NCBI RefSeq assembly: GCF_000172555.1
Contig: NZ_ABOX02000017.1
Location: forward strand, 62,001 to 126,000
From: Pedosphaera parvula Ellin514
GTDB lineage: Bacteria > Verrucomicrobiota > Verrucomicrobiia > Limisphaerales > Pedosphaeraceae
DNA: 64,000 nt
Direction of reading: 5' to 3'
Numbering within the stretch: position 1 is the stretch's first letter; every line of letters starts with the position of its first letter. Shown here piece by piece: positions 1-64,000 of this stretch. The position numbers were made by a program, and so were the translations under genes. The notes under the pieces were generated by a model. The model did no database searches. It saw only the letters and a list, made by a program, of their open reading frames with translations, and was not told the DNA's origin.

Positions 1-2238
1 TTCATCGGTTGCCTTGCCATATGCTTCCAACCCGGCCACCGCTTCGATACGACGCACTCCAGCCGCCACGGCAGACTCACCAATAATGCGGAACAACCCA
101 ATCTCTCCGGTTCCCTGGGTATGAGTTCCACCGCAGAGTTCCATGGAGTAACCGTTCAACTCCCCGGCTTTCCCGCCAATCTGCACGACGCGCACGCGGT
201 CGCCATACTTATCACCGAAAAATTGCATCACGTCTTTGCGCCCCTTCACATCGGCATGAAGAACCTCCGTCCACGACACGCCTGCATTTTCCAAAATGCG
301 TTCGTTCACCAGCTTTTCCACATCCGCCACCTGCTGTGGTGTCAATGGCTGTGAATTAAAATCAAACGTCAGCTTATCCGGCCCCACGAATGAACCCTTT
401 TGCGACGCCTCTCTGCTCACGACTTCATGAATTGCCCAGTGCAAAATATGCGTCACCGTGTGATGCCGCTGAATCGCATTGCGCCGCTCCCGATCCACCG
501 TCAACTCCACTTCACTTCCCGTCTGCGGCGCATCACCGTCCGCAAGGAAATGTAGCCAGGTGTTCCCACTCTTTTGGGTATTCTCCACCCGCCACAATTT
601 GCCGCCTTGGCTCAATTCACCCGTATCTCCCACTTGGCCACCCATTTCCGCATAGGCCGACGACGTGTCCAGCACTACAGCGGTCTTATCCTTCAATCCC
701 ACGACTTCAAGCACCTTCGTTTTGGCCTGAAGTTGATCAAAGCCGATAAACTTGGTCGGCACGGTCGTTTCGATTTGCGAAAGCGAAATCACTTCTTTCT
801 TCTGCGCGGCCTGAGAACGCTTCTTTTGCTCGTCCATGAGCAAATTGAACCCAGCAACGTCCACGGCCAGTCCGCGTTCGCGGGCCATCAACTCAGTGAG
901 ATCGAGCGGAAAGCCGTATGTGTCATAAAGCTTGAATGCAAAAGGTCCCTGTAGTTGATGACCGGGCTTAACGTGAGCAATTTCCTGGTTGAACAACTCG
1001 ATACCTCGATCCAACGTTTTGTTAAAAGCTTCTTCCTCCGAGCGAATCACATCCTTGACATGCTGCTTGCGTTCGCGAATTTCGGGAAACACCTGACCCA
1101 TCGTTTCAGCCAGCACATCCACCAGCTTGTAGAAAAACGGTTCATGGAACCCGAGTGTGCGTCCGTACTTAACTGCGCGACGCAGGATGCGGCGCAGCAC
1201 ATAGTTCCGGTCCGTATTCCCGGGCTGAATCCCATCAGCAATCGAAAAACTCAACGTCCTGATATGATCCGCAATCACGCGGAACGCCACGTCAACCTTC
1301 TCCTGCTCTGTATCTCCTGTGCTGCCCGATTTCGGCAATGTCGAGCCATAACGCTTACCGCTCAATTTCTCGATTGCATCAAAAATTGGACGAAAAATAT
1401 CCGTTTCGTAGTTTGAAATCTTGGCATTGGCAAAATCCTTGAAACCGTGTGACCCCTGCATGATTGAAGTCACACGCTCAAATCCCATGCCAGTATCAAC
1501 ATGCTTTGCAGGCAATGGTGAAAAAGTCCCACCCGGATTCGCATTGAATTGGATGAACACCAGATTCCAAATCTCAATGCACTCCGCCGTTCCCTTGTTG
1601 ACGAGCGCGCCCTTGGTATCCCCTTGCGGCGTCAGATCCACATGCAACTCCGAGCACGGACCGCACGGACCCGTATCGCCCATCATCCAGAAATTGTCCT
1701 TCTTATTGCCGTTGACGATATGCACCTTCGGATCGAGCCCGGCGGCGGAAAATTTCGCGGCCCACAAATCGTAAGCTTCCTGGTCAAAATCACTGGGGTC
1801 GCCCAGCGATTTGTCCGGGCTGTAAACCGTCGCGTACAAGCGTTCCTTCGGAAACCGCCAGACTTCCGTCACTAGTTCCCACGCCCAATCAATCGCTTCC
1901 TTCTTGAAGTAATCGCCGAAAGACCAGTTCCCCAACATCTCGAAAAAAGTATGGTGATAGGTATCCAGTCCGACATCTTCCAAGTCGTTATGCTTGCCGC
2001 CAGCGCGAATGCATTTCTGCGTGTCCGCCGCGCGCGTATCCAGCGATGGAACCGCTCCCGCCCATTTGCTCACGTCCGCCTTTTTCTGCCCCAAAAAGAT
2101 CGGCACGAACTGGTTCATCCCTGCGTTGGTGAACAATAGGTTCGGCGAATCCGGCATCAAGCTGGACGACGGCACAATGGTATGCTGTTTCGATTTAAAA
2201 AAATCGAGGAACGACTGGCGTATCTGGCTACTGGTCAT
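1..2238 (-). CDS. alaS: Alanyl-tRNA synthetase, C-terminus cut by window edge
   Basis: Charges tRNA-Ala with alanine in the cytoplasm. The reverse-strand frame is open from the ATG at 2238 to the window edge (746 codons). It begins MTSSQIRQSFLDFF and continues with the class II core segment LLFTNAGMNQFVPIFLG. Further in are the editing-domain motif HHTVTHILHWA and the zinc-site segment ELCGGTHTQGTGEIGLFRI, followed by SAVAAGVRRIEAV next to the edge. About 130 C-terminal residues (C-Ala domain) lie outside the window. The start fits the normal AlaRS N-terminus. It is followed upstream by a 186-bp gap to the AsmA-like gene on the same strand, which ends in a possible terminator, so alaS probably has its own promoter. 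Confidence 0.97.
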   Translation of the reverse strand, partial: MTSSQIRQSFLDFFKSKQHTIVPSSSLMPDSPNLLFTNAGMNQFVPIFLGQKKADVSKWAGAVPSLDTRAADTQKCIRAGGKHNDLEDVGLDTYHHTFFEMLGNWSFGDYFKKEAIDWAWELVTEVWRFPKERLYATVYSPDKSLGDPSDFDQEAYDLWAAKFSAAGLDPKVHIVNGNKKDNFWMMGDTGPCGPCSELHVDLTPQGDTKGALVNKGTAECIEIWNLVFIQFNANPGGTFSPLPAKHVDTGMGFERVTSIMQGSHGFKDFANAKISNYETDIFRPIFDAIEKLSGKRYGSTLPKSGSTGDTEQEKVDVAFRVIADHIRTLSFSIADGIQPGNTDRNYVLRRILRRAVKYGRTLGFHEPFFYKLVDVLAETMGQVFPEIRERKQHVKDVIRSEEEAFNKTLDRGIELFNQEIAHVKPGHQLQGPFAFKLYDTYGFPLDLTELMARERGLAVDVAGFNLLMDEQKKRSQAAQKKEVISLSQIETTVPTKFIGFDQLQAKTKVLEVVGLKDKTAVVLDTSSAYAEMGGQVGDTGELSQGGKLWRVENTQKSGNTWLHFLADGDAPQTGSEVELTVDRERRNAIQRHHTVTHILHWAIHEVVSREASQKGSFVGPDKLTFDFNSQPLTPQQVADVEKLVNERILENAGVSWTEVLHADVKGRKDVMQFFGDKYGDRVRVVQIGGKAGELNGYSMELCGGTHTQGTGEIGLFRIIGESAVAAGVRRIEAVAGLEAYGKATDE

Positions 2239-2359
2239 AAAATCTTAAAGGCAGCCTCGCTGCTCAAATCATCAATGTAACTTAGCCGTAAAAAGGCACA
2301 AATGCCCGCTTTCGACAGGCGGAGAGGATAGAAAATCACCTCATTTAAAGCTAGTGGAA

Positions 2360-2395
2360 GTTTAAAGCCCCCAAACCGAAACCGGCAGGGGGCTG
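2360..2395 (-). terminator. Possible intrinsic terminator of the AsmA-like gene
   Basis: A 7-bp GC-rich stem (AGCCCCC pairing with GGGGGCT, 2366-2372 with 2388-2394) is followed on the minus strand by TTTAAACTT. It lies between the stop of the upstream minus-strand gene (2425) and the start of alaS (2238). The U-tract is broken, so termination may be weak. Confidence 0.45.
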
Positions 2396-2424
2396 AATTT
2401 GCTGAAATCTCGTTGAAAACAAGG

Positions 2425-3201
2425 CTATTGCTTCTTCTTGAACAAATCGGTGACCCCTTTAGCTGCCTTATTCAAGTCATCAACACTTCCCTTACCCAGA
2501 TTCTTGCCAATGTCTTTAAGTTGCTTGCCGCCATCCGCGATGGCTTTGGTCCCAGCTTCCACCGCCCCTGCCAGAATCGGCTTCAATATTTGCCGAGATA
2601 ATTCCGCAGCCGAAACCCCACCTTCCCCGGTGCCAACGTTTTGCAAATGGATGTCAGGAATCGGTACGGTCATCCCCAAAGTCTGGCCCAAAGCAGTGAT
2701 ATTGAGGTGCACCTTTGCACCGTTCACAACAATGTCCTTCACTATGAATTTCTTTTCCTTCTTACCCGCAGTCGGTTCGTTCTTCACCTTCTCCTTCGTT
2801 TCGCTGGTCGAATTAAGATTTTCCAGGATCTTGCTCAAATTATTCCCGGTTAAGGTTCCCTCCATGGTGATTTCAGGAGCCTGAATATTGATTTGCTCCA
2901 CCATGATGGTATCTGACAACACAGAGCCCACCTTAACAGCCACTTTGACGTCACCCACCTGGATGGCGGAAGCAGTTTTATAACCTTCCGGATTGCCCAC
3001 GAACAATTTGCTCAACTGCCCGCTCCCTCCAAATGGAGAGATGTTCGCGGAACCCAGCTTCACATCGACTTTTGTGATCTGAGGCCCCACCGTTTCCACT
3101 CCCTTTTTCACAATGGAATTCAGTGAAAAGAAAACTGCCACCAGCGCCACCACGAGCAGGATGCCCAGTCCGAGAACAATTCGAATCAATGTTTTTTTCA
3201 T
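2425..3201 (-). CDS. AsmA-like membrane-anchored envelope protein
   Basis: 258 aa with one N-terminal membrane segment (about residues 6-27, IRIVLGLGILLVVALVAVFF) and the rest probably periplasmic. After the anchor comes an AsmA-type pattern: short beta-rich stretches such as VDVKLGSANISPFGGSGQL, VGDVKVAVKVGSVLSDTIMV and INIQAPEITMEGTL, then a Lys/Glu-rich linker (about 130-150), then VNGAKVHLNIT. The C-terminus is an alanine/lysine-rich helical region (KAIADGGKQLKDIGKNLGKG). AsmA-related proteins act in outer-membrane lipid or protein homeostasis, but this one is much shorter than classical AsmA and no specific role can be assigned. It is a single gene between alaS and the RNA/rarA region. 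Confidence 0.6.
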   Translation of the reverse strand: MKKTLIRIVLGLGILLVVALVAVFFSLNSIVKKGVETVGPQITKVDVKLGSANISPFGGSGQLSKLFVGNPEGYKTASAIQVGDVKVAVKVGSVLSDTIMVEQINIQAPEITMEGTLTGNNLSKILENLNSTSETKEKVKNEPTAGKKEKKFIVKDIVVNGAKVHLNITALGQTLGMTVPIPDIHLQNVGTGEGGVSAAELSRQILKPILAGAVEAGTKAIADGGKQLKDIGKNLGKGSVDDLNKAAKGVTDLFKKKQ

Positions 3202-3370
3202 ATTAAAGTGTCATTCGGTGCCACTGCGGAAAAAATGCCTTTCCGCCAGACAATACCTCGGCCATGGTTGGGTTCGGAGCCATGCAGGTCAAGCGCATTC
3301 AATGGCCGTGTTGTAAAGAAAAATCTTGGCAATTAGGGTGATGACCCGCTGAATTTTTTGAAATATTTCC

Positions 3371-3398
3371 TTGAGAAAAACACACAATTCGCTAATAC
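3371..3398 (+). promoter_or_regulatory. Candidate sigma70-type promoter for the structured RNA
   Basis: TTGAGA (3371-3376), a 16-nt spacer and TAATAC (3393-3398) resemble a vegetative promoter. It would start transcription near 3405, about 50 nt upstream of the rod-like RNA fold. A promoter closer to the fold cannot be excluded. Confidence 0.3.
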
Positions 3399-3455
3399 TT
3401 TTTGCAGTTGAATGCGCATAAAAAGTTGAGTGCGCCACGCTCTTTGTAAACAAGT

Positions 3456-3684
3456 TTGAGCACCAGATTTTACCCTGCCATGTTCGTGCTCCTAGCAAAA
3501 ATCCTTGAACCGTAATTAGAAAAACACGGAGCCTCTATTTCGGTTGTCGGCCGACAGGCCTTGACTGGAAGTCGTAAGTGATCGATCGGGCTCCACCTGT
3601 TCCTTAAAAAGTTCAAAGGGACTGTTATACACGGCATTACGGTGGGGTACTCTTTAAAACTCATCCACACGGATGAGTTTTTTG
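3456..3684 (+). ncRNA. ssrS: Candidate 6S-like RNA upstream of rarA
   Basis: A non-coding stretch of about 195 nt can fold as one long interrupted rod, as 6S RNA does. Nested pairings read by eye are 3458-3464 with 3646-3652 (one mismatch), TGCC 3476-3479 with GGCA 3633-3636, CCTTGAAC 3503-3510 with 3611-3619 (one bulge), AACA 3523-3526 with TGTT 3598-3601, and GGAGCC 3528-3533 with GGCTCC 3589-3594. The loop holds a small hairpin near 3560-3580. A perfect intrinsic terminator follows directly. 6S RNA genes are often found beside the folate cyclo-ligase gene (ygfA/fau) or rarA, and both follow here. The known role is to bind housekeeping RNA polymerase as a promoter mimic. The identity is an inference from structure and synteny; no primary-sequence match could be tested. 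tmRNA and SRP RNA signatures are absent. Confidence 0.5.
3657..3684 (+). terminator. Intrinsic terminator after the candidate 6S RNA
   Basis: A perfect 9-bp stem (AACTCATCC / GGATGAGTT, 3658-3666 with 3671-3679) with an ACAC loop is followed by TTTTG. It sits 39 bp before the rarA start, so it ends a transcript from upstream rather than rarA itself. Confidence 0.8.
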
Positions 3685-3722
3685 TTTTGGGCGAGTCCTC
3701 CCAAACCTGATATATTAATCCC

Positions 3723-5096
3723 ATGTCGCGGGACGACCTGTTTGCCACCCCCAAAGAACCTGAGGCCAGTGCTTTAGAGAACACTGAACCCCAACCGGTT
3801 CGGCATATGCCGTTGGCAGCACGCATGCGCCCCCGCAATCTTTCTGAATACATCGGTCAATCACACATCCTTGGCCCGGGCCAACTGCTCCGCCGGGCCA
3901 TCGAAGCCGATCGCATCCAATCGCTCATTTTCTACGGTCCACCCGGCACAGGCAAAACCTCGCTCGCTCAAATCATCGCTCTCCAAACCAGCAGCAAATT
4001 TGAGCGCCTTAGCGGCGTCGAATCCAACGTGGCCGATATGCGCCGCGTCCTGTCCGCTGCATCCAATCGGCTCGAAAATACCGGCCAACCGACCATCTTG
4101 TTCGTCGACGAAATCCATCGCTTCAATAAATCGCAGCAGGATGTCCTCCTGCCTGACGTGGAAAGCGGCGTCATTCGTCTGATCGGTGCCACTACTCACA
4201 ATCCATTTTTCTTCGTCAACTCCCCGTTGGTCTCACGATCGCAAATATTTGAATTACGCCCTCTCACCGAAGAGGAACTCTACCAGTTGCTTCAACGCTC
4301 CCTTCAAGATCCCGAGCGCGGTCTGGGCTACATGAAAATCCATGTGGATGAAGCCGCCTTGCGCCACCTCGCCAAACTTTCTGATGGCGACGCTCGCAAA
4401 GCCTTGAATTCTCTCGAAATCGCCGCACTCACCACCTCTCCCGAAGCCAACGGCATCATCCATATCGATCTCGCCGTTGCCGAACAAAGCATCCAACGCA
4501 AAGCCGTGGTGTATGACGGGGATGGCGATGCCCATTACGACACCATCTCTGCCTTCATCAAATCCATGCGCGGCAGCGATGCCGATGCCACGCTTTACTG
4601 GCTCGCCAAAATGATTCACGCCGGTGAAGATCCCCGCTTCATCTCGCGACGCATCGTCATCTGTGCTGCTGAAGATGTCGGCCTGGCTGATCCCATGGCA
4701 CTCGTCCTCGCCAATGCGGCGCACCAAGCCGCCGAATTCATCGGCTGGCCCGAGGCGCGCATTCCCATCGCCGAAGCTGCGATCTACATTGCCACTGCCA
4801 TTAAAAGCAACACGAGCATTACCGCCATCGATGCAGCATTGGCCGATGTCCGTTCCGGTCGCACTCTGCCCGTCCCCGAGCATCTGCGCGATGCCCATTA
4901 TGCTGGTGCAGAACGTCTCGGCCACGGCAAAGGCTACGAATACGCCCACGATCACCCCGACCACTTTGCTTCTCAGGATTATCTCGGAGCCGACAAACAC
5001 TACTACGAGCCCACCGATCAAGGTGTGGAGAAGAAGATCAAGGAGCGGGTTGAGAAATGGCGCGCCTTGCTGGCCCAGTCCAGAAAACCTAAATGA
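3723..5096 (+). CDS. rarA: Replication-associated recombination protein A (MgsA/WRNIP1 family AAA ATPase)
   Basis: 457-aa AAA+ ATPase related to clamp-loader subunits, thought to act at stalled replication forks. Visible features are the N-terminal [11 protein letters not shown] segment typical of the family, Walker [10 protein letters not shown] (about residue 70), Walker [12 protein letters not shown], and sensor-1 type [10 protein letters not shown]. The C-terminal family domain contains [31 protein letters not shown] and [17 protein letters not shown]. Length is normal. The ATG at 3723 is the first start after the RNA terminator. The next gene starts 9 bp after its stop, so rarA, fau and rny probably form one operon. 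Confidence 0.96.
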
Positions 5097-5105
5097 CAAT
5101 TCGTC

Positions 5106-5726
5106 ATGGATAACAGCCCTTCCCCCAACCATATCCATAAGCACGAGAAAGCCACACTGCGAGCGAAAGTCCGGACCGAAGTGAAAAAGCTTTCTCAGGC
5201 AGAACGACAGTCCTTGTCCCTCCAACTCTGCTCCTTATTGGAACAACAGGAAATTTGGAAACAGGCTCAGTCCATATTGTTCTATGCACCTCTACCAGAT
5301 GAACCTGACATTTGGAAACTGGTGGAGGATTCAATTGCTACCGGAAAAACCGTCCTATTGCCTCGCTTCCATCCTGAACAAAATCAGTATGTTGCATGCC
5401 ATATAAAGAATATTCCCCGGGATCTCTCCACCGGTCAGTATGGAGTCCGTGAACCAAACGAATTTTGTTCCACAATTTCTTTAAACCATCTGGACTTGAT
5501 ACTCGTACCTGGGGTAGCATTCGACTTTGCTGGACACCGGCTTGGTCGGGGGAAGGGGTTTTATGACCAACTGCTGGAAGTTCTGCACGGTACGACTTGT
5601 GGAGTGGCATTTGATCAGCAAATTTTGGATAAGGTCCCTGTCGAACCGCATGACATTCGTTTGAGTTGCATCTTGACGCCGACGCGCTGGCAATCAGCAA
5701 CACCGCCGCGCCCGGTCTTGAAATGA
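5106..5726 (+). CDS. fau: 5-formyltetrahydrofolate cyclo-ligase
   Basis: 206 aa. Converts 5-formyl-THF to 5,10-methenyl-THF using ATP. The diagnostic segment LVPGVAFDFAGHRLGRGKGFYDQLL is present (about 136-160), and the N-terminal KATLRAKVRTEVKKLS helix carries the ATP-contact lysine/arginine residues typical of the family. The segment ILFYAPLPDEPDIWKL is also characteristic. Its TGA overlaps the ATG of rny (ATGA, 5723-5726), implying translational coupling. In proteobacteria this gene (ygfA) is the classic downstream neighbour of 6S RNA, matching the candidate RNA found one gene upstream. Confidence 0.93.
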   Translation: MDNSPSPNHIHKHEKATLRAKVRTEVKKLSQAERQSLSLQLCSLLEQQEIWKQAQSILFYAPLPDEPDIWKLVEDSIATGKTVLLPRFHPEQNQYVACHIKNIPRDLSTGQYGVREPNEFCSTISLNHLDLILVPGVAFDFAGHRLGRGKGFYDQLLEVLHGTTCGVAFDQQILDKVPVEPHDIRLSCILTPTRWQSATPPRPVLK

Positions 5727-7285
5727 TCCTGGTGGGAAATATTTATGCAGAAGGCGCCTGCCTTGTCGTTGGCGCAGTGCTTTGCTATCTTCTTTTGTGG
5801 TTGCGAGACCGCAATGCAAGAAAGCTCCAAGCTCTTCAACTCCAAACCCTTCTGGAGAACGCCCGCCGCGATGCTGAAGCCTTCGTTCGCGATGCGCGCC
5901 TCGCTGCCAACGAAGAAGCGCTCAAAATCCGCGAACAAACAGAACAATCCTTTACCGCACGCAGGCAGGAACGCGCCGAACTCGAACGCCGCCTCAGCGA
6001 ACGCGAAACATTGATCAATACCCAACTGGAAGGCGTGGTCCAGGCTGAGAGAAGTTTACGTGAACAAAAGGATGTGCTGAAGCGAAAGGCTGACTTGCTG
6101 GATTCACAGCAACAGGAACTGGAGGGGCTCATCAAACTTCGCCGCGAACAACTCGAGAATCTTTCCCGACTTTCCGAAGACGAAGCTCGCACCCAATTTC
6201 TTAAGGAAGTTGAAATGGAGGCGATGCGCGATGCCAGTAATCTGACACGGCACATTGTCGAGGATGCGAAATCCAAGGCTGAGGAAAAAGCCCGGCAGAT
6301 AATTAGTGTGGCCATTCAGCGTTACGCAGGGGATCACACATTCGAAACCAGCACCGCCACCATTGCCCTCCAGGGAGAGGAAATGAAAGGCCGCATCATT
6401 GGTCGTGATGGCCGCAATATCCGCGCTTTCGAAGCTGCGACTGGCATCACGGTTTTAATCGATGATACCCCGAACGCAGTCGTGCTCTCCGGTTTCGACC
6501 CGGTTCGGCGCGAAATTGCGCGTGAAGCCATGAATCGCCTGATTCTTGATGGACGAATCCATCCCACTCGCATCGAGGAAATAGTTGCCAAGGTCACCCA
6601 GGAAATGGATGAAACCATTGTGCGACTTGGTGATGAAGCAGTCGCCAAGACTGGCCTCTCACCGATGCATCCAGAAATCATCAAACTTCTCGGTCGCCTC
6701 CATTTCCGCCACAGTTACTCCCAAAACATCTTGAACCACTCAATCGAAGTTGCCCATCTAATGGGCCTGATGGCTTCAGAATTGGGAATCGATGTTTCCC
6801 TCGCCAAACGCACTGGGCTGCTACATGACATTGGCAAAGCCGTAAACCACGAGATTGAAGGTCCTCACGCTGTTGTAGGCGCTGATATCATCAAAAGGCA
6901 CGGGGAATCTGATGCCGTTGTAAACGGCGTCGCCTCCCATCATAATGATATTCCTCCCATCGGCCCATTGGGCATTCTGGTCAGCGCTGCTGACGCCATC
7001 AGCGCATCACGCCCTGGCGCCCGCTCGGAGAACATGGCTACTTATTTGAAGCGCGTGGATGATCTTGAAAAGATCGCTTTGTCCTTCCCCGGAGTGGAAA
7101 AATGCTTTGCCGTTCAGGCGGGACGTGAACTTCGTATCATGGTCCAACCTGAGCAGGTTTCAGACGACCAGGCATTTGCCCTCGCCCGGAATATCGCCTC
7201 CAAAATCGAAAATGATCTGCAATATCCGGGGCAAATTAAGATCACGGTCATTCGGGAAACACGCTGCGTGGAAGTCGCCAAGTAG
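5723..7285 (+). CDS. rny: Ribonuclease Y
   Basis: 520 aa when started at the ATG overlapping the fau stop; an upstream in-frame start at 5666 would add 19 residues lying wholly inside fau and is unlikely. Membrane-anchored endoribonuclease that initiates mRNA decay. Domains in order: N-terminal membrane segment (GACLVVGAVLCYLLLWL), long charged coiled coil (about 30-200), KH domain with GRIIGRDGRNIRAFEAATG, then an HD domain with HSIEVAHLMGL and LLHDIGKAVNHEIEG plus ASHHNDIPP. Length equals that of the Bacillus enzyme. It is the last gene of the rarA-fau-rny group. No clear terminator is visible in the 145 bp after it except the bidirectional hairpin at 7431-7466. Confidence 0.96.
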   Translation: MILVGNIYAEGACLVVGAVLCYLLLWLRDRNARKLQALQLQTLLENARRDAEAFVRDARLAANEEALKIREQTEQSFTARRQERAELERRLSERETLINTQLEGVVQAERSLREQKDVLKRKADLLDSQQQELEGLIKLRREQLENLSRLSEDEARTQFLKEVEMEAMRDASNLTRHIVEDAKSKAEEKARQIISVAIQRYAGDHTFETSTATIALQGEEMKGRIIGRDGRNIRAFEAATGITVLIDDTPNAVVLSGFDPVRREIAREAMNRLILDGRIHPTRIEEIVAKVTQEMDETIVRLGDEAVAKTGLSPMHPEIIKLLGRLHFRHSYSQNILNHSIEVAHLMGLMASELGIDVSLAKRTGLLHDIGKAVNHEIEGPHAVVGADIIKRHGESDAVVNGVASHHNDIPPIGPLGILVSAADAISASRPGARSENMATYLKRVDDLEKIALSFPGVEKCFAVQAGRELRIMVQPEQVSDDQAFALARNIASKIENDLQYPGQIKITVIRETRCVEVAK

Positions 7286-7430
7286 TCTCACCTGTCCCCC
7301 TCACGGCGCCCTTGGCCTTTTTCCCATTTTAAGATCGTCGTCTCCCCTCAGAATTTCAGCCGAACGTTCATTGATAAGTACGTTAAAAACTCCAAAATCT
7401 TTTTACCGTCAAAAACCTCTTCGTTGTCTC

Positions 7431-7466
7431 AAAAAAAAAAGCCATTGGCGATTACCAATGGCTTTT
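7431..7466 (-). terminator. Strong terminator, usable from both strands
   Basis: A perfect 12-bp stem (AAAAGCCATTGG / CCAATGGCTTTT, 7437-7448 with 7455-7466) with loop CGATTA. Ten A residues at 7431-7440 become a long U-tract on the minus strand, ending the small lipoprotein transcript; the plus-strand TTTT could also serve rny. Confidence 0.9.
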
Positions 7467-7496
7467 CAAATCTATCACCGCAGGAACTACAAAATG

Positions 7497-7694
7497 CTAG
7501 TGTGGCTGTGTCATCGTTCCAGGAAGCATCCCGTTCTGCCATCCTTCTGGAGAATTCCATGGCCGTGGCGATTCATTGCTCGCCTCTGCATCGCTGGTCT
7601 TACAACCACTGCAGCAGCCAAGCCCAACAGTAAGAGATAACAGCAGGGCCCAAGTCCGACACTTTTTCAAACTGGAAACAAGCTTCATGGGCAA
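7497..7694 (-). CDS. Small predicted lipoprotein
   Basis: 65 aa. The N-terminus MPMKLVSSLKKCRTWALLLS then LTVGLGCCSGCKTS has the shape of a lipoprotein signal peptide, with candidate lipobox cysteines at LGC and CSGC. The mature part is short and ends WNSPEGWQNGMLPG followed by TMTQPH, with no recognisable domain. It starts 3 bp after the stop of the coiled-coil gene upstream and is followed by a strong terminator, so the two genes form a two-gene operon. A start at 7688 (MKLVSS) is equally possible. The function is unknown; the tight coupling and the terminator support a real gene rather than a chance frame. Confidence 0.6.
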   Translation of the reverse strand: MPMKLVSSLKKCRTWALLLSLTVGLGCCSGCKTSDAEASNESPRPWNSPEGWQNGMLPGTMTQPH

Positions 7695-7697
7695 AGA

Positions 7698-8450
7698 TCA
7701 GTAAAGAACCTGATCGCCTTCCATCAAGTCAACGACCTTCCAACCCGGCATCACATTGGCGATACTGCGGTTGGCCTGAACGCTCTTGATCTTAACCTTG
7801 GCGACCAACTTTCCGTTACGATTTACCAACATTTGTCCATCCTCAAGCACACCCTGTTTGTCACCAATATCAAGCACTACAAACTCATACTTTGGATCAA
7901 CCGCCAGGACTCTGCCTTTTAAACCGTCGGGCAGCTTAACCAGAAATTCTGGATCAAGGAGCGTATTCAGCTTGTTTTGAAGTTTGACGTTATTGGCGAT
8001 CAAAATCTTCTTCTCAGCCTCGATCGCGTCACGCTGTTCCTTCAGCGAGGTAATAGATGCCAGCGTCGCCTTGATATGGTCGATGGGAACGCCCAAGGCT
8101 TTCCACGCGGCTAAATCGTTTTGGGCCGAATCACGCTCCGAGGTGGTCTTCTTTAAACTATCGGAAAGCGCGGTGGCCTTCTTGGTCGCTTCAGCAGCCT
8201 CAGCGCTGGCTTTACCGAGCTCATCCTTAGTCGAAGCCAACTCGGTCTTGGTCTGATCCAAAGTGGTTTGAGTATCCTTGGCGAGCTTTTGAGCTTTTTG
8301 CTTCTCAGCTCTCTCCATATCGCGATCCTTGGCGTTCTTGTCCCGGTCAGAGATCGTCGTGTTAATCTTGTCTTTTACCTGAACAAAATTCAGAACCCCA
8401 GCCGCGAGCCCGGCTATGATGGCGATAATTAAGGCAATTCGAATCAACAT
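7698..8450 (-). CDS. Membrane-anchored coiled-coil protein with C-terminal beta domain
   Basis: 250 aa from the ATG at 8450; a longer frame from 8489 would add 13 residues before the membrane segment. Residues 1-20 (MLIRIALIIAIIAGLAAGVL) form one membrane anchor. Residues about 25-165 are highly charged with heptad-like Lys/Glu/Ala content (DRDMERAEKQKAQKLAKDTQ, TKTELASTKDELGKASAEAA), predicting a long coiled coil. The C-terminal 85 residues are beta-rich with KGRVLAVDPKYEFVVLDIG, GVLEDGQMLVNRNGKLVAKV and the end VDLMEGDQVLY, reminiscent of the small barrels in MreC-like or FlgT-like proteins. The family is not recognised. It may act as an envelope spacer or scaffold. It is coupled to the small lipoprotein downstream. 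Confidence 0.65.
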   Translation of the reverse strand: MLIRIALIIAIIAGLAAGVLNFVQVKDKINTTISDRDKNAKDRDMERAEKQKAQKLAKDTQTTLDQTKTELASTKDELGKASAEAAEATKKATALSDSLKKTTSERDSAQNDLAAWKALGVPIDHIKATLASITSLKEQRDAIEAEKKILIANNVKLQNKLNTLLDPEFLVKLPDGLKGRVLAVDPKYEFVVLDIGDKQGVLEDGQMLVNRNGKLVAKVKIKSVQANRSIANVMPGWKVVDLMEGDQVLY

Positions 8451-8573
8451 GGCTTTTGCAAAAAACTGATTTTCACATAGCCTAATCACACTAACTCACC
8501 GTGTCAACGCCCTTTGAAGCAAGTTTTTTAAACAGCAACTCCTCACCTGAAAGCCCGGCCATAATAAACATAA

Positions 8574-8607
8574 ACAAAAAGCCAGCCTGGTTGCATCCAG
8601 ACTGGCT
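8574..8607 (-). terminator. Intrinsic terminator of the 1264-aa secreted protein gene
   Basis: Stem AGCCAGCCTGG / CCAGACTGGCT (8580-8590 with 8597-8607, one central mismatch) with loop TTGCAT. An A-run at 8576-8580 gives U residues on the minus strand. It lies 25 bp after the stop at 8632. Confidence 0.85.
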
Positions 8608-8631
8608 GTGAGCTTCAAATTAACCCGCGAT

Positions 8632-11600
8632 CTATTTAATCAGGCGGTAATATTTGCTTCCACCCGACGCGGTATTTGTGACGGTGTATTGACCATTTGC
8701 AATCGCCCCCGTCCCTTCCGGACTCCAGATGCTGGGACTGGCCAGGACCGGTGCCGACTGCAAAGCATAGCCGGTGAAATTCGTGGGCCAACTCACAAGC
8801 GCATGAACTCCGTCAAATGTCACGCTCAGTGACGGTGGTGTGGGAGCAACCAGATTGAATGCCACAATACCATTGTTCCCATCCACAGCGTATACCCGGT
8901 TGCCGGCGAAAACGACTTGCGCAATCAGATTGACATTCGGCTTCGAATTGGCCGGGAAATTATAAGTTGCAAGCAACAACGGTGCGCCCAGGTCAGAGAT
9001 ATCATACAGCGCAAGGCTGTCAGGAGAATTGGTATTGCCGGCAAAGTTAACACCAGCCAGCAACTTTCTCGAAACATCCAAGGCCACAGACCCAAGCGAC
9101 GACGCGAAGTTGTTGAAGTTGCTCAGCACCGTGCTCGTCCCGCCAGGCAGGTTGTAACTTACCAATTGCAGGGCCGTTCCCGCTCGCTTCTGCCATATAT
9201 TAGTCCCTGTCGCGAATTGCAGACTACGACCAATCGGAGTGCTGGGACCTGTTTCCCCGAAGTAAGCATTCGTGAATGAAGCCAATGAAGCATCCACCGG
9301 TGTCAACACCGCTGCCAGGCTTCCCTGGTTGGCATCAATCACGATCTGGGTGTTCGTGCCAGCGCCACGGACGTCCATCGCGTCACCCCAACGGAAACCA
9401 GTGGTCTGATTGGCAGGCTCACCGGAGTAGACCAAGGCTGGCTGGGTGCTGCTATTGGCATCTGCCCAACGATAAAGCTTATAAACTGCTGCGTTTGTTC
9501 CGCTGGTATCCATGTTTGCCGCATAAATGGAACCATCCTGGCTCACCCCGACGGAAAGCAAGACAATGCTTCCACCAGTAATGCCAGTGGTATCAAGTGT
9601 GTATAGGTCCGCTCCTGTTGCGGCATCCAATACATGAACGGCTTGCCCCGAAGAAGCTCCCGTACGGGTTACTACATAAACCTGATTTGACAGGGCGCTA
9701 TACGCAATGCTCCGGTAAAACGGAGTCGACCCACTACTGCTGCCATCCAATGGAAGATAAGGACGGCTCGCGGGTGCCAGGTTCCATGCCTGTGACAAGG
9801 AATAATTCCCCTGACTCAATGCGACCGTTACCACAGCCACCGAACTTGTCGAGGAACCATAAGCATTCGCTGCAATCACGCGGTAGTTACCGCCATCGGT
9901 GAGTTGGGCATTGGTGATGGCATAGGTCAGATTCGTAGCCCCTGGGATGTCCGAGCCATTTCTCTGCCACTTGACCGTTGCTTGTTGATCGAGCGTAACC
10001 GTCATGCTCCCCCCACCACCCAGGATCACTCGCAGGTTTTGTGGTTGCGCGAAAAAGTTCGGTGCTGTCGGCGGCCCCAAAGCCACCTTGAACGCCATGA
10101 TGCCGTTCTGTGCATCAATGGTGAAGAGCATATCGCCAGCAAAGAAGGTCTGGGAGATAAAATTGCCATTCGCATTATGCGGATACACCGGAAAAATGTA
10201 TGAGGCCAGGAACAATGGACTGTTCAAGTCGGAAATCTCATACAGGTCAAGGGAATCGTTCGTCGCTGCGACAGGATAATTCACCCCGGCCAACAACTTC
10301 CGCGTCAAATTCAACCCGACACCAGCGAGAGTGTTGGTGAAATTGGAATTCGTGCTCAAGGTGGTGGTAGCTGCTGGTGCCTGGGTCAAATCGAAACTGG
10401 ATTGCACCAGCCCAAAGCCTTTACGTTTCTGGTAAAAAGTACTGCCAGGTCCGAATTCGAGGCTGCGACCAATGGGGGTTCCCACAGTCGGCTGCAGGAA
10501 ATATTGCGCCGTCCAGTTCGTCATCGTGCTATCGGTCGGAGTCAGGACAGCCACGTATCGTTGTGCAGCATCGTTATTATCCAAAATAATTTGGGTATTG
10601 ATTCCACTGCCACGCACGCTCATAACGTCACCCCAGCGGAAGGTGCTGCTCTGAGAGGCTGGATCACCCATAAAAATTTGCACTGGCACGGTGTTGCTAT
10701 CGCCGTTCGCCCAGCGATACAGTCGGAACACCTTGGCCGGGTCTGCTGGACTTCCGCCATAAGCGTTTGGAGTTTCATTACAGGCATAAATGGCCCCGTC
10801 ATCCGCCACGCCGATCGCATCCAACCCCAAGCCCGATGAACTCCCTTGTGGCGCCACATAGAGCTGAATTCCGTTCGTGTTCAATGTGTATAGCACGGCC
10901 CCATTCGTGGCGTTAATTGCATACACCAGATAATTTGAGGTGGTGGGGCTGGAGCGACTGACAACATATAACTGATTTGAGAGCGCATTGTATGCGATGC
11001 TGCGCTGGTTCGGCACATTGCCAGTCCCACTATAATCAATATACGGTTGAGCTCCTGCTGCTGCGCTCCATTGTAGGTTCAAATGATACAGGTCGGTCGG
11101 ATTCACCACCACCAACTGTGATGCAACCGTCTGCGTCCCTGCCGCGTTGCTGACAACACAGCTGTAAGTTCCAGAATAACTCACCTGCAAATTTGAAATG
11201 ACCAACGAGCCATTGGTGGCCGAAGCGATATTCACTCCGTTTGAAGTCCATTGATAATTCACCGCTGGGAACGCCGACACGGACAGTGTGATTGTCCGCC
11301 CAATTGTCATTCTATTCGTGGCGGCTGGTTGCGACAGGATTGTTGGAGCCACAGTTGGTACGGCATCAACGCTGTAGGCAATCAACCCGTTGTTAATCAC
11401 GTAGGAGTAAAGCTTGCCGCCACCAAAGTCCAGATACCCGGGAGGAGCCGAGGCATTGGCATTGTTGGGGGTATAATCCTTAATATCGAGAAGCACAGGA
11501 CCGCGGTTCGTATTTGAGATATCATAAAGGCGAACATGTTCAGGACCGGTAGTCCCGCTGATTACGTCAATGGCAGCCAAAAGTTTGTGGACATTATCCA

Positions 11601-12426
11601 CTGCAATCGGGCCGAGATTGTCGGTGTTTCCGAGTGCCGTGGAATCATAGGTTTTAATGGTAGTCGCACTCAAAGCTCCCAAATTGAAACTCATCCAGCG
11701 AAGTGGAGCCCCAACCTTTTTAGCATAAAAGCTATCCCCAGGCCCAAAGGCAATGCCATCGTTAAAATTCGCGGTTGTCGCGTCCGTGCCGAGAACATTG
11801 GATGCGAAATTCGTGCCATCAGCTGTTGTGAATACCACCACGTTGGTTCCCGAAGTTGAATTCACCAGCGAACCAATAATAATTTGTGTATTGGCCCCTG
11901 CTCCACGAATGTCCATGCTGGTTCCATATCGCTGAGCCGGGGTGAGAAAGTTTGAAAAGCAAACCGATGGTGCGTTGGTGGTAAGGACGGAATCCCAGCG
12001 ATAAATGATGAAAGGAGTAGTGCCGCTGTTGTTGACTTGGTTGCACACATAGACGGCTCCGTCATCCGCCACCAGGCTCCCCGCATCGGCATAGGCTCCG
12101 CCGACAATGCCGTTGGTGTTCAAATTGGTCACTATGGTTCCGTTGATGCCATCCAAAATGTAAATATTACCAAGCACATTGCTCGAGCCACCCGCCCCGG
12201 AATGTGTATCCACGAAAACGAGATACCCAGTTACTGGGTCATAGGCCATCCCACGCTGGTTATTGCCGATATCAATCCAAGGCACATCCAACGGCTGTAT
12301 ACTCCCATCGAAACGCACTCCAAAGGAGGTAAGTGGATTTAGACCAGGATTTGTTTGGGCATTAGCTCCAAATACGAGAGCCATCAGGGAAATGATGGCG
12401 AGGGCGATGCAGGTTCTTGTTTTCAT
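8632..12426 (-). CDS. Large secreted protein: three homologous modules alternating with Ig-like domains
   Basis: 1264 aa with an N-terminal signal peptide (MKTRTCIALAIISLMALVFG then ANAQ). Three homologous modules of about 300-360 residues each carry the pattern QRGMAYD/QRSIAYNALSNQLYVV/YRSIAYSALSNQVYVV, a DDGAIYACN/QDGSIYAAN motif, a RWGD.MDVRG..TNTQI motif and LTRKLLAGVNYP/VSRKLLAGVNFA. The first two modules are followed by Ig-like domains (about 362-442 with SGTYSCVVSNAAGTQTVA, and about 805-885 with DGGNYRVIAANAYGSSTSS). The C-terminus (about 1195-1264) has SVTFDGVHALVSWPTNFTGY and ends YYRLIK, a domain seen on many verrucomicrobial secreted proteins. Repeated beta motifs suggest propellers. 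Probably a surface or extracellular adhesin or binding protein; no catalytic motif was recognised. It stands alone with its own terminator. Confidence 0.8.
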   Translation of the reverse strand: MKTRTCIALAIISLMALVFGANAQTNPGLNPLTSFGVRFDGSIQPLDVPWIDIGNNQRGMAYDPVTGYLVFVDTHSGAGGSSNVLGNIYILDGINGTIVTNLNTNGIVGGAYADAGSLVADDGAVYVCNQVNNSGTTPFIIYRWDSVLTTNAPSVCFSNFLTPAQRYGTSMDIRGAGANTQIIIGSLVNSTSGTNVVVFTTADGTNFASNVLGTDATTANFNDGIAFGPGDSFYAKKVGAPLRWMSFNLGALSATTIKTYDSTALGNTDNLGPIAVDNVHKLLAAIDVISGTTGPEHVRLYDISNTNRGPVLLDIKDYTPNNANASAPPGYLDFGGGKLYSYVINNGLIAYSVDAVPTVAPTILSQPAATNRMTIGRTITLSVSAFPAVNYQWTSNGVNIASATNGSLVISNLQVSYSGTYSCVVSNAAGTQTVASQLVVVNPTDLYHLNLQWSAAAGAQPYIDYSGTGNVPNQRSIAYNALSNQLYVVSRSSPTTSNYLVYAINATNGAVLYTLNTNGIQLYVAPQGSSSGLGLDAIGVADDGAIYACNETPNAYGGSPADPAKVFRLYRWANGDSNTVPVQIFMGDPASQSSTFRWGDVMSVRGSGINTQIILDNNDAAQRYVAVLTPTDSTMTNWTAQYFLQPTVGTPIGRSLEFGPGSTFYQKRKGFGLVQSSFDLTQAPAATTTLSTNSNFTNTLAGVGLNLTRKLLAGVNYPVAATNDSLDLYEISDLNSPLFLASYIFPVYPHNANGNFISQTFFAGDMLFTIDAQNGIMAFKVALGPPTAPNFFAQPQNLRVILGGGGSMTVTLDQQATVKWQRNGSDIPGATNLTYAITNAQLTDGGNYRVIAANAYGSSTSSVAVVTVALSQGNYSLSQAWNLAPASRPYLPLDGSSSGSTPFYRSIAYSALSNQVYVVTRTGASSGQAVHVLDAATGADLYTLDTTGITGGSIVLLSVGVSQDGSIYAANMDTSGTNAAVYKLYRWADANSSTQPALVYSGEPANQTTGFRWGDAMDVRGAGTNTQIVIDANQGSLAAVLTPVDASLASFTNAYFGETGPSTPIGRSLQFATGTNIWQKRAGTALQLVSYNLPGGTSTVLSNFNNFASSLGSVALDVSRKLLAGVNFAGNTNSPDSLALYDISDLGAPLLLATYNFPANSKPNVNLIAQVVFAGNRVYAVDGNNGIVAFNLVAPTPPSLSVTFDGVHALVSWPTNFTGYALQSAPVLASPSIWSPEGTGAIANGQYTVTNTASGGSKYYRLIK

Positions 12427-13000
12427 AGGTTAAACTCTTCTAATATGACCGGGACACTTATTTTCATTGTCAATTTCAAATCACTCTCTTCCTCGAACAC
12501 CTGCAAAACACCTCGTCCGCTCCGCGTTGGTCCGGTGTTTCCGTGCAGGCCTGTCATTTATCCCACTTGATTATGGCAGCTTAGGATGCTGTTAGTTCCG
12601 GTCCTCTGGGAAGGTTGAAAATTCAACTCCGCCGATCATTGGATTACGAAAATAAATGCAACTGGTGGGATAAAAAAGACTCTGCTCATTCACCTTATGG
12701 CAAACAAAAAATGATTTAATCAAGCAAACTCCTGAATGCCACTTCATAAAATCTTATTAGGTGAATAATAAATTTGAGCATGAGAACCTCGTTTTTTTCT
12801 GTCAATAAAATTAAGAAATTTTTCAGTGCTTTTGACGCCTATTATGTGCAGGTTGCGCATGATTTACCCATCTAATTCACCATGATTAGTTACTCACTGA
12901 CTGGTCGCTTTAACATTCCCTCTACCTCCGTCTTTTGATAAAAAGATTGCGCAGAAAGGCTCAAGAATCGCGACATGAAGATATTTAACCTGATCCGCCA
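12427..13000. other. Intergenic stretch without recognised gene
   Basis: About 570 AT-rich bases between the start of the large secreted protein gene and the decayed PEP-CTERM gene. I saw no ORF with family resemblance, no RNA gene and no clear promoter. It presumably holds the promoter of the minus-strand gene starting at 12426. Confidence 0.5.
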
Positions 13001-13056
13001 AAAACAAAGAGCTCAACGCTTCCGGCGACGCTGAGCCGTTCAATAAGCCCGGTAAT

Positions 13057-13339
13057 TTATTTCTTTTTCAACCGATTAATGAGGAAGCCGCCCATGCCTA
13101 AACCGCCGATCGCCGGAGTCGAAGGTTCAGGAACCGGCTGGGGGGAGTTACATCCGTCCAATTCGTGCCGATTCGTAACTGCTGATAAAGGCGTTAGCCG
13201 TTGGAGTCCCGGCAGAATTATTGAAGCCAGCCCAAAACCCAGTTGGCATTCAAGCCAGCCAAAGCTTTTGCAGAAACTGCAGCAATAATTTTCAGCGCGA
13301 CAAACACGCTCGCCAAGTTAATCAAGATGCTAACATTAC
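13057..13339 (-). pseudogene. Decayed PEP-CTERM protein gene
   Basis: Read on the minus strand, the segment ends with a textbook PEP-CTERM tail: VPEPSTPAIGG, hydrophobic LGMGGFLI, then NRLKKK and a stop at 13057. Upstream, protein-like sequence continues only if the frame is changed: LASVFVALKIIAAVSAKALA (a signal-peptide-like stretch) and GLNANWVLG in one frame, then GFNNSAGTPTANAFISSYES in the next, then NWTDVTPP in another before the tail. No intact ORF spans it, and the only nearby ATG (13339) meets a stop after four codons. The intact ancestor would be about 95 aa, exported and sorted by an exosortase (none is seen here). An imperfect hairpin at 13011-13036 could be its old terminator. 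Several sequencing errors instead of decay are possible but less likely. Confidence 0.55.
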
Positions 13340-13458
13340 TTAATGTTTTCGGCCCTTTTTTCTGTGTTCCACACGAAATACCAATTGACGAAATAAAATC
13401 ACGGTACTAGTTTTGTTCGATAGTTTCAAAACTCCAAATCAGAATCGGCACAGAGAAT

Positions 13459-14223
13459 ATGAGAATTCGTATCTTCCCCTCGAAAGCCTTCACCTTGATT
13501 GAACTGTTGGTGGTCATTGCCATCATCGCCATCCTGGCTGGGCTGCTCCTCCCGGCACTCGCGAAAGCCAAGGAAAAGGCCAATCGCACCGCCTGTCTGA
13601 GCAACTGCAAGCAAATGGGCTTGGGGAGCATGCTCTATGCTGAAGATGATTCTGATGGAAGACTGACAGGATCTTTGAAAACAGGAGCACAAGCCATCCA
13701 TGATGATGACGATCTTAATTGGCTCTATGGCCTTAACGGTGGTCCAGGTATCAAATCCGTGAAGGTCTTCGTCAACCCGAGCACTAGGAACAACGTGGAT
13801 CCAAATGATACTTACGATTTTCTATACAACGGGGGCATCATCAAAAAACTCCGACAATTGGATGATAAAGCTGCTGGACGGATGACAAACTATGGTCATA
13901 GCTATGAAGTATTTGGATCTTTCTACGATCCCAGCTACACGCGAAAGACCACAAAAAGCATTCAAGCCTATCGCCATGTCAACCTCCCGCTTCGCGACAC
14001 GGTCGTTGGTCCCAGTGATATCTGGCTCATCTTCGATGCGATGGAACCTCACAATCCGGACTGGCCCTGGCAAAACTATCCCAACCCTTATTGGGGTCAC
14101 GGCATGGAAGGCGGTCATGTGATTTTCTGTGATGGTCATGCGGAATGGATCACTCGCCCGAAATGGAATTATCGCTACGAGCTTTCCGAGGACCACGGAA
14201 CACAGTTGACTCCTTACAATTGA
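13459..14223 (+). CDS. Prepilin-type N-terminal cleavage/methylation protein
   Basis: 254 aa. Residues about 10-32 are the type IV pilin-like signal [20 protein letters not shown], with the processing site before Phe and the conserved Glu five residues later. After it comes [20 protein letters not shown] then [15 protein letters not shown], the pattern of the very large pseudopilin-like family expanded in Verrucomicrobiota and Planctomycetes. The C-terminal part has [19 protein letters not shown], the H-x-DGH signature of that family. Such proteins are inner-membrane inserted and cleaved by a prepilin peptidase. Their actual role (pseudopilus, sugar uptake or envelope) is mostly unknown. It stands alone, 135 bp before the glycosidase-like gene on the same strand. 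Confidence 0.85.
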
Positions 14224-14358
14224 TTTTGAGCAGTTCGCGGGCATATTTTATGGTTTCATTCGCAGCCAAGCCCCCTATCGTGCACGAGCCAAAACTTGAA
14301 GAGTATTCCGACTTAACTTTTTCGGATACTTGATGACACATCATTACTATTCATTGAG

Positions 14359-15606
14359 ATGGACACTTCTTGGCTGATCGCCACCCTCTTGATTATTACT
14401 TTCCTGCCCGTCCGACTAGATGCCCAGGCAGGAAACAAAGTCACCATCAATTCCGACAATGTTCTGGTGATCAATGGCAAAAAGGTTTTTCCCATTGGCT
14501 TCACGCTCGCACCTTCTCCCGATAGCAAGGCGCCGAATGGAAAAAATGGCATTGAGGAACTGGCCGATGCAGGTGGCACTTTCTTCCGCACCGGAGCCAA
14601 TGGTCATCCATGGGATGAGCAGACCTTCGTAACCGAGCAAAAATGGGAGGATGCGGCCGCTCGTTACGGCATGTATTGCTGGCTCTATTTGCATGACCTC
14701 GCCAGCATCAAAGGTCACGATACCAAACATGAAGCGATGCTTCGCCGCGTCGTCACTCAATTCAAAGACCATCCTGGGCTGGGTATTTGGAAAGGCACGG
14801 ACGAGCCTGAGTGGGGTAAAGCTAAAATCGAACCTTTGGTAAAAGCACGCGAAATAATTCGTGAACTCGATCCCAACCATCCTCTTGCCATCATTCAGGC
14901 ACCGCGAGGAACAGTCCAGACCCTCCGCCCCTACAACACCGCCTCGGATATCACTGGAGCCGATATTTACCCCATTGGTTATCCGCCGGGCACTCACTCG
15001 CTCCTCACGAACAAGGAAATCAACATGGTTGGCGATTATACCAGGACGATGATGGAAGTTGCCGACGGCAAAATGCCTGTTTGGATGGTGCTTCAAATCG
15101 CCTGGAGCGGAGTTGTGAGACCGGGCAAAACCTTGCGCTTCCCCACCTTCCCAGAGGAGCGATTCATGACTTACGAAGCCATTATCAATGGGGCCCGTGG
15201 TATTCTCTATTTCGGCGGAAACATTGAAACGGCGATGCCACCAGAGGATGCCAAACTTGGGTGGAACTGGACCTTCTGGAAAAATGTTTTACGCCCCGTG
15301 GTTGAGGAAGTAGGAAATAAAAGTCTGCTCGCCCCTGCTCTGGTTGCCTCGGAATCGAAACTCCCCATTAAAATAAAAGATCCGAAGGATATGGAATTCT
15401 GCGTGCGTGAAGTCGGATCTGATATTTACATCCTGGCCTGCAAACGCGGTGGCACCACAGCCCGGATTGAATTCACTGGCATTCCGGCCACCAAGTCCAT
15501 TGGCGAGGTGGTCTATGAATCCCCGCGGAAGGTGGAATTACATGATGGAAAATTTGCAGATTGGTTCGCTCCTTTCGAAGTCCATGTTTACCATCTTAGC
15601 CGCTAA
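14359..15606 (+). CDS. Secreted glycoside-hydrolase-like TIM-barrel protein
   Basis: 415 aa with a signal peptide (MDTSWLIATLLIITFLPVRL, cleavage near LDAQA). The body resembles the barrel domain of GH2/GH42-type enzymes: VLVINGKKVFPIGFTLAPS at the start, GGTFFRTGANGHPWDEQTF, YGMYCWLYLHDLA, then FKDHPGLGIWKGTDEPEW, where the acidic residues are candidates for the acid/base position. ADIYPIGYPPG and GARGILYFGGNIETAMPP follow. The last 80 residues form a short beta domain. Substrate unknown; no polysaccharide locus surrounds it. The start at 14359 gives a complete signal peptide. An alternative is a non-enzymatic sugar-binding protein with the same fold. Confidence 0.55.
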   Translation: MDTSWLIATLLIITFLPVRLDAQAGNKVTINSDNVLVINGKKVFPIGFTLAPSPDSKAPNGKNGIEELADAGGTFFRTGANGHPWDEQTFVTEQKWEDAAARYGMYCWLYLHDLASIKGHDTKHEAMLRRVVTQFKDHPGLGIWKGTDEPEWGKAKIEPLVKAREIIRELDPNHPLAIIQAPRGTVQTLRPYNTASDITGADIYPIGYPPGTHSLLTNKEINMVGDYTRTMMEVADGKMPVWMVLQIAWSGVVRPGKTLRFPTFPEERFMTYEAIINGARGILYFGGNIETAMPPEDAKLGWNWTFWKNVLRPVVEEVGNKSLLAPALVASESKLPIKIKDPKDMEFCVREVGSDIYILACKRGGTTARIEFTGIPATKSIGEVVYESPRKVELHDGKFADWFAPFEVHVYHLSR

Positions 15607-15694
15607 AACCTCTTTCTTCCGGGGTGGACAGAAGCAGCAAAAGATCAATTTCTCTTCGTTGCTGAATTCCATTTCCATGCCATAATTCTCGCAC

Positions 15695-16876
15695 ATGAAA
15701 TACAGACGCTTTGGCCGGACTGAACTTGCCATGCCCGTGATCTCGTGCGGAGGCATGCGCTATCAATACAAGTGGCAGGATGTCGACCCAAAGGAAATTC
15801 CCCATGACAACCAGGCGAACCTGGAAGCCACGATCCATCGTGCCATCGAACTCGGCATCAACCATATTGAAACCGCTCGCGGCTATGGATCCTCGGAAAT
15901 GCAACTCGGCAATATCCTGCCGACTCTGCCTCGCAACAAAATTATAGTTCAAACGAAGGTGGGACCAACCGAGAATCCCGCCGAGTTCTTGAAAAAGTTT
16001 GAGCAGTCGATGGCTTATCTAAAGCTCGATCACGTGGAACTGCTCTCCCTCCACGGAATTAACAACCGTCAACTGCTCGATTATTCTCTGAAAAAGAACG
16101 GATGTCTTGCCGCGGCACGCAAGCTCCAGAAGGACGGCCGGGTTCGCTTTATCGGCTTTTCCACCCACGCCACTACAGACATCATCCAGGAAGCCATCGC
16201 CACAGACGAATTCGATTACTTCAACGTGCATTGGTATTTCGTCAACGATCTGAACTGGGCTACGATCACCGAGGCGCGAAAGAGAGACATGGGCGTCTTT
16301 ATCATCAGCCCCAATGACAAGGGCGGCAAACTATACGACCCACCGAAAAAACTCGTCGATCTCTGCGCTCCGTTATCCCCGATGATTTTCAACGATCTCT
16401 ATTGCCTGGCTCGGCCCGAGGTGCACACCCTCAGTTGCGGTGCCGCCAAACCATCGGACTTCGACGAACATGTCAAGGCATTGGACTATTACGACGAGTT
16501 ACAGGCCACCATCACCCCCATTGAAAAAAGGTTGCGAACTGAGATGGAACGCACCTTGGGCGCAGACTGGTGCAAGGCTTGGTTCCGAGGCTTGCCTCAA
16601 TACATCGATGTTCCAGGCCAGATCAATATATTGGAGATTCTCCGGCTGTGGACTTATGCGAAGTCGTTGGATTTAGTCGCCTGGGGAAAAATGCGCTACA
16701 ATCTTCTCGGCCAGGCGGACCATTGGTTTCCTGGTGAGAACTCCAGCAAAGTGGATTCGCTCAATCTCGCTGCGGTTCTTCAACGCAGCCCCTTTGCTGA
16801 AAAAATCCCGGCCATTCTGAAGGAAGCACACGAAATGTTATTTGAAGCTCCCAAGAAACGATTGAGCGAGAGTTGA
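15695..16876 (+). CDS. Aldo/keto reductase family protein
   Basis: 393 aa, cytoplasmic, no signal peptide. The N-terminus [20 protein letters not shown] is the standard AKR opening. Tetrad-like positions are visible in [16 protein letters not shown] (Tyr), IIVQTKVG (Lys) and [10 protein letters not shown] (His). [18 protein letters not shown] and [20 protein letters not shown] follow as in the large AKR subgroup that carries a C-terminal extension. Here the extension (about 260-393) lacks an obvious CxxCxxC cluster, so a ferredoxin-like domain is not supported. It probably reduces a carbonyl with NAD(P)H; the substrate is unknown. It ends in a bidirectional terminator shared with the skp gene. 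Confidence 0.88.
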
Positions 16877-16895
16877 TCTCTCTTCTGGTACATGA

Positions 16896-16924
16896 GAAAG
16901 GCCAGCCTTGCAGCTGGCCTTTTA
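16896..16924. terminator. Bidirectional intrinsic terminator
   Basis: A perfect 10-bp stem (AAAGGCCAGC / GCTGGCCTTT, 16897-16906 with 16913-16922) with loop CTTGCA, flanked by A and T residues. It lies between the convergent aldo/keto reductase (plus) and skp (minus) genes. Confidence 0.9.
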
Positions 16925-16939
16925 AATTCCCTTGAAGGA

Positions 16940-17569
16940 TTATTTCTTATTTTCCTTCTTATCGTCTGCCGCGGGAGTCTCCTTCGTCGCTGTTGGCGGA
17001 GCACCGACATTCAACTGGGACAGAATGCCATCAGTCAGGTCGTTATCATGATTGTCATAGAGCACCACCGGCGTGTTGTTAATGGATTCAGCCGCGCTGT
17101 CAACCACCAGACTAAAGCCGCCTGCCTTGGCCTTCGCGCTGATGGCGTTGCGAATCTCCTGAAGAATTGTGTCACGCATCCGCTTGCGCTGCGTATCAAG
17201 CTGGTCCCGGGCATTGTTCTCGAAAGCCCGAATGGTATTTTCACTGCTCTTAATTTCCAACAGTTTCGCCTCCGCTGAACTTTTGCGCTTGTCCCTTTCT
17301 TCCTGGGTCACTGACTGGTCATTGGAAGAGGCAATAATCTTGTTATAATCTTCCTTTACCTTGTTGTAGTCATCCACCATCGACTTATATTCCTTGTCGA
17401 ACTCCGCAGCTCTATCTTTCAGCGCTGCCTCCGCCTGCTGGCGTTTCCAGTAGTTATCAAATACTTTGCGCAAATCGATGGTCGCAATGCGGCTTTCTGC
17501 CATGGCCGGGATGCTGAGCAAAGAGGTCAACAGCAATACTGGTAGAATTCGTTTTAAAATAGTCTTCAT
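16940..17569 (-). CDS. skp: OmpH/Skp family periplasmic chaperone
   Basis: 209 aa with a clear signal peptide (MKTILKRILPVLLLTSLLSI then PAMAES). The mature part starts RIATIDLRKVFDNYWKRQQA, the Skp/OmpH opening, followed by a long charged helical pair (about 45-150) and the closing beta strand GFSLVVDSAAESINNTPVVLY. The tail is Lys/Glu/Pro rich. Skp holds unfolded outer-membrane proteins in the periplasm and hands them to the BAM complex. It lies 15 bp downstream of bamA on the same strand, the usual bamA-skp pairing, which strongly supports the call. Confidence 0.93.
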   Translation of the reverse strand: MKTILKRILPVLLLTSLLSIPAMAESRIATIDLRKVFDNYWKRQQAEAALKDRAAEFDKEYKSMVDDYNKVKEDYNKIIASSNDQSVTQEERDKRKSSAEAKLLEIKSSENTIRAFENNARDQLDTQRKRMRDTILQEIRNAISAKAKAGGFSLVVDSAAESINNTPVVLYDNHDNDLTDGILSQLNVGAPPTATKETPAADDKKENKK

Positions 17570-17584
17570 GTTTTGATCGTTAAC

Positions 17585-20074
17585 TTATAATGGACGGGCA
17601 AATCCGACGCCAAACTGGAACTTTCCACTGTTACTATTAAATATATCATGATGAATCGGAATGCCATAGTCCAGTCGCAGTGGTCCGATGGGTAAATCCA
17701 GTCGCAATCCCAAGCCCCAGTTGTCGCTGTAGGCTGTCGTACTGCCTGCCACGCCATAATCCTGGAAAGCGCCAAGTGGAGTCGGTGCTCCCGGGATGAC
17801 AGGTCCTCTTGCATGTATCTGTGAGGTCTGGAAACTGTAAGGCAGCGCATAAACGCTTCCGATGTCATAGAACACCGCAAACCTTAACCGCGAGATGATT
17901 GGAATGCTGTATTCCGCCGAAGCCATCCAGTAGGTATCGCCACCAATGGGTTCAAATTGTTGGCCGTTTTGCGTAGCCTCTCGCGGACCGACTCCACGAT
18001 AATCGTAGCCACGGAGAGAATATTGACCACCAAGGTAATAACGTTCAAAGAATGGCAAATCCTTCGAACCATACAAACGATCGGCCACTCCCGCGCGGCC
18101 CACGATTTCAAGCACATGATCCTTCGCGAACCCTTTGAAATACCAGGCGCTCTTCACTTCAGTTTTATAGAAATTGGCGTCTCCACCCAAAGGTCCGCCG
18201 ACAACTTCCGCTGAAATTTCTGTTCTCTGGCCCTTGTTCGGCAAGGTCGTGCTGTTGCGAGTATCGTAGGCCAGCGAAACACCAAAGCGCGAAAGCAGCG
18301 TATTTCCACTGTCGTTAAAAATAGTGGCAGGAGCGTTTTCGTTGACATCAACAATGCCAACATTTTCAACCGTATAACTGATTCCTCCGATCAGAAAATC
18401 GCTTCCCAGAGCCCGGGTTAGCCCCAGCTTGGCTCCAGTATGGGTTTCGTTATAAAGATTATCCAGACTTTGGAAGTTATACACCGAGTGAAAGAGATCT
18501 ATGCTCAGAGCCAGCTTACGATTCAGGAACCACGGCTCCACAAAGGAAATCAGATAGTCCTGGCGTTGTGTGCCAAGCTGCACGCGCAGGCGGAACTTCT
18601 GACCTCCACCAGTGAAGTAAGGCGGCTTGAAAAGATCGAAATTGGACTGGCTGATTTCGGCAAAGCCTAAAATGCTATCTACCGTGCTGAATCCTGCCCC
18701 AAAGGTAAACTGGCCGGTGGACTTCTCATCCACTCCGACAATCAGATTCTTATGATTCGGAATGACCGTTGGTTCCGGTTGCGTATCCACCTTTTCAAAA
18801 TATTGCAAACCCTCCAAACGTTGTTTGCTTAACCGGACGCGCACCATGTCGAATGTGTCACCCGGCGAAACTGCCAATTCGCGGCGGATGACCTTGTCCT
18901 TGGTCTTTACGTTGCCTTTGATCTCGATCTTCTCGATGTATTGCTTTTCGCCGGAATCAATGTTGTACTCCAGATCCATTGTTCCGTTCTCAGTATTTGC
19001 GATCTTGTTTACCCGCAGGTTCGCCCCTTGCTTCACATCGATGTAACCTTTGGAACCGTAAAAATCCTCGATCGCATGAATATCATCCTGAAGGCCCTGA
19101 GGAGTGAAAGTCATGCCCACATCGGCCTGAAGACCATGCTCACCAATCTTGGTCTTCGCGTGCGATTGTTCGTGCTGCAACTTCAATCCCCGGAAAATAT
19201 CATTCGTATTGAAGAGCAGATTCCCCTTAAATGTTACTGCACCCACTTTGTATAGATTGCCTTCGTAAATCACGAACTCGATCCGCATTGTCTTCGGCGT
19301 GGGATTGGTGATCCGAATATCTTTGATTTCAAAATCGATATAACCCTTTTCCTGGTAGAACTCCTTCAATTTCTCCTGATCCTCGTCAAACTGATCCGGC
19401 TTGAAAATTCCACTCCGGGTCAGCCAGGACAACCACCAATGCCTTCTGGTCTTGATTACGCGCCGTAATTTCTTTTGGGAAAAAGCATTCGCCCCGGTGA
19501 AATCAACTTCCACAATTTTGATCTTGGGACTCTCCTGGATTTCAAAAATCACACTCGCCCGGCCCGCACGCTCATCAATGTTACTGATGACATATTTAAC
19601 CGTGGTTCTTGGATACCCGGACTTCTGATACATCTTCTGAATTTCCTGGGAATCGGTGAATAGTTTTCGCTCGTCCAGCGGATCTCCAATTTTGGAGGTA
19701 ACTTTCTTGAGCAACTTCGAGTTGCTATACTTGGTATTACCCTCGAATTTGATCCCGGTCAGCCGGAGCTTTCCTTGCAGGATGTAGGTAAGCACCACTC
19801 CCTTGTCCGTGAAGTTATCCAGAACCTGGATGTTAAAGAAGTAGCCGGTGGCATACAGGTTCTTCACATCGTCATCGACACTGGTGCGGACATAAGGATC
19901 TCCCACTTTGACATGAATGTTCGCCCGAACCAGATCTTCACTCACCGTCGCCGGGCCAACGTTGGTAATGATGATTTGCGCGACTTTATCGAAGAGGGAT
20001 TGCGCCGATGAATTCGGCACGTAAGCCAGCAATAAAAGGAGTAGGAAACCGCCGCGGCGGATAAAGGTGTTCAT
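17585..20074 (-). CDS. bamA: Outer membrane protein assembly factor BamA
   Basis: 829 aa with signal peptide (MNTFIRRGGFLLLLLLAYVP then NSSAQS). The N-terminal half holds POTRA repeats, e.g. VGDPYVRTSVDDDVKNLYAT, GIKFEGNTKYSNSKLLKKV, VDFTGANAFSQKKLRRVI, AVTFKGNLLFNTNDIF and KIEIKGNVKTKDKVIRRELA, consistent with five. The C-terminal barrel from about residue 450 contains the family motif YSLRGYDYRGVGP and ends FQFGVGFARPL. BamA inserts beta-barrel proteins into the outer membrane, so the organism is diderm. It begins 3 bp after the dnaB stop and precedes skp, so dnaB-bamA-skp appear co-transcribed. Confidence 0.96.
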   Translation of the reverse strand: MNTFIRRGGFLLLLLLAYVPNSSAQSLFDKVAQIIITNVGPATVSEDLVRANIHVKVGDPYVRTSVDDDVKNLYATGYFFNIQVLDNFTDKGVVLTYILQGKLRLTGIKFEGNTKYSNSKLLKKVTSKIGDPLDERKLFTDSQEIQKMYQKSGYPRTTVKYVISNIDERAGRASVIFEIQESPKIKIVEVDFTGANAFSQKKLRRVIKTRRHWWLSWLTRSGIFKPDQFDEDQEKLKEFYQEKGYIDFEIKDIRITNPTPKTMRIEFVIYEGNLYKVGAVTFKGNLLFNTNDIFRGLKLQHEQSHAKTKIGEHGLQADVGMTFTPQGLQDDIHAIEDFYGSKGYIDVKQGANLRVNKIANTENGTMDLEYNIDSGEKQYIEKIEIKGNVKTKDKVIRRELAVSPGDTFDMVRVRLSKQRLEGLQYFEKVDTQPEPTVIPNHKNLIVGVDEKSTGQFTFGAGFSTVDSILGFAEISQSNFDLFKPPYFTGGGQKFRLRVQLGTQRQDYLISFVEPWFLNRKLALSIDLFHSVYNFQSLDNLYNETHTGAKLGLTRALGSDFLIGGISYTVENVGIVDVNENAPATIFNDSGNTLLSRFGVSLAYDTRNSTTLPNKGQRTEISAEVVGGPLGGDANFYKTEVKSAWYFKGFAKDHVLEIVGRAGVADRLYGSKDLPFFERYYLGGQYSLRGYDYRGVGPREATQNGQQFEPIGGDTYWMASAEYSIPIISRLRFAVFYDIGSVYALPYSFQTSQIHARGPVIPGAPTPLGAFQDYGVAGSTTAYSDNWGLGLRLDLPIGPLRLDYGIPIHHDIFNSNSGKFQFGVGFARPL

Positions 20075-20077
20075 CGG

Positions 20078-21541
20078 CTAATTTCCAGTCGGCACATCAT
20101 CATCACTGACTTTTGCTGCGTTTTCAAAACGTGTATAGGGCTTCATGAACGTCAAGTGCACGTCACCCGTCGGCCCGTTACGCTGCTTCGCAATCAACAG
20201 GTTCACCGCTATCGCTTCCTGTTCCTGCGCGGGCGCATCATCATCATCTTCCTTCGTTGGTTTGTACAACAACAACACCAGGTCAGCGTCCTGTTCGATT
20301 GAACCTGATTCACGCAAGTCCGACAAGCGCGGTTTGCGATCTTTGTCCTTCTCAAACTCACGATTCAACTGGCTCAACACGATCACGGGAACATCCAGTT
20401 CCTTCGCCAACGATTTCACCCCGTTCGAGATATCCGCAATCTCCTGCTGCCGGTTCTCGGCTCGGCGCGCAGTAGAATGGAGCAACTGCAAGTAGTCAAT
20501 CACAAACAGCTTGATTCCATACTGCTGTGACATGCGCCGGGCCTTCGCGCGGAGCTGCAGAATCGACAGGCCGGAGGTGTCATCGATAAACAACGGCGCG
20601 TTGGCCAGCTTGCCGGCAGCGCTGGTCAGCTTTGGGAAATCCCGCTCAGCCAGGAACCCCTCACGCACATTGCGCATGTTTACCTTCGATCGTGAGCACA
20701 ACATACGCATCACCAGGGATTCCGAAGTCATTTCCAGGCTGAACACCCCGACGGGTAGCTTTTGATCGATCGCCACATGTTCGGCGATGTTCATCGCCAG
20801 GGAGGTTTTGCCCATGCTGGGACGGGCAGCCAACACCACCATTTCTCCCCCGTGCAGCCCGCTCGTCATTTTATCAAAGTCGGCAAAACCAGTCGGAATT
20901 CCAGTCAACATTCCTTGCCGCTGATGGTAATCTTCGATGGTGGAAATGGCTTTCTTCACCAGATCCTTCATCTTGTCTGTAGCCCCTTCAGCGCGCGTTT
21001 CACTGATTCGTAAAATATCCCGCTCTACTTCGTCCAAAAGCGTATCCACTTCCTCCTCCGAGCTGTACACCCGGTTCACCACATCGGTACAGACATAAAT
21101 CATCTTCCGGAGAATGAACTTTTCATAAACGATCTCGAGGTAAAAGCTCAGATTGGCCGCGGACGGAACGGTGTCAGGCAGAGTCCCGAGATAAACAAGC
21201 CCCCCCACCTCATCCAGCTTGGCCTTGTCCTTCAATCGCTGCTGCAAAGTGATAAGATCAATGGCTTCGCGTTTATCATACATTTCCACCAAATTCTCGA
21301 AGATCACTTGATGCCGGAGGTCATAGAAAGACTCCGGTCCGGCCTTCAACTTTTCCACGCATTCACCGATGCAATCATTTGGCGACAGAAGTATGCATCC
21401 CAGCACCCCCTGCTCGGCCTCCGGAGAATACGGTGGCAAGCGGTCCAGCTTGGGAGCCGCTTCGACAAAACCAGCTTTTTTCCTGCGGGACTTCTTAAAA
21501 TCACCCGGTGCACCGGCACCATCAGACATTCCGTCACTCAT
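20078..21541 (-). CDS. dnaB: Replicative DNA helicase
   Basis: 487-aa hexameric helicase that unwinds DNA at the fork. The N-terminal domain contains RLPPYSPEAEQGVLGCILLS and ends before the RecA-like core. The core has Walker A (ARPSMGKTSLA, about residue 245), Walker B (FVIDYLQLLHS), then VIVLSQLNREFEKDKDRKPR and the arginine-finger segment LRESGSIEQDADLVLLLYKP, all in normal order. The first 25 residues are a Gly/Lys-rich extension; an internal start at 21529 is also possible. The gene is directly followed by bamA, an unusual neighbour for a helicase. No intein is present in the Walker A region, where DnaB inteins often insert. Confidence 0.97.
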   Translation of the reverse strand: MSDGMSDGAGAPGDFKKSRRKKAGFVEAAPKLDRLPPYSPEAEQGVLGCILLSPNDCIGECVEKLKAGPESFYDLRHQVIFENLVEMYDKREAIDLITLQQRLKDKAKLDEVGGLVYLGTLPDTVPSAANLSFYLEIVYEKFILRKMIYVCTDVVNRVYSSEEEVDTLLDEVERDILRISETRAEGATDKMKDLVKKAISTIEDYHQRQGMLTGIPTGFADFDKMTSGLHGGEMVVLAARPSMGKTSLAMNIAEHVAIDQKLPVGVFSLEMTSESLVMRMLCSRSKVNMRNVREGFLAERDFPKLTSAAGKLANAPLFIDDTSGLSILQLRAKARRMSQQYGIKLFVIDYLQLLHSTARRAENRQQEIADISNGVKSLAKELDVPVIVLSQLNREFEKDKDRKPRLSDLRESGSIEQDADLVLLLYKPTKEDDDDAPAQEQEAIAVNLLIAKQRNGPTGDVHLTFMKPYTRFENAAKVSDDDVPTGN

Positions 21542-21816
21542 ACTATCATTGAAACGAAAAGGGACGGCAGCTGTAAACCTCTATTCTCAGGTTCTTACAC
21601 ACAGGTTTTTCACAATGTGCCGGCAACAACCCAATCCGTGGAGGAAGTGGCAGTTTAATTTCACTTGCCCTTCCACGGGTTGCCTTTACTCTCGCCCAGT
21701 ATTTTCGCTTGGACGAAAATCTTAAAATCGCCTATATGGTTAGCCTTGGTAATAACCGCCGCCGCCGCTAGAGGGATGTGCGGAGATTTCCAAATGCTGA
21801 GAATGCGAGTTGTAAA

Positions 21817-23655
21817 ATGAATAATCAGAAGACGAGTATATCTTTCAAGACCTGCCCTGCTGCAATCCGATGCCGTGGCTTGGGGCTGGCTTTTCTGGCA
21901 ACACTGCTCGTTTTCACAAGCTTGATGAGGGCGGGAGCTGCTCCCGAAGTAAATATCTTCCCCTTCCCGGTCATAGCCAGTCTTCCGCAGTCAATTACTT
22001 TGGGGCCGGATGGCAATCTCTGGTTGACACAATTTAGCGGCAACAGGATTGCCAGGATCCAGGCCAACGCATCCAGCGTTCAAGGGCCCGGTTTCATAAC
22101 GGAATTTGTAATTCCGACTGCCGACACGCGCCCCTACGGGATCACCACCGGCCCCGATGGCAATCTTTGGTTCACGGAAGCACACGCAAATAGAATTGGC
22201 CGCATCACCACCAATGGAGTTTTTCTCCCCGAGTTCCTGATCCCTACCGCCACCAACTCCAACCCTGCAGGCATCACCAAAGGGTCTGACGGTCGCGTTT
22301 GGTTTACCCAATTAACCTACAATGCGCTTGGAGCCGTAACCGCGAGCGGAGTTTTTAGCCAGTACCGCGGCATCACGGGTAACGGAAATGTTATCGCCAC
22401 CAACAGCCTCCTTTACAACATCACCCCGGGTCCGGATGGCAACCTCTGGTTCGTTGAAGGCGCCAAGGCGAAGATCGGTAGCATCAACCCAACAAATCAT
22501 GTGGTGCATGAGTACACTCTCCCCACGGCCGGCAGTGTTCCGTTTGACATTGTGTCTGATTCCAAGAATAGTCTTTGGTTTACTGAATACGCTGGTCAAC
22601 GGATCGGCAGCATCACAACTAATGGGGTGATCTCGGAATTCAAGCTGCCTTCTGCAACCAGTGTCCTGAGCACCAATGGACCCTACGGTATCACAATTGA
22701 TACGAATAATGGCGTAATCTGGTTCAGTGAGTACAATTCGAACTCCGTCGGTTCGGTCGATATTTCCACACATTTGGTTACCGAATACCACCTCCCTGCA
22801 ACGAACTATTTCCCCACTCTTTCCTACCTGGTTCTCAATCCCAAGGATAGCCACGTCTGGATTACCGAACCGACTGGCAACACCTATTATCACTTTTTCG
22901 TCCAGCAGAAACCTGCCATCACCAAGCAACCCCAGGGAAAGACTGTAAATCCTGGCACTAATGTCACGTTTACCGTCACTGCCACAGGTCCAGCACCATT
23001 GCACTATCAATGGCTATTGAATGGCACAAACATCGGAAGTGCTACTCAGAGCAGTTTTGTAATCACGAATGTGCAGACAACCAATGGTGGAAATTACTCT
23101 GTCAAAGTCAGCAATAACTTCGGCTCTGTTACCAGCTCAAGTGCTTCGCTGACCGTCAATTCGCTGGTCCCAGTTCTATTGAGCGAACCGCTCAGCCAGA
23201 CAGTCGATCTTGGCACTAATGTTAGTTTTAGTGCCACTGCTGCCGGGGCCGCTCCACTGACCTATCAGTGGCTATTTAATGGCACAAACATCGGAGGTGC
23301 TACTCAGAGCAGTTTTGTAATCACGAATGTGCAGACGAACAATGCTGGAAATTATTCCATCGTCGTAACCAATGCCTTTGGCTCAATTACCAGCTCCAAC
23401 GCACTACTGAATGTCATCATCCCCCCGATTGCAGTACCGGTTTTGTTCAGCAAAATCCAAAGACTTCCCGGCGGAGACACTGGTTTGACTCTGAGTGGCC
23501 AGGCTGGCGACAAGTATGAGGTGGATGGTTCGACGAATTTGGCGAACTGGCTGCTGATTACCAATTTCACTATTAGCACCACCCCCTATCAGGTCATTAT
23601 AAAAGGTTCATCGAACTCCCCCAGCCTCTTTTATAGAGCCAGATTGTTGCCTTAG
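21817..23655 (+). CDS. Secreted Vgb-like beta-propeller protein with two Ig-like domains
   Basis: 612 aa from the ATG at 21817; the frame is open further to a GTG at 21778. After a signal peptide (LGLAFLATLLVFTSLMRAGA) come seven blades with the streptogramin-lyase-like pattern, e.g. GNLWLTQFSGNRIARI, GNLWFTEAHANRIGRI, GRVWFTQLTYNALG, GNLWFVEGAKAKIGSI, NSLWFTEYAGQRIGSI, GVIWFSEYNSNSVGSV and SHVWITEPTGN. Two Ig-like domains follow (about 375-540), then an 80-residue C-terminal beta domain ending FYRARLLP. The Ig domains are encoded by a 258-bp tandem repeat. Streptogramin lyase activity should not be assumed; many such propellers are extracellular binding proteins. Confidence 0.8.
   Translation: MNNQKTSISFKTCPAAIRCRGLGLAFLATLLVFTSLMRAGAAPEVNIFPFPVIASLPQSITLGPDGNLWLTQFSGNRIARIQANASSVQGPGFITEFVIPTADTRPYGITTGPDGNLWFTEAHANRIGRITTNGVFLPEFLIPTATNSNPAGITKGSDGRVWFTQLTYNALGAVTASGVFSQYRGITGNGNVIATNSLLYNITPGPDGNLWFVEGAKAKIGSINPTNHVVHEYTLPTAGSVPFDIVSDSKNSLWFTEYAGQRIGSITTNGVISEFKLPSATSVLSTNGPYGITIDTNNGVIWFSEYNSNSVGSVDISTHLVTEYHLPATNYFPTLSYLVLNPKDSHVWITEPTGNTYYHFFVQQKPAITKQPQGKTVNPGTNVTFTVTATGPAPLHYQWLLNGTNIGSATQSSFVITNVQTTNGGNYSVKVSNNFGSVTSSSASLTVNSLVPVLLSEPLSQTVDLGTNVSFSATAAGAAPLTYQWLFNGTNIGGATQSSFVITNVQTNNAGNYSIVVTNAFGSITSSNALLNVIIPPIAVPVLFSKIQRLPGGDTGLTLSGQAGDKYEVDGSTNLANWLLITNFTISTTPYQVIIKGSSNSPSLFYRARLLP
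23022..23358 (+). repeat. 258-bp tandem repeat encoding the two Ig-like domains
   Basis: Segments around 23022-23100 and 23280-23358 are nearly identical over about 70 bases, including AATGGCACAAACATCGGA and AGCAGTTTTGTAATCACG, offset by exactly 258 bp (86 codons). The flanks of each unit are more diverged. This fits an in-frame domain duplication followed by local homogenisation. Confidence 0.8.
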
Positions 23656-23853
23656 TTGGAGAGTTTTTTCGGATGGTTGGTGCATTTGACGAACCGATTT
23701 AATCAGGCCTCCCCGAAAAATCTGCAAGAGTGTTTCTGCTTTTTCAAAGACGAGCTCAGCCCTCCGCTTGACTATACCGCTTTCGCACATAAACTCTGCC
23801 TATGCGGTCAACATACAATTCCGGCTCGTGCAAAAATTTCTAGTCCAAGCCCC

Positions 23854-25086
23854 ATGAGAAAACCTTCTGTTGGCATTATATTTTTGACCGTATTCATCGA
23901 CCTCATCGGATTCGGGCTCGTCATTCCCCTGCTGCCGATTTACGCAAAGAATTTCAATGCGACCGGTTGGCAGATTGCGCTGGTCATGGCTGCATACTCC
24001 TTCATGCAGTTTGTCTTCGCACCTTTTCTGGGTCGTCTCTCGGATCGCATCGGTCGCCGCCCGGTTCTGCTTACCAGCACCGCGGGAGCCGCAGTTTCTT
24101 ATCTGATTTTTGCCTACGCCTCGATGCAGCAAGGAGGCACAGCACTCATCCTCCTTATAGCCTCACGCGCATTCGCTGGTGTTTGCGGTGCCAACATTAC
24201 TGTGGCCCAAGCTTATATTGCCGATATCACCCCTCCCGAAAACCGTTCCAAACGAATGGGCTTGATCGGCATGGCGTTCGGGCTCGGATTTATCTTCGGC
24301 CCAATCCTGGCCGCTGTCGCGCGAACTTATTTCGGCGATTCCGGTCCCGGTTGGGCGGCGTTTGCTCTGTGCGCCATAAATTTCTTTCTCGCTCTGACCA
24401 TCCTGCCTGAAAGCTGGAAACCCTCTTCCGAACATGTTGCTCCGCGTCCTCATTTGGCTCAATGGATGCACACCCTGTCGCGGCCAAAGGTCGGCCTTCT
24501 GATCGGCATTTTCTTCCTGGCAACCTTCTGTTTCACCTGCTTTGAATCCACGCTCGGCTTACTCATTTTGTCAAAATTTTCCCTTAAGTTCGATTCGGCT
24601 AAGGGCATCAGAACAGTGTCTTATCTGTTCATTTACGCAGGCTTGGTTGGGGCGCTGGTTCAGGGCGGTGCCACCGGTCGCCTGGTCAAAGCCTTGGGTG
24701 AACCGAAGCTCATCGCCCTGAGCTTGTTTCTAGTTGCCATAAGCCTGGGACCATTGCCCTTCGCACAAAACTGGACTCAGGTCTTGATTCTACTGGCTCT
24801 TCTCTCGATTGGTTCCAGTTTGACCCGCCCTCCAGTATTCGGAATGATTTCCAACTTCAGTTCTGCCCAGGAACAAGGGGTCACGATTGGTGTTGCCCAA
24901 AGCGCAGGCAGTCTGGCCCGCATTATTGGTCCACTATTCGCCCTGCCACTTTTTACATATCAGCAGTCGTATCCTTACTTGATTTGTGGTGCAATCTCTC
25001 TGCTTACCGGAATTCTCGCCTGGCAACGCCTCAGTCGAGATCACGCGCCAGCAGTTGCGGCTGAACCGCAAAAGGCCGGCTCATAA
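23854..25086 (+). CDS. MFS transporter, TetA/multidrug-type
   Basis: 410 aa from the ATG at 23854; the frame is open upstream to 23656 but that part is hydrophilic and lacks family resemblance. About 12 membrane segments are evident. The first is VGIIFLTVFIDLIGFGLVIP, followed by the MFS motif A in the loop between segments 2 and 3 (GRLSDRIGRRPVLL) and the TetA-like AQAYIADITPPENRSKRMGL. These place it in the drug:H+ antiporter-1 group near TetA and class-G type permeases. It would export a small molecule across the inner membrane. The substrate cannot be inferred, and there is no adjacent TetR-type regulator. It ends 47 bp before the amidase-like gene. Confidence 0.88.
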   Translation: MRKPSVGIIFLTVFIDLIGFGLVIPLLPIYAKNFNATGWQIALVMAAYSFMQFVFAPFLGRLSDRIGRRPVLLTSTAGAAVSYLIFAYASMQQGGTALILLIASRAFAGVCGANITVAQAYIADITPPENRSKRMGLIGMAFGLGFIFGPILAAVARTYFGDSGPGWAAFALCAINFFLALTILPESWKPSSEHVAPRPHLAQWMHTLSRPKVGLLIGIFFLATFCFTCFESTLGLLILSKFSLKFDSAKGIRTVSYLFIYAGLVGALVQGGATGRLVKALGEPKLIALSLFLVAISLGPLPFAQNWTQVLILLALLSIGSSLTRPPVFGMISNFSSAQEQGVTIGVAQSAGSLARIIGPLFALPLFTYQQSYPYLICGAISLLTGILAWQRLSRDHAPAVAAEPQKAGS

Positions 25087-25133
25087 ACCTCGACTAGTTC
25101 ACTCTCAGCTGCTATTCGTTCCGGCATACCTTT

Positions 25134-25898
25134 ATGATCAAAGGATTTTGCCAGACCTTAGCCTTAGCGTTCCTTTCGCTTTGCTCCCTCAACACTCAAG
25201 GCTCAGATGTCCGCCTGCCTTTTGACGAGGCTAAACTGGAGTTCTCCGCTCCCCCGCTTGAACAAGCCAGGTGGCTGCTGCGTCCGGTTGCCGAATATGG
25301 TGTACTTGGCAAACCGTTGACTTCTCTCCCGAATCCACAGGAGGACCTCATTGGGAAACCCATGACTGTGGACCGGTCACAACTACAATCTTACCTGTCC
25401 AGCCACAAAATAACGGATGCTGAAATCGGCGGCGCAATCACAAATACATTAAAGGCAAAATATTTTGTGATCCATGACGTCAGTGCACCGAACTATCACG
25501 AAAAGACATTCCCTACAAACATCAACGAAGCCACCTGGTTTTATAACGGCCTCACTTTCTGGGGCAGCAACCATGCAGCCCACTTTTTCGTCAACCGGCT
25601 CGGACAATCCGTCGCTCCCCACCCCCTCACCACTCCGTGGCGTGCCACCAAATTTGAAACCAAAGTATTGAAGGAAAAAAGTCGCGGTTTGTTCGTTCAT
25701 ACCGAACTCATCCAGCCTCGCCGCACCGACCCGCAAGGACGTCCTGGAAATGATGGCATTGCTCCCGATCCTGGGTTTACAGAATCGCAACTGGACCGTC
25801 TGGCTCTACTGTATGTAATCGCCAGTGTGGAACACGGTACCTGGATGGTTCCCGCCTTCCACGCCAATATCGATGCCGGGTATTCCAGACGCTCATGA
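25134..25898 (+). CDS. Secreted amidase-like protein, apparently frameshifted near its end
   Basis: 254 aa to the first stop, with signal peptide (MIKGFCQTLALAFLSLCSLN). The central part has AKYFVIHDVSAPNYHEK, GSNHAAHFFVNRLGQ and PGNDGIAPDPGFTESQLDRL, resembling an N-acetylmuramoyl-L-alanine-amidase-like fold. The frame breaks after HANIDAG: the next frame continues naturally as IPDAHDDPQNFDL, and the original frame then resumes as ELWAKLLDGLLHQLQKDVAQ to a stop at 25988. One extra base near 25876 and one missing base near 25920 would explain this. So either the gene is recently damaged, losing about 30 residues, or the sequence has two errors. The true gene would span 25134-25988. Family assignment is moderate. 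Confidence 0.55.
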   Translation: MIKGFCQTLALAFLSLCSLNTQGSDVRLPFDEAKLEFSAPPLEQARWLLRPVAEYGVLGKPLTSLPNPQEDLIGKPMTVDRSQLQSYLSSHKITDAEIGGAITNTLKAKYFVIHDVSAPNYHEKTFPTNINEATWFYNGLTFWGSNHAAHFFVNRLGQSVAPHPLTTPWRATKFETKVLKEKSRGLFVHTELIQPRRTDPQGRPGNDGIAPDPGFTESQLDRLALLYVIASVEHGTWMVPAFHANIDAGYSRRS

Positions 25899-26018
25899 TG
25901 ATCCCCAGAACTTCGATCTGAACTCTGGGCAAAACTTCTCGACGGTTTGTTACACCAGCTTCAAAAGGATGTCGCCCAAAAGAATTAATCAATTTCGCTT
26001 GAAAACAGGGATACCAAA

Positions 26019-27572
26019 TTGAAACCACATTTTGCTCCAAAAGTGCAGTCTTCCAAGCTGCTCCCGCCAATCCTGGGTTTTCTTCTTTTACTCTTCTGTC
26101 TCGAGAGCTTCTCTGCAACCAACGAAGCCAGCCTCCGCTTTGAGGTGACTCTCAAGCAGGGCCTTGTCGCAACGCCTCAAACCGGACGTCTTTTGGTCAT
26201 CCTTAACCAAAAGGAATCTCCCGAACCGAGGTTCGCCATCAACGACGGCTCTGTCATCATTGGCCGCGATGCCGACGATTTTGTTTCGTCTCAAAAACTC
26301 CTGCTCGATCACTCAACCATTTCCTGCCCTATTCCCAATCCTTCCGAACTCCCGACAGGAGATTATTTTGTCCAGGCATTGCTGATGGTGAATCAAGACC
26401 TTCGCCTGCCGAATGCCCCTGGTGATTTGTACAGTTCGGTTGCCAAAGTTCATATCGATCACGCCATAAGTAATACAGTCTGTCTCCAACTCAGTCAGCA
26501 GATTGGACCAGAGCAATTACCAGCAGATACCGAGCTCGTAAAATTCGTTCAAATACAATCAGCTCTCCTGAGCAAATTCCATGGCCGCCCCATCTATCTG
26601 CGGGCAGGAATTATTCTGCCGCGCAATTTTAACCGGAAGCCTTCCGAAACATATCCCCTCTGGGTGCGCGTTGGCGGACTGGATACCCGTTACACCGCCG
26701 TGCACTCTATGATGGGCGAAAAATCTGATTTTCAAAAGACCTGGCTTGCAGACGGAACTCCACAAATGATCATGTTGCAACTGGACGGCGCCGGTCCTTA
26801 TGGCGATTGCTACCAAATCAACTCCGATAATAACGGTCCCTACGGCGATGCCATCACGCAGGAACTGATTCCTTATGTGGAAAGGCACTTTCGAGGAATT
26901 GGCAAGAGCCGGGCTCGCGTGCTTTCCGGCGCTTCTACTGGTGGTTGGGCATCGCTGGCGCTCCAGATATTCTATCCTGATTTTTTCAATGGTGTCTGGA
27001 GCTCCTCACCGGACGGGGTGGATTTCCGCGCCTTCGAATTGATCGACATTTATTCTGACACAAATGCCTACGTAAATAAGTTTGGATTTGAACGGCCGAG
27101 TGAGCGGACTTTGCAAGGAGACACCAAATTAATCATGCGCCGCGAAGTGCTGATGGAAAATGTCCTCGGTCGCGGAAACAGTTGGACCTTATCCGGTGGA
27201 CAATGGTGCGCCTGGAATGCTGCTTATGGACCCAGGGGAGCCGATGGTCAGCCAATACCATTATGGGATCCTCAAACCGGGAAGCTAAACCATGAGGTGG
27301 CTGAAAAATGGAAGAGCCATGACCTGAATCTAATTCTGCACAAGAATTGGAAAGCCCTTGCCCCTAAACTTCAGGGCAAAATTCATATCGCCGTGGGCGA
27401 TGCGGACAACTATTTCCTCAATAATGGCGTCCACCTGATGGACAGTTTCCTTTCGCATGCAGATCCTGCCTACCGAGGCCGGATTGTTTATGGCCCGGTC
27501 AAAGGCCACACTTGGTCCGACGTTTCCATGCGGGAAATGATGAATGAAATGAAAGCGGCGACTGAAAAGTAG
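26019..27572 (+). CDS. Secreted esterase-like alpha/beta hydrolase
   Basis: 517 aa starting at a TTG, preceded 8 nt upstream by AGGG. The signal peptide (about residues 14-33, LLPPILGFLLLLFCLESFSA) is intact with this start. An N-terminal beta domain precedes a hydrolase domain of the enterochelin-esterase type. PYGDAITQELIPYVERHFRG leads to the nucleophile elbow SGASTGGWASL (GxSxG, Ser about 306). WSSSPDGVDFRAFEL and the C-terminal GHTWSDVSMRE (candidate His) follow, with VGDADNYFLNNGVHL supplying a possible Asp. It is probably periplasmic or extracellular. The substrate is unknown. It converges on the DUF1080 gene 22 bp away, with no clear terminator. Confidence 0.7.
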   Translation: MKPHFAPKVQSSKLLPPILGFLLLLFCLESFSATNEASLRFEVTLKQGLVATPQTGRLLVILNQKESPEPRFAINDGSVIIGRDADDFVSSQKLLLDHSTISCPIPNPSELPTGDYFVQALLMVNQDLRLPNAPGDLYSSVAKVHIDHAISNTVCLQLSQQIGPEQLPADTELVKFVQIQSALLSKFHGRPIYLRAGIILPRNFNRKPSETYPLWVRVGGLDTRYTAVHSMMGEKSDFQKTWLADGTPQMIMLQLDGAGPYGDCYQINSDNNGPYGDAITQELIPYVERHFRGIGKSRARVLSGASTGGWASLALQIFYPDFFNGVWSSSPDGVDFRAFELIDIYSDTNAYVNKFGFERPSERTLQGDTKLIMRREVLMENVLGRGNSWTLSGGQWCAWNAAYGPRGADGQPIPLWDPQTGKLNHEVAEKWKSHDLNLILHKNWKALAPKLQGKIHIAVGDADNYFLNNGVHLMDSFLSHADPAYRGRIVYGPVKGHTWSDVSMREMMNEMKAATEK

Positions 27573-27594
27573 GCTTCGCAATTTGCAGAGCGCT

Positions 27595-28386
27595 CTATTT
27601 TCCAACCGTTTCTGCAGCATCCAGATGACGCAATTTGATTTGCCGTATCGCCCCGGTCGTCTGCCACGTGGCAATGCCAAGCGGCTTTGAGCGTTCGATA
27701 TCTCCGTAACGCAGGGAAATCTTTTTCCCTTCAGTCGATACATCAATGATGTTCTTTTCATCCAGCCAGGCTTCAATCTTCTCTGCTGTCACCCGCACTC
27801 GCACGCGGTACCACCTGCCCTTTTCAAATTTGTGATACTGCGAGGTCTCGTTCTCAGAGGCATCCTCACCATTAATACTGGACAGACCAACCAATGCGCC
27901 GCCCCATCCACCCAGGATCAGGCTGCAATACGAATCCTTCACGGGAAATGTAAGTCCACAAAAGAAATCCGACCCCTCCACTCGCATCGCATCGAGCGCG
28001 ATTTCATAATCCACTTTCGGCACCTCATTGGTCCAGTTGATGCCAGTCAATTGGTCACCCATGTTGATTACAATCAACCCGGATTCCACCTCCGTCGTCC
28101 CATGTCCTCCAAATGGCGTAAGTTCCCAACCTTGCAGAGACTTGCCATCAAAGAGACTCTTCCATCCTGCTCCGGCCAATGGAGCCGAAGGCGTGGCAGC
28201 CGCTTTTTCAAAATTAACATCCGAATCACTTGCTGAGGCAGCCTGTGGTGCTGCTGGCTTCATCTGTGGGCTTGGAGAGGATTTTGGCGAGTCGCTTCGA
28301 GTTTGGTCTTGCCGTGTGGCGCATCCGACTCCCCACAAAGAAATGAGAGAAAGACTGAAGCTAAGAATCTGAAATGACCTTTTCAT
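27595..28386 (-). CDS. DUF1080 (3-keto-disaccharide hydrolase-type) lipoprotein
   Basis: 263 aa. The N-terminus ends in the lipobox WGVGC (about residue 22), followed by a Ser/Pro/Gln-rich linker. The domain from about residue 70 opens with GWKSLFDGKSLQGWEL, the DUF1080 hallmark, and continues IALDAMRVEGSDFFCGLTFP, GWGGALVGLSSINGEDAS and WYRVRVRVTAEKIEAWLDEK, a concanavalin-like jelly roll. The family is greatly expanded in Verrucomicrobiota and Planctomycetes; some members hydrolyse 3-keto-glycosides. It should be anchored to a membrane. It starts 7 bp downstream of a small membrane-protein gene, so the two are probably co-transcribed. Confidence 0.82.
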   Translation of the reverse strand: MKRSFQILSFSLSLISLWGVGCATRQDQTRSDSPKSSPSPQMKPAAPQAASASDSDVNFEKAAATPSAPLAGAGWKSLFDGKSLQGWELTPFGGHGTTEVESGLIVINMGDQLTGINWTNEVPKVDYEIALDAMRVEGSDFFCGLTFPVKDSYCSLILGGWGGALVGLSSINGEDASENETSQYHKFEKGRWYRVRVRVTAEKIEAWLDEKNIIDVSTEGKKISLRYGDIERSKPLGIATWQTTGAIRQIKLRHLDAAETVGK

Positions 28387-28393
28387 AAATGGT

Positions 28394-28615
28394 TCAATAA
28401 CCCTGTTTTTTCATCCAATACATGACGATCAAAACCAGTATGCAAGCCGCTGACATATAAACTGCAGAACTGATGAAATAGGAAAGAACAACCAACAAGA
28501 GTCCACCCGCAAGAGGAATCGACGATTTCTGCTTCCAACCAAAGATGAAGAATCCGGTGCCGATGGCTCCCCAGATGAGTGAGGCGAATAAGAAGCTCGC
28601 GTCCAGTTTCAACAT
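28394..28615 (-). CDS. Small three-helix membrane protein
   Basis: 73 aa, nearly all hydrophobic. Three membrane segments are visible: FLFASLIWGAIGTGFFIFGW, IPLAGGLLLVVLSYFISSAV and MSAACILVLIVMYWM, ending KKQGY. It resembles short bacterial proteins that databases often label as amino-acid transport proteins without experimental support. It directly precedes the DUF1080 lipoprotein gene. No function can be given. Confidence 0.7.
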   Translation of the reverse strand: MLKLDASFLFASLIWGAIGTGFFIFGWKQKSSIPLAGGLLLVVLSYFISSAVYMSAACILVLIVMYWMKKQGY

Positions 28616-28729
28616 ACTTTCTCCAGTTCCGCTTGACCGTGAATTGTGATGGCGCTAAGACACATTTCCGTCCAATCTTTTTCCAAGCATTGCGGGAAAG
28701 GTTCCCTCAGGCAATGCAATAAAGATTTT

Positions 28730-29032
28730 ATGACCACACCCGGTTTTCTTCGAATCCTGCCGGATGGACTTTTACTTTCGATTAAGCTGCAACCGCGAGC
28801 CTCCGCGAATCAAATCGGGGAGCCTCTTGGCAATGAACTACGGATCAAAGTCACCGCACCTCCCGTGGATGCAGCCGCAAACGAAGCGTTGCTTCGACTC
28901 CTTGCTGATATTTTGAAATGTCCTCGCGGCAAGGTTGAACTCGTGCGTGGCCATACCTCCCGTCACAAAGTAATTAAATTGCATGGGTTGGAAGCCAATG
29001 CCGTGTTGACCAGGCTTATTTCCCACGATTGA
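28730..29032 (+). CDS. yggU: DUF167 / YggU family protein
   Basis: 100 aa from the ATG at 28730; the frame runs upstream to 28646 but the extra 28 residues are not part of the family. It shows the complete DUF167 pattern: LLLSIKLQPRASANQIGEPL, LRIKVTAPPVDAAANEALLR, then GKVELVRGHTSRHKVIKLHG. This is a small conserved cytoplasmic protein of unknown function, normal length about 95-100 aa. It is divergent from the DUF1080 pair and 40 bp upstream of the exchanger-like gene. Confidence 0.9.
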   Translation: MTTPGFLRILPDGLLLSIKLQPRASANQIGEPLGNELRIKVTAPPVDAAANEALLRLLADILKCPRGKVELVRGHTSRHKVIKLHGLEANAVLTRLISHD

Positions 29033-29072
29033 CTAAATCGGGAATCCTGCATTTTGGAACATTATTATTGCA

Positions 29073-30149
29073 GTGCGATTGCCAACTCGCCCGTATCTTG
29101 TTTTACTCTACACGGTGCAGTCAGAAATCGTAAAATGTATTGAAGCAACCGGCTCGGTCGCCCCATGGCTGTTCCTCGTCCTCTTTCTCCTTGCCTCCTT
29201 CCTCATGATCTGGCGGTTGGAAAATATGGCTAAATCAGGCTTGGAAGGAACAATCCTGGGAACCCTTGTCATGCCCTACTGCTCCGGGATCGGGAATCTA
29301 ATATTCGCATATGTACTCGGCAGGCAGGGTGGAGAAGCCAGCGAAGTAATGACGAATTGCCTCGTGAACAACGTCACGAACATGACCTTCATTCTCGGCT
29401 TCCCTGCCATCTTTTGGAACATGAGCATCATTCCCCAAAAGCAGGACAATAATGGGAAGGGAAAGAAGAAGAAGAAGAAGAAAAAGGAACCCAAATCCAG
29501 TCAGAACGTGTACAAGCTCAACAAACTCTCCCTGCTGCTGACCCTCATCGCTGTTTTGTTCTTCACGGGCGCCACCTGGATTGTGGGCGGGGATGGAAAG
29601 ATCGACTTTGCTGACGGGATTGTGCTCGTTGGCATCTTTCTATTCTGGCAATGCTTTCACGTCTTTGAAGTGCTGAAAGGCAATGTTCAGCAGAATCGCA
29701 GCTTCGATTGGATGCTGGCAGTCGATTTGCTCCTGTTGGGTGTGGGGGCTTTCGCTGTCTACATTAGCACCGATTGGCTGGTAGCCTATGTTTCAAAAAT
29801 TCATACCGGTTTTATCAGCGCCAAATACATCGGTTGGCTCAGCGGCTGGTTGATGGTGGTGCCAAATGGTATGCTGGCAATTTACTACGCCATCACGAAA
29901 CGCCCTGAAGTCGTCTATACCTCGCAGGTCGGGGACGGACACATTTGCATCCCGCTCTGCATCGGCATCTTTGCTTTGTTTAAATCCATAACAATGCCTC
30001 AGTTCTTCCAGGCGGGCATGCTTCTGCTGGTTGGGGCGACCGTAGTGCACCTGCTATTTGTAGGCTTCTTTAATCGATTGCCTCGTCTCGCAGGACTGGG
30101 ACTTACCGCGGCCTACGGCTATTTTCTCTACAAGGGTTTATTGAAATGA
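29073..30149 (+). CDS. Sodium/calcium-exchanger-type membrane protein
   Basis: 358 aa with about ten membrane segments. Two inverted-repeat halves are recognisable by their ion-binding segments: GLEGTILGTLVMPYCSGIGN with CLVNNVTNMTFILG in the first half, and GWLSGWLMVVPNGMLAIYYA with VGDGHICIPLCIGIFAL in the second. This suggests the CaCA superfamily, although the classical G(S/N)xP(E/D) acidic residues are partly altered. The halves are joined by a very basic cytoplasmic loop containing eight consecutive lysines (about residue 132-139). The start is uncertain: GTG at 29073, or GTG at 29115. It ends 2 bp before a convergent gene. The ion specificity is unknown. Confidence 0.65.
   Translation: MRLPTRPYLVLLYTVQSEIVKCIEATGSVAPWLFLVLFLLASFLMIWRLENMAKSGLEGTILGTLVMPYCSGIGNLIFAYVLGRQGGEASEVMTNCLVNNVTNMTFILGFPAIFWNMSIIPQKQDNNGKGKKKKKKKKEPKSSQNVYKLNKLSLLLTLIAVLFFTGATWIVGGDGKIDFADGIVLVGIFLFWQCFHVFEVLKGNVQQNRSFDWMLAVDLLLLGVGAFAVYISTDWLVAYVSKIHTGFISAKYIGWLSGWLMVVPNGMLAIYYAITKRPEVVYTSQVGDGHICIPLCIGIFALFKSITMPQFFQAGMLLLVGATVVHLLFVGFFNRLPRLAGLGLTAAYGYFLYKGLLK
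29458..29490 (+). repeat. AAG trinucleotide repeat in a coding region
   Basis: A run of consecutive AAG triplets with a short A-tract encodes the polylysine loop of the exchanger-like protein. Slippage by whole triplets would change loop length without shifting frame. Confidence 0.85.
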
Positions 30150-30150
30150 G

Positions 30151-30576
30151 CTATAGGTTATACACGAGCGGACTGGAACGAACTTTATCACTGAACTCGA
30201 CGAATGGCTTTTGGGCTTCCAGCCATTGCGGATGTTTAGCAATGTCTTCCATCGTTTGGGAGGTATTATTGCAAATAAGATAAATCCCATCGCCCAGGAC
30301 GACAAAGGCCTCGAACAACGTTCCCACTCCATGCCTGGTAAATTCAAAATCCCCCACCCCGTGCCGATCCTTCACCAGTTCAGCACGCAAAGCTCCAAGG
30401 TCATTGGCAAAATTCTTCAGAAAATCATCATTGCGCGGTCCAATATAATTCAAAATTCTGCTCTTTTTCTGGGCCAGCGAGATAATCGCCCATTCATCAA
30501 AAACCGTCTTCTTGTACCGGGCATTCATCTGGTCGGCGCATTCTTTGATCAACTTGGTAGCTTCTTGAAGAGTCAT
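30151..30576 (-). CDS. Conserved-looking protein of unknown function
   Basis: 141 aa, no signal peptide or membrane segment. It begins MTLQEATKLIKECADQMNAR then YKKTVFDEWAIISL, and contains ILNYIGPRNDDFLKNFANDL and YLICNNTSQTMEDIAKHPQW, alternating helices and strands as in a compact cytoplasmic domain. I do not recognise the family. A Roadblock/LC7-like fold is conceivable from the helix-strand order, but the evidence is weak. Its stop lies 1 bp from the stop of the convergent exchanger gene. Codon use looks like that of its neighbours. Confidence 0.6.
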   Translation of the reverse strand: MTLQEATKLIKECADQMNARYKKTVFDEWAIISLAQKKSRILNYIGPRNDDFLKNFANDLGALRAELVKDRHGVGDFEFTRHGVGTLFEAFVVLGDGIYLICNNTSQTMEDIAKHPQWLEAQKPFVEFSDKVRSSPLVYNL

Positions 30577-30741
30577 AATGATGGCAGAAAAGGATTCATT
30601 TCCAAAATTGAGGCATTTTTAGACTGTACATATTACCATCTTGGTGAACACGCAATCGTCATGCCAGATTACGGATCGAAGTCAGCCTAGGTACCGTTGA
30701 ACATAACAACTAATATCCGCGAGCCTGAAAATTAAATCCTG

Positions 30742-31575
30742 ATGTTAACTGACCACAATTTGAACCGTAACGGTCGCCTGGCAAATTGGGTTTACAAACT
30801 TCTCTGGATACTATTCCTCGCCTGCTGTATGGGAAGGTTGCTGGGGGATCTTGCAATGTTTCCATTGCAAAATGCCAGAATTCTGGGAGACGGTTTTCCT
30901 GTTATGGCCGCCATCTTGAGCGTGGCTACGCTTATGCGCACCTTGCCTGCCGAAAACTCCATCATGGTTGCAATCTATGTGATCGTAATATCGACCGTGC
31001 TTACGATGATAGAGGTACGAATCGGAATCCTGTCCGGCCCAATAAGCTTTACTAATGTGTTCGGGCATAAATTGTTTGGCCGTGTCCCCTGGGCGATGCC
31101 TTTCATCTGGGTGACTCTCCTCATTAATTCCCGAGGCGTTGCCAAACTGATTCTTCGTCCCTGGCGCAAAGCGCGCTATTACGGGTTCGGGATGATGGGC
31201 TTAACGAGCCTGTTGATTGTTCTGCTCAGTTTCCAACTGGAACCGTTCGCCACCCGCGTGAATGACTACTGGCATTTCACCACTCAAAGGATTTCGTGGT
31301 ATGATACGCCTTGGACCACCTTCCTGGATTGGTTCATCGGTTCGCTAATCATTCTTGCCTTCACAACGCTCTGGTTCATCAATAAAAAACCAGTCAAGAG
31401 CGAGCCGGTTGATTTTCTTCCACTGCTAATCTGGTTAATAATCCTCGGACTTTTAACCACCGCGAACCTTCATCATCACCTCTTGACCGCAGGGATTTTA
31501 GGAATTGCTACTGTCATTATTGTCTCCCCGTCAGCGGTGGCAGGAGCGCGGTCAAAGACTGATAATGTCAGCTAG
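30742..31575 (+). CDS. Carotenoid biosynthesis protein, CruF-like (PF04240 type)
   Basis: 277-aa integral membrane protein with about eight segments. Features matching the Caroten_synth family are FGHKLFGRVPWAMPFIWVTL, then a segment ending SFQLEPFATRVNDYWHF, then ISWYDTPWTTFLDWFIGSLI. These correspond to the family pattern of a VP..P motif, a D/EP..... YW motif and a G/DTP..NF..W motif. Known members hydrate the ends of C40/C50 carotenoids (CruF, bisanhydrobacterioruberin hydratase). No other carotenoid gene lies nearby, so it may act with unlinked crt genes. Its TAG overlaps the stop of the convergent CNNM gene by 4 bp. Confidence 0.65.
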   Translation: MLTDHNLNRNGRLANWVYKLLWILFLACCMGRLLGDLAMFPLQNARILGDGFPVMAAILSVATLMRTLPAENSIMVAIYVIVISTVLTMIEVRIGILSGPISFTNVFGHKLFGRVPWAMPFIWVTLLINSRGVAKLILRPWRKARYYGFGMMGLTSLLIVLLSFQLEPFATRVNDYWHFTTQRISWYDTPWTTFLDWFIGSLIILAFTTLWFINKKPVKSEPVDFLPLLIWLIILGLLTTANLHHHLLTAGILGIATVIIVSPSAVAGARSKTDNVS

Positions 31576-32927
31576 GATTTCTGTTGATCGGATGAACTTT
31601 CCACCTGCTTTTCAGTCTCGCGCACACGGGTTAGCTTGAGCGTAGCCACGCGCATTCCCTCCATCTCTTCCACTTTTAACGAGTAGTCACCCACGGTAAC
31701 GATGTCACCCATTTTGGGAAATCCGCCCAGTCGGTGCGTCACCCAACCACTGACGGTGGTAACTCCCTCTTCCTGCAATGTTTCACCCACAATTTCCGAT
31801 AGCTCATGCAAAGGCAGGGTTCCGGCCACTTCCCAGGTCTGACCGCTGGTTTTGGTTACAAGTGGTTTCTCCTGATCAAACTCATCCTGAATTTGACCGA
31901 CGAGTTCCTCCAGGACGTTTTCCAGGGTTACCATGCCTACTGTTCCGCCATATTCATCCACTACAATGGCAAAATGCAGTTTTCGATCCAAAAAGAGCTG
32001 AAGCAGCTTTTCCAATCGCGCTGTTTCGGGCACATAAATCAGTTTGCGTACCACCGGTTTCAAATCCGCTCCGCTGCGAGCCTTGATCCGCATGGCAAAA
32101 AGATCTTTGATATGAATCACCCCCAGTGTTTTGTCCAAATCACCATTTTCGCACAATGGAAAGCGGGAATAGCGACTTTTTTCCGCCACATCCAAACACT
32201 CAGTGATGCTGGCTTCGGTATCCAGGAATGTAATTTCCTGCCTTGGACGCATCACCTCGCGAACAATGCGTAGTCTCAAATCCAAGGCATTCATCACAAT
32301 ATCTCGTCCAAATCTTGTGGCACCCGATTGTCGTTGTGTTGAGGTGAATAACAGGCGTAGTTCCTCCTCGGAATGAGACCGTTCGTGCTCGTCGACCGCC
32401 TTGATTCCAAATTGATCCAGGAGCCATTGGGCGGAATGATTTAGGAGCCAAACAAAAGGATGCGTAATCAATGCGAACCATGCCAGCGGCTGAGCTGTCC
32501 AAAGTGCCACGGGAACGGTCTTGCGCAGGGCGATTGCCTTGGGAGCCAGCTCACCGACGACAATCAGCAGGAAGGTGTTGATGAAAAACCCGAGCGAAAG
32601 CGCCACCGTGTGTCTGATGGTTTCTGAATCCACATGCAACCAGCCAAACACAGGATCCAGCAGCGCCTTAAATACAGGCTCCACCAGCATTCCCAGTCCC
32701 AGACTGGCCAACGTTATGCCAACCTGCGTGGCACTGATGGCAGCATCAAGATTTTTGGTCAGCAAGCGCAATATCTTCGCGCGTCGGTTTCCCTTCGAAA
32801 TCAAAGTCTCCACCTGTGTGTCGCGAACTTTAACCAATGCCAATTCAGCAGCCACAAAAAAGGCGTTCAGCAGCACCAGGCCGAAAACCCCCAGCAGTCT
32901 GACTACGTTTGTGCTGAATGTATCCAT
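31572..32927 (-). CDS. CNNM/CorC-type transporter-associated protein, paralogue 3 of 3
   Basis: 451 aa. An N-terminal DUF21/CNNM domain has four membrane segments (VVRLLGVFGLVLLNAFFVAA, then AISATQVGITLASLGLGMLV and onwards). A CBS pair follows (about 215-340; VMRPRQEITFLDTEASITEC, FPLCENGDLDKTLGVIHIKD, FAIVVDEYGGTVGMVTLENV) and then a C-terminal CorC/HlyC domain (WVTHRLGGFPKMGDIVTVGD). The family includes magnesium/cobalt efflux proteins; the old name haemolysin is misleading. It starts 1 bp after the stop of the second paralogue, so it is translationally coupled. It is the most complete of the three. Confidence 0.92.
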   Translation of the reverse strand: MDTFSTNVVRLLGVFGLVLLNAFFVAAELALVKVRDTQVETLISKGNRRAKILRLLTKNLDAAISATQVGITLASLGLGMLVEPVFKALLDPVFGWLHVDSETIRHTVALSLGFFINTFLLIVVGELAPKAIALRKTVPVALWTAQPLAWFALITHPFVWLLNHSAQWLLDQFGIKAVDEHERSHSEEELRLLFTSTQRQSGATRFGRDIVMNALDLRLRIVREVMRPRQEITFLDTEASITECLDVAEKSRYSRFPLCENGDLDKTLGVIHIKDLFAMRIKARSGADLKPVVRKLIYVPETARLEKLLQLFLDRKLHFAIVVDEYGGTVGMVTLENVLEELVGQIQDEFDQEKPLVTKTSGQTWEVAGTLPLHELSEIVGETLQEEGVTTVSGWVTHRLGGFPKMGDIVTVGDYSLKVEEMEGMRVATLKLTRVRETEKQVESSSDQQKS

Positions 32928-32928
32928 T

Positions 32929-33918
32929 CTACAGCCGCACCTCTCCGAACATGGTCTTGAGGATATCTTGCAAGCCTACAATCCCAATTTCGCGTTGATT
33001 CCGCCCAAGCACTATCGCCAGCCGTTCCCCGCTTCTTTGCATCCGCTTCAAAGCGTCCTCCAAACGCATTCCTTCTTCCAGATATAGCGCCGGCTTGACA
33101 TAATCACCGGCCGTTTTTCTGACATCCAAATCAGGTTGGTATAATACGGTTCTCAGACTGACAACCCCAATGACCCGCCGTTGAATCCCGTCATTCCTAA
33201 AAACCGGCAGGCGGGTAGCGCGTCTTTCCTGAGCCAATTTGAGCACTTCGCTCATCGGCGTATCGACGGAAACGGTCGCAACTTTCTCCATCGGGATTGT
33301 CACCTGGTGCACTGTAATATTTTGCAAATCCAGGACGCGATTAATCATGATGCGTTCTTCGGATGTAAGTCCCTGGGCTGACTCCTGCATCACCAGCCGC
33401 ATTTCATCCCGGCTGCCGAATAAGTTGCCCGTAAATGTTTTCCCCCCGGTCCAACGCAGCAAGCCATGAGACAGACTCGTAACCAATGATACCAAAGGGG
33501 AGAGCACCATATAGGTTATTCTAAATGGTATCGCCACCGCCATGCATAAACGATTGGGATAGGCGCGAAAGAGCATCTTTGGCAACAATTCGAAAAAGGT
33601 GTAAAAAAGAAACATGATGACGATGAAGCCCGCCAGCAGTGGAATCGGATGCTGGCCAAACCATCGACGCAGAAGAACCACCAGCACTCCCACAGCAATG
33701 AGATTTGCCAGGGTGTTGCCAATAAGAATTGTCCAAAGAAAATTTTCCGGCTGCTCGAGGTATTGGAGCAAAACCATTGCCTTGCGATTCCCCGAACGTG
33801 CGTACTGACGTATCCGTATGCGACTTAATGCCAGCACACCCGCCTCCATCCCTGAAAAAATGAAGGAGAGGATAAGACAAATTCCAATTACGATGACGAT
33901 GAGCAATGTGCCAGCCAT
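32929..33918 (-). CDS. CNNM/DUF21 protein, short paralogue 2 of 3
   Basis: 329 aa with an N-terminal DUF21 membrane domain (LLIVIVIGICLILSFIFSGM, FLWTILIGNTLANLIAVGVL) and a CBS pair (VTIPMEKVATVSVDTPMSEV, LPVFRNDGIQRRVIGVVSLR, RLAIVLGRNQREIGIVGLQD). It ends right after the CBS pair with ILKTMFGEVRL, so the C-terminal CorC/HlyC domain of the neighbours is missing. It lies between two full-length paralogues, 4 bp after one and 1 bp before the other. The shorter form may be a regulatory or heteromeric partner. Confidence 0.9.
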   Translation of the reverse strand: MAGTLLIVIVIGICLILSFIFSGMEAGVLALSRIRIRQYARSGNRKAMVLLQYLEQPENFLWTILIGNTLANLIAVGVLVVLLRRWFGQHPIPLLAGFIVIMFLFYTFFELLPKMLFRAYPNRLCMAVAIPFRITYMVLSPLVSLVTSLSHGLLRWTGGKTFTGNLFGSRDEMRLVMQESAQGLTSEERIMINRVLDLQNITVHQVTIPMEKVATVSVDTPMSEVLKLAQERRATRLPVFRNDGIQRRVIGVVSLRTVLYQPDLDVRKTAGDYVKPALYLEEGMRLEDALKRMQRSGERLAIVLGRNQREIGIVGLQDILKTMFGEVRL

Positions 33919-33922
33919 GGGA

Positions 33923-35158
33923 TTATTTCCTCATCACCTCCACCAATAACTCTCGCACGCGACGTTCATCGGCCGAGGTTATTTTTAGTCGTAAACCGCG
34001 AAAACTTACTGATTCACCCGTGGCAGGAACGGTTTGCTTTTGCGCCACAGCGAGTCCTCCCATGGTATCAATCTCGGGAACTTCCCCGAGAGCAGGATAC
34101 TCCCGGCGGAAATCGTCCAACCGCATAGTACCATTGACCCGCCAGCGTCCGGGCCCCAATTTCTCCATTACAAAGCCTTCCGGTTCTCCTTCCCCACGGA
34201 TTTTTCCAACCATCTTTTCAAGGATATCCTGCATGGTGATGATCCCGGCAGTTCCGCCGAACTCATCCAGGACAATCGCCAGACCGCGTTGCTGCCGTTG
34301 GAGACTCTTTAAAAGCTGAAGCAAATTCATGGTTTCCGGCACAAAGGAAGGAAATTCGATGACGTCCGCCAGATCTGTCTCTGGATCGATCAAAAGTGTC
34401 CGGACATTTAATACCCCCACGATAGTGTCAGGAGATTCATCGTAGAGCGGCAACCGGCTGTGTTTGTATTTGCGGGCGGCCGCAATCATTTCTTCAACTG
34501 GAAGATCATCTGGAATACAGGCCATCTGCGCGCGAGGCTTCATTACATCCTTGGCAGTTTCACGGTCCAGGCCGATAATCTGGAGAATAATTTCTTTTTC
34601 GGACTGGGCCAAAGTCCCCTGTTGATAAGCCAGCTCCAATAGCTCCTGATACTCTTCGTCCGAAAGCACGGATGGTGAGCGTGCCGACTTCGGAAGAACT
34701 GCCTTTAAAATCATCGTGGTGATCGTTTGGGCTGTGTAGCGGAACGGACGAGTCACGTTCAGCAGAAAGTGCATGGGGCGCGCCACACGTAATGCCCACT
34801 TTTCGGGTGCCCGCACAGCCAGTGTTTTGGGCACCACCTCGCAACCGATCAGGATCAAAACCAGCAAACAGGGCAGTAGTACAAAAAACAACCAGTCGTC
34901 CCATGGAGCGGCCCAGAGAGTTATGGCCAGGATCGCAGCGTTGGATACCGTATTTCCCAGGACAATGGTGGCAAGCAGGTGCTGTGGCTCAACCAGCAAG
35001 CGCGCCACCAATCCTCCAGGCACTCGCTTTTTCTCCTCCAATTGTCGAATTTGCCACTTTCCAAGGGAAAACAATGCCGACTCTGCCAGGGCAAAGAAAA
35101 AACTCCACCCCGCAAACATCAACACCCCAAAAAGAGACACATATGGCATGAGTGCCAT
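33923..35158 (-). CDS. CNNM/CorC-type protein, paralogue 1 of 3
   Basis: 411 aa from the ATG at 35158; another ATG at 35149 is possible and the frame is open to a TTG at 35215. DUF21 membrane domain (SLFGVLMFAGWSFFFALAES, LATIVLGNTVSNAAILAITL), CBS pair (VMKPRAQMACIPDDLPVEEM, LPLYDESPDTIVGVLNVRTL, GLAIVLDEFGGTAGIITMQD) and C-terminal CorC/HlyC domain (GRWRVNGTMRLDDFRREYPA, IDTMGGLAVAQKQ). It is the first gene of the three-gene set and starts 111 bp after ftsZ on the same strand. Readthrough from the division cluster is possible, as no terminator is visible between them. Confidence 0.92.
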   Translation of the reverse strand: MALMPYVSLFGVLMFAGWSFFFALAESALFSLGKWQIRQLEEKKRVPGGLVARLLVEPQHLLATIVLGNTVSNAAILAITLWAAPWDDWLFFVLLPCLLVLILIGCEVVPKTLAVRAPEKWALRVARPMHFLLNVTRPFRYTAQTITTMILKAVLPKSARSPSVLSDEEYQELLELAYQQGTLAQSEKEIILQIIGLDRETAKDVMKPRAQMACIPDDLPVEEMIAAARKYKHSRLPLYDESPDTIVGVLNVRTLLIDPETDLADVIEFPSFVPETMNLLQLLKSLQRQQRGLAIVLDEFGGTAGIITMQDILEKMVGKIRGEGEPEGFVMEKLGPGRWRVNGTMRLDDFRREYPALGEVPEIDTMGGLAVAQKQTVPATGESVSFRGLRLKITSADERRVRELLVEVMRK

Positions 35159-35269
35159 GTAAATTAATATGGGGCTAAAATTGCAAAGGCAAAAGAACAA
35201 AACCCTTGCTTCCAACGCTGTTGCAACGCAATAACCTTCGCTCTGTCAGGAGGATGCCTGGTTTGTGAC

Positions 35270-36607
35270 CTAGTTTAACGCCACTCCGCGCCGGATATAA
35301 GTCGGCACGTCCAGATCTTCGCCTTGGTGGATCGTCGGTTCGCTCTTCTCAAACCGGCCTTTGGACACTATTTCCAACGGCAATTGCCCTTGGAGCATCG
35401 CAAAGGATTTTTTGCGTGAACGGCCGGAACTGGTTTTGCCTTGGGAGGAAATCAGATGCTCAGTCTGTTGCGGTGTCAGGGATGGAGCTGGCGGAACGTA
35501 TCTCGAAGTCGGCCGCGGAGTCACCTCCGGATTTAAAATATTTTTTTCTTGTTGAGTGGGAGAACCCGTCTCGACGCTCTCTCTTGGTGCAACCTGTGTG
35601 TGCATCTGACGGGAGCTAGGCTTTTCCTCACGGCTGTTGCGTCGGGAAGCAACCAGCGTAACTGATAACCGGCCAGCGAAGCTCTCATGAATGCCAGCTC
35701 CCATGATGATGTGGGCATTTTCGCAATGACGGTTGATCTGTTCCATGATGCGATTGATCTCGGTCATCGTCATGTCAGGACCACCCGCCAGGCTTACCAG
35801 AACCGCATCTGCTTCGGACATCACCTGGCCGCCTTCAAGAAACGGATGCGCCAGGAGTTTTTCAACCACTTCCTTCGAGCGGTTCTCACCTGAGGCTTCG
35901 ACTGTGGCCAGGGAACTTTCCTCGTGACGTCCCCGCAACACTGCACAGAGGTCATTGAAATCAACATTAATGAGGCCGGTTTGATTCAATAGCCGCCAGA
36001 TGCCTCGCACACCTTGAGCCAGGAACTCGTTGGTAATCTTCAATGCCTCGTTGACGCTGGTATTCTCGTCAATAAGCTTAAAAACCTTTTGATTCGGCAG
36101 GCAGATCACACCATCGGCCTCACTCTTTAAATCGCGCAAGCCGAGTTGCGCCTGACGCCCACGGCGGGAACCTTCAAATTCAAATGGAAGTGTGACGATG
36201 CCCAGCACCAGCGCACCGCCTTCCTTTGCCAGCTTTGCAACCACCGGCGCCGCCCCGGTTCCTGTTCCGCCACCCATTCCGGCCACGACGCAAACGACAT
36301 CGGCGCCAGCTACCAAACCCCGAATTCGGTCAATGTCCTCCTCTGCAGCAGCACGTCCCATATCAGGATCACCACCCGTGCCCAAACCACGCGTAAGCTT
36401 GGAACCCAGAACGATCTTCTCGGCCACTCCCAACTGGTTCAGCGCCTGTGCGTCAGTGTTGATCGCCAGAAAGCTTATTCCCTCATAGGTCTGTTGGGAC
36501 ATGTATTCCGTGGCATTGCCGCCCGCACCACCGACGCCAATAACTTTGAGCGAAAACTTTTTTCCGATTGGCGCCGCCTCAGGCATTATGTTCATTTCAG
36601 ATTCCAT
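35270..36607 (-). CDS. ftsZ: Cell division GTPase FtsZ
   Basis: 445 aa. Tubulin homologue that forms the cytokinetic ring. Glycine-rich nucleotide loops KVIGVGGAGGNA (residues 21-32) and the signature GGGTGTGAAPV (112-122) are intact, as are IVTLPFEFEGSRR and the T7 synergy loop INVDFNDL needed for GTP hydrolysis between subunits. After residue about 320 comes a long Pro/Gln/Ser linker and then the conserved C-terminal peptide DLDVPTYIRRGVALN, which in other bacteria binds FtsA. It is the last gene of the dcw cluster, 46 bp after ftsA. The start at 36607 could be 36592 (MNIMPE). Confidence 0.97.
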   Translation of the reverse strand: MESEMNIMPEAAPIGKKFSLKVIGVGGAGGNATEYMSQQTYEGISFLAINTDAQALNQLGVAEKIVLGSKLTRGLGTGGDPDMGRAAAEEDIDRIRGLVAGADVVCVVAGMGGGTGTGAAPVVAKLAKEGGALVLGIVTLPFEFEGSRRGRQAQLGLRDLKSEADGVICLPNQKVFKLIDENTSVNEALKITNEFLAQGVRGIWRLLNQTGLINVDFNDLCAVLRGRHEESSLATVEASGENRSKEVVEKLLAHPFLEGGQVMSEADAVLVSLAGGPDMTMTEINRIMEQINRHCENAHIIMGAGIHESFAGRLSVTLVASRRNSREEKPSSRQMHTQVAPRESVETGSPTQQEKNILNPEVTPRPTSRYVPPAPSLTPQQTEHLISSQGKTSSGRSRKKSFAMLQGQLPLEIVSKGRFEKSEPTIHQGEDLDVPTYIRRGVALN

Positions 36608-36653
36608 AATCTCTATTAGTTCTGAACTTGAGTCTTGAACGCGAGCTCGGCGT

Positions 36654-37874
36654 TTACGATTTACGATTAAAAATATCCGTGAACGTTTGCCGGATACCCT
36701 CAGTTATTCCCGTTCTACGCTTTTTTTGTTGGAACGAACCGAACTTTACTAGGCCTATGGCGGTAGCGAATTCCGGCTGATCGAGCGCCGATTTGATTCC
36801 GCTGATGGAATTGGCCTTGCCGAGAGAGGCCGGCAATTGAAACACCCTCTCTGCCAGCTTTAAAATATCCGGAATGCGGGCTCCACCACCGCAAATGAAA
36901 ACGCCGGCCCGCAAATAATCCAACAATCCCGATTGAGCAATATCCTGCTCAATTAACTGAAAAATTTCCTCCAACCGAAGCGTCATAATCCGACGCAAGT
37001 GTTCGAGATTAATGCTCTTTTCAGGCAATCCAAGTTCGCTGGAAATGCTGAAGCTCTGGCCTTTTATATTATCATCTGCCGTGGCCGATCCGCGTTCAAT
37101 CTTAAGTTGTTCCGCACGTCCCAGCGGCACCTTCAATCCATAAGCCAGGTCATTCGAAACATGATCGCCGCCCACCGCGAGCACACCTGTATGCTTTATG
37201 ATACCATCTGCATAAACCGCGAAATTCGTCGTGCCGCCACCGATATCGATCACCAAGGCTCCCATTTCCTTTTGTTCGGTGGTGAGCAGTGCCAGCGAGG
37301 AAGCGAGCCCATTGAAAACTATGGCTTCCACTTCCAGTTGCAATCCTTTCACGGTTCGAATGGGGTTCTGCAAACGGTTAAAATTCCCATGCACCACGTG
37401 CACATCCACCTCTACCCGGGCCCCCAACATGCCGGTCGGATTGACGATGCCATCCTGTCCATCCACAGTGAAATGCTGGCGAATGGCATGAAGTACATGG
37501 TTTTGCGCGGGGAGATTGATGGCCTTGGCGTTTTTGATGACATCCTGCACATCCTCCTCTGTAATCTCACGGTCTGCTGAAACCACCGGATGAACTCCTC
37601 GATTGTTGAATCCACGAATATGGCTTCCAGTCACCCCCAAATAGACACTCCGTATTTCGACATCCGCCATCTGCTCGGCTTCGACGATGGCATTGCGTAC
37701 ATCCTCCTCCACCAGGGGCGCGTCGGCAATTTCGCCTTTCCGCACACCGCGGGAGCGCGCCTGCCCCACGCCGATGAGATTCAGAGCTCCGGTGGAGTTC
37801 ACTTCGCCCACGACGGCGCAAACCTTGGAAGTTCCAATTTCCAGTCCGACAATCAAGGATCCAGGATCAAACAT
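36654..37874 (-). CDS. ftsA: Cell division protein FtsA
   Basis: 406-aa actin-like ATPase that tethers FtsZ to the membrane. Begins SLIVGLEIGTSKVCAVVGEV (phosphate 1 motif). The 1C subdomain is present (YLGVTGSHIRGFNNRGVHPV), followed by phosphate 2 motif ALVIDIGGGTTNFAVYADG and adenosine motif VFICGGGARIPDILKLAERV. The C-terminus is basic and amphipathic (FQQKKRRTGITEGIRQTF), consistent with the membrane-targeting helix. Its start overlaps the ftsQ stop by 8 bp, so the two are translationally coupled. Confidence 0.96.
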   Translation of the reverse strand: MFDPGSLIVGLEIGTSKVCAVVGEVNSTGALNLIGVGQARSRGVRKGEIADAPLVEEDVRNAIVEAEQMADVEIRSVYLGVTGSHIRGFNNRGVHPVVSADREITEEDVQDVIKNAKAINLPAQNHVLHAIRQHFTVDGQDGIVNPTGMLGARVEVDVHVVHGNFNRLQNPIRTVKGLQLEVEAIVFNGLASSLALLTTEQKEMGALVIDIGGGTTNFAVYADGIIKHTGVLAVGGDHVSNDLAYGLKVPLGRAEQLKIERGSATADDNIKGQSFSISSELGLPEKSINLEHLRRIMTLRLEEIFQLIEQDIAQSGLLDYLRAGVFICGGGARIPDILKLAERVFQLPASLGKANSISGIKSALDQPEFATAIGLVKFGSFQQKKRRTGITEGIRQTFTDIFNRKS

Positions 37875-38832
37875 TTTTCCTCCTGTTACGTTGTGAGAAT
37901 TTGGTTTTGGGAGTTACCGGCGGAACCGAACTCGCTTCAACCCAGCGTGCCGGAATGTTATTGGGCACTGACAAGTCGAGAGTCGCTATGGCTTTGGTCA
38001 TCTTTTGCCCTTGGTCGTAGATTTCACGCCAGCGACGCAATTGCCGATCCAAATCCTGAGTGGAGAAAATGACCTCAGTTCCCTGCCCCGTCGTGACGAC
38101 CAAAATTTCTGGCGAAGAGACATCAATCTTCTTCAGTTCCACCATGCCCTGCATGGGTGAGCGTTCAAATGCCGTGACTAGTTGCAAGGCCGATCGGGCT
38201 TGCAGTAAATCCAGCCGCTTGCCAGGAACCAGTTGGTTGAGGTTAATCCCTGAAATGACTGGCAACACGTCGTTGGTTTGGATCGCGGCGGCAGCACGTT
38301 GTTTGGGATCGATCACTGCCATGACATAGCCATCTGAATCCACGTGCAGGATTCCCAAATCGAGTCCAGTTCCATTGGTACGGGCTACCGGCACATAGAT
38401 TTGCGCCAGTGGTTCACGCTCGGAAACGCGCAACCGAAGCGTGTGCGGCAACACTCGTTCCACCGCCACAGATTTAATGACGGAAGCCATTTCCAGGTCC
38501 CGTTTCACCTGTCCCAAATCAAGGGCAAGCAGGTTTTGTCCGGTTCTGACTCCGGCCCAAATACGTAATTGCTCAACCGCAAGCACCCCGTCTGATTGGA
38601 TATCGAGTTCCTGAATGGCGAAAGCCTTATTCTGGTAAACCAAGGCATTCAAAGCCCATGTACCTGTGCACCAGAAAACGTAAAGGCAGAAAATCGTGGC
38701 AAAGACCAGGCCCAGAGCGATGGCACTGATACGAATGCGCGTCGCCCGCACCTGGTCCGAGCGCAACTTTACGTCCAGTACGTGATCGCGGTTTAACCGG
38801 CGGTTTTTCGGCTTTCGTTTCAACAGAGCCAT
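37867..38832 (-). CDS. ftsQ: Cell division protein FtsQ/DivIB
   Basis: 321 aa. Basic cytoplasmic N-terminus (LLKRKPKNRRLNRDH), one membrane segment (about 37-58, IALGLVFATIFCLYVFWCTG), then a periplasmic POTRA domain (FAIQELDIQSDGVLAVEQLR) and the FtsQ beta domain (VERVLPHTLRLRVSEREPLA). It recruits or regulates FtsL/FtsB and FtsWI at the septum. Position between ddl and ftsA is the canonical one. The Arg/Lys-rich extreme C-terminus (KTKFSQRNRRKN) overlaps the start of ftsA. Confidence 0.92.
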   Translation of the reverse strand: MALLKRKPKNRRLNRDHVLDVKLRSDQVRATRIRISAIALGLVFATIFCLYVFWCTGTWALNALVYQNKAFAIQELDIQSDGVLAVEQLRIWAGVRTGQNLLALDLGQVKRDLEMASVIKSVAVERVLPHTLRLRVSEREPLAQIYVPVARTNGTGLDLGILHVDSDGYVMAVIDPKQRAAAAIQTNDVLPVISGINLNQLVPGKRLDLLQARSALQLVTAFERSPMQGMVELKKIDVSSPEILVVTTGQGTEVIFSTQDLDRQLRRWREIYDQGQKMTKAIATLDLSVPNNIPARWVEASSVPPVTPKTKFSQRNRRKNV

Positions 38833-38854
38833 AATGCCCTTCTCTATTTTGCGG

Positions 38855-39754
38855 TTACCTCTTCAATGCCAGATCAACCATCTGCTGACACAACTCAGCG
38901 TATCCGATGCCTGCCGCCATGGCGGCTTTAGGCAACAAGCTTGTCTCGGTCATCCCCGGCAGCGTGTTGACTTCCAGCACAACTGGTTCACCATTTGGCC
39001 GGACCATTACATCCACCCGGGAATAATCACGGCCGCCAATGGCTTTAAAAGCTCCAAGTGCCGCTTCCTGAATCCTGGCTGTTACTGCCTCGTCAAAGGG
39101 CGCAGGGCAAAGATATTCCGTCGCACCTGCTGTGTACTTATTTTGATAATCGTAATTACCAGCCTTCGGACGGACTTCCACGATTGGCAGAGGCCGGTTT
39201 CCAAGAATGCCAACGGTGGTTTCTCTTCCCAGAATCCGCTCTTCCATCAACACCTGGGTATCATAGCGCAAAGCTTCTGCGAGTTTCTTGCTCCAGTCAC
39301 CAACACGATCAACAAATTGTAATCCAACACTGGAGCCCTGGCGCACTGGTTTCAAAACCACCGGCGGTTGCCAGCCCATCGGCCACACGGCGCTGCGGGA
39401 TTCAAAAATCATGAAACGCGCCGTAGGCACCCCGGCCTCAACGCATTTTTGTTTGGTAAGGATCTTATCGAATCCCAGGCGGCTTGCCTCGGCATCACAG
39501 CCAGTGTAGGGAATACCCAGTTTGTCCAACTCCCGTTGTACCGTACCGTCCTCGCCGTAGGTGCCATGCAACGCGAGAAACACCACTTCAGTCCCCGCTG
39601 GCAGCGACCACTTTTTCTCTTTCGGATCAAGCTCGTCAACCCGATGGCCGAGTGAGCGCAATGCTTTCGCCACGGCCCCGCCCGTGCGCAAAGAGACTTC
39701 ACGTTCCGCGGAAGGCCCGCCCAACATTACGGTAATTTTGAGAATTTTGGACAT
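38855..39754 (-). CDS. ddl: D-alanine--D-alanine ligase
   Basis: 299 aa from the ATG at 39754 (MSKILKITVMLGGPSAEREV); the frame extends to 39811 but those residues lack family resemblance. ATP-grasp enzyme making the D-Ala-D-Ala dipeptide for murein. Signatures include VFLALHGTYGEDGTVQREL, PYTGCDAEASRLGFDKI, VVLKPVRQGSSVGLQFVD, then SRVDVMVRPNGEPVVLEVNT and LPGMTETSLLPKAA. Length is normal for DdlB. Located between murB and ftsQ, as in the standard dcw order. Confidence 0.95.
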   Translation of the reverse strand: MSKILKITVMLGGPSAEREVSLRTGGAVAKALRSLGHRVDELDPKEKKWSLPAGTEVVFLALHGTYGEDGTVQRELDKLGIPYTGCDAEASRLGFDKILTKQKCVEAGVPTARFMIFESRSAVWPMGWQPPVVLKPVRQGSSVGLQFVDRVGDWSKKLAEALRYDTQVLMEERILGRETTVGILGNRPLPIVEVRPKAGNYDYQNKYTAGATEYLCPAPFDEAVTARIQEAALGAFKAIGGRDYSRVDVMVRPNGEPVVLEVNTLPGMTETSLLPKAAMAAGIGYAELCQQMVDLALKR

Positions 39755-39859
39755 TTTGCTGGATACCATTCTGAGTGCAAATGTTGTCACGTTTTCGCGT
39801 GTACAAGTCAAGCCATTGGCAAAAAAATCACCGAATTTTTTACAACGCAGACGTAATGC

Positions 39860-40771
39860 CTAATCCTCACCGACAATTTCGACTTCGGTTTCGAGTTCCA
39901 CTCCTCGTTCTGAACGAGCGCGCTGCTTGATCAACTGGATCAGGTTGAGGACATCCTTTGCCGTTGCCTGACCTTCGTTAATGATAAAATTGCCATGCTC
40001 CTGGGAAACCATCGCGCCACCAACACGCGTCCCTTTCATTCCCAGTTCATCGATCAGCTTTCCAGCCGGTATGGTTCCCGGATTCTTAAAGATGCAGCCG
40101 GCGCTCGGAGCGGCAGGTTGGGATTCCCAACGCTTCGCACTGAATGTTTTCAACCGTTTCTCCACCACTTCACGATTGGACGGGTGCCCCTTGAGCACTG
40201 CACCCAGTGCGATATGGGTCTTCAAAAGAGGACAGGAACGGTATTCAACTTTTATCTCGGTTGCCTGCTGTTCATGTACCTCCCCGCCGTAATCCATATA
40301 TCGAATGGACTCGACCACATCAAAAGTCCACCCACCCATGGCGCCAGCATTCATGCGTAATGCGCCACCCACGGTTCCTGGAATGCCTTCCAGGAATTCC
40401 AGACCCGTGAGCTGATGTTTTTTGGAATCCATGGCCACCTGTTTCAATTTGGCGCCGGCACCACAATGCATGAGGTAGCCCGAAAATTCGACCTTGCTAA
40501 AATTGGGATGTACCAGGCAAATGACCACCCCATGGATTCCTCCATCCCGCACCAGGAGATTCGATCCGCGTCCCAAAATAAAGATTGGCGCATGGAGCCG
40601 ATTACAAATCTGTAGCACCTGGGCAAGCTCAGTTTCAGAAGCTGGCTCTACATAGACGTCAGCGTTGCCTCCTACTCTCATGGTCGTCCGTTTCGCCAAC
40701 GGCTCGTCCGCCCGCAAAATGGTATTTGCGGACACTTTGGACTTCAATTCGGTTAAAAGTTGCAACTTCAT
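39860..40771 (-). CDS. murB: UDP-N-acetylenolpyruvoylglucosamine reductase
   Basis: 303 aa from the ATG at 40771 (MKLQLLTELKSKVSANTILR). A GTG at 40843 is in frame and overlaps the murG stop as GTGA; it would add 24 polar residues and could be the coupled start. FAD-linked enzyme reducing UDP-GlcNAc-enolpyruvate to UDP-MurNAc. FAD-binding segments RTTMRVGGNADVYVEPA and IFILGRGSNLLVRDGG are present, as are GIPGTVGGALRMNAGAMGG and the catalytic segment SAGCIFKNP (type II MurB). The C-terminal segment GNFIINEGQATAKDVLNLI matches the substrate-binding domain. murC, usually its neighbour, is absent. Confidence 0.94.
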   Translation of the reverse strand: MKLQLLTELKSKVSANTILRADEPLAKRTTMRVGGNADVYVEPASETELAQVLQICNRLHAPIFILGRGSNLLVRDGGIHGVVICLVHPNFSKVEFSGYLMHCGAGAKLKQVAMDSKKHQLTGLEFLEGIPGTVGGALRMNAGAMGGWTFDVVESIRYMDYGGEVHEQQATEIKVEYRSCPLLKTHIALGAVLKGHPSNREVVEKRLKTFSAKRWESQPAAPSAGCIFKNPGTIPAGKLIDELGMKGTRVGGAMVSQEHGNFIINEGQATAKDVLNLIQLIKQRARSERGVELETEVEIVGED

Positions 40772-40839
40772 GTCAGACCTATTCTGCCCGGAGGACTCTC
40801 CGTTGGATGCGCGCACGTTAGTTGCTGGGCCGGCTTGGT

Positions 40840-42015
40840 TCACGAAATGGCGGATTGATGGTGTTGGATGGTCGGTGTTTCCGAAAACGGGTTTTTACTC
40901 CCGGCACGTCGGCGATTCATGACCTTATCCATGATGCTTTCAGCAATCACCTGGGCAGCCTTGGGCGCATGCCACCCGTCGAGCGCCGACTGCATCTTTT
41001 CGCGAGCGGCGGACTGTTGAATCAATTGTATAACCAGCGAACTTAGGATTTCAGGAGTAGCCTGCTTTTGTTCCAACAGATGGGCCGCACCTGTTTCTTG
41101 AAATGCAAGGGCATTGAAATATTGATGGTTGTCTGTCGCCGCTGGGAAAGGAACCAATACTGCAGGCAAACGCATGGCCGCCAATTCGGCCAATGAGGAA
41201 GCGCCCGCACGACTCACCGCCACAGAAGCTGCTCCCAAGGCGAGACTCATTTCCCCAAAAAATGGCCGGACGACCGCTTTGATCCCCAGGGCAACACAAG
41301 CCCGTTCCACTTTCTCAACATCGGTTGGACCAGTCAGGTGGAAAAGCTGAAGATCTGGAATTTGCTGAAGCAGGAGCGGCAGAACGCCAAGAACCATGTC
41401 ATTGAGGCCGCTTGCTCCCTGGCTTCCACCGGTTACCAGCAACAGCGGCTTTTCAGGACTGAATCCAAGAGCAATCTTTGCCGCGGCTAGATCACCGGGT
41501 AGAAACTGCGGACGAACCGGCGTGCCCGTCACTTTCACATTTCGGCTATGCAATCTCGCAGCCGCCCCAGGAAAACCGATAAAGGCCTGATGAACCAGCC
41601 AGGAGAGCCAGCGATTCGCCCGCCCCGGTATCATGTTGGATTCATGCAAAAAGGTGGGAATTCCCATTGCTCTGGCAGCCACCACGGGCGGGGCGCTGGT
41701 AAACCCACCCATGGCCAAAACGGCTTCAGGCTTTTCCCGTTTGAAAAGTTTCCGCGCGGCGCGAGACGATTGCACAAATCCGCGAACAAAGGCCATTCGA
41801 CTGCCACGCACCAAACCCACTGCTGGAAGCGTGGCCACCTCCACTCCCGAAGCAGTCTTGATCGCCTGTTGGTCGACTTCCTTGGGCGAGATCAACACTG
41901 AAACCGTACAACCGCGTCGCATTAATTGCTCCGCGACCGCCAATCCAGGGAAGAGATGCCCTCCTGTTCCACCGCATGCGATGGCGACCCGGGGTTTTTG
42001 CTGGTTATTTTGCAT
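40840..42015 (-). CDS. murG: Lipid II synthase (UDP-GlcNAc:undecaprenyl-PP-MurNAc-pentapeptide transferase)
   Basis: 391 aa. GT28-family glycosyltransferase acting on the inner face of the membrane. The N-terminal loop IACGGTGGHLFPGLAVAEQL is diagnostic. LHESNMIPGRANRWLS (acceptor side) and LLLVTGGSQGASGLNDMVLG (nucleotide-sugar side) follow, then SRAGASSLAELAAMRLPAVL and the conserved PFPAATDNHQYFNA. The C-terminus has a short basic tail. Its start overlaps the ftsW stop by 1 bp, as is common in dcw clusters. Confidence 0.96.
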   Translation of the reverse strand: MQNNQQKPRVAIACGGTGGHLFPGLAVAEQLMRRGCTVSVLISPKEVDQQAIKTASGVEVATLPAVGLVRGSRMAFVRGFVQSSRAARKLFKREKPEAVLAMGGFTSAPPVVAARAMGIPTFLHESNMIPGRANRWLSWLVHQAFIGFPGAAARLHSRNVKVTGTPVRPQFLPGDLAAAKIALGFSPEKPLLLVTGGSQGASGLNDMVLGVLPLLLQQIPDLQLFHLTGPTDVEKVERACVALGIKAVVRPFFGEMSLALGAASVAVSRAGASSLAELAAMRLPAVLVPFPAATDNHQYFNALAFQETGAAHLLEQKQATPEILSSLVIQLIQQSAAREKMQSALDGWHAPKAAQVIAESIMDKVMNRRRAGSKNPFSETPTIQHHQSAIS

Positions 42016-43151
42016 TACGAAAGTTGTGGAGAAGGAATTGCGTCAGCTTCCACTGTCTCGCTTACATTCGCGTTCACAGGACGTGCTTTTCGGGCCACAC
42101 TTACCAACAATCCAATGGCGGTTAGCATCATGAGCAAATTGGATCCACCGTAACTGATAAAAGGTAGAGGCAATCCCTTGTTCGGGAGCGTATTGGTAAC
42201 CACCCCAACGTTAATCACCGCCTGCAGGCCGATGAGAGAAGTCAGACCAGAGGCGAGCAGTAAACCGAATGTATCCGAAGAACGACCGGCGATATACAAA
42301 CCGCAAGCGATGATAATAATGAAGGTCAACACCACCAGCAGCGTGGCCACCAACCCGAGTTCCTCGCCAACAATGGCCAAAATAAAATCTGTATGATGTT
42401 CCGGAAGAAAACCGAGTTTCTGGCGGCTGTTACCAAGACCGACTCCAGTCCAACCACCCGCTCCCAAGGCCAGCATCGCCTGGTTGGCCTGATAACCAAT
42501 ATCCATTTTGTGTTCTTCAGGATGCAGCCATGCCAACATGCGTGCCCTGCGCATGGGATCATATAAAAGCGAGAATCCGAATGCGGCCAAAGCCAAGGCC
42601 CCAGGCGGCACAATAAATTTAAGACGGGCCCCGCATACGACAAGCATGATTCCAGTGACGCCAGCCATCAAAATCGTAGTACCGCGATCGGGCTCAACAA
42701 AAATAAACGCCAGAACAAAACCGATCATGATTCCTGGCAGTACAATACCATTCTTGAAGGTGTGCATTTTACGCTGAAAATGGTCCCCATACCAGGCCAC
42801 CGCAATGATAAGCGCCAGCTTTGCTAATTCTGAGGGTTCAAATCTAAATCCATGAAAGTTGAGCCAGCGGCGCGCTCCGTTGATTCGCGGCGCGTAGTTT
42901 GCCGGGCCTGCGAGAACGAAAACCAAAAGCACAATCGAAAAAATCAGAATTGGCCATGCAAGCTTCTTCAGCAACCGGTAATCGACGCAAGCTGCTATGA
43001 CGCAGGACACGAGCCCAACCGAGCCCCACAGGCATTGCATAATTAGATAATGCATCCCCTTGTCCGCCATGCTGGAGCTATAAAGCATCACCATGCCCAG
43101 CGCAAGCAGAGCGGCAACGCAAAAAACCAAAGCAGTGGTTGCCAGTTTCAT
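42015..43151 (-). CDS. ftsW: Lipid II polymerase FtsW (SEDS family)
   Basis: 378 aa with ten membrane segments. SEDS glycosyltransferase that polymerises septal murein with the class B PBP FtsI. Signatures include YAPRINGARRWLNFHGFRFE, EPSELAKLALIIAVAW, FVEPDRGTTILMAGVTGIM, GVGLGNSRQKLGFLPEHHTD, FILAIVGEELGLVATLL and the C-terminal PLPFISYGGSNLLMML. The start ATG lies only 4 bp after a U-rich tract of a strong hairpin on the minus strand, so expression may depend on readthrough or a local promoter. Confidence 0.95.
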   Translation of the reverse strand: MKLATTALVFCVAALLALGMVMLYSSSMADKGMHYLIMQCLWGSVGLVSCVIAACVDYRLLKKLAWPILIFSIVLLVFVLAGPANYAPRINGARRWLNFHGFRFEPSELAKLALIIAVAWYGDHFQRKMHTFKNGIVLPGIMIGFVLAFIFVEPDRGTTILMAGVTGIMLVVCGARLKFIVPPGALALAAFGFSLLYDPMRRARMLAWLHPEEHKMDIGYQANQAMLALGAGGWTGVGLGNSRQKLGFLPEHHTDFILAIVGEELGLVATLLVVLTFIIIIACGLYIAGRSSDTFGLLLASGLTSLIGLQAVINVGVVTNTLPNKGLPLPFISYGGSNLLMMLTAIGLLVSVARKARPVNANVSETVEADAIPSPQLS

Positions 43152-43154
43152 GAT

Positions 43155-43193
43155 AAAAAATAGTCAGGTGCCGGGTTGAGGTAACCCGGCACC
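43155..43193 (-). terminator. Terminator or attenuator between the LysM gene and ftsW
   Basis: A perfect 11-bp stem (GGTGCCGGGTT / AACCCGGCACC, 43167-43177 with 43183-43193) with a 5-nt loop is followed on the minus strand by TGACTATTTTTTAT. It starts 18 bp after the LysM-gene stop and ends 4 bp before the ftsW start codon, inside the division cluster. Confidence 0.7.
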
Positions 43194-43210
43194 CGACGCC
43201 TCAAATGAGT

Positions 43211-44029
43211 TTAATGAGCCGGAGCTGGAGCCGGTGCCGTCAAAGAAGGAACAGTGCCCGTGCCCGAAGCAGCTGGTGCTGGCTCCGGAGTTGTGGTTGC
43301 CGGAGCAGACGATTTGGCAGGTATCTTCAACTTGTCACCTACTTTGATCCGGGCGGTCTTCAGGTTGTTCGCTGACTGCAGAGCCTTGACTGAAACTCCT
43401 GACTTCTTGGCAATTTTCGCCAGGGTATCGCCCGACTTCACGGTGTATGAAGCCCCACCTGAGGTCGCATCAGCGGAGACAGAAGCGCTGCCAGAAGCCG
43501 TACTACCGGTTGTGGCTGGAGCTGCCGAGGCAGCAGGAATTTGAATCTTCTGGCCTACTTTCAACTTGGTTGCAGGGATAGTGGGATTGGCATTTTGCAT
43601 GGCCTTCGAACTAACTCCAAACTTTTTGCCAATGGTATAGTACGAATCACCTTTCGTGACGACGTATTCTGAAGTCGCACCAGGGGTGCTGACAGGAGGA
43701 ACAGTTGGAGCAACCACGTCATTGGTTGGGGGTGCCGGCAGGACAGGAGCAGGCGTATTGTTGTTGACAACAGCCGGTGGTGTTCCGTTGGTATTGGTGT
43801 CCAGTGGCGGAGGAGTATTATTAGTATTGTCCAGGTTACTGGTAGTCTGAGGACCGGTGTTTTCTGTGGTATCTCCCTTATCCTTCTTGCAACCGACCAT
43901 TAACAAGCCGCCGAAAAAGACAATGTGGAGAGCGATGACACAAAAAACAGCAACCTTGAATCGGTTACGCCCTTTGTTTTGTTGCTCCATTAAGGAGCCC
44001 TGTGGAACGAGTGGATTTGAGTTATTCAT
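43211..44029 (-). CDS. LysM-domain lipoprotein embedded in the dcw cluster
   Basis: 272 aa from the ATG at 44029; other candidate starts are 43990 (MEQQNKGRNRF) and a TTG at 44122 inside a hairpin. A hydrophobic segment (VAVFCVIALHIVFFGGLLMV) ends in LMVGC, a plausible lipobox, followed by a Thr/Asn/Pro-rich linker. Two LysM domains follow: YVVTKGDSYYTIGKKFGVSS to VGQKIQIPA, and YTVKSGDTLAKIAKKSGVSV to VGDKLKIPA. The tail is Ala/Pro/Thr-rich. LysM domains bind the GlcNAc part of murein, so this is probably a wall-bound envelope protein with a division role. It is not part of the canonical dcw gene set and is flanked by hairpins on both sides. Confidence 0.82.
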   Translation of the reverse strand: MNNSNPLVPQGSLMEQQNKGRNRFKVAVFCVIALHIVFFGGLLMVGCKKDKGDTTENTGPQTTSNLDNTNNTPPPLDTNTNGTPPAVVNNNTPAPVLPAPPTNDVVAPTVPPVSTPGATSEYVVTKGDSYYTIGKKFGVSSKAMQNANPTIPATKLKVGQKIQIPAASAAPATTGSTASGSASVSADATSGGASYTVKSGDTLAKIAKKSGVSVKALQSANNLKTARIKVGDKLKIPAKSSAPATTTPEPAPAASGTGTVPSLTAPAPAPAH

Positions 44030-44087
44030 TTGCTTTGCCGCTTGGTTAGCGTTCTTTCCTGAGGTGGTATTATTTTGGTTCTTTTTC

Positions 44088-44120
44088 GCCTCGGGATTTT
44101 CCCTCAAAAAATCCCGAGGC
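44088..44120 (-). promoter_or_regulatory. Long perfect hairpin between murD and the LysM gene
   Basis: A 13-bp perfect inverted repeat, GCCTCGGGATTTT with AAAATCCCGAGGC (44088-44100 with 44108-44120), loop about 7 nt. It starts 19 bp after the murD stop. No U-tract follows on the minus strand, so it is less a terminator than a possible mRNA stabiliser, processing site or attenuator in the leader of the LysM gene. Confidence 0.7.
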
Positions 44121-44139
44121 AAATTGTTAAAATTATTAG

Positions 44140-45573
44140 TTAAGGTTCGTTTTTATTCTGATCTTTCGACCGAAAATCGTCGTTGATACTGCCACTACGG
44201 GTGGAAGTCGCCAAATCGAGGACTGCTTGTCGAAACACTTCACCACGATGCTGATAGTTTCGAAACTGGTCGAAGCTTGAACAGGCAGGTGAAAGCAAGA
44301 TCACGTCACCGGGCACAGCTGATTTTCCCGCTGCTCCGACAGCTTCTAACAATGAACTCACAGTAGTGCAAGGAGTAAACAGGCTCCAGGCAGCACGAAT
44401 TTTTTCGCGCGCTTCGCCGATCAAAAAAGCCCCTTTTACACGCTGCGACATCAGCGGCCCAACGTCATGGTAATCCAGACTTTTATCTTTTCCACCGGCG
44501 ATCAGCCAAATGTTTGGCTCGCCTGCTGGAGCGGGTGGAACCGAGAGCAATGCCTTTTGCAAAGCGTCGACGTTCGTGGCTTTGGAATCGTTGATATATT
44601 TTACCCCGTTGACCTCCGCCACAAATTCAAATCGATGCGCCCCGGGAGCCTTGGTCTTTAAAGCATTGACAATCTCCTCGAGCGGAATCCTTAGAACATG
44701 ACCCACCGCCAGGGCAGCCATAACATTTTCGGCATTATGCGATCCGCGCAGCAGGCATTCGTCCATGTTCCACAGTGGTCCCTCCCAACCCGGCAACCGG
44801 CTTATCAGCAGTCCCCGGTCCAGGAAAATATCAGCACGCCGATTATTGGCGCTGAAAGTAATGATTTTTGAGGGGATTGGAACGTCCAACAAGCGCAATT
44901 GTGCCAACGCTTCACTTTGAACAATGGCCCAGTCAAACGCCTGTTGGTTCTGGAACAATCGGGCATTTGCACGGACATAATCCGCATGCGTCGCATACCG
45001 ATCCAGATGATCGTGCGCCAGATTCATAAGCACAGCCACGGCTGGGCGGAAAAACTGAGTCGTTTCCAATTGGAAGGAATTCGCCTGCAGGACCAGAAAA
45101 TCCATTTCCTTGGTTTCCGGTACAACCGAACATACCGGCCGGGCACCATGTCCACACAAGGAGGTCTTTCGATTGTTGTGAGTGAGGATGCTTTCAACCA
45201 ATTCCGCAGTCGTTCCTTTGCCGTTTGTGCCCGCAATGGCGATGCTCAAACATTTGGATTGCTGGAAACCAAGTTCAAATTCTCCAATAACGTTTACCTT
45301 GCGCTTCAAAAGTTCCAGCACCATCGGATTACTGGCTGAAACCGACGGACTAACCACGGCCAGATTGAACTCCCGCTTCGGAGAAACAGTAGCCCCCAAT
45401 TCAACCTGAATTCCCAAAGCGCGCATTTTGCCCGCCGCAGCACGCAAATCTTCAGTGTTAGCCTTGTCAACGACCGTGACACTCGCGCCACTCTTGTTTA
45501 AGAGTTCGCAAGCCGCACGGCCACGGGCACCGAGGCCAACCACTAAAACTTCTTTGTTCTCGAGATTAAACAT
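44140..45573 (-). CDS. murD: UDP-N-acetylmuramoylalanine--D-glutamate ligase
   Basis: 477 aa. Adds D-Glu to UDP-MurNAc-L-Ala. The N-terminal UDP-binding domain begins MFNLENKEVLVVGLGARGRA. The ATP-binding loop is IAGTNGKGTTAELVESIL, followed by NLAHDHLDRYATHADYVRA and the ligase segment PGAHRFEFVAEVNGVKYIND, then SKATNVDALQKALLS. The C-terminal domain has WLIAGGKDKSLDYHDVGPLM and ILLSPACSSFDQFRNYQHRG. Slightly longer than average, with a Ser/Arg/Asp-rich tail. It abuts mraY directly. Confidence 0.95.
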   Translation of the reverse strand: MFNLENKEVLVVGLGARGRAACELLNKSGASVTVVDKANTEDLRAAAGKMRALGIQVELGATVSPKREFNLAVVSPSVSASNPMVLELLKRKVNVIGEFELGFQQSKCLSIAIAGTNGKGTTAELVESILTHNNRKTSLCGHGARPVCSVVPETKEMDFLVLQANSFQLETTQFFRPAVAVLMNLAHDHLDRYATHADYVRANARLFQNQQAFDWAIVQSEALAQLRLLDVPIPSKIITFSANNRRADIFLDRGLLISRLPGWEGPLWNMDECLLRGSHNAENVMAALAVGHVLRIPLEEIVNALKTKAPGAHRFEFVAEVNGVKYINDSKATNVDALQKALLSVPPAPAGEPNIWLIAGGKDKSLDYHDVGPLMSQRVKGAFLIGEAREKIRAAWSLFTPCTTVSSLLEAVGAAGKSAVPGDVILLSPACSSFDQFRNYQHRGEVFRQAVLDLATSTRSGSINDDFRSKDQNKNEP

Positions 45574-46743
45574 TTAACGGATTTTCAAACTGCTTAAGGC
45601 CACGACAGCGCACAAGACACACAAAATGTAGAACCGCATAACCACCTGGGTTTCGGTCCAATTCTTCTTCTCAAAATGATGATGGATGGGAGCCATTAGA
45701 AACAGGCGTCGTCCCGCCCCGAATCGTTTCTTGGTCAGGCGAAAATAGCTGGTTTGCAAAATAACCGAGAGCGCCTCCATGACAAAGACTCCTCCGGCGA
45801 TGATCAGCACCAGTGGTTGATGAATCAGAACCGCGATGATTCCCAAGGCTCCTCCCAGGGCGAGCGAGCCAGTATCGCCCATGAACACCTGCGCAGGATG
45901 ACAATTATACCAGAGAAAACCCAATCCAGCGCCGACTATTGCAGCGCAGATAACGGTCAGTTCACCAGCTCCAGGCACGTGGGGGATTTGGAGGTAATCC
46001 GCCGCTTTTGCATTTCCACACAGGTAAGTGAGAATCAAAAAGACGAATGACACAATCAGCGTGCATCCAATCGCCAGGCCATCCAATCCATCCGTGAGAT
46101 TGACTGCGTTGGAACTGCCGACGATGGTGAGCATCGTGATCACCAACCCAAGCACTCCGGCACTTGAAAGTATCGGGTATTTATAAAATGGAACCATCAC
46201 ATCTGTGATTAACTTGCTGGTGGCTGGCAGACGCCAAAGATAAACGCCAATGAAGAGTGCCAACGCGATTTGCACATACAGCTTAATGTGCGATTTCGCT
46301 CCGCCGCTGCTGGCTTTGCTAATTTTGGTGTAGTCATCGTAAAAGCCCAATCCGGCCAGAACCACGACCGATAAAAGCGTCAGTTGCACCAGTGTGTTCC
46401 ACTGGGCCCATAGCAACGTGGATGCATTCAATGTCACGATAATTAAAAGACCACCCATCGTGGGTGTCCCTACTTTTTTGCCGGTACGCCCGGCAAAGTT
46501 GCCCGCCGCCTCGGCACGATCCTGATAGTTTTGCCCGAAACTCAATTCCTTCAGCCAGGCTATCACCCGCGGCCCCAGTAACAGACTCATCAATAAAGCT
46601 GTGACTGCTGCGCCAGCACTTCGGAATGTGATGTAATGAAAAAGGCGCAAACCTGATAGAGATGCTTCCCAGGAAGTTCCCGTGGCTCGATCCATCAGAT
46701 AATCGCTCAAATAATAAAACATTAAGACTTTCCCAGTCGCCAT
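45574..46743 (-). CDS. mraY: Phospho-N-acetylmuramoyl-pentapeptide transferase
   Basis: 389 aa, about ten membrane segments. Transfers phospho-MurNAc-pentapeptide to undecaprenyl phosphate, forming lipid I. Conserved features: GKKVGTPTMGGLLIIVTLNA, the aspartate pair in VLAGLGFYDDYTKI, SSNAVNLTDGLDGLAIGCTL, FMGDTGSLALGGALGIIAVL and the histidine motif MAPIHHHFEKKNWTETQVV near the C-terminus. All catalytic positions seem intact. Its start overlaps the murF stop. Confidence 0.97.
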   Translation of the reverse strand: MATGKVLMFYYLSDYLMDRATGTSWEASLSGLRLFHYITFRSAGAAVTALLMSLLLGPRVIAWLKELSFGQNYQDRAEAAGNFAGRTGKKVGTPTMGGLLIIVTLNASTLLWAQWNTLVQLTLLSVVVLAGLGFYDDYTKISKASSGGAKSHIKLYVQIALALFIGVYLWRLPATSKLITDVMVPFYKYPILSSAGVLGLVITMLTIVGSSNAVNLTDGLDGLAIGCTLIVSFVFLILTYLCGNAKAADYLQIPHVPGAGELTVICAAIVGAGLGFLWYNCHPAQVFMGDTGSLALGGALGIIAVLIHQPLVLIIAGGVFVMEALSVILQTSYFRLTKKRFGAGRRLFLMAPIHHHFEKKNWTETQVVMRFYILCVLCAVVALSSLKIR

Positions 46744-48119
46744 TACGACTTCAACATCTCAAACAACCGTTCCAGACGAGTGGAGCGAGATGCCTTTAGC
46801 AAAACCACGTCGCCTGCCTTCAAAAAATTCTTCACTGCTGCCGCAGCCGCAGGCACATCATCAAATTCGCTGGCCTCTGCCAATCCCGCATCACGCGCCG
46901 ACTTCGCCATCGCTCCCGCCATTTTGCCAACGGCAAAAAGCCGATTGAGCCCCAACTCAGCAACCCGGCGCCCTACTTCTTCGTGCGCCGCTTCGCTGTG
47001 AGCACCCAATTCGGCCATGTCTCCCAACACTGCCACCCGCCGTCCCACACATGGCATCTCCTGCAAAGTATTCAAGGCGGCCAGCATGGAATCAGCGTTC
47101 GCGTTATATGCGTCATCTATTACGCATATCCCATTCCAATTTGAGAGTTGTAGTCTCATTTTTGCTGACTTGCAGTCTGACAAACCCTGCTCTAAATGGT
47201 CTCTCGTCAATCCCAACTCCGCTCCAACTGCGAGAGCGAACGTGGCGTTTAAGGCCTGATGCCGTCCCAAAAGCGCCGTTCGATACTGACCCGATAAACT
47301 TTTATCTGGTGCATCTACTTGAAAAACAACACCTTGCAAATCCATCTTAGCATCAGTTACCCGCCAATCATTCCCTGCTCCAAAACCGACACGAACCACA
47401 GTCGCTCGCGTTCGGCGGGCAATCTGCTTGGTCCAGTCACTGTCGCCATTCAAAAAAAGTTTTCCATCTGCGGGCAGCAACTCAGCCAACCAGCCTTCTT
47501 CATCTGCCACTCCTGCCACATCACCAAAAAATTCCAGATGTTCCCGACCAATACTCGTAATGATGCCAAACTTGGGTTGGATCATGCTTACCAACGGAGC
47601 CAACTCGCCCGGATGGTTGGTTCCGATCTCCAAAACTGCGGCCTGATTGGCCTTTTCAAGCCTGAGGAGAGTGGCAGGAACTCCAATATCGTTGTTAAAA
47701 CTGGCCTCGCTCCAGAGCGTATTCAGCCTCTTTTTCAACACGCCAGCCAGGAGTTCCTTCGTGGACGTTTTCCCGTTGGAACCCCCAACAGCGATGATTG
47801 GCAGCTGAAAGTCCTGTCGATAGCGAGCAGCCAGTCTGCCCAATGCTTGGCGTGTATTGTCCACGACAATGACACCACACTCTGGCATTTTGCCCGTCAT
47901 CCTCGTGCGTTCTGCCACCACTGCGGCAACCCCTTTGCTCGCTACTTCGGTTATGAACTCATGCCCGTCAAAGCGCTCGCCAGCCAAAGCAAAGAACAGG
48001 TCTCCCGGTTGTACCTGACGTGAGTCAGAGCAAACCCTCGCGACCCGGGTCTCGGGAGAACCGGCCCGCAGTTCCCCAAGCATACTCGCAGCTACATATG
48101 TCAAAGAACGAGGTTCCAT
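46743..48119 (-). CDS. murF: UDP-N-acetylmuramoyl-tripeptide--D-alanyl-D-alanine ligase
   Basis: 458 aa. Adds D-Ala-D-Ala to the UDP-MurNAc-tripeptide. The first domain has RVCSDSRQVQPGDLFFALAG and ERFDGHEFITEVASKGVAAV. The ATP loop is AVGGSNGKTSTKELLAGVL, followed by SFNNDIGVPATLLRLEKAN and VLEIGTNHPGELAPL. The central domain has RLQLSNWNGICVIDDAYNAN and the C-terminal domain ends DVVLLKASRSTRLERLFEML. It follows ftsI by 30 bp; murE, which usually sits between ftsI and murF, is not there. Confidence 0.96.
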   Translation of the reverse strand: MEPRSLTYVAASMLGELRAGSPETRVARVCSDSRQVQPGDLFFALAGERFDGHEFITEVASKGVAAVVAERTRMTGKMPECGVIVVDNTRQALGRLAARYRQDFQLPIIAVGGSNGKTSTKELLAGVLKKRLNTLWSEASFNNDIGVPATLLRLEKANQAAVLEIGTNHPGELAPLVSMIQPKFGIITSIGREHLEFFGDVAGVADEEGWLAELLPADGKLFLNGDSDWTKQIARRTRATVVRVGFGAGNDWRVTDAKMDLQGVVFQVDAPDKSLSGQYRTALLGRHQALNATFALAVGAELGLTRDHLEQGLSDCKSAKMRLQLSNWNGICVIDDAYNANADSMLAALNTLQEMPCVGRRVAVLGDMAELGAHSEAAHEEVGRRVAELGLNRLFAVGKMAGAMAKSARDAGLAEASEFDDVPAAAAAVKNFLKAGDVVLLKASRSTRLERLFEMLKS

Positions 48120-48149
48120 TATAATCGCGTAAGCCTGACAACAGGCGTG

Positions 48150-50054
48150 CTAAAGCGTCTTGCTGGCTACTGTTTTCTGCTGCTGCTGCCCGGCATCTGC
48201 CGGCACAATCACATTAGGTGGCCCAATTTCCACATCTCTATCGGGTCGGATGTTCAGGTAGTTGGCTGCTTTCTCAGCAATTTCTTTGAATACTGGGGCT
48301 GCCACTTGGCCGCCTTGGTGCAGATGTCCTTTAGGATCATCCATCGAGACGTAGATGCAGATTTCGGCATTGTCCGCCGGAAAGAATCCGATGAAAGAGG
48401 CGTAGAATTTATTCAAATGGTAAGGGACTTTCTGAGCTGTGCCGGTTTTTCCCGCCACGGTGTAATGCTCCATCGCCGCCTTCGGCGCCGTGCCATCCTT
48501 GGTGGGGACCGTCTTCAGCGCCTCAATCATCTCTCTCGCCGCTTCCTCACTGATGACTCTCCGCACCGGTTGCGGAGCATATCTGGCAACCACGTTGCCT
48601 CCATTGTCCTCCAGGCGATCCAGCAAAATCGGCTTCATCAACACACCTTTGTTTGCGATGGCGGACATTGCCATGCACATCTGCATGGAAGTGATAGCGA
48701 CTCCCTGGCCCATGGGAATTTGGGCTATGGAAACCTTGGTCCAATCCTTTACTGGATGCACCCACCCGCCAATCTCCCCGGGAAGAAGTATCCCGGTCTT
48801 GTCGCCAAATCCAAAATCCTTCATGTATTGGTAAAGCTTGGCCTCCCCCATGCGGATTCCAATTTTAGCTGCACCAATGTTGGAAGACTTCGTGATGATA
48901 CCCTCCGTGGAAAGCGTACCATATTGCGCATGGTCGTGAAGAGTTCTGCCGGCAAATGCAAACCGTCCATGCTCACAATCGAACATGTCGCTTAACTTCA
49001 CCATCTGATCATTAAGAGCACCGGAAACAACCACGATCTTGAACGTCGATCCCGGTTCATTCATGTCCGAAATCAATCGATTACGACGCGCATCAGCCGT
49101 TCCGCCCGGGCTGTTGGGATCAAAGCTGGGAAGGACTGCCATCGCCAAAATCTCCCCGGTTTTCGGACGAACAATCATGCCCGAAATTGCGGCGGGCGAT
49201 TCCTTCTGCAAACCTTCAGCAAGGGCAGATTCCAAAATGTGCTGCAAGCCGGAATCGATTGTCAGAACTGCATTCAAACCATCATTAGCCTCCACATCCT
49301 GTTCGCGTAATGAAACGATCTCACGTTTTTGACCATCAACTTCCGTCAACCTCCAACCACGCACTCCTTTAAGTTTCGCATCCAGCATCCGTTCAATACC
49401 GTCTATCCCTATGGTTTCTAAAAACCTGCCGACACCATTGGTACGTTCAATGATTCCGGTAAAACCTATCACGTGAGAGGCCAGACTTTGGTTGGGGTAA
49501 GTGCGCAACTGGTCATCGATCGGATCAGTGGAAATGGCCTTGGCTCGTAAATTGCGATAAAAAGCCTTCTCCTTCTTGGAAGTAATATTTTCTTCCCCGG
49601 CAAAAACAGCATTGGACATCGCGGACTGCACCTTCTGCCAGTCATCACTCGAAACTTTCCGCTTAAGAACCACGTAATGGTTGGTCCTGGTTTCACCCTT
49701 CTCATCCCTGCCGATGCGCGGCATCAAGCGCTGCGTCAGCTCTGCCTCATTCAAGCCCAGAATCGGAGCGACTACATGCGCCACCTCCGCTTGACGATTT
49801 CCGATGAGCGCCGGGTCGGCACAAACCGTTTTTACGAAAATACTGGTGGCCAGCAGATTTCCCTTGGAATCGAGGATGTTTCCGCGGCGCGGCTCCAGCT
49901 GGTAAACGTGCTGCGTGTTTTCACGGGCCTTGGTCTCCAGCACCTCGTGTCTGAGGACCTGTAGGTCCACAAGGCGATAGCCCAGTCCCGCGAAGGCGGC
50001 TCCCAGGAGGAGCGCCAACATCAGCAACCTTCGATATTGCAACCGTTTTGCCAT
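48150..50054 (-). CDS. ftsI: Class B penicillin-binding protein FtsI (septal transpeptidase)
   Basis: 634 aa. N-terminal membrane anchor (RRLLMLALLLGAAFAGLGYR), pedestal domain starting RLVDLQVLRHEVLETKAREN, and a transpeptidase domain. Active-site motifs are MNEPGSTFKIV (SxxK), ITKSSNIGAAK (SxN) and VAGKTGTAQKV (KTG). It cross-links septal murein with FtsW. There is no PASTA domain. The C-terminus carries a short Gln/Ala/Lys extension (DAGQQQQKTVASKTL). Location between ftsL-like and murF matches the canonical dcw order apart from the missing murE. Confidence 0.96.
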   Translation of the reverse strand: MAKRLQYRRLLMLALLLGAAFAGLGYRLVDLQVLRHEVLETKARENTQHVYQLEPRRGNILDSKGNLLATSIFVKTVCADPALIGNRQAEVAHVVAPILGLNEAELTQRLMPRIGRDEKGETRTNHYVVLKRKVSSDDWQKVQSAMSNAVFAGEENITSKKEKAFYRNLRAKAISTDPIDDQLRTYPNQSLASHVIGFTGIIERTNGVGRFLETIGIDGIERMLDAKLKGVRGWRLTEVDGQKREIVSLREQDVEANDGLNAVLTIDSGLQHILESALAEGLQKESPAAISGMIVRPKTGEILAMAVLPSFDPNSPGGTADARRNRLISDMNEPGSTFKIVVVSGALNDQMVKLSDMFDCEHGRFAFAGRTLHDHAQYGTLSTEGIITKSSNIGAAKIGIRMGEAKLYQYMKDFGFGDKTGILLPGEIGGWVHPVKDWTKVSIAQIPMGQGVAITSMQMCMAMSAIANKGVLMKPILLDRLEDNGGNVVARYAPQPVRRVISEEAAREMIEALKTVPTKDGTAPKAAMEHYTVAGKTGTAQKVPYHLNKFYASFIGFFPADNAEICIYVSMDDPKGHLHQGGQVAAPVFKEIAEKAANYLNIRPDRDVEIGPPNVIVPADAGQQQQKTVASKTL

Positions 50055-50128
50055 TTCTGATTGAATTTACCAACCGCCCGTGCCGATCGGTTCCTCTCCG
50101 ACGGCGTCACGGGCGGCGGTAAAAAGCG

Positions 50129-50527
50129 TTATTTCGTCATGGCCGTAGCCAGCACGTGATCCTGGTCAGCCGCATACTGTTGCTCGCGCGGAGGCACAGG
50201 CGCAGCGGGTTCCACTGCCGGCTCGGTCAATCGCCAAATCTGAGCAGGCTGTGGCTGCACAAGCCCTAATTTTAATTCCTTCACCCGCATATCCAGATAT
50301 TTGGGAGAGAGAAGCGTGGCCAGCTGCTTGCGCAACTTGTCGTTCTGTTCACGCACTTCGATGATGCGAGCTTCCCGTCTCCGGATCTGGGTAGACAGTT
50401 CGGAAATCTGCTGCTTTTGCCAGACGTAGCCGATGCCAGAACCGCCAATTGCCAGGCAGAGAAGCAAGGCTTTCAATGCCGGACCAAAGCGGATTGCCGC
50501 CGATTGATGTTTACGATTCCGTGCCAT
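50129..50527 (-). CDS. ftsL: FtsL-like divisome protein
   Basis: 132 aa. A short basic N-terminus (MARNRKHQSAAIRFG), one membrane segment (ALKALLLCLAIGGSGIGYVW) and a charged coiled coil (QISELSTQIRRREARIIEVR, EQNDKLRKQLATL) followed by YLDMRVKELKLGLVQPQPAQ, the layout of FtsL. The Pro/Ala-rich tail is longer than usual. FtsL sequences are poorly conserved, so the call rests on topology and on the position between rsmH and ftsI. FtsL forms a complex with FtsQ and FtsB that activates FtsWI. Confidence 0.8.
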   Translation of the reverse strand: MARNRKHQSAAIRFGPALKALLLCLAIGGSGIGYVWQKQQISELSTQIRRREARIIEVREQNDKLRKQLATLLSPKYLDMRVKELKLGLVQPQPAQIWRLTEPAVEPAAPVPPREQQYAADQDHVLATAMTK

Positions 50528-50533
50528 GTTAAT

Positions 50534-51463
50534 TTAAATTTTTTCCATTATGCGCAACTGCGCGCTCCGACTCCGCGGATTTTCCTTCTGCTCCGCTTCG
50601 CCCGGCAGCACCGCTTTCCGCTGCACCCATTTCAACTCCGGAGTGCGAGGCTTTCGCAATTCCGGCACATCCACTTCACCTTCGAACGTGTAGTCCCGCG
50701 ACTTTTGCCGTCCGAACTCTTTCACCTTGCGGTCTTCCAGCGAGTGAAACGTGATCACCGCCAACCGGCCGCCCGGCTTTAAAATCCTCACTGCGCCAGT
50801 CAACCCGCGCTCCAATGAACCGAGTTCATCGTTCACCGCCATCCGCAACGCCTGGAATACTCGCGTGGCGGGATGCGCCTTTTTCCCATGACGCGGCGCA
50901 AGGCGCTCGATCAGACCAGCCAGTTGACCAGTGGTTTCAAATGGTCGCTGCTGCCGATCATGCTCGATGGCCCGTGCGAACCTTCGCGACTGTGGCTCAT
51001 CGCCCAGTTTCCAGAAGATCTCAGCGAGTTCCTCTGCGCTTGCGTGGTTCAACAAATCTGCCGCCGTCAATTGCTGACGCTTGTCCATCCGCATGTCGAG
51101 TGGGCCTTCCTGCTGAAAACTGAACCCGCGTTCCGCCACATCCAACTGCGGCGAACTCACACCCAGGTCCAGCAGCACCCCATCGAAACTTTCCGGTTCC
51201 AGCGTTTCAAAGAGCTCCGCGTAATTTCCGCGGCTGATTTCAAATCTTCCGGCAAACTCCGCCAGTCGCGCCTGTGCCGCCTCAACCGCGACGCCATCTC
51301 GATCGCACCCAAACAACCATCCATTCGGCGAACTCGCGGCCAAAATGGCTGTTGCGTGACCAGCCCCACCGAGCGTCCCGTCGGCGTACTTGCCGCCCGA
51401 CTTCACTTTTAGTGCGGCCAGCACTTCCGCCAACATCACCGGTTTGTGATTGAAATTTGGCAC
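50534..51463 (-). CDS. rsmH: 16S rRNA (cytosine(1402)-N4)-methyltransferase
   Basis: 309 aa (formerly MraW). Uses SAM to methylate C1402 in the ribosomal P site. Visible motifs are NHKPVMLAEVLAALKVKSGG, the SAM loop YADGTLGGAGHATAILA, GVLLDLGVSSPQLDVAERGF, SFQQEGPLDMRMDKRQQLTA, VFQALRMAVNDELGSLERGL and GGRLAVITFHSLEDRKVKEF. The length is normal. It is 6 bp upstream of the ftsL-like gene and follows the unknown 216-aa gene, whereas in most bacteria it directly follows mraZ. Confidence 0.96.
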   Translation of the reverse strand: MPNFNHKPVMLAEVLAALKVKSGGKYADGTLGGAGHATAILAASSPNGWLFGCDRDGVAVEAAQARLAEFAGRFEISRGNYAELFETLEPESFDGVLLDLGVSSPQLDVAERGFSFQQEGPLDMRMDKRQQLTAADLLNHASAEELAEIFWKLGDEPQSRRFARAIEHDRQQRPFETTGQLAGLIERLAPRHGKKAHPATRVFQALRMAVNDELGSLERGLTGAVRILKPGGRLAVITFHSLEDRKVKEFGRQKSRDYTFEGEVDVPELRKPRTPELKWVQRKAVLPGEAEQKENPRSRSAQLRIMEKI

Positions 51464-51478
51464 TGCGCATGGGCTCCC

Positions 51479-52129
51479 TTAGCGGACCTCGGTAGGCCCG
51501 AAAAAGCGCGAAGTCAATCGATTCCAGGTTGTTGGTTCCGTCTTCGTCAATGGTTTCAGATACGGTTGCGGTCCCTTGGGCAGTTGCGCCCGTTTGGGGC
51601 TGACGACTTCCAGATCCGAGTCGCTCAGGTCATTCCGCACTGGTTTTACTTTTTCCAGCGATAGCTCTGTCTGCACGTGAGTCCTGACCGGCTTATGAGC
51701 TTTTGTCTTTCCGCCAACCTTCAGCACAGCCAATTGCGGAAGCGGATTCATTTTCTTAAAAAAATCTTTCATCCGAGTTGAATTTGTTTTCCGAGTCACC
51801 GGGACTGTGATCGATACGGGCGCAGCCTTCAGTTCGATTTTCTCTGCGGGCAACGCCACCGGGACGGCCTCATTTCCAGTCGCCAACTTTGTTTCTTCCG
51901 CCTCCTGATCAAAAAGCGCACCCGCCTCAATGGCGGCCGGTTCAATTTTCGTTGGTGCGCAAACCGAACCCACAACCTTCGGGAACTCCGGTTTGGTCGT
52001 ATGGGCGAACGGATTTTTTTCCGAGTCAAACTTTGGCAACCGATTTTTGCTTCTCATCAGATAGCGACTATCGGCGTCACTCATTCCCATTAAACTTCTT
52101 CCCGCTGCGAGAAATCGTCCCAGGCTCAT
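51479..52129 (-). CDS. Unknown protein inserted between mraZ and rsmH
   Basis: 216 aa with no signal peptide or membrane segment. It begins MSLGRFLAAGRSLMGMSDAD then SRYLMRSKNRLPKF, and is otherwise low in complexity: Pro/Lys/Val/Thr-rich with basic patches (VTRKTNSTRMKDFFKKMNPL, VLKVGGKTKAHKPVRTHVQT). It ends TWNRLTSRFFGPTEVR. The sequence looks intrinsically disordered with a short ordered start and end, as in scaffold or adaptor proteins. Its ATG is 2 bp after the mraZ stop and its stop is 15 bp before rsmH, so it is co-expressed with the division cluster. I do not recognise the family. Confidence 0.7.
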   Translation of the reverse strand: MSLGRFLAAGRSLMGMSDADSRYLMRSKNRLPKFDSEKNPFAHTTKPEFPKVVGSVCAPTKIEPAAIEAGALFDQEAEETKLATGNEAVPVALPAEKIELKAAPVSITVPVTRKTNSTRMKDFFKKMNPLPQLAVLKVGGKTKAHKPVRTHVQTELSLEKVKPVRNDLSDSDLEVVSPKRAQLPKGPQPYLKPLTKTEPTTWNRLTSRFFGPTEVR

Positions 52130-52131
52130 AA

Positions 52132-52596
52132 TTAAATCAGTTTAAAGGCTTCAGGTAACAGGGCCGCGTCCACCGCACTCACGGTTTCATATCGTTCGGG
52201 ATTCCAAATCTCGAACCGGTCCACCAAACCAACCATCACCGCTTCCTTATCAATTCCCACGGCTTTCGCCATCGACTCTGGAATGCAAATGCGCCCGCCT
52301 TTATCCAGCGAGCAGCTGGCGGATTTGCTTCCCAACAAGCGACGCAGTGCCGATGCTTTCGGATCTGCAAATGACATCTGGCGAATTTTTTCTGCCAACG
52401 CCGCCATTTCCGCTGGCGGCAAAACCATCAAGCAAGCGTCGGGTTGTGCGCCGTTCGGCCAGAGGATCAAAGTGAACTCCACATCCGGCTGCGAGGGGCG
52501 CCACTTCGCCGGGATCTGAACGCGCCGCTTCTCATCCACTCCGTGATGAAAGAGCGAGTTGTAGTAGATCACTTCGTTTGTTTCGGTGCCGGGCAT
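52132..52596 (-). CDS. mraZ: Transcriptional regulator MraZ
   Basis: 154 aa with two SpoVT-AbrB-type half-domains: HGVDEKRRVQIPAKWRP near the N-terminus and CSLDKGGRICIPESMAKAVG then GLVDRFEIWNPERYE in the second half. MraZ forms a ring and represses or tunes the dcw operon, including itself. It is the first gene of the cluster. Upstream, on the minus strand, there is a good promoter and a set of TGG boxes every 10 bp that should be its operator. Confidence 0.95.
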   Translation of the reverse strand: MPGTETNEVIYYNSLFHHGVDEKRRVQIPAKWRPSQPDVEFTLILWPNGAQPDACLMVLPPAEMAALAEKIRQMSFADPKASALRRLLGSKSASCSLDKGGRICIPESMAKAVGIDKEAVMVGLVDRFEIWNPERYETVSAVDAALLPEAFKLI

Positions 52597-52620
52597 TTTT
52601 TTAACGTCGGGCTCAACCTC

Positions 52621-52677
52621 ACCCCACTGTTATACACAACGCCCCACTTTTAACCATTTCCCTCCATTTATTGTCAA
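52621..52677 (-). promoter_or_regulatory. mraZ promoter with MraZ-box array
   Basis: On the minus strand, TTGACA (52672-52677), a 17-nt spacer and GTTAAA (52649-52654) form a promoter. Overlapping and following it are TGGAGG, TGGTTA, TGGGGC and TGGGGT boxes whose first base lies at 52666, 52656, 52646 and 52626, with a weaker TGTATA at 52636, i.e. exactly 10 bp apart. MraZ operators known from other bacteria are 10-bp-spaced GTGG-type repeats, so this is the likely autoregulatory site of the dcw cluster. Confidence 0.75.
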
Positions 52678-52741
52678 TCTCAATCCACGAAAAATGTTAT
52701 CCAAAAGTTATTCACAATTGGCGAGTTATGTTGGATAACAT
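52630..52741. promoter_or_regulatory. DnaA-box-like cluster and inverted repeat between mraZ and queA
   Basis: Two exact matches to TTATNCACA, TTATACACA (52630-52638) and TTATTCACA (52708-52716), lie with two near matches, TTATCCAAA (52697-52705) and its inverted counterpart (52730-52738). The near matches lie within a perfect 11-bp inverted repeat, ATGTTATCCAA (52694-52704) and TTGGATAACAT (52731-52741), with TTATTCACA between its arms. AT-rich DNA continues to 52916. DnaA binding is inferred. Confidence 0.45.
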
Positions 52742-52916
52742 CTAAAACGGCGTGAGTGTCCTAAAGTCAGACAATTTGCTTAAGCTGAAGTGATGCTGCG
52801 AAGAGAAACATTAAAGAAAAGTATAAAAACTACTGATCAATTGAAAACTGTCGACGCTCCAATATCGTTAAAGATGTTTTTGAGGTCCGAAAACGTTTAA
52901 AGATTAATTTTTTTCA

Positions 52917-53993
52917 GTGAGAACTTCCGACTTTGACTTTGCTTTGCCGCCAGAACTGATCGCTCAGGCTCCCACAGCCACACGCGATCAGTCGCGATTA
53001 CTTGTGCTGAAACGCAACACTGCGGAAATTGCACATCGTAAATTTCGTGACGTCCTGGAATTTCTAAAACCGGGCGATGTTCTTGTTTTAAACAATTCAC
53101 GCGTGATTCCAGCACGCTTGCGCGCCCTCAATGCCAGGACCAATGGCCAATTCGAAGTATTACTGCTTGAGGAACATGCTACCAACGATTGGTGGGTGAT
53201 GATGCGACCGGGTAAACGTGCCCGGATTGGAACTGAACTGGTTTTTCGCGATAAAACCGGGGTGGTTGCCCACATTCGAGCAAGCGTTATCGATACAAAT
53301 CCCGAAGGACATCGCCGTATCCATTTCACTGGCACGCCAAATATTATTGAAAACCTGGATGCTCTCGGGGAAATCCCGTTGCCCCCTTACATCGAACGAA
53401 ATAGCGACAAAGGTTTGGCCGAAGATGACATTCGATATCAGACGGTTTATGCAAAGCCTGCCGGTTCCGTGGCTGCGCCAACAGCGGGTTTGCATTTCAC
53501 CGACGAACTGCTGCATGAAATCCGAAGTCGCGGGATTCAAATCTGCTTCGTAACCTTGCACGTCGGTTTAGGCACGTTTGCACCTGTTAAAGCAGAAACT
53601 CTTTCCGAACATGTCATGCACGAGGAGCGGTACGAATTGAGTGCCGAGACCGCTCAGACAATTACAACCGCAAAGCATGCCGGCAGACGCATCATTGCCG
53701 TGGGCACGACCAGTGTGCGAGTTTTGGAAAGCGTGGCCGCACAACATCACGGAAAACTCATTGCCGGAAAAGGTCGCACACGAATTTTTATTCATCCCCC
53801 CTACTCCTTTAGTGTTGTGGATGTCCTGCTTACCAACTTCCATCTGCCCTGCTCCACCTTGTTGATGCTCGTGAGTGCTTTTGCTGCGCCAGGCGAAATG
53901 CGCGGTCGGGAAATCGTCCTTGCTGCTTATGCTGAAGCCGTACGCGAGAAGTATCGTTTTTTCAGCTATGGCGATGCCATGCTGGTGATTTAA
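52917..53993 (+). CDS. queA: S-adenosylmethionine:tRNA ribosyltransferase-isomerase
   Basis: 358 aa starting with GTG at 52917. Transfers the ribosyl part of SAM to preQ1-modified tRNA in queuosine synthesis. Signatures: TSDFDFALPPELIAQAPTAT, RDQSRLLVLKRN, FLKPGDVLVLNNSRVIPARL, YQTVYAKPAGSVAAPTAGLH, FTDELLHEIRSRGIQICFVT, HVGLGTFAPV and TTSVRVLESVAAQ. The C-terminal VLLTNFHLPCSTLLMLVSAF is also typical. Length is normal. A weak promoter (TTGAAA 52841-52846, TATCGT 52863-52868) precedes it. It is divergent from mraZ across a 320-bp regulatory region. Confidence 0.96.
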   Translation: MRTSDFDFALPPELIAQAPTATRDQSRLLVLKRNTAEIAHRKFRDVLEFLKPGDVLVLNNSRVIPARLRALNARTNGQFEVLLLEEHATNDWWVMMRPGKRARIGTELVFRDKTGVVAHIRASVIDTNPEGHRRIHFTGTPNIIENLDALGEIPLPPYIERNSDKGLAEDDIRYQTVYAKPAGSVAAPTAGLHFTDELLHEIRSRGIQICFVTLHVGLGTFAPVKAETLSEHVMHEERYELSAETAQTITTAKHAGRRIIAVGTTSVRVLESVAAQHHGKLIAGKGRTRIFIHPPYSFSVVDVLLTNFHLPCSTLLMLVSAFAAPGEMRGREIVLAAYAEAVREKYRFFSYGDAMLVI

Positions 53994-54020
53994 TTAATTC
54001 CGAAACATTTTCAGGAACCC

Positions 54021-54581
54021 TTACGCCAACTGCGAAGGGTTCGCGACAGATTCGGCTTTCGTTTCCACCCAGCGGGCGAACAACCAGAGCAAGTCAGCCA
54101 ATCGATTGAGGTAGATGATGATTTCCAGATTCTGAAGCTGATCTGATTCCTGCAGAGCGCACACGCGGCGTTCCGCCCGGCGGCAAACCGTCCGCGCCAC
54201 ATCCAAAGCCGCCGATTGCAAGCTAGCGCCCGGCGTGGCCCATCCCTTATACGTGATCTTCTGCAATTCAATCTCCTGAATCAGCTTATCCAACTTCGCA
54301 GTCATTTCGGGAACCACCAGTTTGTAACCATCCTTCACGTAACGGGCGATATCTTCGACCGCGGTGGCCAACTCGCCCATCAACAGCACCAGGTCACTTT
54401 GAATACTGAGAAGATTAGCATGCACAAAATCGTGAGTGGTCGTAGCTCGTGCCAGGCCAATGGCGGTGTTTAGCTCGTCCACACAACCGTAGGCTTCCAC
54501 TCGAGGATGACACTTGGAAACGCGCCGATTGTACATCAATCCAGTGATTCCTCGATCCCCGGTCTTGGTTGCAATGCTCAT
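54021..54581 (-). CDS. Cob(I)alamin adenosyltransferase, PduO type
   Basis: 186 aa. Makes adenosylcobalamin from cob(I)alamin and ATP. The N-terminal TKTGDRGITGLMYNRRVSK is the ATP-binding hallmark (usual form TKxGDxGxT). VEAYGCVDELNTAIGLARAT follows, and the C-terminal helical segment has ARTVCRRAERRVCALQE then NRLADLLWLFARWVE, containing the conserved RRAER motif. Normal length. It converges on queA (27 bp apart). No other B12 gene is nearby. Confidence 0.93.
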   Translation of the reverse strand: MSIATKTGDRGITGLMYNRRVSKCHPRVEAYGCVDELNTAIGLARATTTHDFVHANLLSIQSDLVLLMGELATAVEDIARYVKDGYKLVVPEMTAKLDKLIQEIELQKITYKGWATPGASLQSAALDVARTVCRRAERRVCALQESDQLQNLEIIIYLNRLADLLWLFARWVETKAESVANPSQLA

Positions 54582-54707
54582 TCTTGGTTCAATTAAAACT
54601 TAATGCCCGGTCTTTTCCAATGCCAAGAGAGCACAATTATTTCAGAGCACAACTCACCGCATTAGATTGACGTTTGCTTCCGCTTTTTTTAGCGTCAGCG
54701 AAAATTT

Positions 54708-54962
54708 ATGAACGCGAAGCTGCTCTTTAAGACCATATTCCTGATAGTTGTCTTGCTGCTATTGGTGTTAATGGGCATGCATAACCAGCAGAACATCGAT
54801 TTCTCCCTGCCCCCTCTGCTCAAACAAACCATCAAGCAGCCAGCCGCGATCATGTACTTTGGCTTCTTCGCCATTGGCGTTCTTGCCGGCACCATTCTCA
54901 CAGCCGGTGGGGGAGGAAAAAAAGGTGGAGGCGGAAGCAGCAGCAAACCGAAGAACGGCTGA
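54708..54962 (+). CDS. Small LapA-like (DUF1049) membrane protein
   Basis: 84 aa with two membrane segments: LFKTIFLIVVLLLLVLMGMH and AIMYFGFFAIGVLAGTILTA. The intervening HNQQNIDFSLPPLLK matches the pattern of LapA (lipopolysaccharide assembly protein A), in which a short loop of this kind joins two helices. The C-terminus is a Gly/Lys/Ser-rich tail instead of the LapA coiled coil. It may help regulate LPS assembly, but the assignment is tentative. Confidence 0.6.
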   Translation: MNAKLLFKTIFLIVVLLLLVLMGMHNQQNIDFSLPPLLKQTIKQPAAIMYFGFFAIGVLAGTILTAGGGGKKGGGGSSSKPKNG

Positions 54963-55011
54963 TTGTTCATCCCCACTTGCCTTCTCCGTGCGCAGGTGCA
55001 CCTTGCAATCT

Positions 55012-55950
55012 GTGAACTATGCCATCTTAGTTTTGCTTGGCTGCCTCTTCTTTGAGACTGTCCACGCGACGGATCAGAAGGATTCAGACGCCTGGCTCAC
55101 GAACAAGGTGAGCTTTCCCAGGGACATCGACACCCGCCTGGTTCGCCCTGCTGATTTTGAGAGCTTGCACGCACAAGAGATTTCCGGGCGCCTCCTTTTT
55201 TTCTGGGAACCGAAGCACTTGGACACGAATGCAAATGTCAGCATTCTCACCAGTGTCGGCCCGGCGGATCATCACGCCGTCCGTGACTGGCGCGAATACC
55301 GCATGAATTTAAGTGGTGCCCGCTGGCAGGCACGTGTTCCTGTCGATGACATCGATATTCCTATTATCTATTTCGTCCGAACGGTTTACCAGGGAGTTAC
55401 CAATGTTTCTCCGATGCGCATCTGCCATCCCCGAGCAATGGGGCTTGAGGCGCCAACCCGCCCTTTCTGGCCATTTTTGGAAGGCTTTGAACAGGATCCT
55501 CGAGGTTGGTCTTTAATTCCCCAACCGGGCGAGAGTGAGGTGCTTCAGAAAGATGGTATAGCCAAAAGCGGCTACTCCTCTCTACGAATATCGCTGCCGG
55601 TGGGAAAGCATTCGGCGACTGTAGCAACCACCCGCGTGCAGGGATGGCAGATTCAACAAAACCAGGCGACCGGAATCAGGCTTTGGTTGCGCACCAAATC
55701 AGGAACTGGTCGTGCGCGCTTTACTTTGTATGAAAATGCATTCACAACCAATCAGGTGGTGGCCGTTTATCCAGTTGAAAGTGAATTGAATGATCAATGG
55801 CACCTTGTCGATTTACGCTTCGAAGTCTTCCCGAAGTTATCACTGGGCGCCATCGATTGGTTTACCGTTGAATTTATTGGCACCGGACCGACAGAATTCC
55901 TTATCGATGACCTTCAATTTATCGGACCTTGGAAGACAGAAACCGAGTAA
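55012..55950 (+). CDS. Secreted beta-sandwich protein of unknown function
   Basis: 312 aa with a GTG start at 55012, chosen because it gives a short signal peptide (NYAILVLLGCLFFETVHA). The frame is open to 54859 but that part overlaps the LapA-like gene. The first half has WLTNKVSFPRDIDTRLVRPA and GPADHHAVRDWREYRMNLSG, reminiscent of an Ig-like or CBM-like strand order. The second half is a jelly-roll-like domain (GYSSLRISLPVGKHSATVAT, TGIRLWLRTKSGTGRARFTL, EFIGTGPTEFLIDDLQFIGP) resembling carbohydrate-binding modules. No catalytic motif was seen. It is likely an extracellular or periplasmic carbohydrate-binding protein. Confidence 0.6.
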   Translation: MNYAILVLLGCLFFETVHATDQKDSDAWLTNKVSFPRDIDTRLVRPADFESLHAQEISGRLLFFWEPKHLDTNANVSILTSVGPADHHAVRDWREYRMNLSGARWQARVPVDDIDIPIIYFVRTVYQGVTNVSPMRICHPRAMGLEAPTRPFWPFLEGFEQDPRGWSLIPQPGESEVLQKDGIAKSGYSSLRISLPVGKHSATVATTRVQGWQIQQNQATGIRLWLRTKSGTGRARFTLYENAFTTNQVVAVYPVESELNDQWHLVDLRFEVFPKLSLGAIDWFTVEFIGTGPTEFLIDDLQFIGPWKTETE

Positions 55951-55977
55951 GCCTCCTCCGCCTTAAGTTCTGGGCAC

Positions 55978-57015
55978 TCAGGATTTTTTAACCAGCTCGA
56001 CCTGCTTCTTGTAAGAAGTGATGCCATTTACGATGGCGCGAGCCATTTGTTTTCGATACACGGCATCGTAAATACGTTTGGATTCAGCCGGGTGCGACAT
56101 GAATCCACCTTCGATCAGGATGGCAGGCATTTCCGCGGTGCGAAGGACAGCATATCGGGCACGTTTGACTCCACGGTCGTCAGCAGCCAGGCCAGTAAGG
56201 AGTGACTTCTGAATCTGGTAGGCCAGGTACATGTTTTTATCATTAAATCGATTTCCAGGTTTTGTTCCCGAACCAAACAGTTCACCGCCTGCATTGAAGG
56301 AGCTCGCTCCTGCAGGGGTTAAACAATAGGTTTCCACACCTCTGACTTCGTTCCGGCTTGAAGGTGCACTGTTCCAATGCAGGCTGATGAACAAATCCGC
56401 TCCGCGTCGCTTGGCAATTTCCGGTCGCACGGGCAAATCGATCAAGGTGTCGGTTGTGCGGGTAAGCGAGGCTTCGAATCCCGCCTGTTTGAGCTGGCTA
56501 CAGAGCTCCTGTGCCAGTAACAAAGTGAATTTCTTCTCCTGCTGTGGCCCATCCTGAAAACCAGGATCCTTGCCACCATGCCCAGGGTCAATCACGATTG
56601 TTTTGACCTTGCCACCACCGAAATTCTTAGGAGGCGCAAGCACCGGCTCCAGGGCGGTGTGGATATCGAGCTCTGAAATATACGGATTTCCATTAACCAG
56701 AACGATCGGGTGCGAAAGCCAGACATTGACTCCATTCACTTCGGCTTCCCGGGAATCAACACCAAAGAGCAATTTACTGGAATCTTTGGTCAACTGCAGG
56801 GATTGATCCTTCTTGAGCCAATGAATGTCAAACCCGCTGACCTTGGCCCACTCCGAAAGACGAACATCTCCTCGTCCCGGCAGGACGAGCTTTTCCAACT
56901 TGCTGGCGGTGCCTGAAGCAGGCACAACTCCACCAACCTTTAGGAAGGCGAACAACAGCAAGGTTGAGATTATAACTCTCATCGACAGCGGAATGTGCAT
57001 ATCCAAGGCAGCCAT
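55978..57015 (-). CDS. N-acetylmuramoyl-L-alanine amidase (Amidase_3 / AmiC type)
   Basis: 345 aa; a start at 56982 (MRVIISTLLLFAFLKVGG) would give a tidier signal peptide. Zinc-dependent hydrolase that cuts the peptide from murein, as in daughter-cell separation. The N-terminal 130 residues form a beta-rich copper-amine-oxidase-N-like region (GNPYISELDIHTALEPVLAP). The catalytic domain has the Zn ligands in VIDPGHGGKDPG (His), QQEKKFTLLLAQEL (Glu) and LFISLHWNSAPS (His), and the catalytic Glu in AILIEGGFMSHPAE. All are intact. It is located close to but outside the dcw cluster. Confidence 0.92.
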   Translation of the reverse strand: MAALDMHIPLSMRVIISTLLLFAFLKVGGVVPASGTASKLEKLVLPGRGDVRLSEWAKVSGFDIHWLKKDQSLQLTKDSSKLLFGVDSREAEVNGVNVWLSHPIVLVNGNPYISELDIHTALEPVLAPPKNFGGGKVKTIVIDPGHGGKDPGFQDGPQQEKKFTLLLAQELCSQLKQAGFEASLTRTTDTLIDLPVRPEIAKRRGADLFISLHWNSAPSSRNEVRGVETYCLTPAGASSFNAGGELFGSGTKPGNRFNDKNMYLAYQIQKSLLTGLAADDRGVKRARYAVLRTAEMPAILIEGGFMSHPAESKRIYDAVYRKQMARAIVNGITSYKKQVELVKKS

Positions 57016-57373
57016 TTCAAGCCAAATGACTTCCGGACCCCATATCGACTGTTAATCTATACCGAATGCGGAAAGAAATTTCCGAATGGCAGGAGGGATT
57101 TAGGTTTGAGGCAAGGCGAAGGCCGCAGGCGCTATCTGGAAGATAACGACACGGCCGCCTCAAATCAAAAGCACCCTGCTCTCAATGACTAATGAATTTT
57201 CTCGCCCCCCACGGCGATGACTTTTTTCGGTCTCCACTTTCATCAGCACTATTGCCTCCTTTCATTCCGGTTCCTTCCCTCATTTCGGAAATTTATTTTG
57301 CCATTCGGCATAACTTTATTTATCACGCATAATGCGCCGTATCATTCAGATGGATAGTATGTAGGAAAAACCG
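57016..57373. other. Intergenic region between the amidase and citrate synthase
   Basis: About 360 bp upstream of the gltA promoter. It contains the 64-nt palindromic element described separately (57103-57166) and a small CGGAAA/TTTCCG hairpin near 57069-57084. I saw no ORF or RNA gene with family resemblance. Confidence 0.5.
57103..57166. repeat. Palindromic REP-like element
   Basis: Outer arms GGTTTGAGGC (57103-57112) and GCCTCAAATC (57157-57166) pair with one G-T wobble, GGCC-rich segments lie inside, and an inner TATCT-GGA-AGATA hairpin sits at 57133-57145. The nested cruciform shape resembles dispersed intergenic palindromes, but only one copy is visible in this window. Confidence 0.45.
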
Positions 57374-57402
57374 TTGACGCTGATGGACTCGTTACCTAGA
57401 TT
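57374..57402 (+). promoter_or_regulatory. Candidate gltA promoter
   Basis: TTGACG (57374-57379), a 17-nt spacer and TAGATT (57397-57402) fit a sigma70-type promoter, predicting a start near 57409 and a 50-nt leader before the gltA ATG. Confidence 0.5.
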
Positions 57403-57458
57403 GACCTTCTGTTTTTTTAGGGAAATCGTTTATTGTAAATTAAAACGTTGTATAACTC

Positions 57459-58595
57459 ATGACCAATTCTGCTACTCCCGCCCCTGCCAAAGGTCTCGAA
57501 GGTATTATTGCCGCCAGCACGCGCCTAAGCGACGTGCAAGGGGATGTTGGAAAATTGATTTATTGCGGCTATGATATCGACGAGCTTGCCGGGAAGGTAT
57601 CGTACGAGGAAGTGGTCTACCTCCTGCATCATGGTCACCTGCCCAACCGCAAGGAACTGAACGATTTGAAGGAGCATTTGGCAGCCTGGCGCGAACTGCC
57701 TGCCGGAGTCGTAAAGATTATCAAGGCCCTGCCCAAGGACACTCCGCCGATGAATGCCATTCGTACGGCTATCTCCGCCCTGGGTTGCTTCGATACCACC
57801 AGCGAAGACAGCTCCATGGATTCGCAGCGTCGTAAGGCACTTCGGCTCGTTGCCCAAATTCCTACCGTTACAGCATTTTTCCATCGTCACCGTTCCGGCA
57901 AGAGCATCGTGGAACCTGACTCGAAGCTTGGCGAGGCCGCCAACTTTCTCTACATGATTGATGGCGAAAGACCTTCCGAAGAGAAGGAAAAGACTCTGGA
58001 TTTATGTTACGTGCTGCATGCCGATCACGGCATGAATGCCTCGACATTCAGCGCCCGCGTTACGATTGCAACGCTGAGCGACATGTACTCGGCGATTACT
58101 TCCGCCATTGGCACTTTGAAAGGCCCTCTCCACGGTGGTGCCAATGAAGGTGTCATCAAGATGCTCCTGGAAATTGGTTCCCTCGATAAAGTGGATGCTT
58201 ACGTCGAGGAATGCCTTGAACAGAAAAAGAAAATCATGGGCATTGGTCATCGAGTTTACAAAACGTTGGATCCACGCGCACCTCATCTCAAGCGCATGGC
58301 CCAGATTCTGAGTGCCAAGCTCGGCGAGCCGAAGTGGATTCAGATGAGCGACCGTATTGCTGAGATAATGCTCGCCCGCAAACACTTGCATGCTAACGTC
58401 GACTTCTACTCAGCCACAGTTTATTATTCCCTCGGCGTTCCCATTGATCTTTTCACACCGATTTTTGCCATTTCGCGTACTTCCGGCTGGACCGCTCATG
58501 TCCTCGAACAATTAATGGACAATCGCCTCATCCGCCCTCAAAGTCTCTATACGGGTCCAGTTGGATTGAAAGTCGTGCCAGTCGATCAAAGGTAA
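57459..58595 (+). CDS. gltA: Citrate synthase
   Basis: 378 aa. Condenses acetyl-CoA and oxaloacetate at the entry of the TCA cycle. Signatures: [40 protein letters not shown], the first catalytic His region [17 protein letters not shown], the second in [19 protein letters not shown], then [20 protein letters not shown]. The catalytic Asp region is [20 protein letters not shown]. Length about 375 fits the short Gram-positive/archaeal-type dimer rather than the 427-aa enterobacterial type. It lies 112 bp upstream of sucC, forming a TCA gene group. Confidence 0.96.
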
Positions 58596-58707
58596 GGGCA
58601 TCCACGGCAAAATTTCCTCCGAAGGCAGGTTTAGCCCAGCAATTGCTGCGTCAACTGCCAAGAGAATCACTGACGAAGAAGAAAAATACAAAAGACAAAT
58701 CTCTGAA

Positions 58708-59913
58708 ATGAATATACACGAATATCAGGCCAAGCAGCTCCTCTCGCAGTATGGAGTGGCTGTTCCCCCCGGTGACGTTTGCTCGACGGCTGATGAAGCA
58801 AAGGCCATTGCCGAGAAGCTATTTGCCAAGGGCGAAAAGCTGGTTGTGGTCAAATCCCAGATTCACGCCGGTGGCCGCGGAAAAGGAACATTCAAGAGTG
58901 GCTTTCAAGGCGGTGTTAAACTTTGCAAGACTGCCGACGATGTTTTCGAAAAGGCCAAGGCGATGCTCGGACAGGTCCTGGTTACCAAGCAGACAGGCCC
59001 GGAAGGCCGTCTGGTAAGCAAATTATTGGTTGCTGCCGCGCCAGCGATTAAAAAAGAGCTCTATCTCGCCGTGCTGCTGGATCGTGCCTCTTCCCGTCCT
59101 CTCGTTATGGTCAGCACCGAGGGCGGAGTGGACATCGAAGAAGTTGCTGAAAAAACACCCGAAAAGATTGTCAAAGAAACCATCGATCCCGCCGTGGGCA
59201 TGATGCCTTATCAAGCACGTAAGCTGGCGGCAGCGCTTGGCATCAAGGGCGATCTGATCAATCCTGCGGCAAAGCTCCTCATGGGAGTTTATAGGACGTG
59301 GTGGGAATGCGATGCCGCAATGGTGGAAATCAACCCTCTCTGCATCATTGAAGGACCGGATGGGAAAGACACCATCGTCGCTGTCGATGCGAAGGTCGGC
59401 ATGGACGACAACGCGCTTTACCGTCACAAGAATGTCCAGGAGATGCGCGACCTCGCCGAGGAAGCACCGCTGGAAATTGAAGCCAGCAAATTCAACCTCA
59501 ATTATATCAAGCTGGACGGAAGCATTGCCTGTTTGGTCAATGGCGCCGGTTTGGCGATGGCCACCATGGACATCATTCAGCATTTCGGTGGCAACCCGGC
59601 CAACTTCCTCGATGTAGGCGGTGGCGCCAGCAAGGAGCAGGTTACGGCCGCTTTCAAAATTATTCTGAGTGATCCCCACGTAAAGGGGATCCTCGTAAAC
59701 ATTTTCGGTGGCATCATGGACTGCAATGTCATTGCCACAGGAATTGTGGCGGCGGTTCGTGAAACCGGGCTTAAGCTTCCTTTGGTTGTGCGCTTGGAGG
59801 GCAACAATGTCGAAGCCGGCAAGAAAACCTTGAAAGAATCGGGGCTGACCATCATCAGCGGCGATTCCATGTCCGATGCGGCACAAAAAGTCGTTAAGGC
59901 CGTTGGCAAATAA
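58708..59913 (+). CDS. sucC: Succinyl-CoA synthetase beta subunit
   Basis: 401 aa. ATP-grasp subunit that binds nucleotide and succinate. It begins [20 protein letters not shown], contains [80 protein letters not shown] and [20 protein letters not shown]. All family motifs are intact and length is typical. It is followed 21 bp later by sucD. No strong Shine-Dalgarno is visible before the ATG. Confidence 0.97.
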
Positions 59914-59934
59914 GAAGCTCCAAATTTTCATTCT

Positions 59935-60825
59935 ATGTCGATTCTTGTAACTCCTACTACGAAGATCTTGGTCCAAGGCATCACGGGAAGCTTTGGCGCA
60001 AAACACACTCAACTCAGTCTCGCCTATGGCAGTCAGGTTGTCGCCGGGGTCACGCCTGGCAAAGGTGGCCAGCTCTTTGAGAATAAAGTTCCTATTTTTG
60101 ATACCGTCGCTGAAGCCGCAAAACTGACCGGCGCGACCGTTTCCGCCATCTTTGTCCCACCACCATTCGCAGCAGATGCGATTCTGGAAGCGGTAGATGC
60201 CGGACTCGATCTGGCTGTTTGCATTACCGAAGGCATCCCGGTGAACGACATGGTAAAAGTTAAACGCGCCATGCAAGGCAGTAAAACCCGTCTCATTGGA
60301 CCAAATTGCCCGGGATTGGTAACACCCGGTGAAGGTAAGGATTCCCATGGTGGTTGCCGCATCGGCATCGCTCCAGGCTACATCCATAAAAAGGGCAATA
60401 TTGGGGTTGTTTCCCGCAGCGGAACCTTGACCTATGAAGCCGTCTGGCAACTTACCTGTCGCGGGGTTGGCCAATCAACCTGCGTAGGTATCGGCGGTGA
60501 TCCCGTAAACGGCACCTCCCATTTGGATATCGTTAAAATGTTTAATGACGATCCAGAGACACATGGAATCATTATGATAGGTGAAATCGGCGGTTCGGCC
60601 GAGGAAGAAGCAGCCGAATGGATTAAAAAGAATTGCAAAAAGCCAGTGGCTGGTTTCATCGCTGGCGCAACTGCACCTCCCGGACGTCGCATGGGACACG
60701 CAGGGGCCATCGTTAGCGGTGGAAAAGGCACGGCTGCCGCAAAAATAGCCGCTTTTAAGGAGGCTGGCATCGGCATTGCTGCTACACCTTCCGAAATGGC
60801 CGATACCTTGCTGAAAATGATGTAA
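59935..60825 (+). CDS. sucD: Succinyl-CoA synthetase alpha subunit
   Basis: 296 aa. Binds CoA and carries the phospho-histidine. The CoA-binding Rossmann domain has [20 protein letters not shown] and [32 protein letters not shown] and [18 protein letters not shown] follow. The catalytic His is in [20 protein letters not shown], and [19 protein letters not shown] is conserved. The subunit is complete and completes the gltA-sucC-sucD set. Confidence 0.97.
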
Positions 60826-60971
60826 CCGCAGTGTCCGATCAGGATACTGCCAAGGATGTCTGGCTGGAACGTGCTGGCTTGACACCGGTCTCATTTTCTT
60901 GCTTTTTGTGCGGCAGCTTGTTGCCAATCAGGAAGAAAAAGATACCGAACAATCGGTACGTTCCAGCAACC

Positions 60972-61844
60972 ATGCCGATAATTGATTTTATTCTGAACCT
61001 CGCTGGCCTGTTGCTCTGGCTCAACTGGCTGGCGATCAACTTTGATCCCCTGGCCCGCGCCACCGCCGCCACCCTCGCTGGCACTCTTAGAAAAGCTGAT
61101 ACTTCCGCCCCTCTACGTTCAAAGTTTCTGGCTGCGCTGCTCGGGTTGCTGTTTTTGCGTGCCGTAATTTATTGGTTCATCTGTCCAGCCATGAGCTTAA
61201 GCCCGAGTTTGGGGCTGGGTGTAATCGACGTTACTTTTCGCAGCGATTACTTGTACCAAAAGTTCCTCCTTTCATCGATGCTCATTTTTTCAATCCTGAG
61301 TTTTGCTGTCACTCTGGCGATCTTTTACTTCTGGTGCATTCTGCTTTCTGCCGCAAACTCAAATATCCCTGATAATGATCCCATCCAGAAAACCGTCCGC
61401 CAACATGTTCGATGGATTGAACGTTGGCCGCGCTCTGTCAAACTGCTGCTCCCATTTGCAATCACCGCATTGCTTTGGCTTGTGTTGCATCCAGTATTCA
61501 TCAAACTGGCCATTGTCCCCTCGGCGAAATCAACAACTCAACTATTCCAGCAGGCAGTTTTAATCGGCATCGGAAGCTATCTCTCCTTGAAATACCTGCT
61601 CGTCGGAATATTCCTTTTTCATCTTTTGAACAGCTACGTTTATCTGGGGAATCATCCTTTTTGGGGGTTTATCAACGCCAGCGCACACAACCTGCTCGCA
61701 CCATTAAGCTGGATTCCTTTGCGCATGTCCAAGGTCGATTTTGCCCCCTTATTGGGAATCGCGCTCGTGTTTCTCATCAGCGAATTTCTCTCACGCCTCC
61801 CCACCATCGAGCGGTGGAATATCCACCGATATCTCCCCTTTTAA
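60972..61844 (+). CDS. YggT-family-like integral membrane protein
   Basis: 290 aa from the ATG at 60972; the frame is open to 60831 right after sucD but those residues are not hydrophobic and look unlike a start. Five or six membrane segments are visible. The C-terminal region NASAHNLLAPLSWIPLRMSK then VDFAPLLGIALVFLIS matches the YggT motif (an RPLxxxxP and D-SP pattern). The N-terminal segment IIDFILNLAGLLLWLNWLAI resembles the first YggT helix. It may be two YggT-like units separated by extra helices. The function of YggT proteins is poorly known. Confidence 0.6.
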   Translation: MPIIDFILNLAGLLLWLNWLAINFDPLARATAATLAGTLRKADTSAPLRSKFLAALLGLLFLRAVIYWFICPAMSLSPSLGLGVIDVTFRSDYLYQKFLLSSMLIFSILSFAVTLAIFYFWCILLSAANSNIPDNDPIQKTVRQHVRWIERWPRSVKLLLPFAITALLWLVLHPVFIKLAIVPSAKSTTQLFQQAVLIGIGSYLSLKYLLVGIFLFHLLNSYVYLGNHPFWGFINASAHNLLAPLSWIPLRMSKVDFAPLLGIALVFLISEFLSRLPTIERWNIHRYLPF

Positions 61845-61856
61845 GAGTATCCCTGA

Positions 61857-62957
61857 TTATGCAGGCATGGCCAAAGGCAGGCGCACAATCACGGTGGTGC
61901 CTACGCCTTGTTCGCTTTGGATTATGAGACTTCCACCGTGCAGTTCGGTTAACCGCTTCGCAATCACAAGCCCCAAACCCAGCCCTTGTTGCTCATGCAT
62001 CTTGCGCTCAAATTGCATGTAAGCCCCAACTCTGCGGACATGTTCCGTCCCCAACCCCCGACCATGGTCTGCAATCGAAAGCGTCAAATCGAGTTCGGAA
62101 GGGAAAAGTGAAATCTGAATCGGCGTCCCGGCTTTGGAAAACTTAAACGCATTATGAATCAACTCATCGGCAATCTTGGTGAGATAATCCTCCGAAATGG
62201 CAACCGGTTTGTCGCTTAGATCGAGTTTCAAATCAGCGGAACGCCCGGTCGCTTCGGCCTGCAATGCCGCCCGAGTCTCCACAATTTTGCGGGGAAATGC
62301 AGTCTGTTTCTTGCGCAAGGCACTGGCCCTTTGGGGATCGGCGCCGATCAGTTCGATTTGCGAATAAATTAAAAAGTTTTCGATCAGGCGTTCCAACCGC
62401 TTGCCGGATTCATGAATAATCTGTCCCATCTCGGCAATCTCGGCCGGTTGCAATGATGCAGCATCAGCCGCCAGAATCTCACCATAGGCCAGAATACCAT
62501 TCAGCGGCGTCCGCAATTCATGCGGCAGCATCATGCTGATATTATCGCGCAAGTCCGCCAATTTCTTCTCAGCCTCATCGCGCAACGCCTGGGATTTCTT
62601 AAGGCGCGCTTCCACCGCTGCATAAAGGGCATCAATGGTGAAAGGCTTGGGCAAATAATCATCGGCACCCAGTTCCATGCCGTGACGCATCCCAGCATTA
62701 TCCGCCAGACCCGTCATCAGGATAAATGGTATCGCCGCGGTGCTCGCTTCACTCCGTAACGATGATAACGTGCGGTAGCCATCCACCTTCTCCATATTGA
62801 CGTCGCAAAGGATCAGGTCTGGCAAAATTTTGCGTGCCTTCTCGATTCCCACCGCTCCATTCTCGGCCTCGACAACTTCATAGCCCTTTTGCCGCAACGC
62901 GAGCTGGATCATCTCCCGCAACCACTCTTCATCGTCGATAACCAGGATTCTTTTCAT
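61857..62957 (-). CDS. Hybrid protein: response-regulator receiver plus histidine kinase
   Basis: 366 aa from the ATG at 62957 (MKRILVIDDEEWLREMIQLA); the frame extends to 63059 but without family resemblance. The N-terminal REC domain has the acidic pocket VIDDEEW, phosphorylation Asp in PDLILCDVNMEKVDG, and conserved Lys in ADDYLPKPFTIDAL. A linker coiled coil leads to the HisKA segment MLPHELRTPLNGILAYGEIL (H-box), then the ATPase domain with N-box ELIHNAFKFSKAG, and G-boxes IADHGRGLG and GLGLGLVIAKRLTELHGGSL. There is no membrane segment, so it is cytoplasmic. It could receive phosphate from another kinase and relay it. Confidence 0.9.
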   Translation of the reverse strand: MKRILVIDDEEWLREMIQLALRQKGYEVVEAENGAVGIEKARKILPDLILCDVNMEKVDGYRTLSSLRSEASTAAIPFILMTGLADNAGMRHGMELGADDYLPKPFTIDALYAAVEARLKKSQALRDEAEKKLADLRDNISMMLPHELRTPLNGILAYGEILAADAASLQPAEIAEMGQIIHESGKRLERLIENFLIYSQIELIGADPQRASALRKKQTAFPRKIVETRAALQAEATGRSADLKLDLSDKPVAISEDYLTKIADELIHNAFKFSKAGTPIQISLFPSELDLTLSIADHGRGLGTEHVRRVGAYMQFERKMHEQQGLGLGLVIAKRLTELHGGSLIIQSEQGVGTTVIVRLPLAMPA

Positions 62958-63231
62958 CACGTAAAGATCAATTGTTTCTGATTCGCTTCGGCAAAAAATC
63001 AAAGCAGCTATCAAGCCCAATCGCTTGGACTTCCCTTTAATCCGACATGCTTGCTCCAATTCCCTATTCCTGCCGCCTTATCCTAGGCTGACCAAAACTG
63101 AATTCTCAACGCTTAGCTCTCCGTTCCTAAAATGTCGAGGACTTAACGAATAAATATGTATATCTGAAATGCATGTCTGGATCTGAGACATCATTTTTAA
63201 TCATGAGACACTTAAAACTTCCACTGCCCCT

Positions 63232-64000
63232 TCAGCCCTTCTTCAGGAGCTGCTCCACCTGATTGATGACCACCTCCAGCGACAGTCCCTTCAGCCCATG
63301 CTGGTCGCGCAAGATCGTAATCTGTTTGCTGCGCGGACTCCAAACAGCCTCCGCAGTATCACCCCACAAAATCACGGATGGCACTCCCACCGCCGCGGCC
63401 AAATGTGATATCCCCGAATCATGTCCGACGAATCCACTTGCCGAGGCAAGCCATTGTGCCAATTCCGGCAACGCCACGCTTTGCAACAATTTCAACCGCG
63501 TGGCAGGAACCGGCTGGGCCAAACGCGGCAACCGCTCCCGCTCTGCTTCACCACCTACAATCATCAAATTTAAGTGGGTCGATTTCACCAGGTGATGGAT
63601 TAATTCCACCCATTTCCACTCCGGCCAGTTTTTTCTATCGCTCCCGCTGCCCGGATGCAACGCCAGCCAGCGGCCCGTTGTGGTGCTGGTTTCGAATGCC
63701 TTGCTTACCTCCAACCTCGGAACCGTGTCCGCTTCGAAAATCGCCAGGCGTTCCAAAGGTTTTAAGAAAACCTCCGTCGCGTGCAGGCTCTGCGTCTCGT
63801 CGGGCCGATGCGGACCGGCAATGAATTGCGCCCCCGAACAACGTCCCACGTTTGTCTCGAAGATTTGGTCCGGATCATACAAATAGGAGATGATGATGTC
63901 GAACTGACCGAAGTAACCAATCAACTCTGTGGGAAGGACTCCATCACGCGCAAAAAAACTCGCCAAATCTCTCCCTTCAATCGCTTTCACATTTGCAACT
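63232..64000 (-). CDS. Glycosyltransferase family 9 (heptosyltransferase-like), 5' end outside window
   Basis: At least 252 residues; the frame is still open at the window end, so the start is missing. The GT9 pattern is clear: LALHPGSGSDRKNWPEWKWV for nucleotide-sugar binding, LMIVGGEAERERLPRL, then ASASGFVGHDSGISHLAAAV and GVPSVILWGDTAEAVWSPRS. GT9 enzymes transfer heptose or similar sugars to the LPS core at the inner membrane. Sugar specificity cannot be told. It ends 275 bp after the hybrid kinase gene on the same strand, with no terminator recognised between them. Confidence 0.88.
   Translation of the reverse strand, partial: VANVKAIEGRDLASFFARDGVLPTELIGYFGQFDIIISYLYDPDQIFETNVGRCSGAQFIAGPHRPDETQSLHATEVFLKPLERLAIFEADTVPRLEVSKAFETSTTTGRWLALHPGSGSDRKNWPEWKWVELIHHLVKSTHLNLMIVGGEAERERLPRLAQPVPATRLKLLQSVALPELAQWLASASGFVGHDSGISHLAAAVGVPSVILWGDTAEAVWSPRSKQITILRDQHGLKGLSLEVVINQVEQLLKKG

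Follow-up and report, generated by a model that had tools for sequence, protein, structure and literature searches.

A 6S RNA gene in Pedosphaera parvula with a boxA-like element in its leader

Results

The 6S RNA locus and its features

6S RNA acts as a brake on bacterial RNA polymerase. A gene encoding such an RNA, an assignment that is near certain as far as a sequence can tell, is located on the forward strand of the 64,000 nucleotide stretch of Pedosphaera parvula Ellin514 analysed here, which we refer to as the window. It is preceded by a putative promoter and a leader, followed by the genes rarA, fau and rny and contains the following features:

3371–3399, + strand: promoter-like TTGAGA-N17-AATACT, from which a 6S precursor is predicted to start about 60 nt before the mature RNA (9/12 matches, 0.5 expected in the region)
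3439–3449, + strand: boxA-like element GCTCTTTGTAA, part of the 6S leader, with a 10/11 match to GYTCTTTGAAA (motif counts, controls)
3469–3652, + strand: 6S RNA, ssrS (RF00013 with 63.9 bits, alignment, covariation)
3472–3488, + strand: 5' strand of the closing stem, partner 3630–3648 (alignment, covariation)
3502–3510, + strand: 5' strand of helix P2 and predicted pRNA template TCCTTGAAC, partner 3611–3620 (near-invariance, covariation)
3513–3527, + strand: 5' central bubble (structure)
3528–3594, + strand: apical arm with the strands of the upstream promoter mimic (structure, covariation)
3599–3622, + strand: alternative hairpin of the 3' central bubble, pairing GUUCCUU (3599–3605) with AAGGGAC (3616–3622) and sharing part of the P2 3' strand (covariation)
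3656–3681, + strand: intrinsic-terminator-like stem of 11 pairs with a T tail (one site found, 0.8 expected from regional shuffles)
3723–5096, + strand: rarA (mgsA; PF12002 MgsA_C, PF16193)
5106–5726, + strand: fau, 5-formyltetrahydrofolate cyclo-ligase (TIGR02727)
5666–7285, + strand: rny, ribonuclease Y, whose TTG start as listed overlaps fau (TIGR03319, match from residue 32)

In a cmscan search of the window against all 4227 Rfam families, the 6S family RF00013 matched at 3469–3652 on the plus strand with 63.9 bits, compared to a gathering score of 46.4 (E 2.5e-10), in an alignment that extends over the full length of the model (positions 1–187 of 187). It is the sole family above its gathering cut-off anywhere in the window, and no competing Rfam family was found within 3000–4200, where the next-best match to a snoRNA family is at the level of noise (E 1.4). 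This is the comparison that an earlier note on the same DNA had suggested when it named 6S RNA as best explanation for the interval 3456–3684, a proposal which is borne out by the score, by covariation among orthologues and by the linkage to rarA described below. The interval comprises the 6S RNA proper, the terminator-like stem and 13 nt of the leader. It folds into a single long rod of nested helices, as the note had described, with an energy of –74.4 kcal/mol compared to a mean of –57.6 kcal/mol in shuffled sequences (sd 4.25, z –3.96, 0/200 as stable). The terminator placed by the note directly after the rod corresponds to the stem and T tail at 3656–3681, and a terminator-like site is present in just 16 of 50 homologues. 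Its statement that the region lacks an open reading frame holds in effect, as the mechanically predicted frames crossing the 6S RNA (3470–3853, 127 aa; 3289–3498, 69 aa) are all located on the antisense strand. A second copy of the 6S gene was not found in the genome of the organism.

The structure was further characterized in an alignment of 50 order-level 6S sequences, which was prepared by MAFFT from sequence only and evaluated for the canonical structure of 39 pairs. In this structure, 95.8% of the cells are paired and 18 pairs show changes on both sides, with a covariation score of 0.226 compared to 0.128 in shuffled alignments (0/500 as high), whereas slid structures used as control pair in 33–45% of the cells. 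The earlier note would have regarded a lack of covariation at orthologous loci, combined with the lack of a hit above the gathering cut-off, as evidence against a 6S RNA; the covariation found in these 50 homologues is clear. The length of the homologues varies and their conservation is structural, with the predicted pRNA template CCTTGAACCGTA being near-invariant in the 50 sequences. The synthesis of the pRNA is predicted to start at U3513 or a few nucleotides downstream. A start at U3513 would place a GG at pRNA positions 3–4, compared to the reported positions 4–5 or 5–6 (PMC8414754). As a separate observation, an extra helix absent from the Rfam consensus connects 3493–3497 with the region of 3623–3627 between the closing stem and P2. 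A covariation signal of alignment columns 26–44 with 186–197 (z –4.57) is consistent with this helix, which is also found in the fold of the window's own sequence.

Gene neighbourhood

The families assigned to the three genes downstream of the 6S RNA agree with the order rarA-fau-rny proposed in the earlier note, and the argument that the note had drawn from synteny is strengthened by 30 of the 50 loci from the order, where rarA follows the 6S RNA in the same orientation, at a distance of 31–188 nt in 29 of them and of 927 nt in one. The remaining 20 loci do not show rarA in the available flank, which for many of them comprises just 1.5 kb. The true start of rny may be located further inside the listed frame, since the match to the RNase Y family begins only at residue 32. 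Of 30 6S loci sampled elsewhere in the phylum, 17 show rarA. In named records, the closest relatives of the window's rarA come from Verrucomicrobia MAGs (L032, L033, L034), alongside L031 from a 'bacterium', which points to Verrucomicrobiota as the phylum. Conversely, among rarA-anchored loci, of which 40 of 80 were scanned with Rfam and all 80 with a covariance model described below, a 6S RNA above the cut-off was found in 18 of the 40 scanned with Rfam. In 14 of these it precedes rarA in the same orientation, for L061 at a distance of about 3 kb, and in four, all from Bacillaceae, it is located downstream on the opposite strand. The complete arrangement 6S-rarA-fau-rny is found in 6 of 20 longer loci of the order and also in L031, L033, L037, L042 (Omnitrophota) and L069. 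On the other side of the 6S RNA, a divergent gene (2425–3201, minus strand) shows a DUF748/AsmA-like match (PF05359, 58.9 bits compared to a cut-off of 50), and most loci from the window's family have a relative upstream of the 6S RNA (L003, L005, L010, L012, L028).

Distribution of 6S RNA in the phylum

Matches to RF00013 were obtained in 50 of 58 genomes, including the own genome and mostly from the same order, in 47 cases above the cut-off. A covariance model built from these 50 order-level sequences (R1) yielded strong matches in four of the eight genomes missed by RF00013; two of the other four showed no match and two only matches with E of at least 0.5. In a sample of 288 genomes of the phylum, RF00013 matches 151 at E 0.01, of which 103 exceed the cut-off, and R1 matches 61, including nine that were missed by RF00013 when comparing both listings. 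6S RNA is thus common across Verrucomicrobiota genomes, with some genera below the cut-off. The view of the earlier note that it is little discussed in this phylum agrees with the literature searched, yet not with its frequency in genomes; the phylum-wide spread and the boxA-like leader element were both absent from that account. Four genomes without RF00013 match (G099, G111, G129 and G208, and similarly G182 and G314) contain R1 matches of 46–88 bits, in a lineage that the Rfam model seems to miss. Within the same class, many genomes of genus g57 contain 6S candidates of about 25–45 bits, below the gathering score, which may be divergent 6S RNAs.

A boxA-like element in the 6S leader

BoxA is a signal best known from rRNA genes. 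An alignment of the region upstream of the 6S RNA in seven loci of the window's family shows a conserved GCTCTTTG, which we take to be boxA-like. The element is visible by eye in most of the 50 loci of the order, and four rRNA leaders carry the same word or nearly so. For its quantification, we used a rule with at least 9/11 matches to GYTCTTTGAAA at 8–70 nt upstream of the 6S RNA and applied the same rule to RNase P, tmRNA and rRNA as controls. Since this rule was set after viewing the 6S upstream regions and the four rRNA leaders, exact counts are somewhat favourable. By this rule, the element is found in 40 of 50 6S loci of the order and missed in 10, at a background of 1.1% in shuffled sequences and 1.3% in other windows of the same loci. 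The median distance to the mature 6S RNA is 17 nt in these 40 loci (range 9–55 nt), compared to 19 nt in the window. When applied over an identical distance upstream of RNase P (0/24) and tmRNA (0/19), the rule gave no match, and the comparison of 6S with these two combined yields a Fisher p of 3.5e-17, while the rRNA leaders of related genomes contain the element in 18 of 19 cases within 200 nt upstream of 16S. From these controls, 1 of 25 RNase P, 11 of 30 tmRNA and 2 of 21 16S loci had been removed for being cut at a contig end, partial or weak. A 16S rRNA gene was not found in the own genome assembly, so the correspondence to rRNA leaders refers to related genomes and not to the organism itself. 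The own genome encodes NusB, with two matches to PF01029 in open frames of 189 and 451 aa.

Among further loci, the element is present in one of four extra loci of the order (and missed in three) and in 10 of 30 loci from the rest of the phylum. Of 19 loci from other groups that were anchored on rarA, two contain it and 17 do not. In a wider sample covering 8–90 nt upstream, other classes are represented by 56 loci, 25 of which carry the element (14/29 families), and it was found in 4 of 52 loci from other orders of the same class (missed in 48). In the literature searched, we found no report of a boxA in front of a 6S gene.

Together, these counts make a strong sequence case for a boxA in the 6S leader. 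The same data would have to be read differently if the RNA were a plain 6S RNA and GYTCTTTG a DNA element, such as part of a promoter or the site of a regulator, or a site of RNA processing. Such a reading, to which we assign a low though not negligible probability, draws on the rather fixed distance between the element and the mature end, with its median gap of 17 nt, and on the limited number of loci with a 9/12 promoter upstream of the element, as TTGAGA-N16-18-NATANT is found there in 15 of 40 loci at 9/12 matches or better (6.4% in shuffles) and in 27 of 40 at 8/12 or better (24.5% in shuffles). Conversely, the element matches the one that related genomes contain in 18 of 19 rRNA leaders, and with a distance to the RNA that varies between 9 and 55 nt it is not placed as a –35 or –10 region of a start at the mature end would be. 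Moreover, the element agrees with positions 1–7 of the boxA consensus GYTCTTTAANA, which is a gamma-proteobacterial one and originates from a survey described as leaving out non-coding RNAs (PMC5725501).

A hairpin of the 3' central bubble in an altered register

The alternative hairpin at 3599–3622 competes with P2, the helix containing the predicted pRNA template. In a permutation test, where strands were swapped among species and pairing energies within and between species were compared, the 3' bubble and the outer part of the P2 3' strand show –5.70 kcal/mol within compared to –4.97 kcal/mol between species (0/5000 as good, z –4.8), with 0/5000 being retained after removal of the window's family. 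P2 itself hardly covaries in this test (260/5000 as good) because it is almost invariant. Among 241 distinct column pairs that hold no canonical pairs, the outer hairpin has the most extreme value (z –4.68), although the effect on energy is modest, a second column pair reaches –4.57 and an unrelated control pair scored 16/2000. In a sister species (L028), a double change from C-G to G-C preserves a pair of the outer hairpin, while the P2 pair in columns 37–182 is lost. Outside the order, a set of 29 sequences was considered (with L154 dropped for its near-identity to L153 and L160 not being aligned by R1). There, the outer hairpin is unsupported (706/5000) and an inner hairpin of the 3' bubble of the type ACCUCG/CGAGGU is strong (0/5000, 28 sequences); inside the order the inner hairpin is weak (18/5000). 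These results constitute a good covariation case for a 3'-bubble hairpin in the order that sits in a different register from the rest of the phylum. A shorter GUUC/GAAC hairpin chosen by RNAalifold was rejected, as it shows weak covariation despite 86.4% paired cells (50/2000 permutations as good) and, when the 3' strand is taken alone, is the preferred fold in just 25 of 50 sequences, with the longer GUUYCU/AGGAAC fitting better.

In E. coli-type 6S RNAs, a hairpin of the 3' bubble and the P2 3' strand is described to drive release from the polymerase, whereas B. subtilis 6S-1 and the RNA of A. aeolicus employ a central bubble collapse helix instead (PMC8876501). By analogy, the hairpin in the window's order would be an E. 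coli-like release element. That the RNA is instead of the B. subtilis type, released by a collapse helix and devoid of a 3'-bubble hairpin, follows a precedent in the two latter systems but appears unlikely, since the pairing of the 5' bubble with the P2 3' strand that it would require shows no covariation (1431/5000), compared to 0/5000 for the 3'-bubble hairpin.

The P2 3' strand also features in a proposal where the leader element pairs with the 6S RNA in the precursor, for example with CAAAGGAAC of this strand, to keep the precursor inactive. By eye, GUUCUUUG can indeed pair with CAAAGGAAC with one bulge. Still, we consider such a role highly improbable and reject preferential pairing, as the element interacts with its own 6S RNA no better than shuffled elements do (–8.64 compared to –8.63 kcal/mol), 204 of 300 permutations with the 6S RNA of other species were as good, and the same null result was obtained in 25 loci outside the order, where the sequence of P2 differs.

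Discussion

The RNA itself is an ordinary 6S RNA. The contrary assumption of another structured RNA, a coding stretch or a chance structure, for which the antisense frames crossing the region could be quoted, has almost no probability in light of an RF00013 match above the curated cut-off with no competitor, the covariation, the conserved rod and the synteny. Less ordinary are its leader and the register of its hairpin, and we regard it as very probable that the 6S RNA is transcribed as a precursor, with NusB and S10 being recruited by the leader.

In the process that we envision, transcription from the promoter, about 60–70 nt upstream, would yield a 6S precursor with boxA in its leader. The rod, as expected from its family membership, would mimic an open promoter and occupy the RNA polymerase carrying the housekeeping sigma factor, until the polymerase copies a pRNA off the P2 5' strand and thereby releases the 6S RNA. 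The synthesis of the pRNA would free the P2 3' strand, which could then fold into the covarying hairpin of the 3' central bubble. The part of boxA in this process is argued by analogy with rRNA. In E. coli rRNA operons, boxA binds NusB/S10 and is required for the antitermination complex, and according to a tether model it anchors the leader to the polymerase, with the RNA looping out and pairing between leader and trailer thereby made possible (PMC10250234). The geometry of the 6S gene appears rRNA-like, with a 5' arm at a median of 17 nt past boxA and a 3' arm that would be made about 150–180 nt later. NusB/S10 bound to boxA might thus keep the nascent 5' end at the polymerase and aid the encounter of the 5' and 3' arms, as proposed for the leader-trailer helix of rRNA. 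It might also shield the untranslated 6S precursor from Rho, of which non-coding RNAs are regarded as likely targets (PMC4807359).

Such an arrangement hints at a transcription control shared by the 6S brake and the genes of the ribosome. A more far-reaching and tentative version, which we consider possible but rather doubtful, holds that in much of Verrucomicrobiota the 6S gene is a Nus-factor gene, where boxA would tie synthesis and folding of 6S to NusB and free S10 and its output would be set by the antitermination machinery of rRNA. If true, a drop in rRNA synthesis would liberate S10 and NusB and in turn favour 6S, providing direct feedback between the making of ribosomes and the availability of polymerase. 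With a boxA at 6S conserved in the order, a global inhibitor of the polymerase would join rRNA and a small number of protein genes under Nus-factor control. The shift of the hairpin, in turn, provides a set of naturally occurring variants with which the departure of 6S from the polymerase could be tested.

The locus shares properties with several known systems. As in rRNA leaders, the boxA-like element contains the GYTCTTTGAAA core found in 18 of 19 leaders of related genomes and precedes a structured untranslated RNA with pairing ends. Unlike these leaders, that of 6S is devoid of the TTGAATTGTG that trails boxA in most related rRNA leaders, and it precedes a 184-nt RNA instead of an operon. 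With suhB and other Nus-factor targets it shares the location of boxA outside rRNA operons, whereas the described cases are upstream of protein genes, in a survey whose authors state that non-coding RNAs were not covered (PMC5725501). The linkage to rarA is reminiscent of Lactobacillales 6S and B. subtilis 6S-1, although in the former rarA is described upstream of 6S and in the latter in the opposite direction (PMC8414754), compared to downstream on the same strand in the window; also unlike B. subtilis 6S-1, a collapse helix is unsupported in the window's order. As in E. coli, where the order is ssrS and then fau, fau is found nearby, and since the E. coli ssrS-fau and the Lactobacillales rarA-6S pairs were both known, the window combines two known linkages. 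Unlike in E. coli, rarA is located between 6S and fau, and the 110 nt in front of E. coli ssrS are devoid of a TCTTT core. With E. coli 6S, the RNA shares the rod with its central bubble, the P2 helix with the predicted pRNA template and the hairpin of the 3' bubble with the P2 3' strand (PMC8876501), except that the hairpin in the window uses the outer end of this strand.
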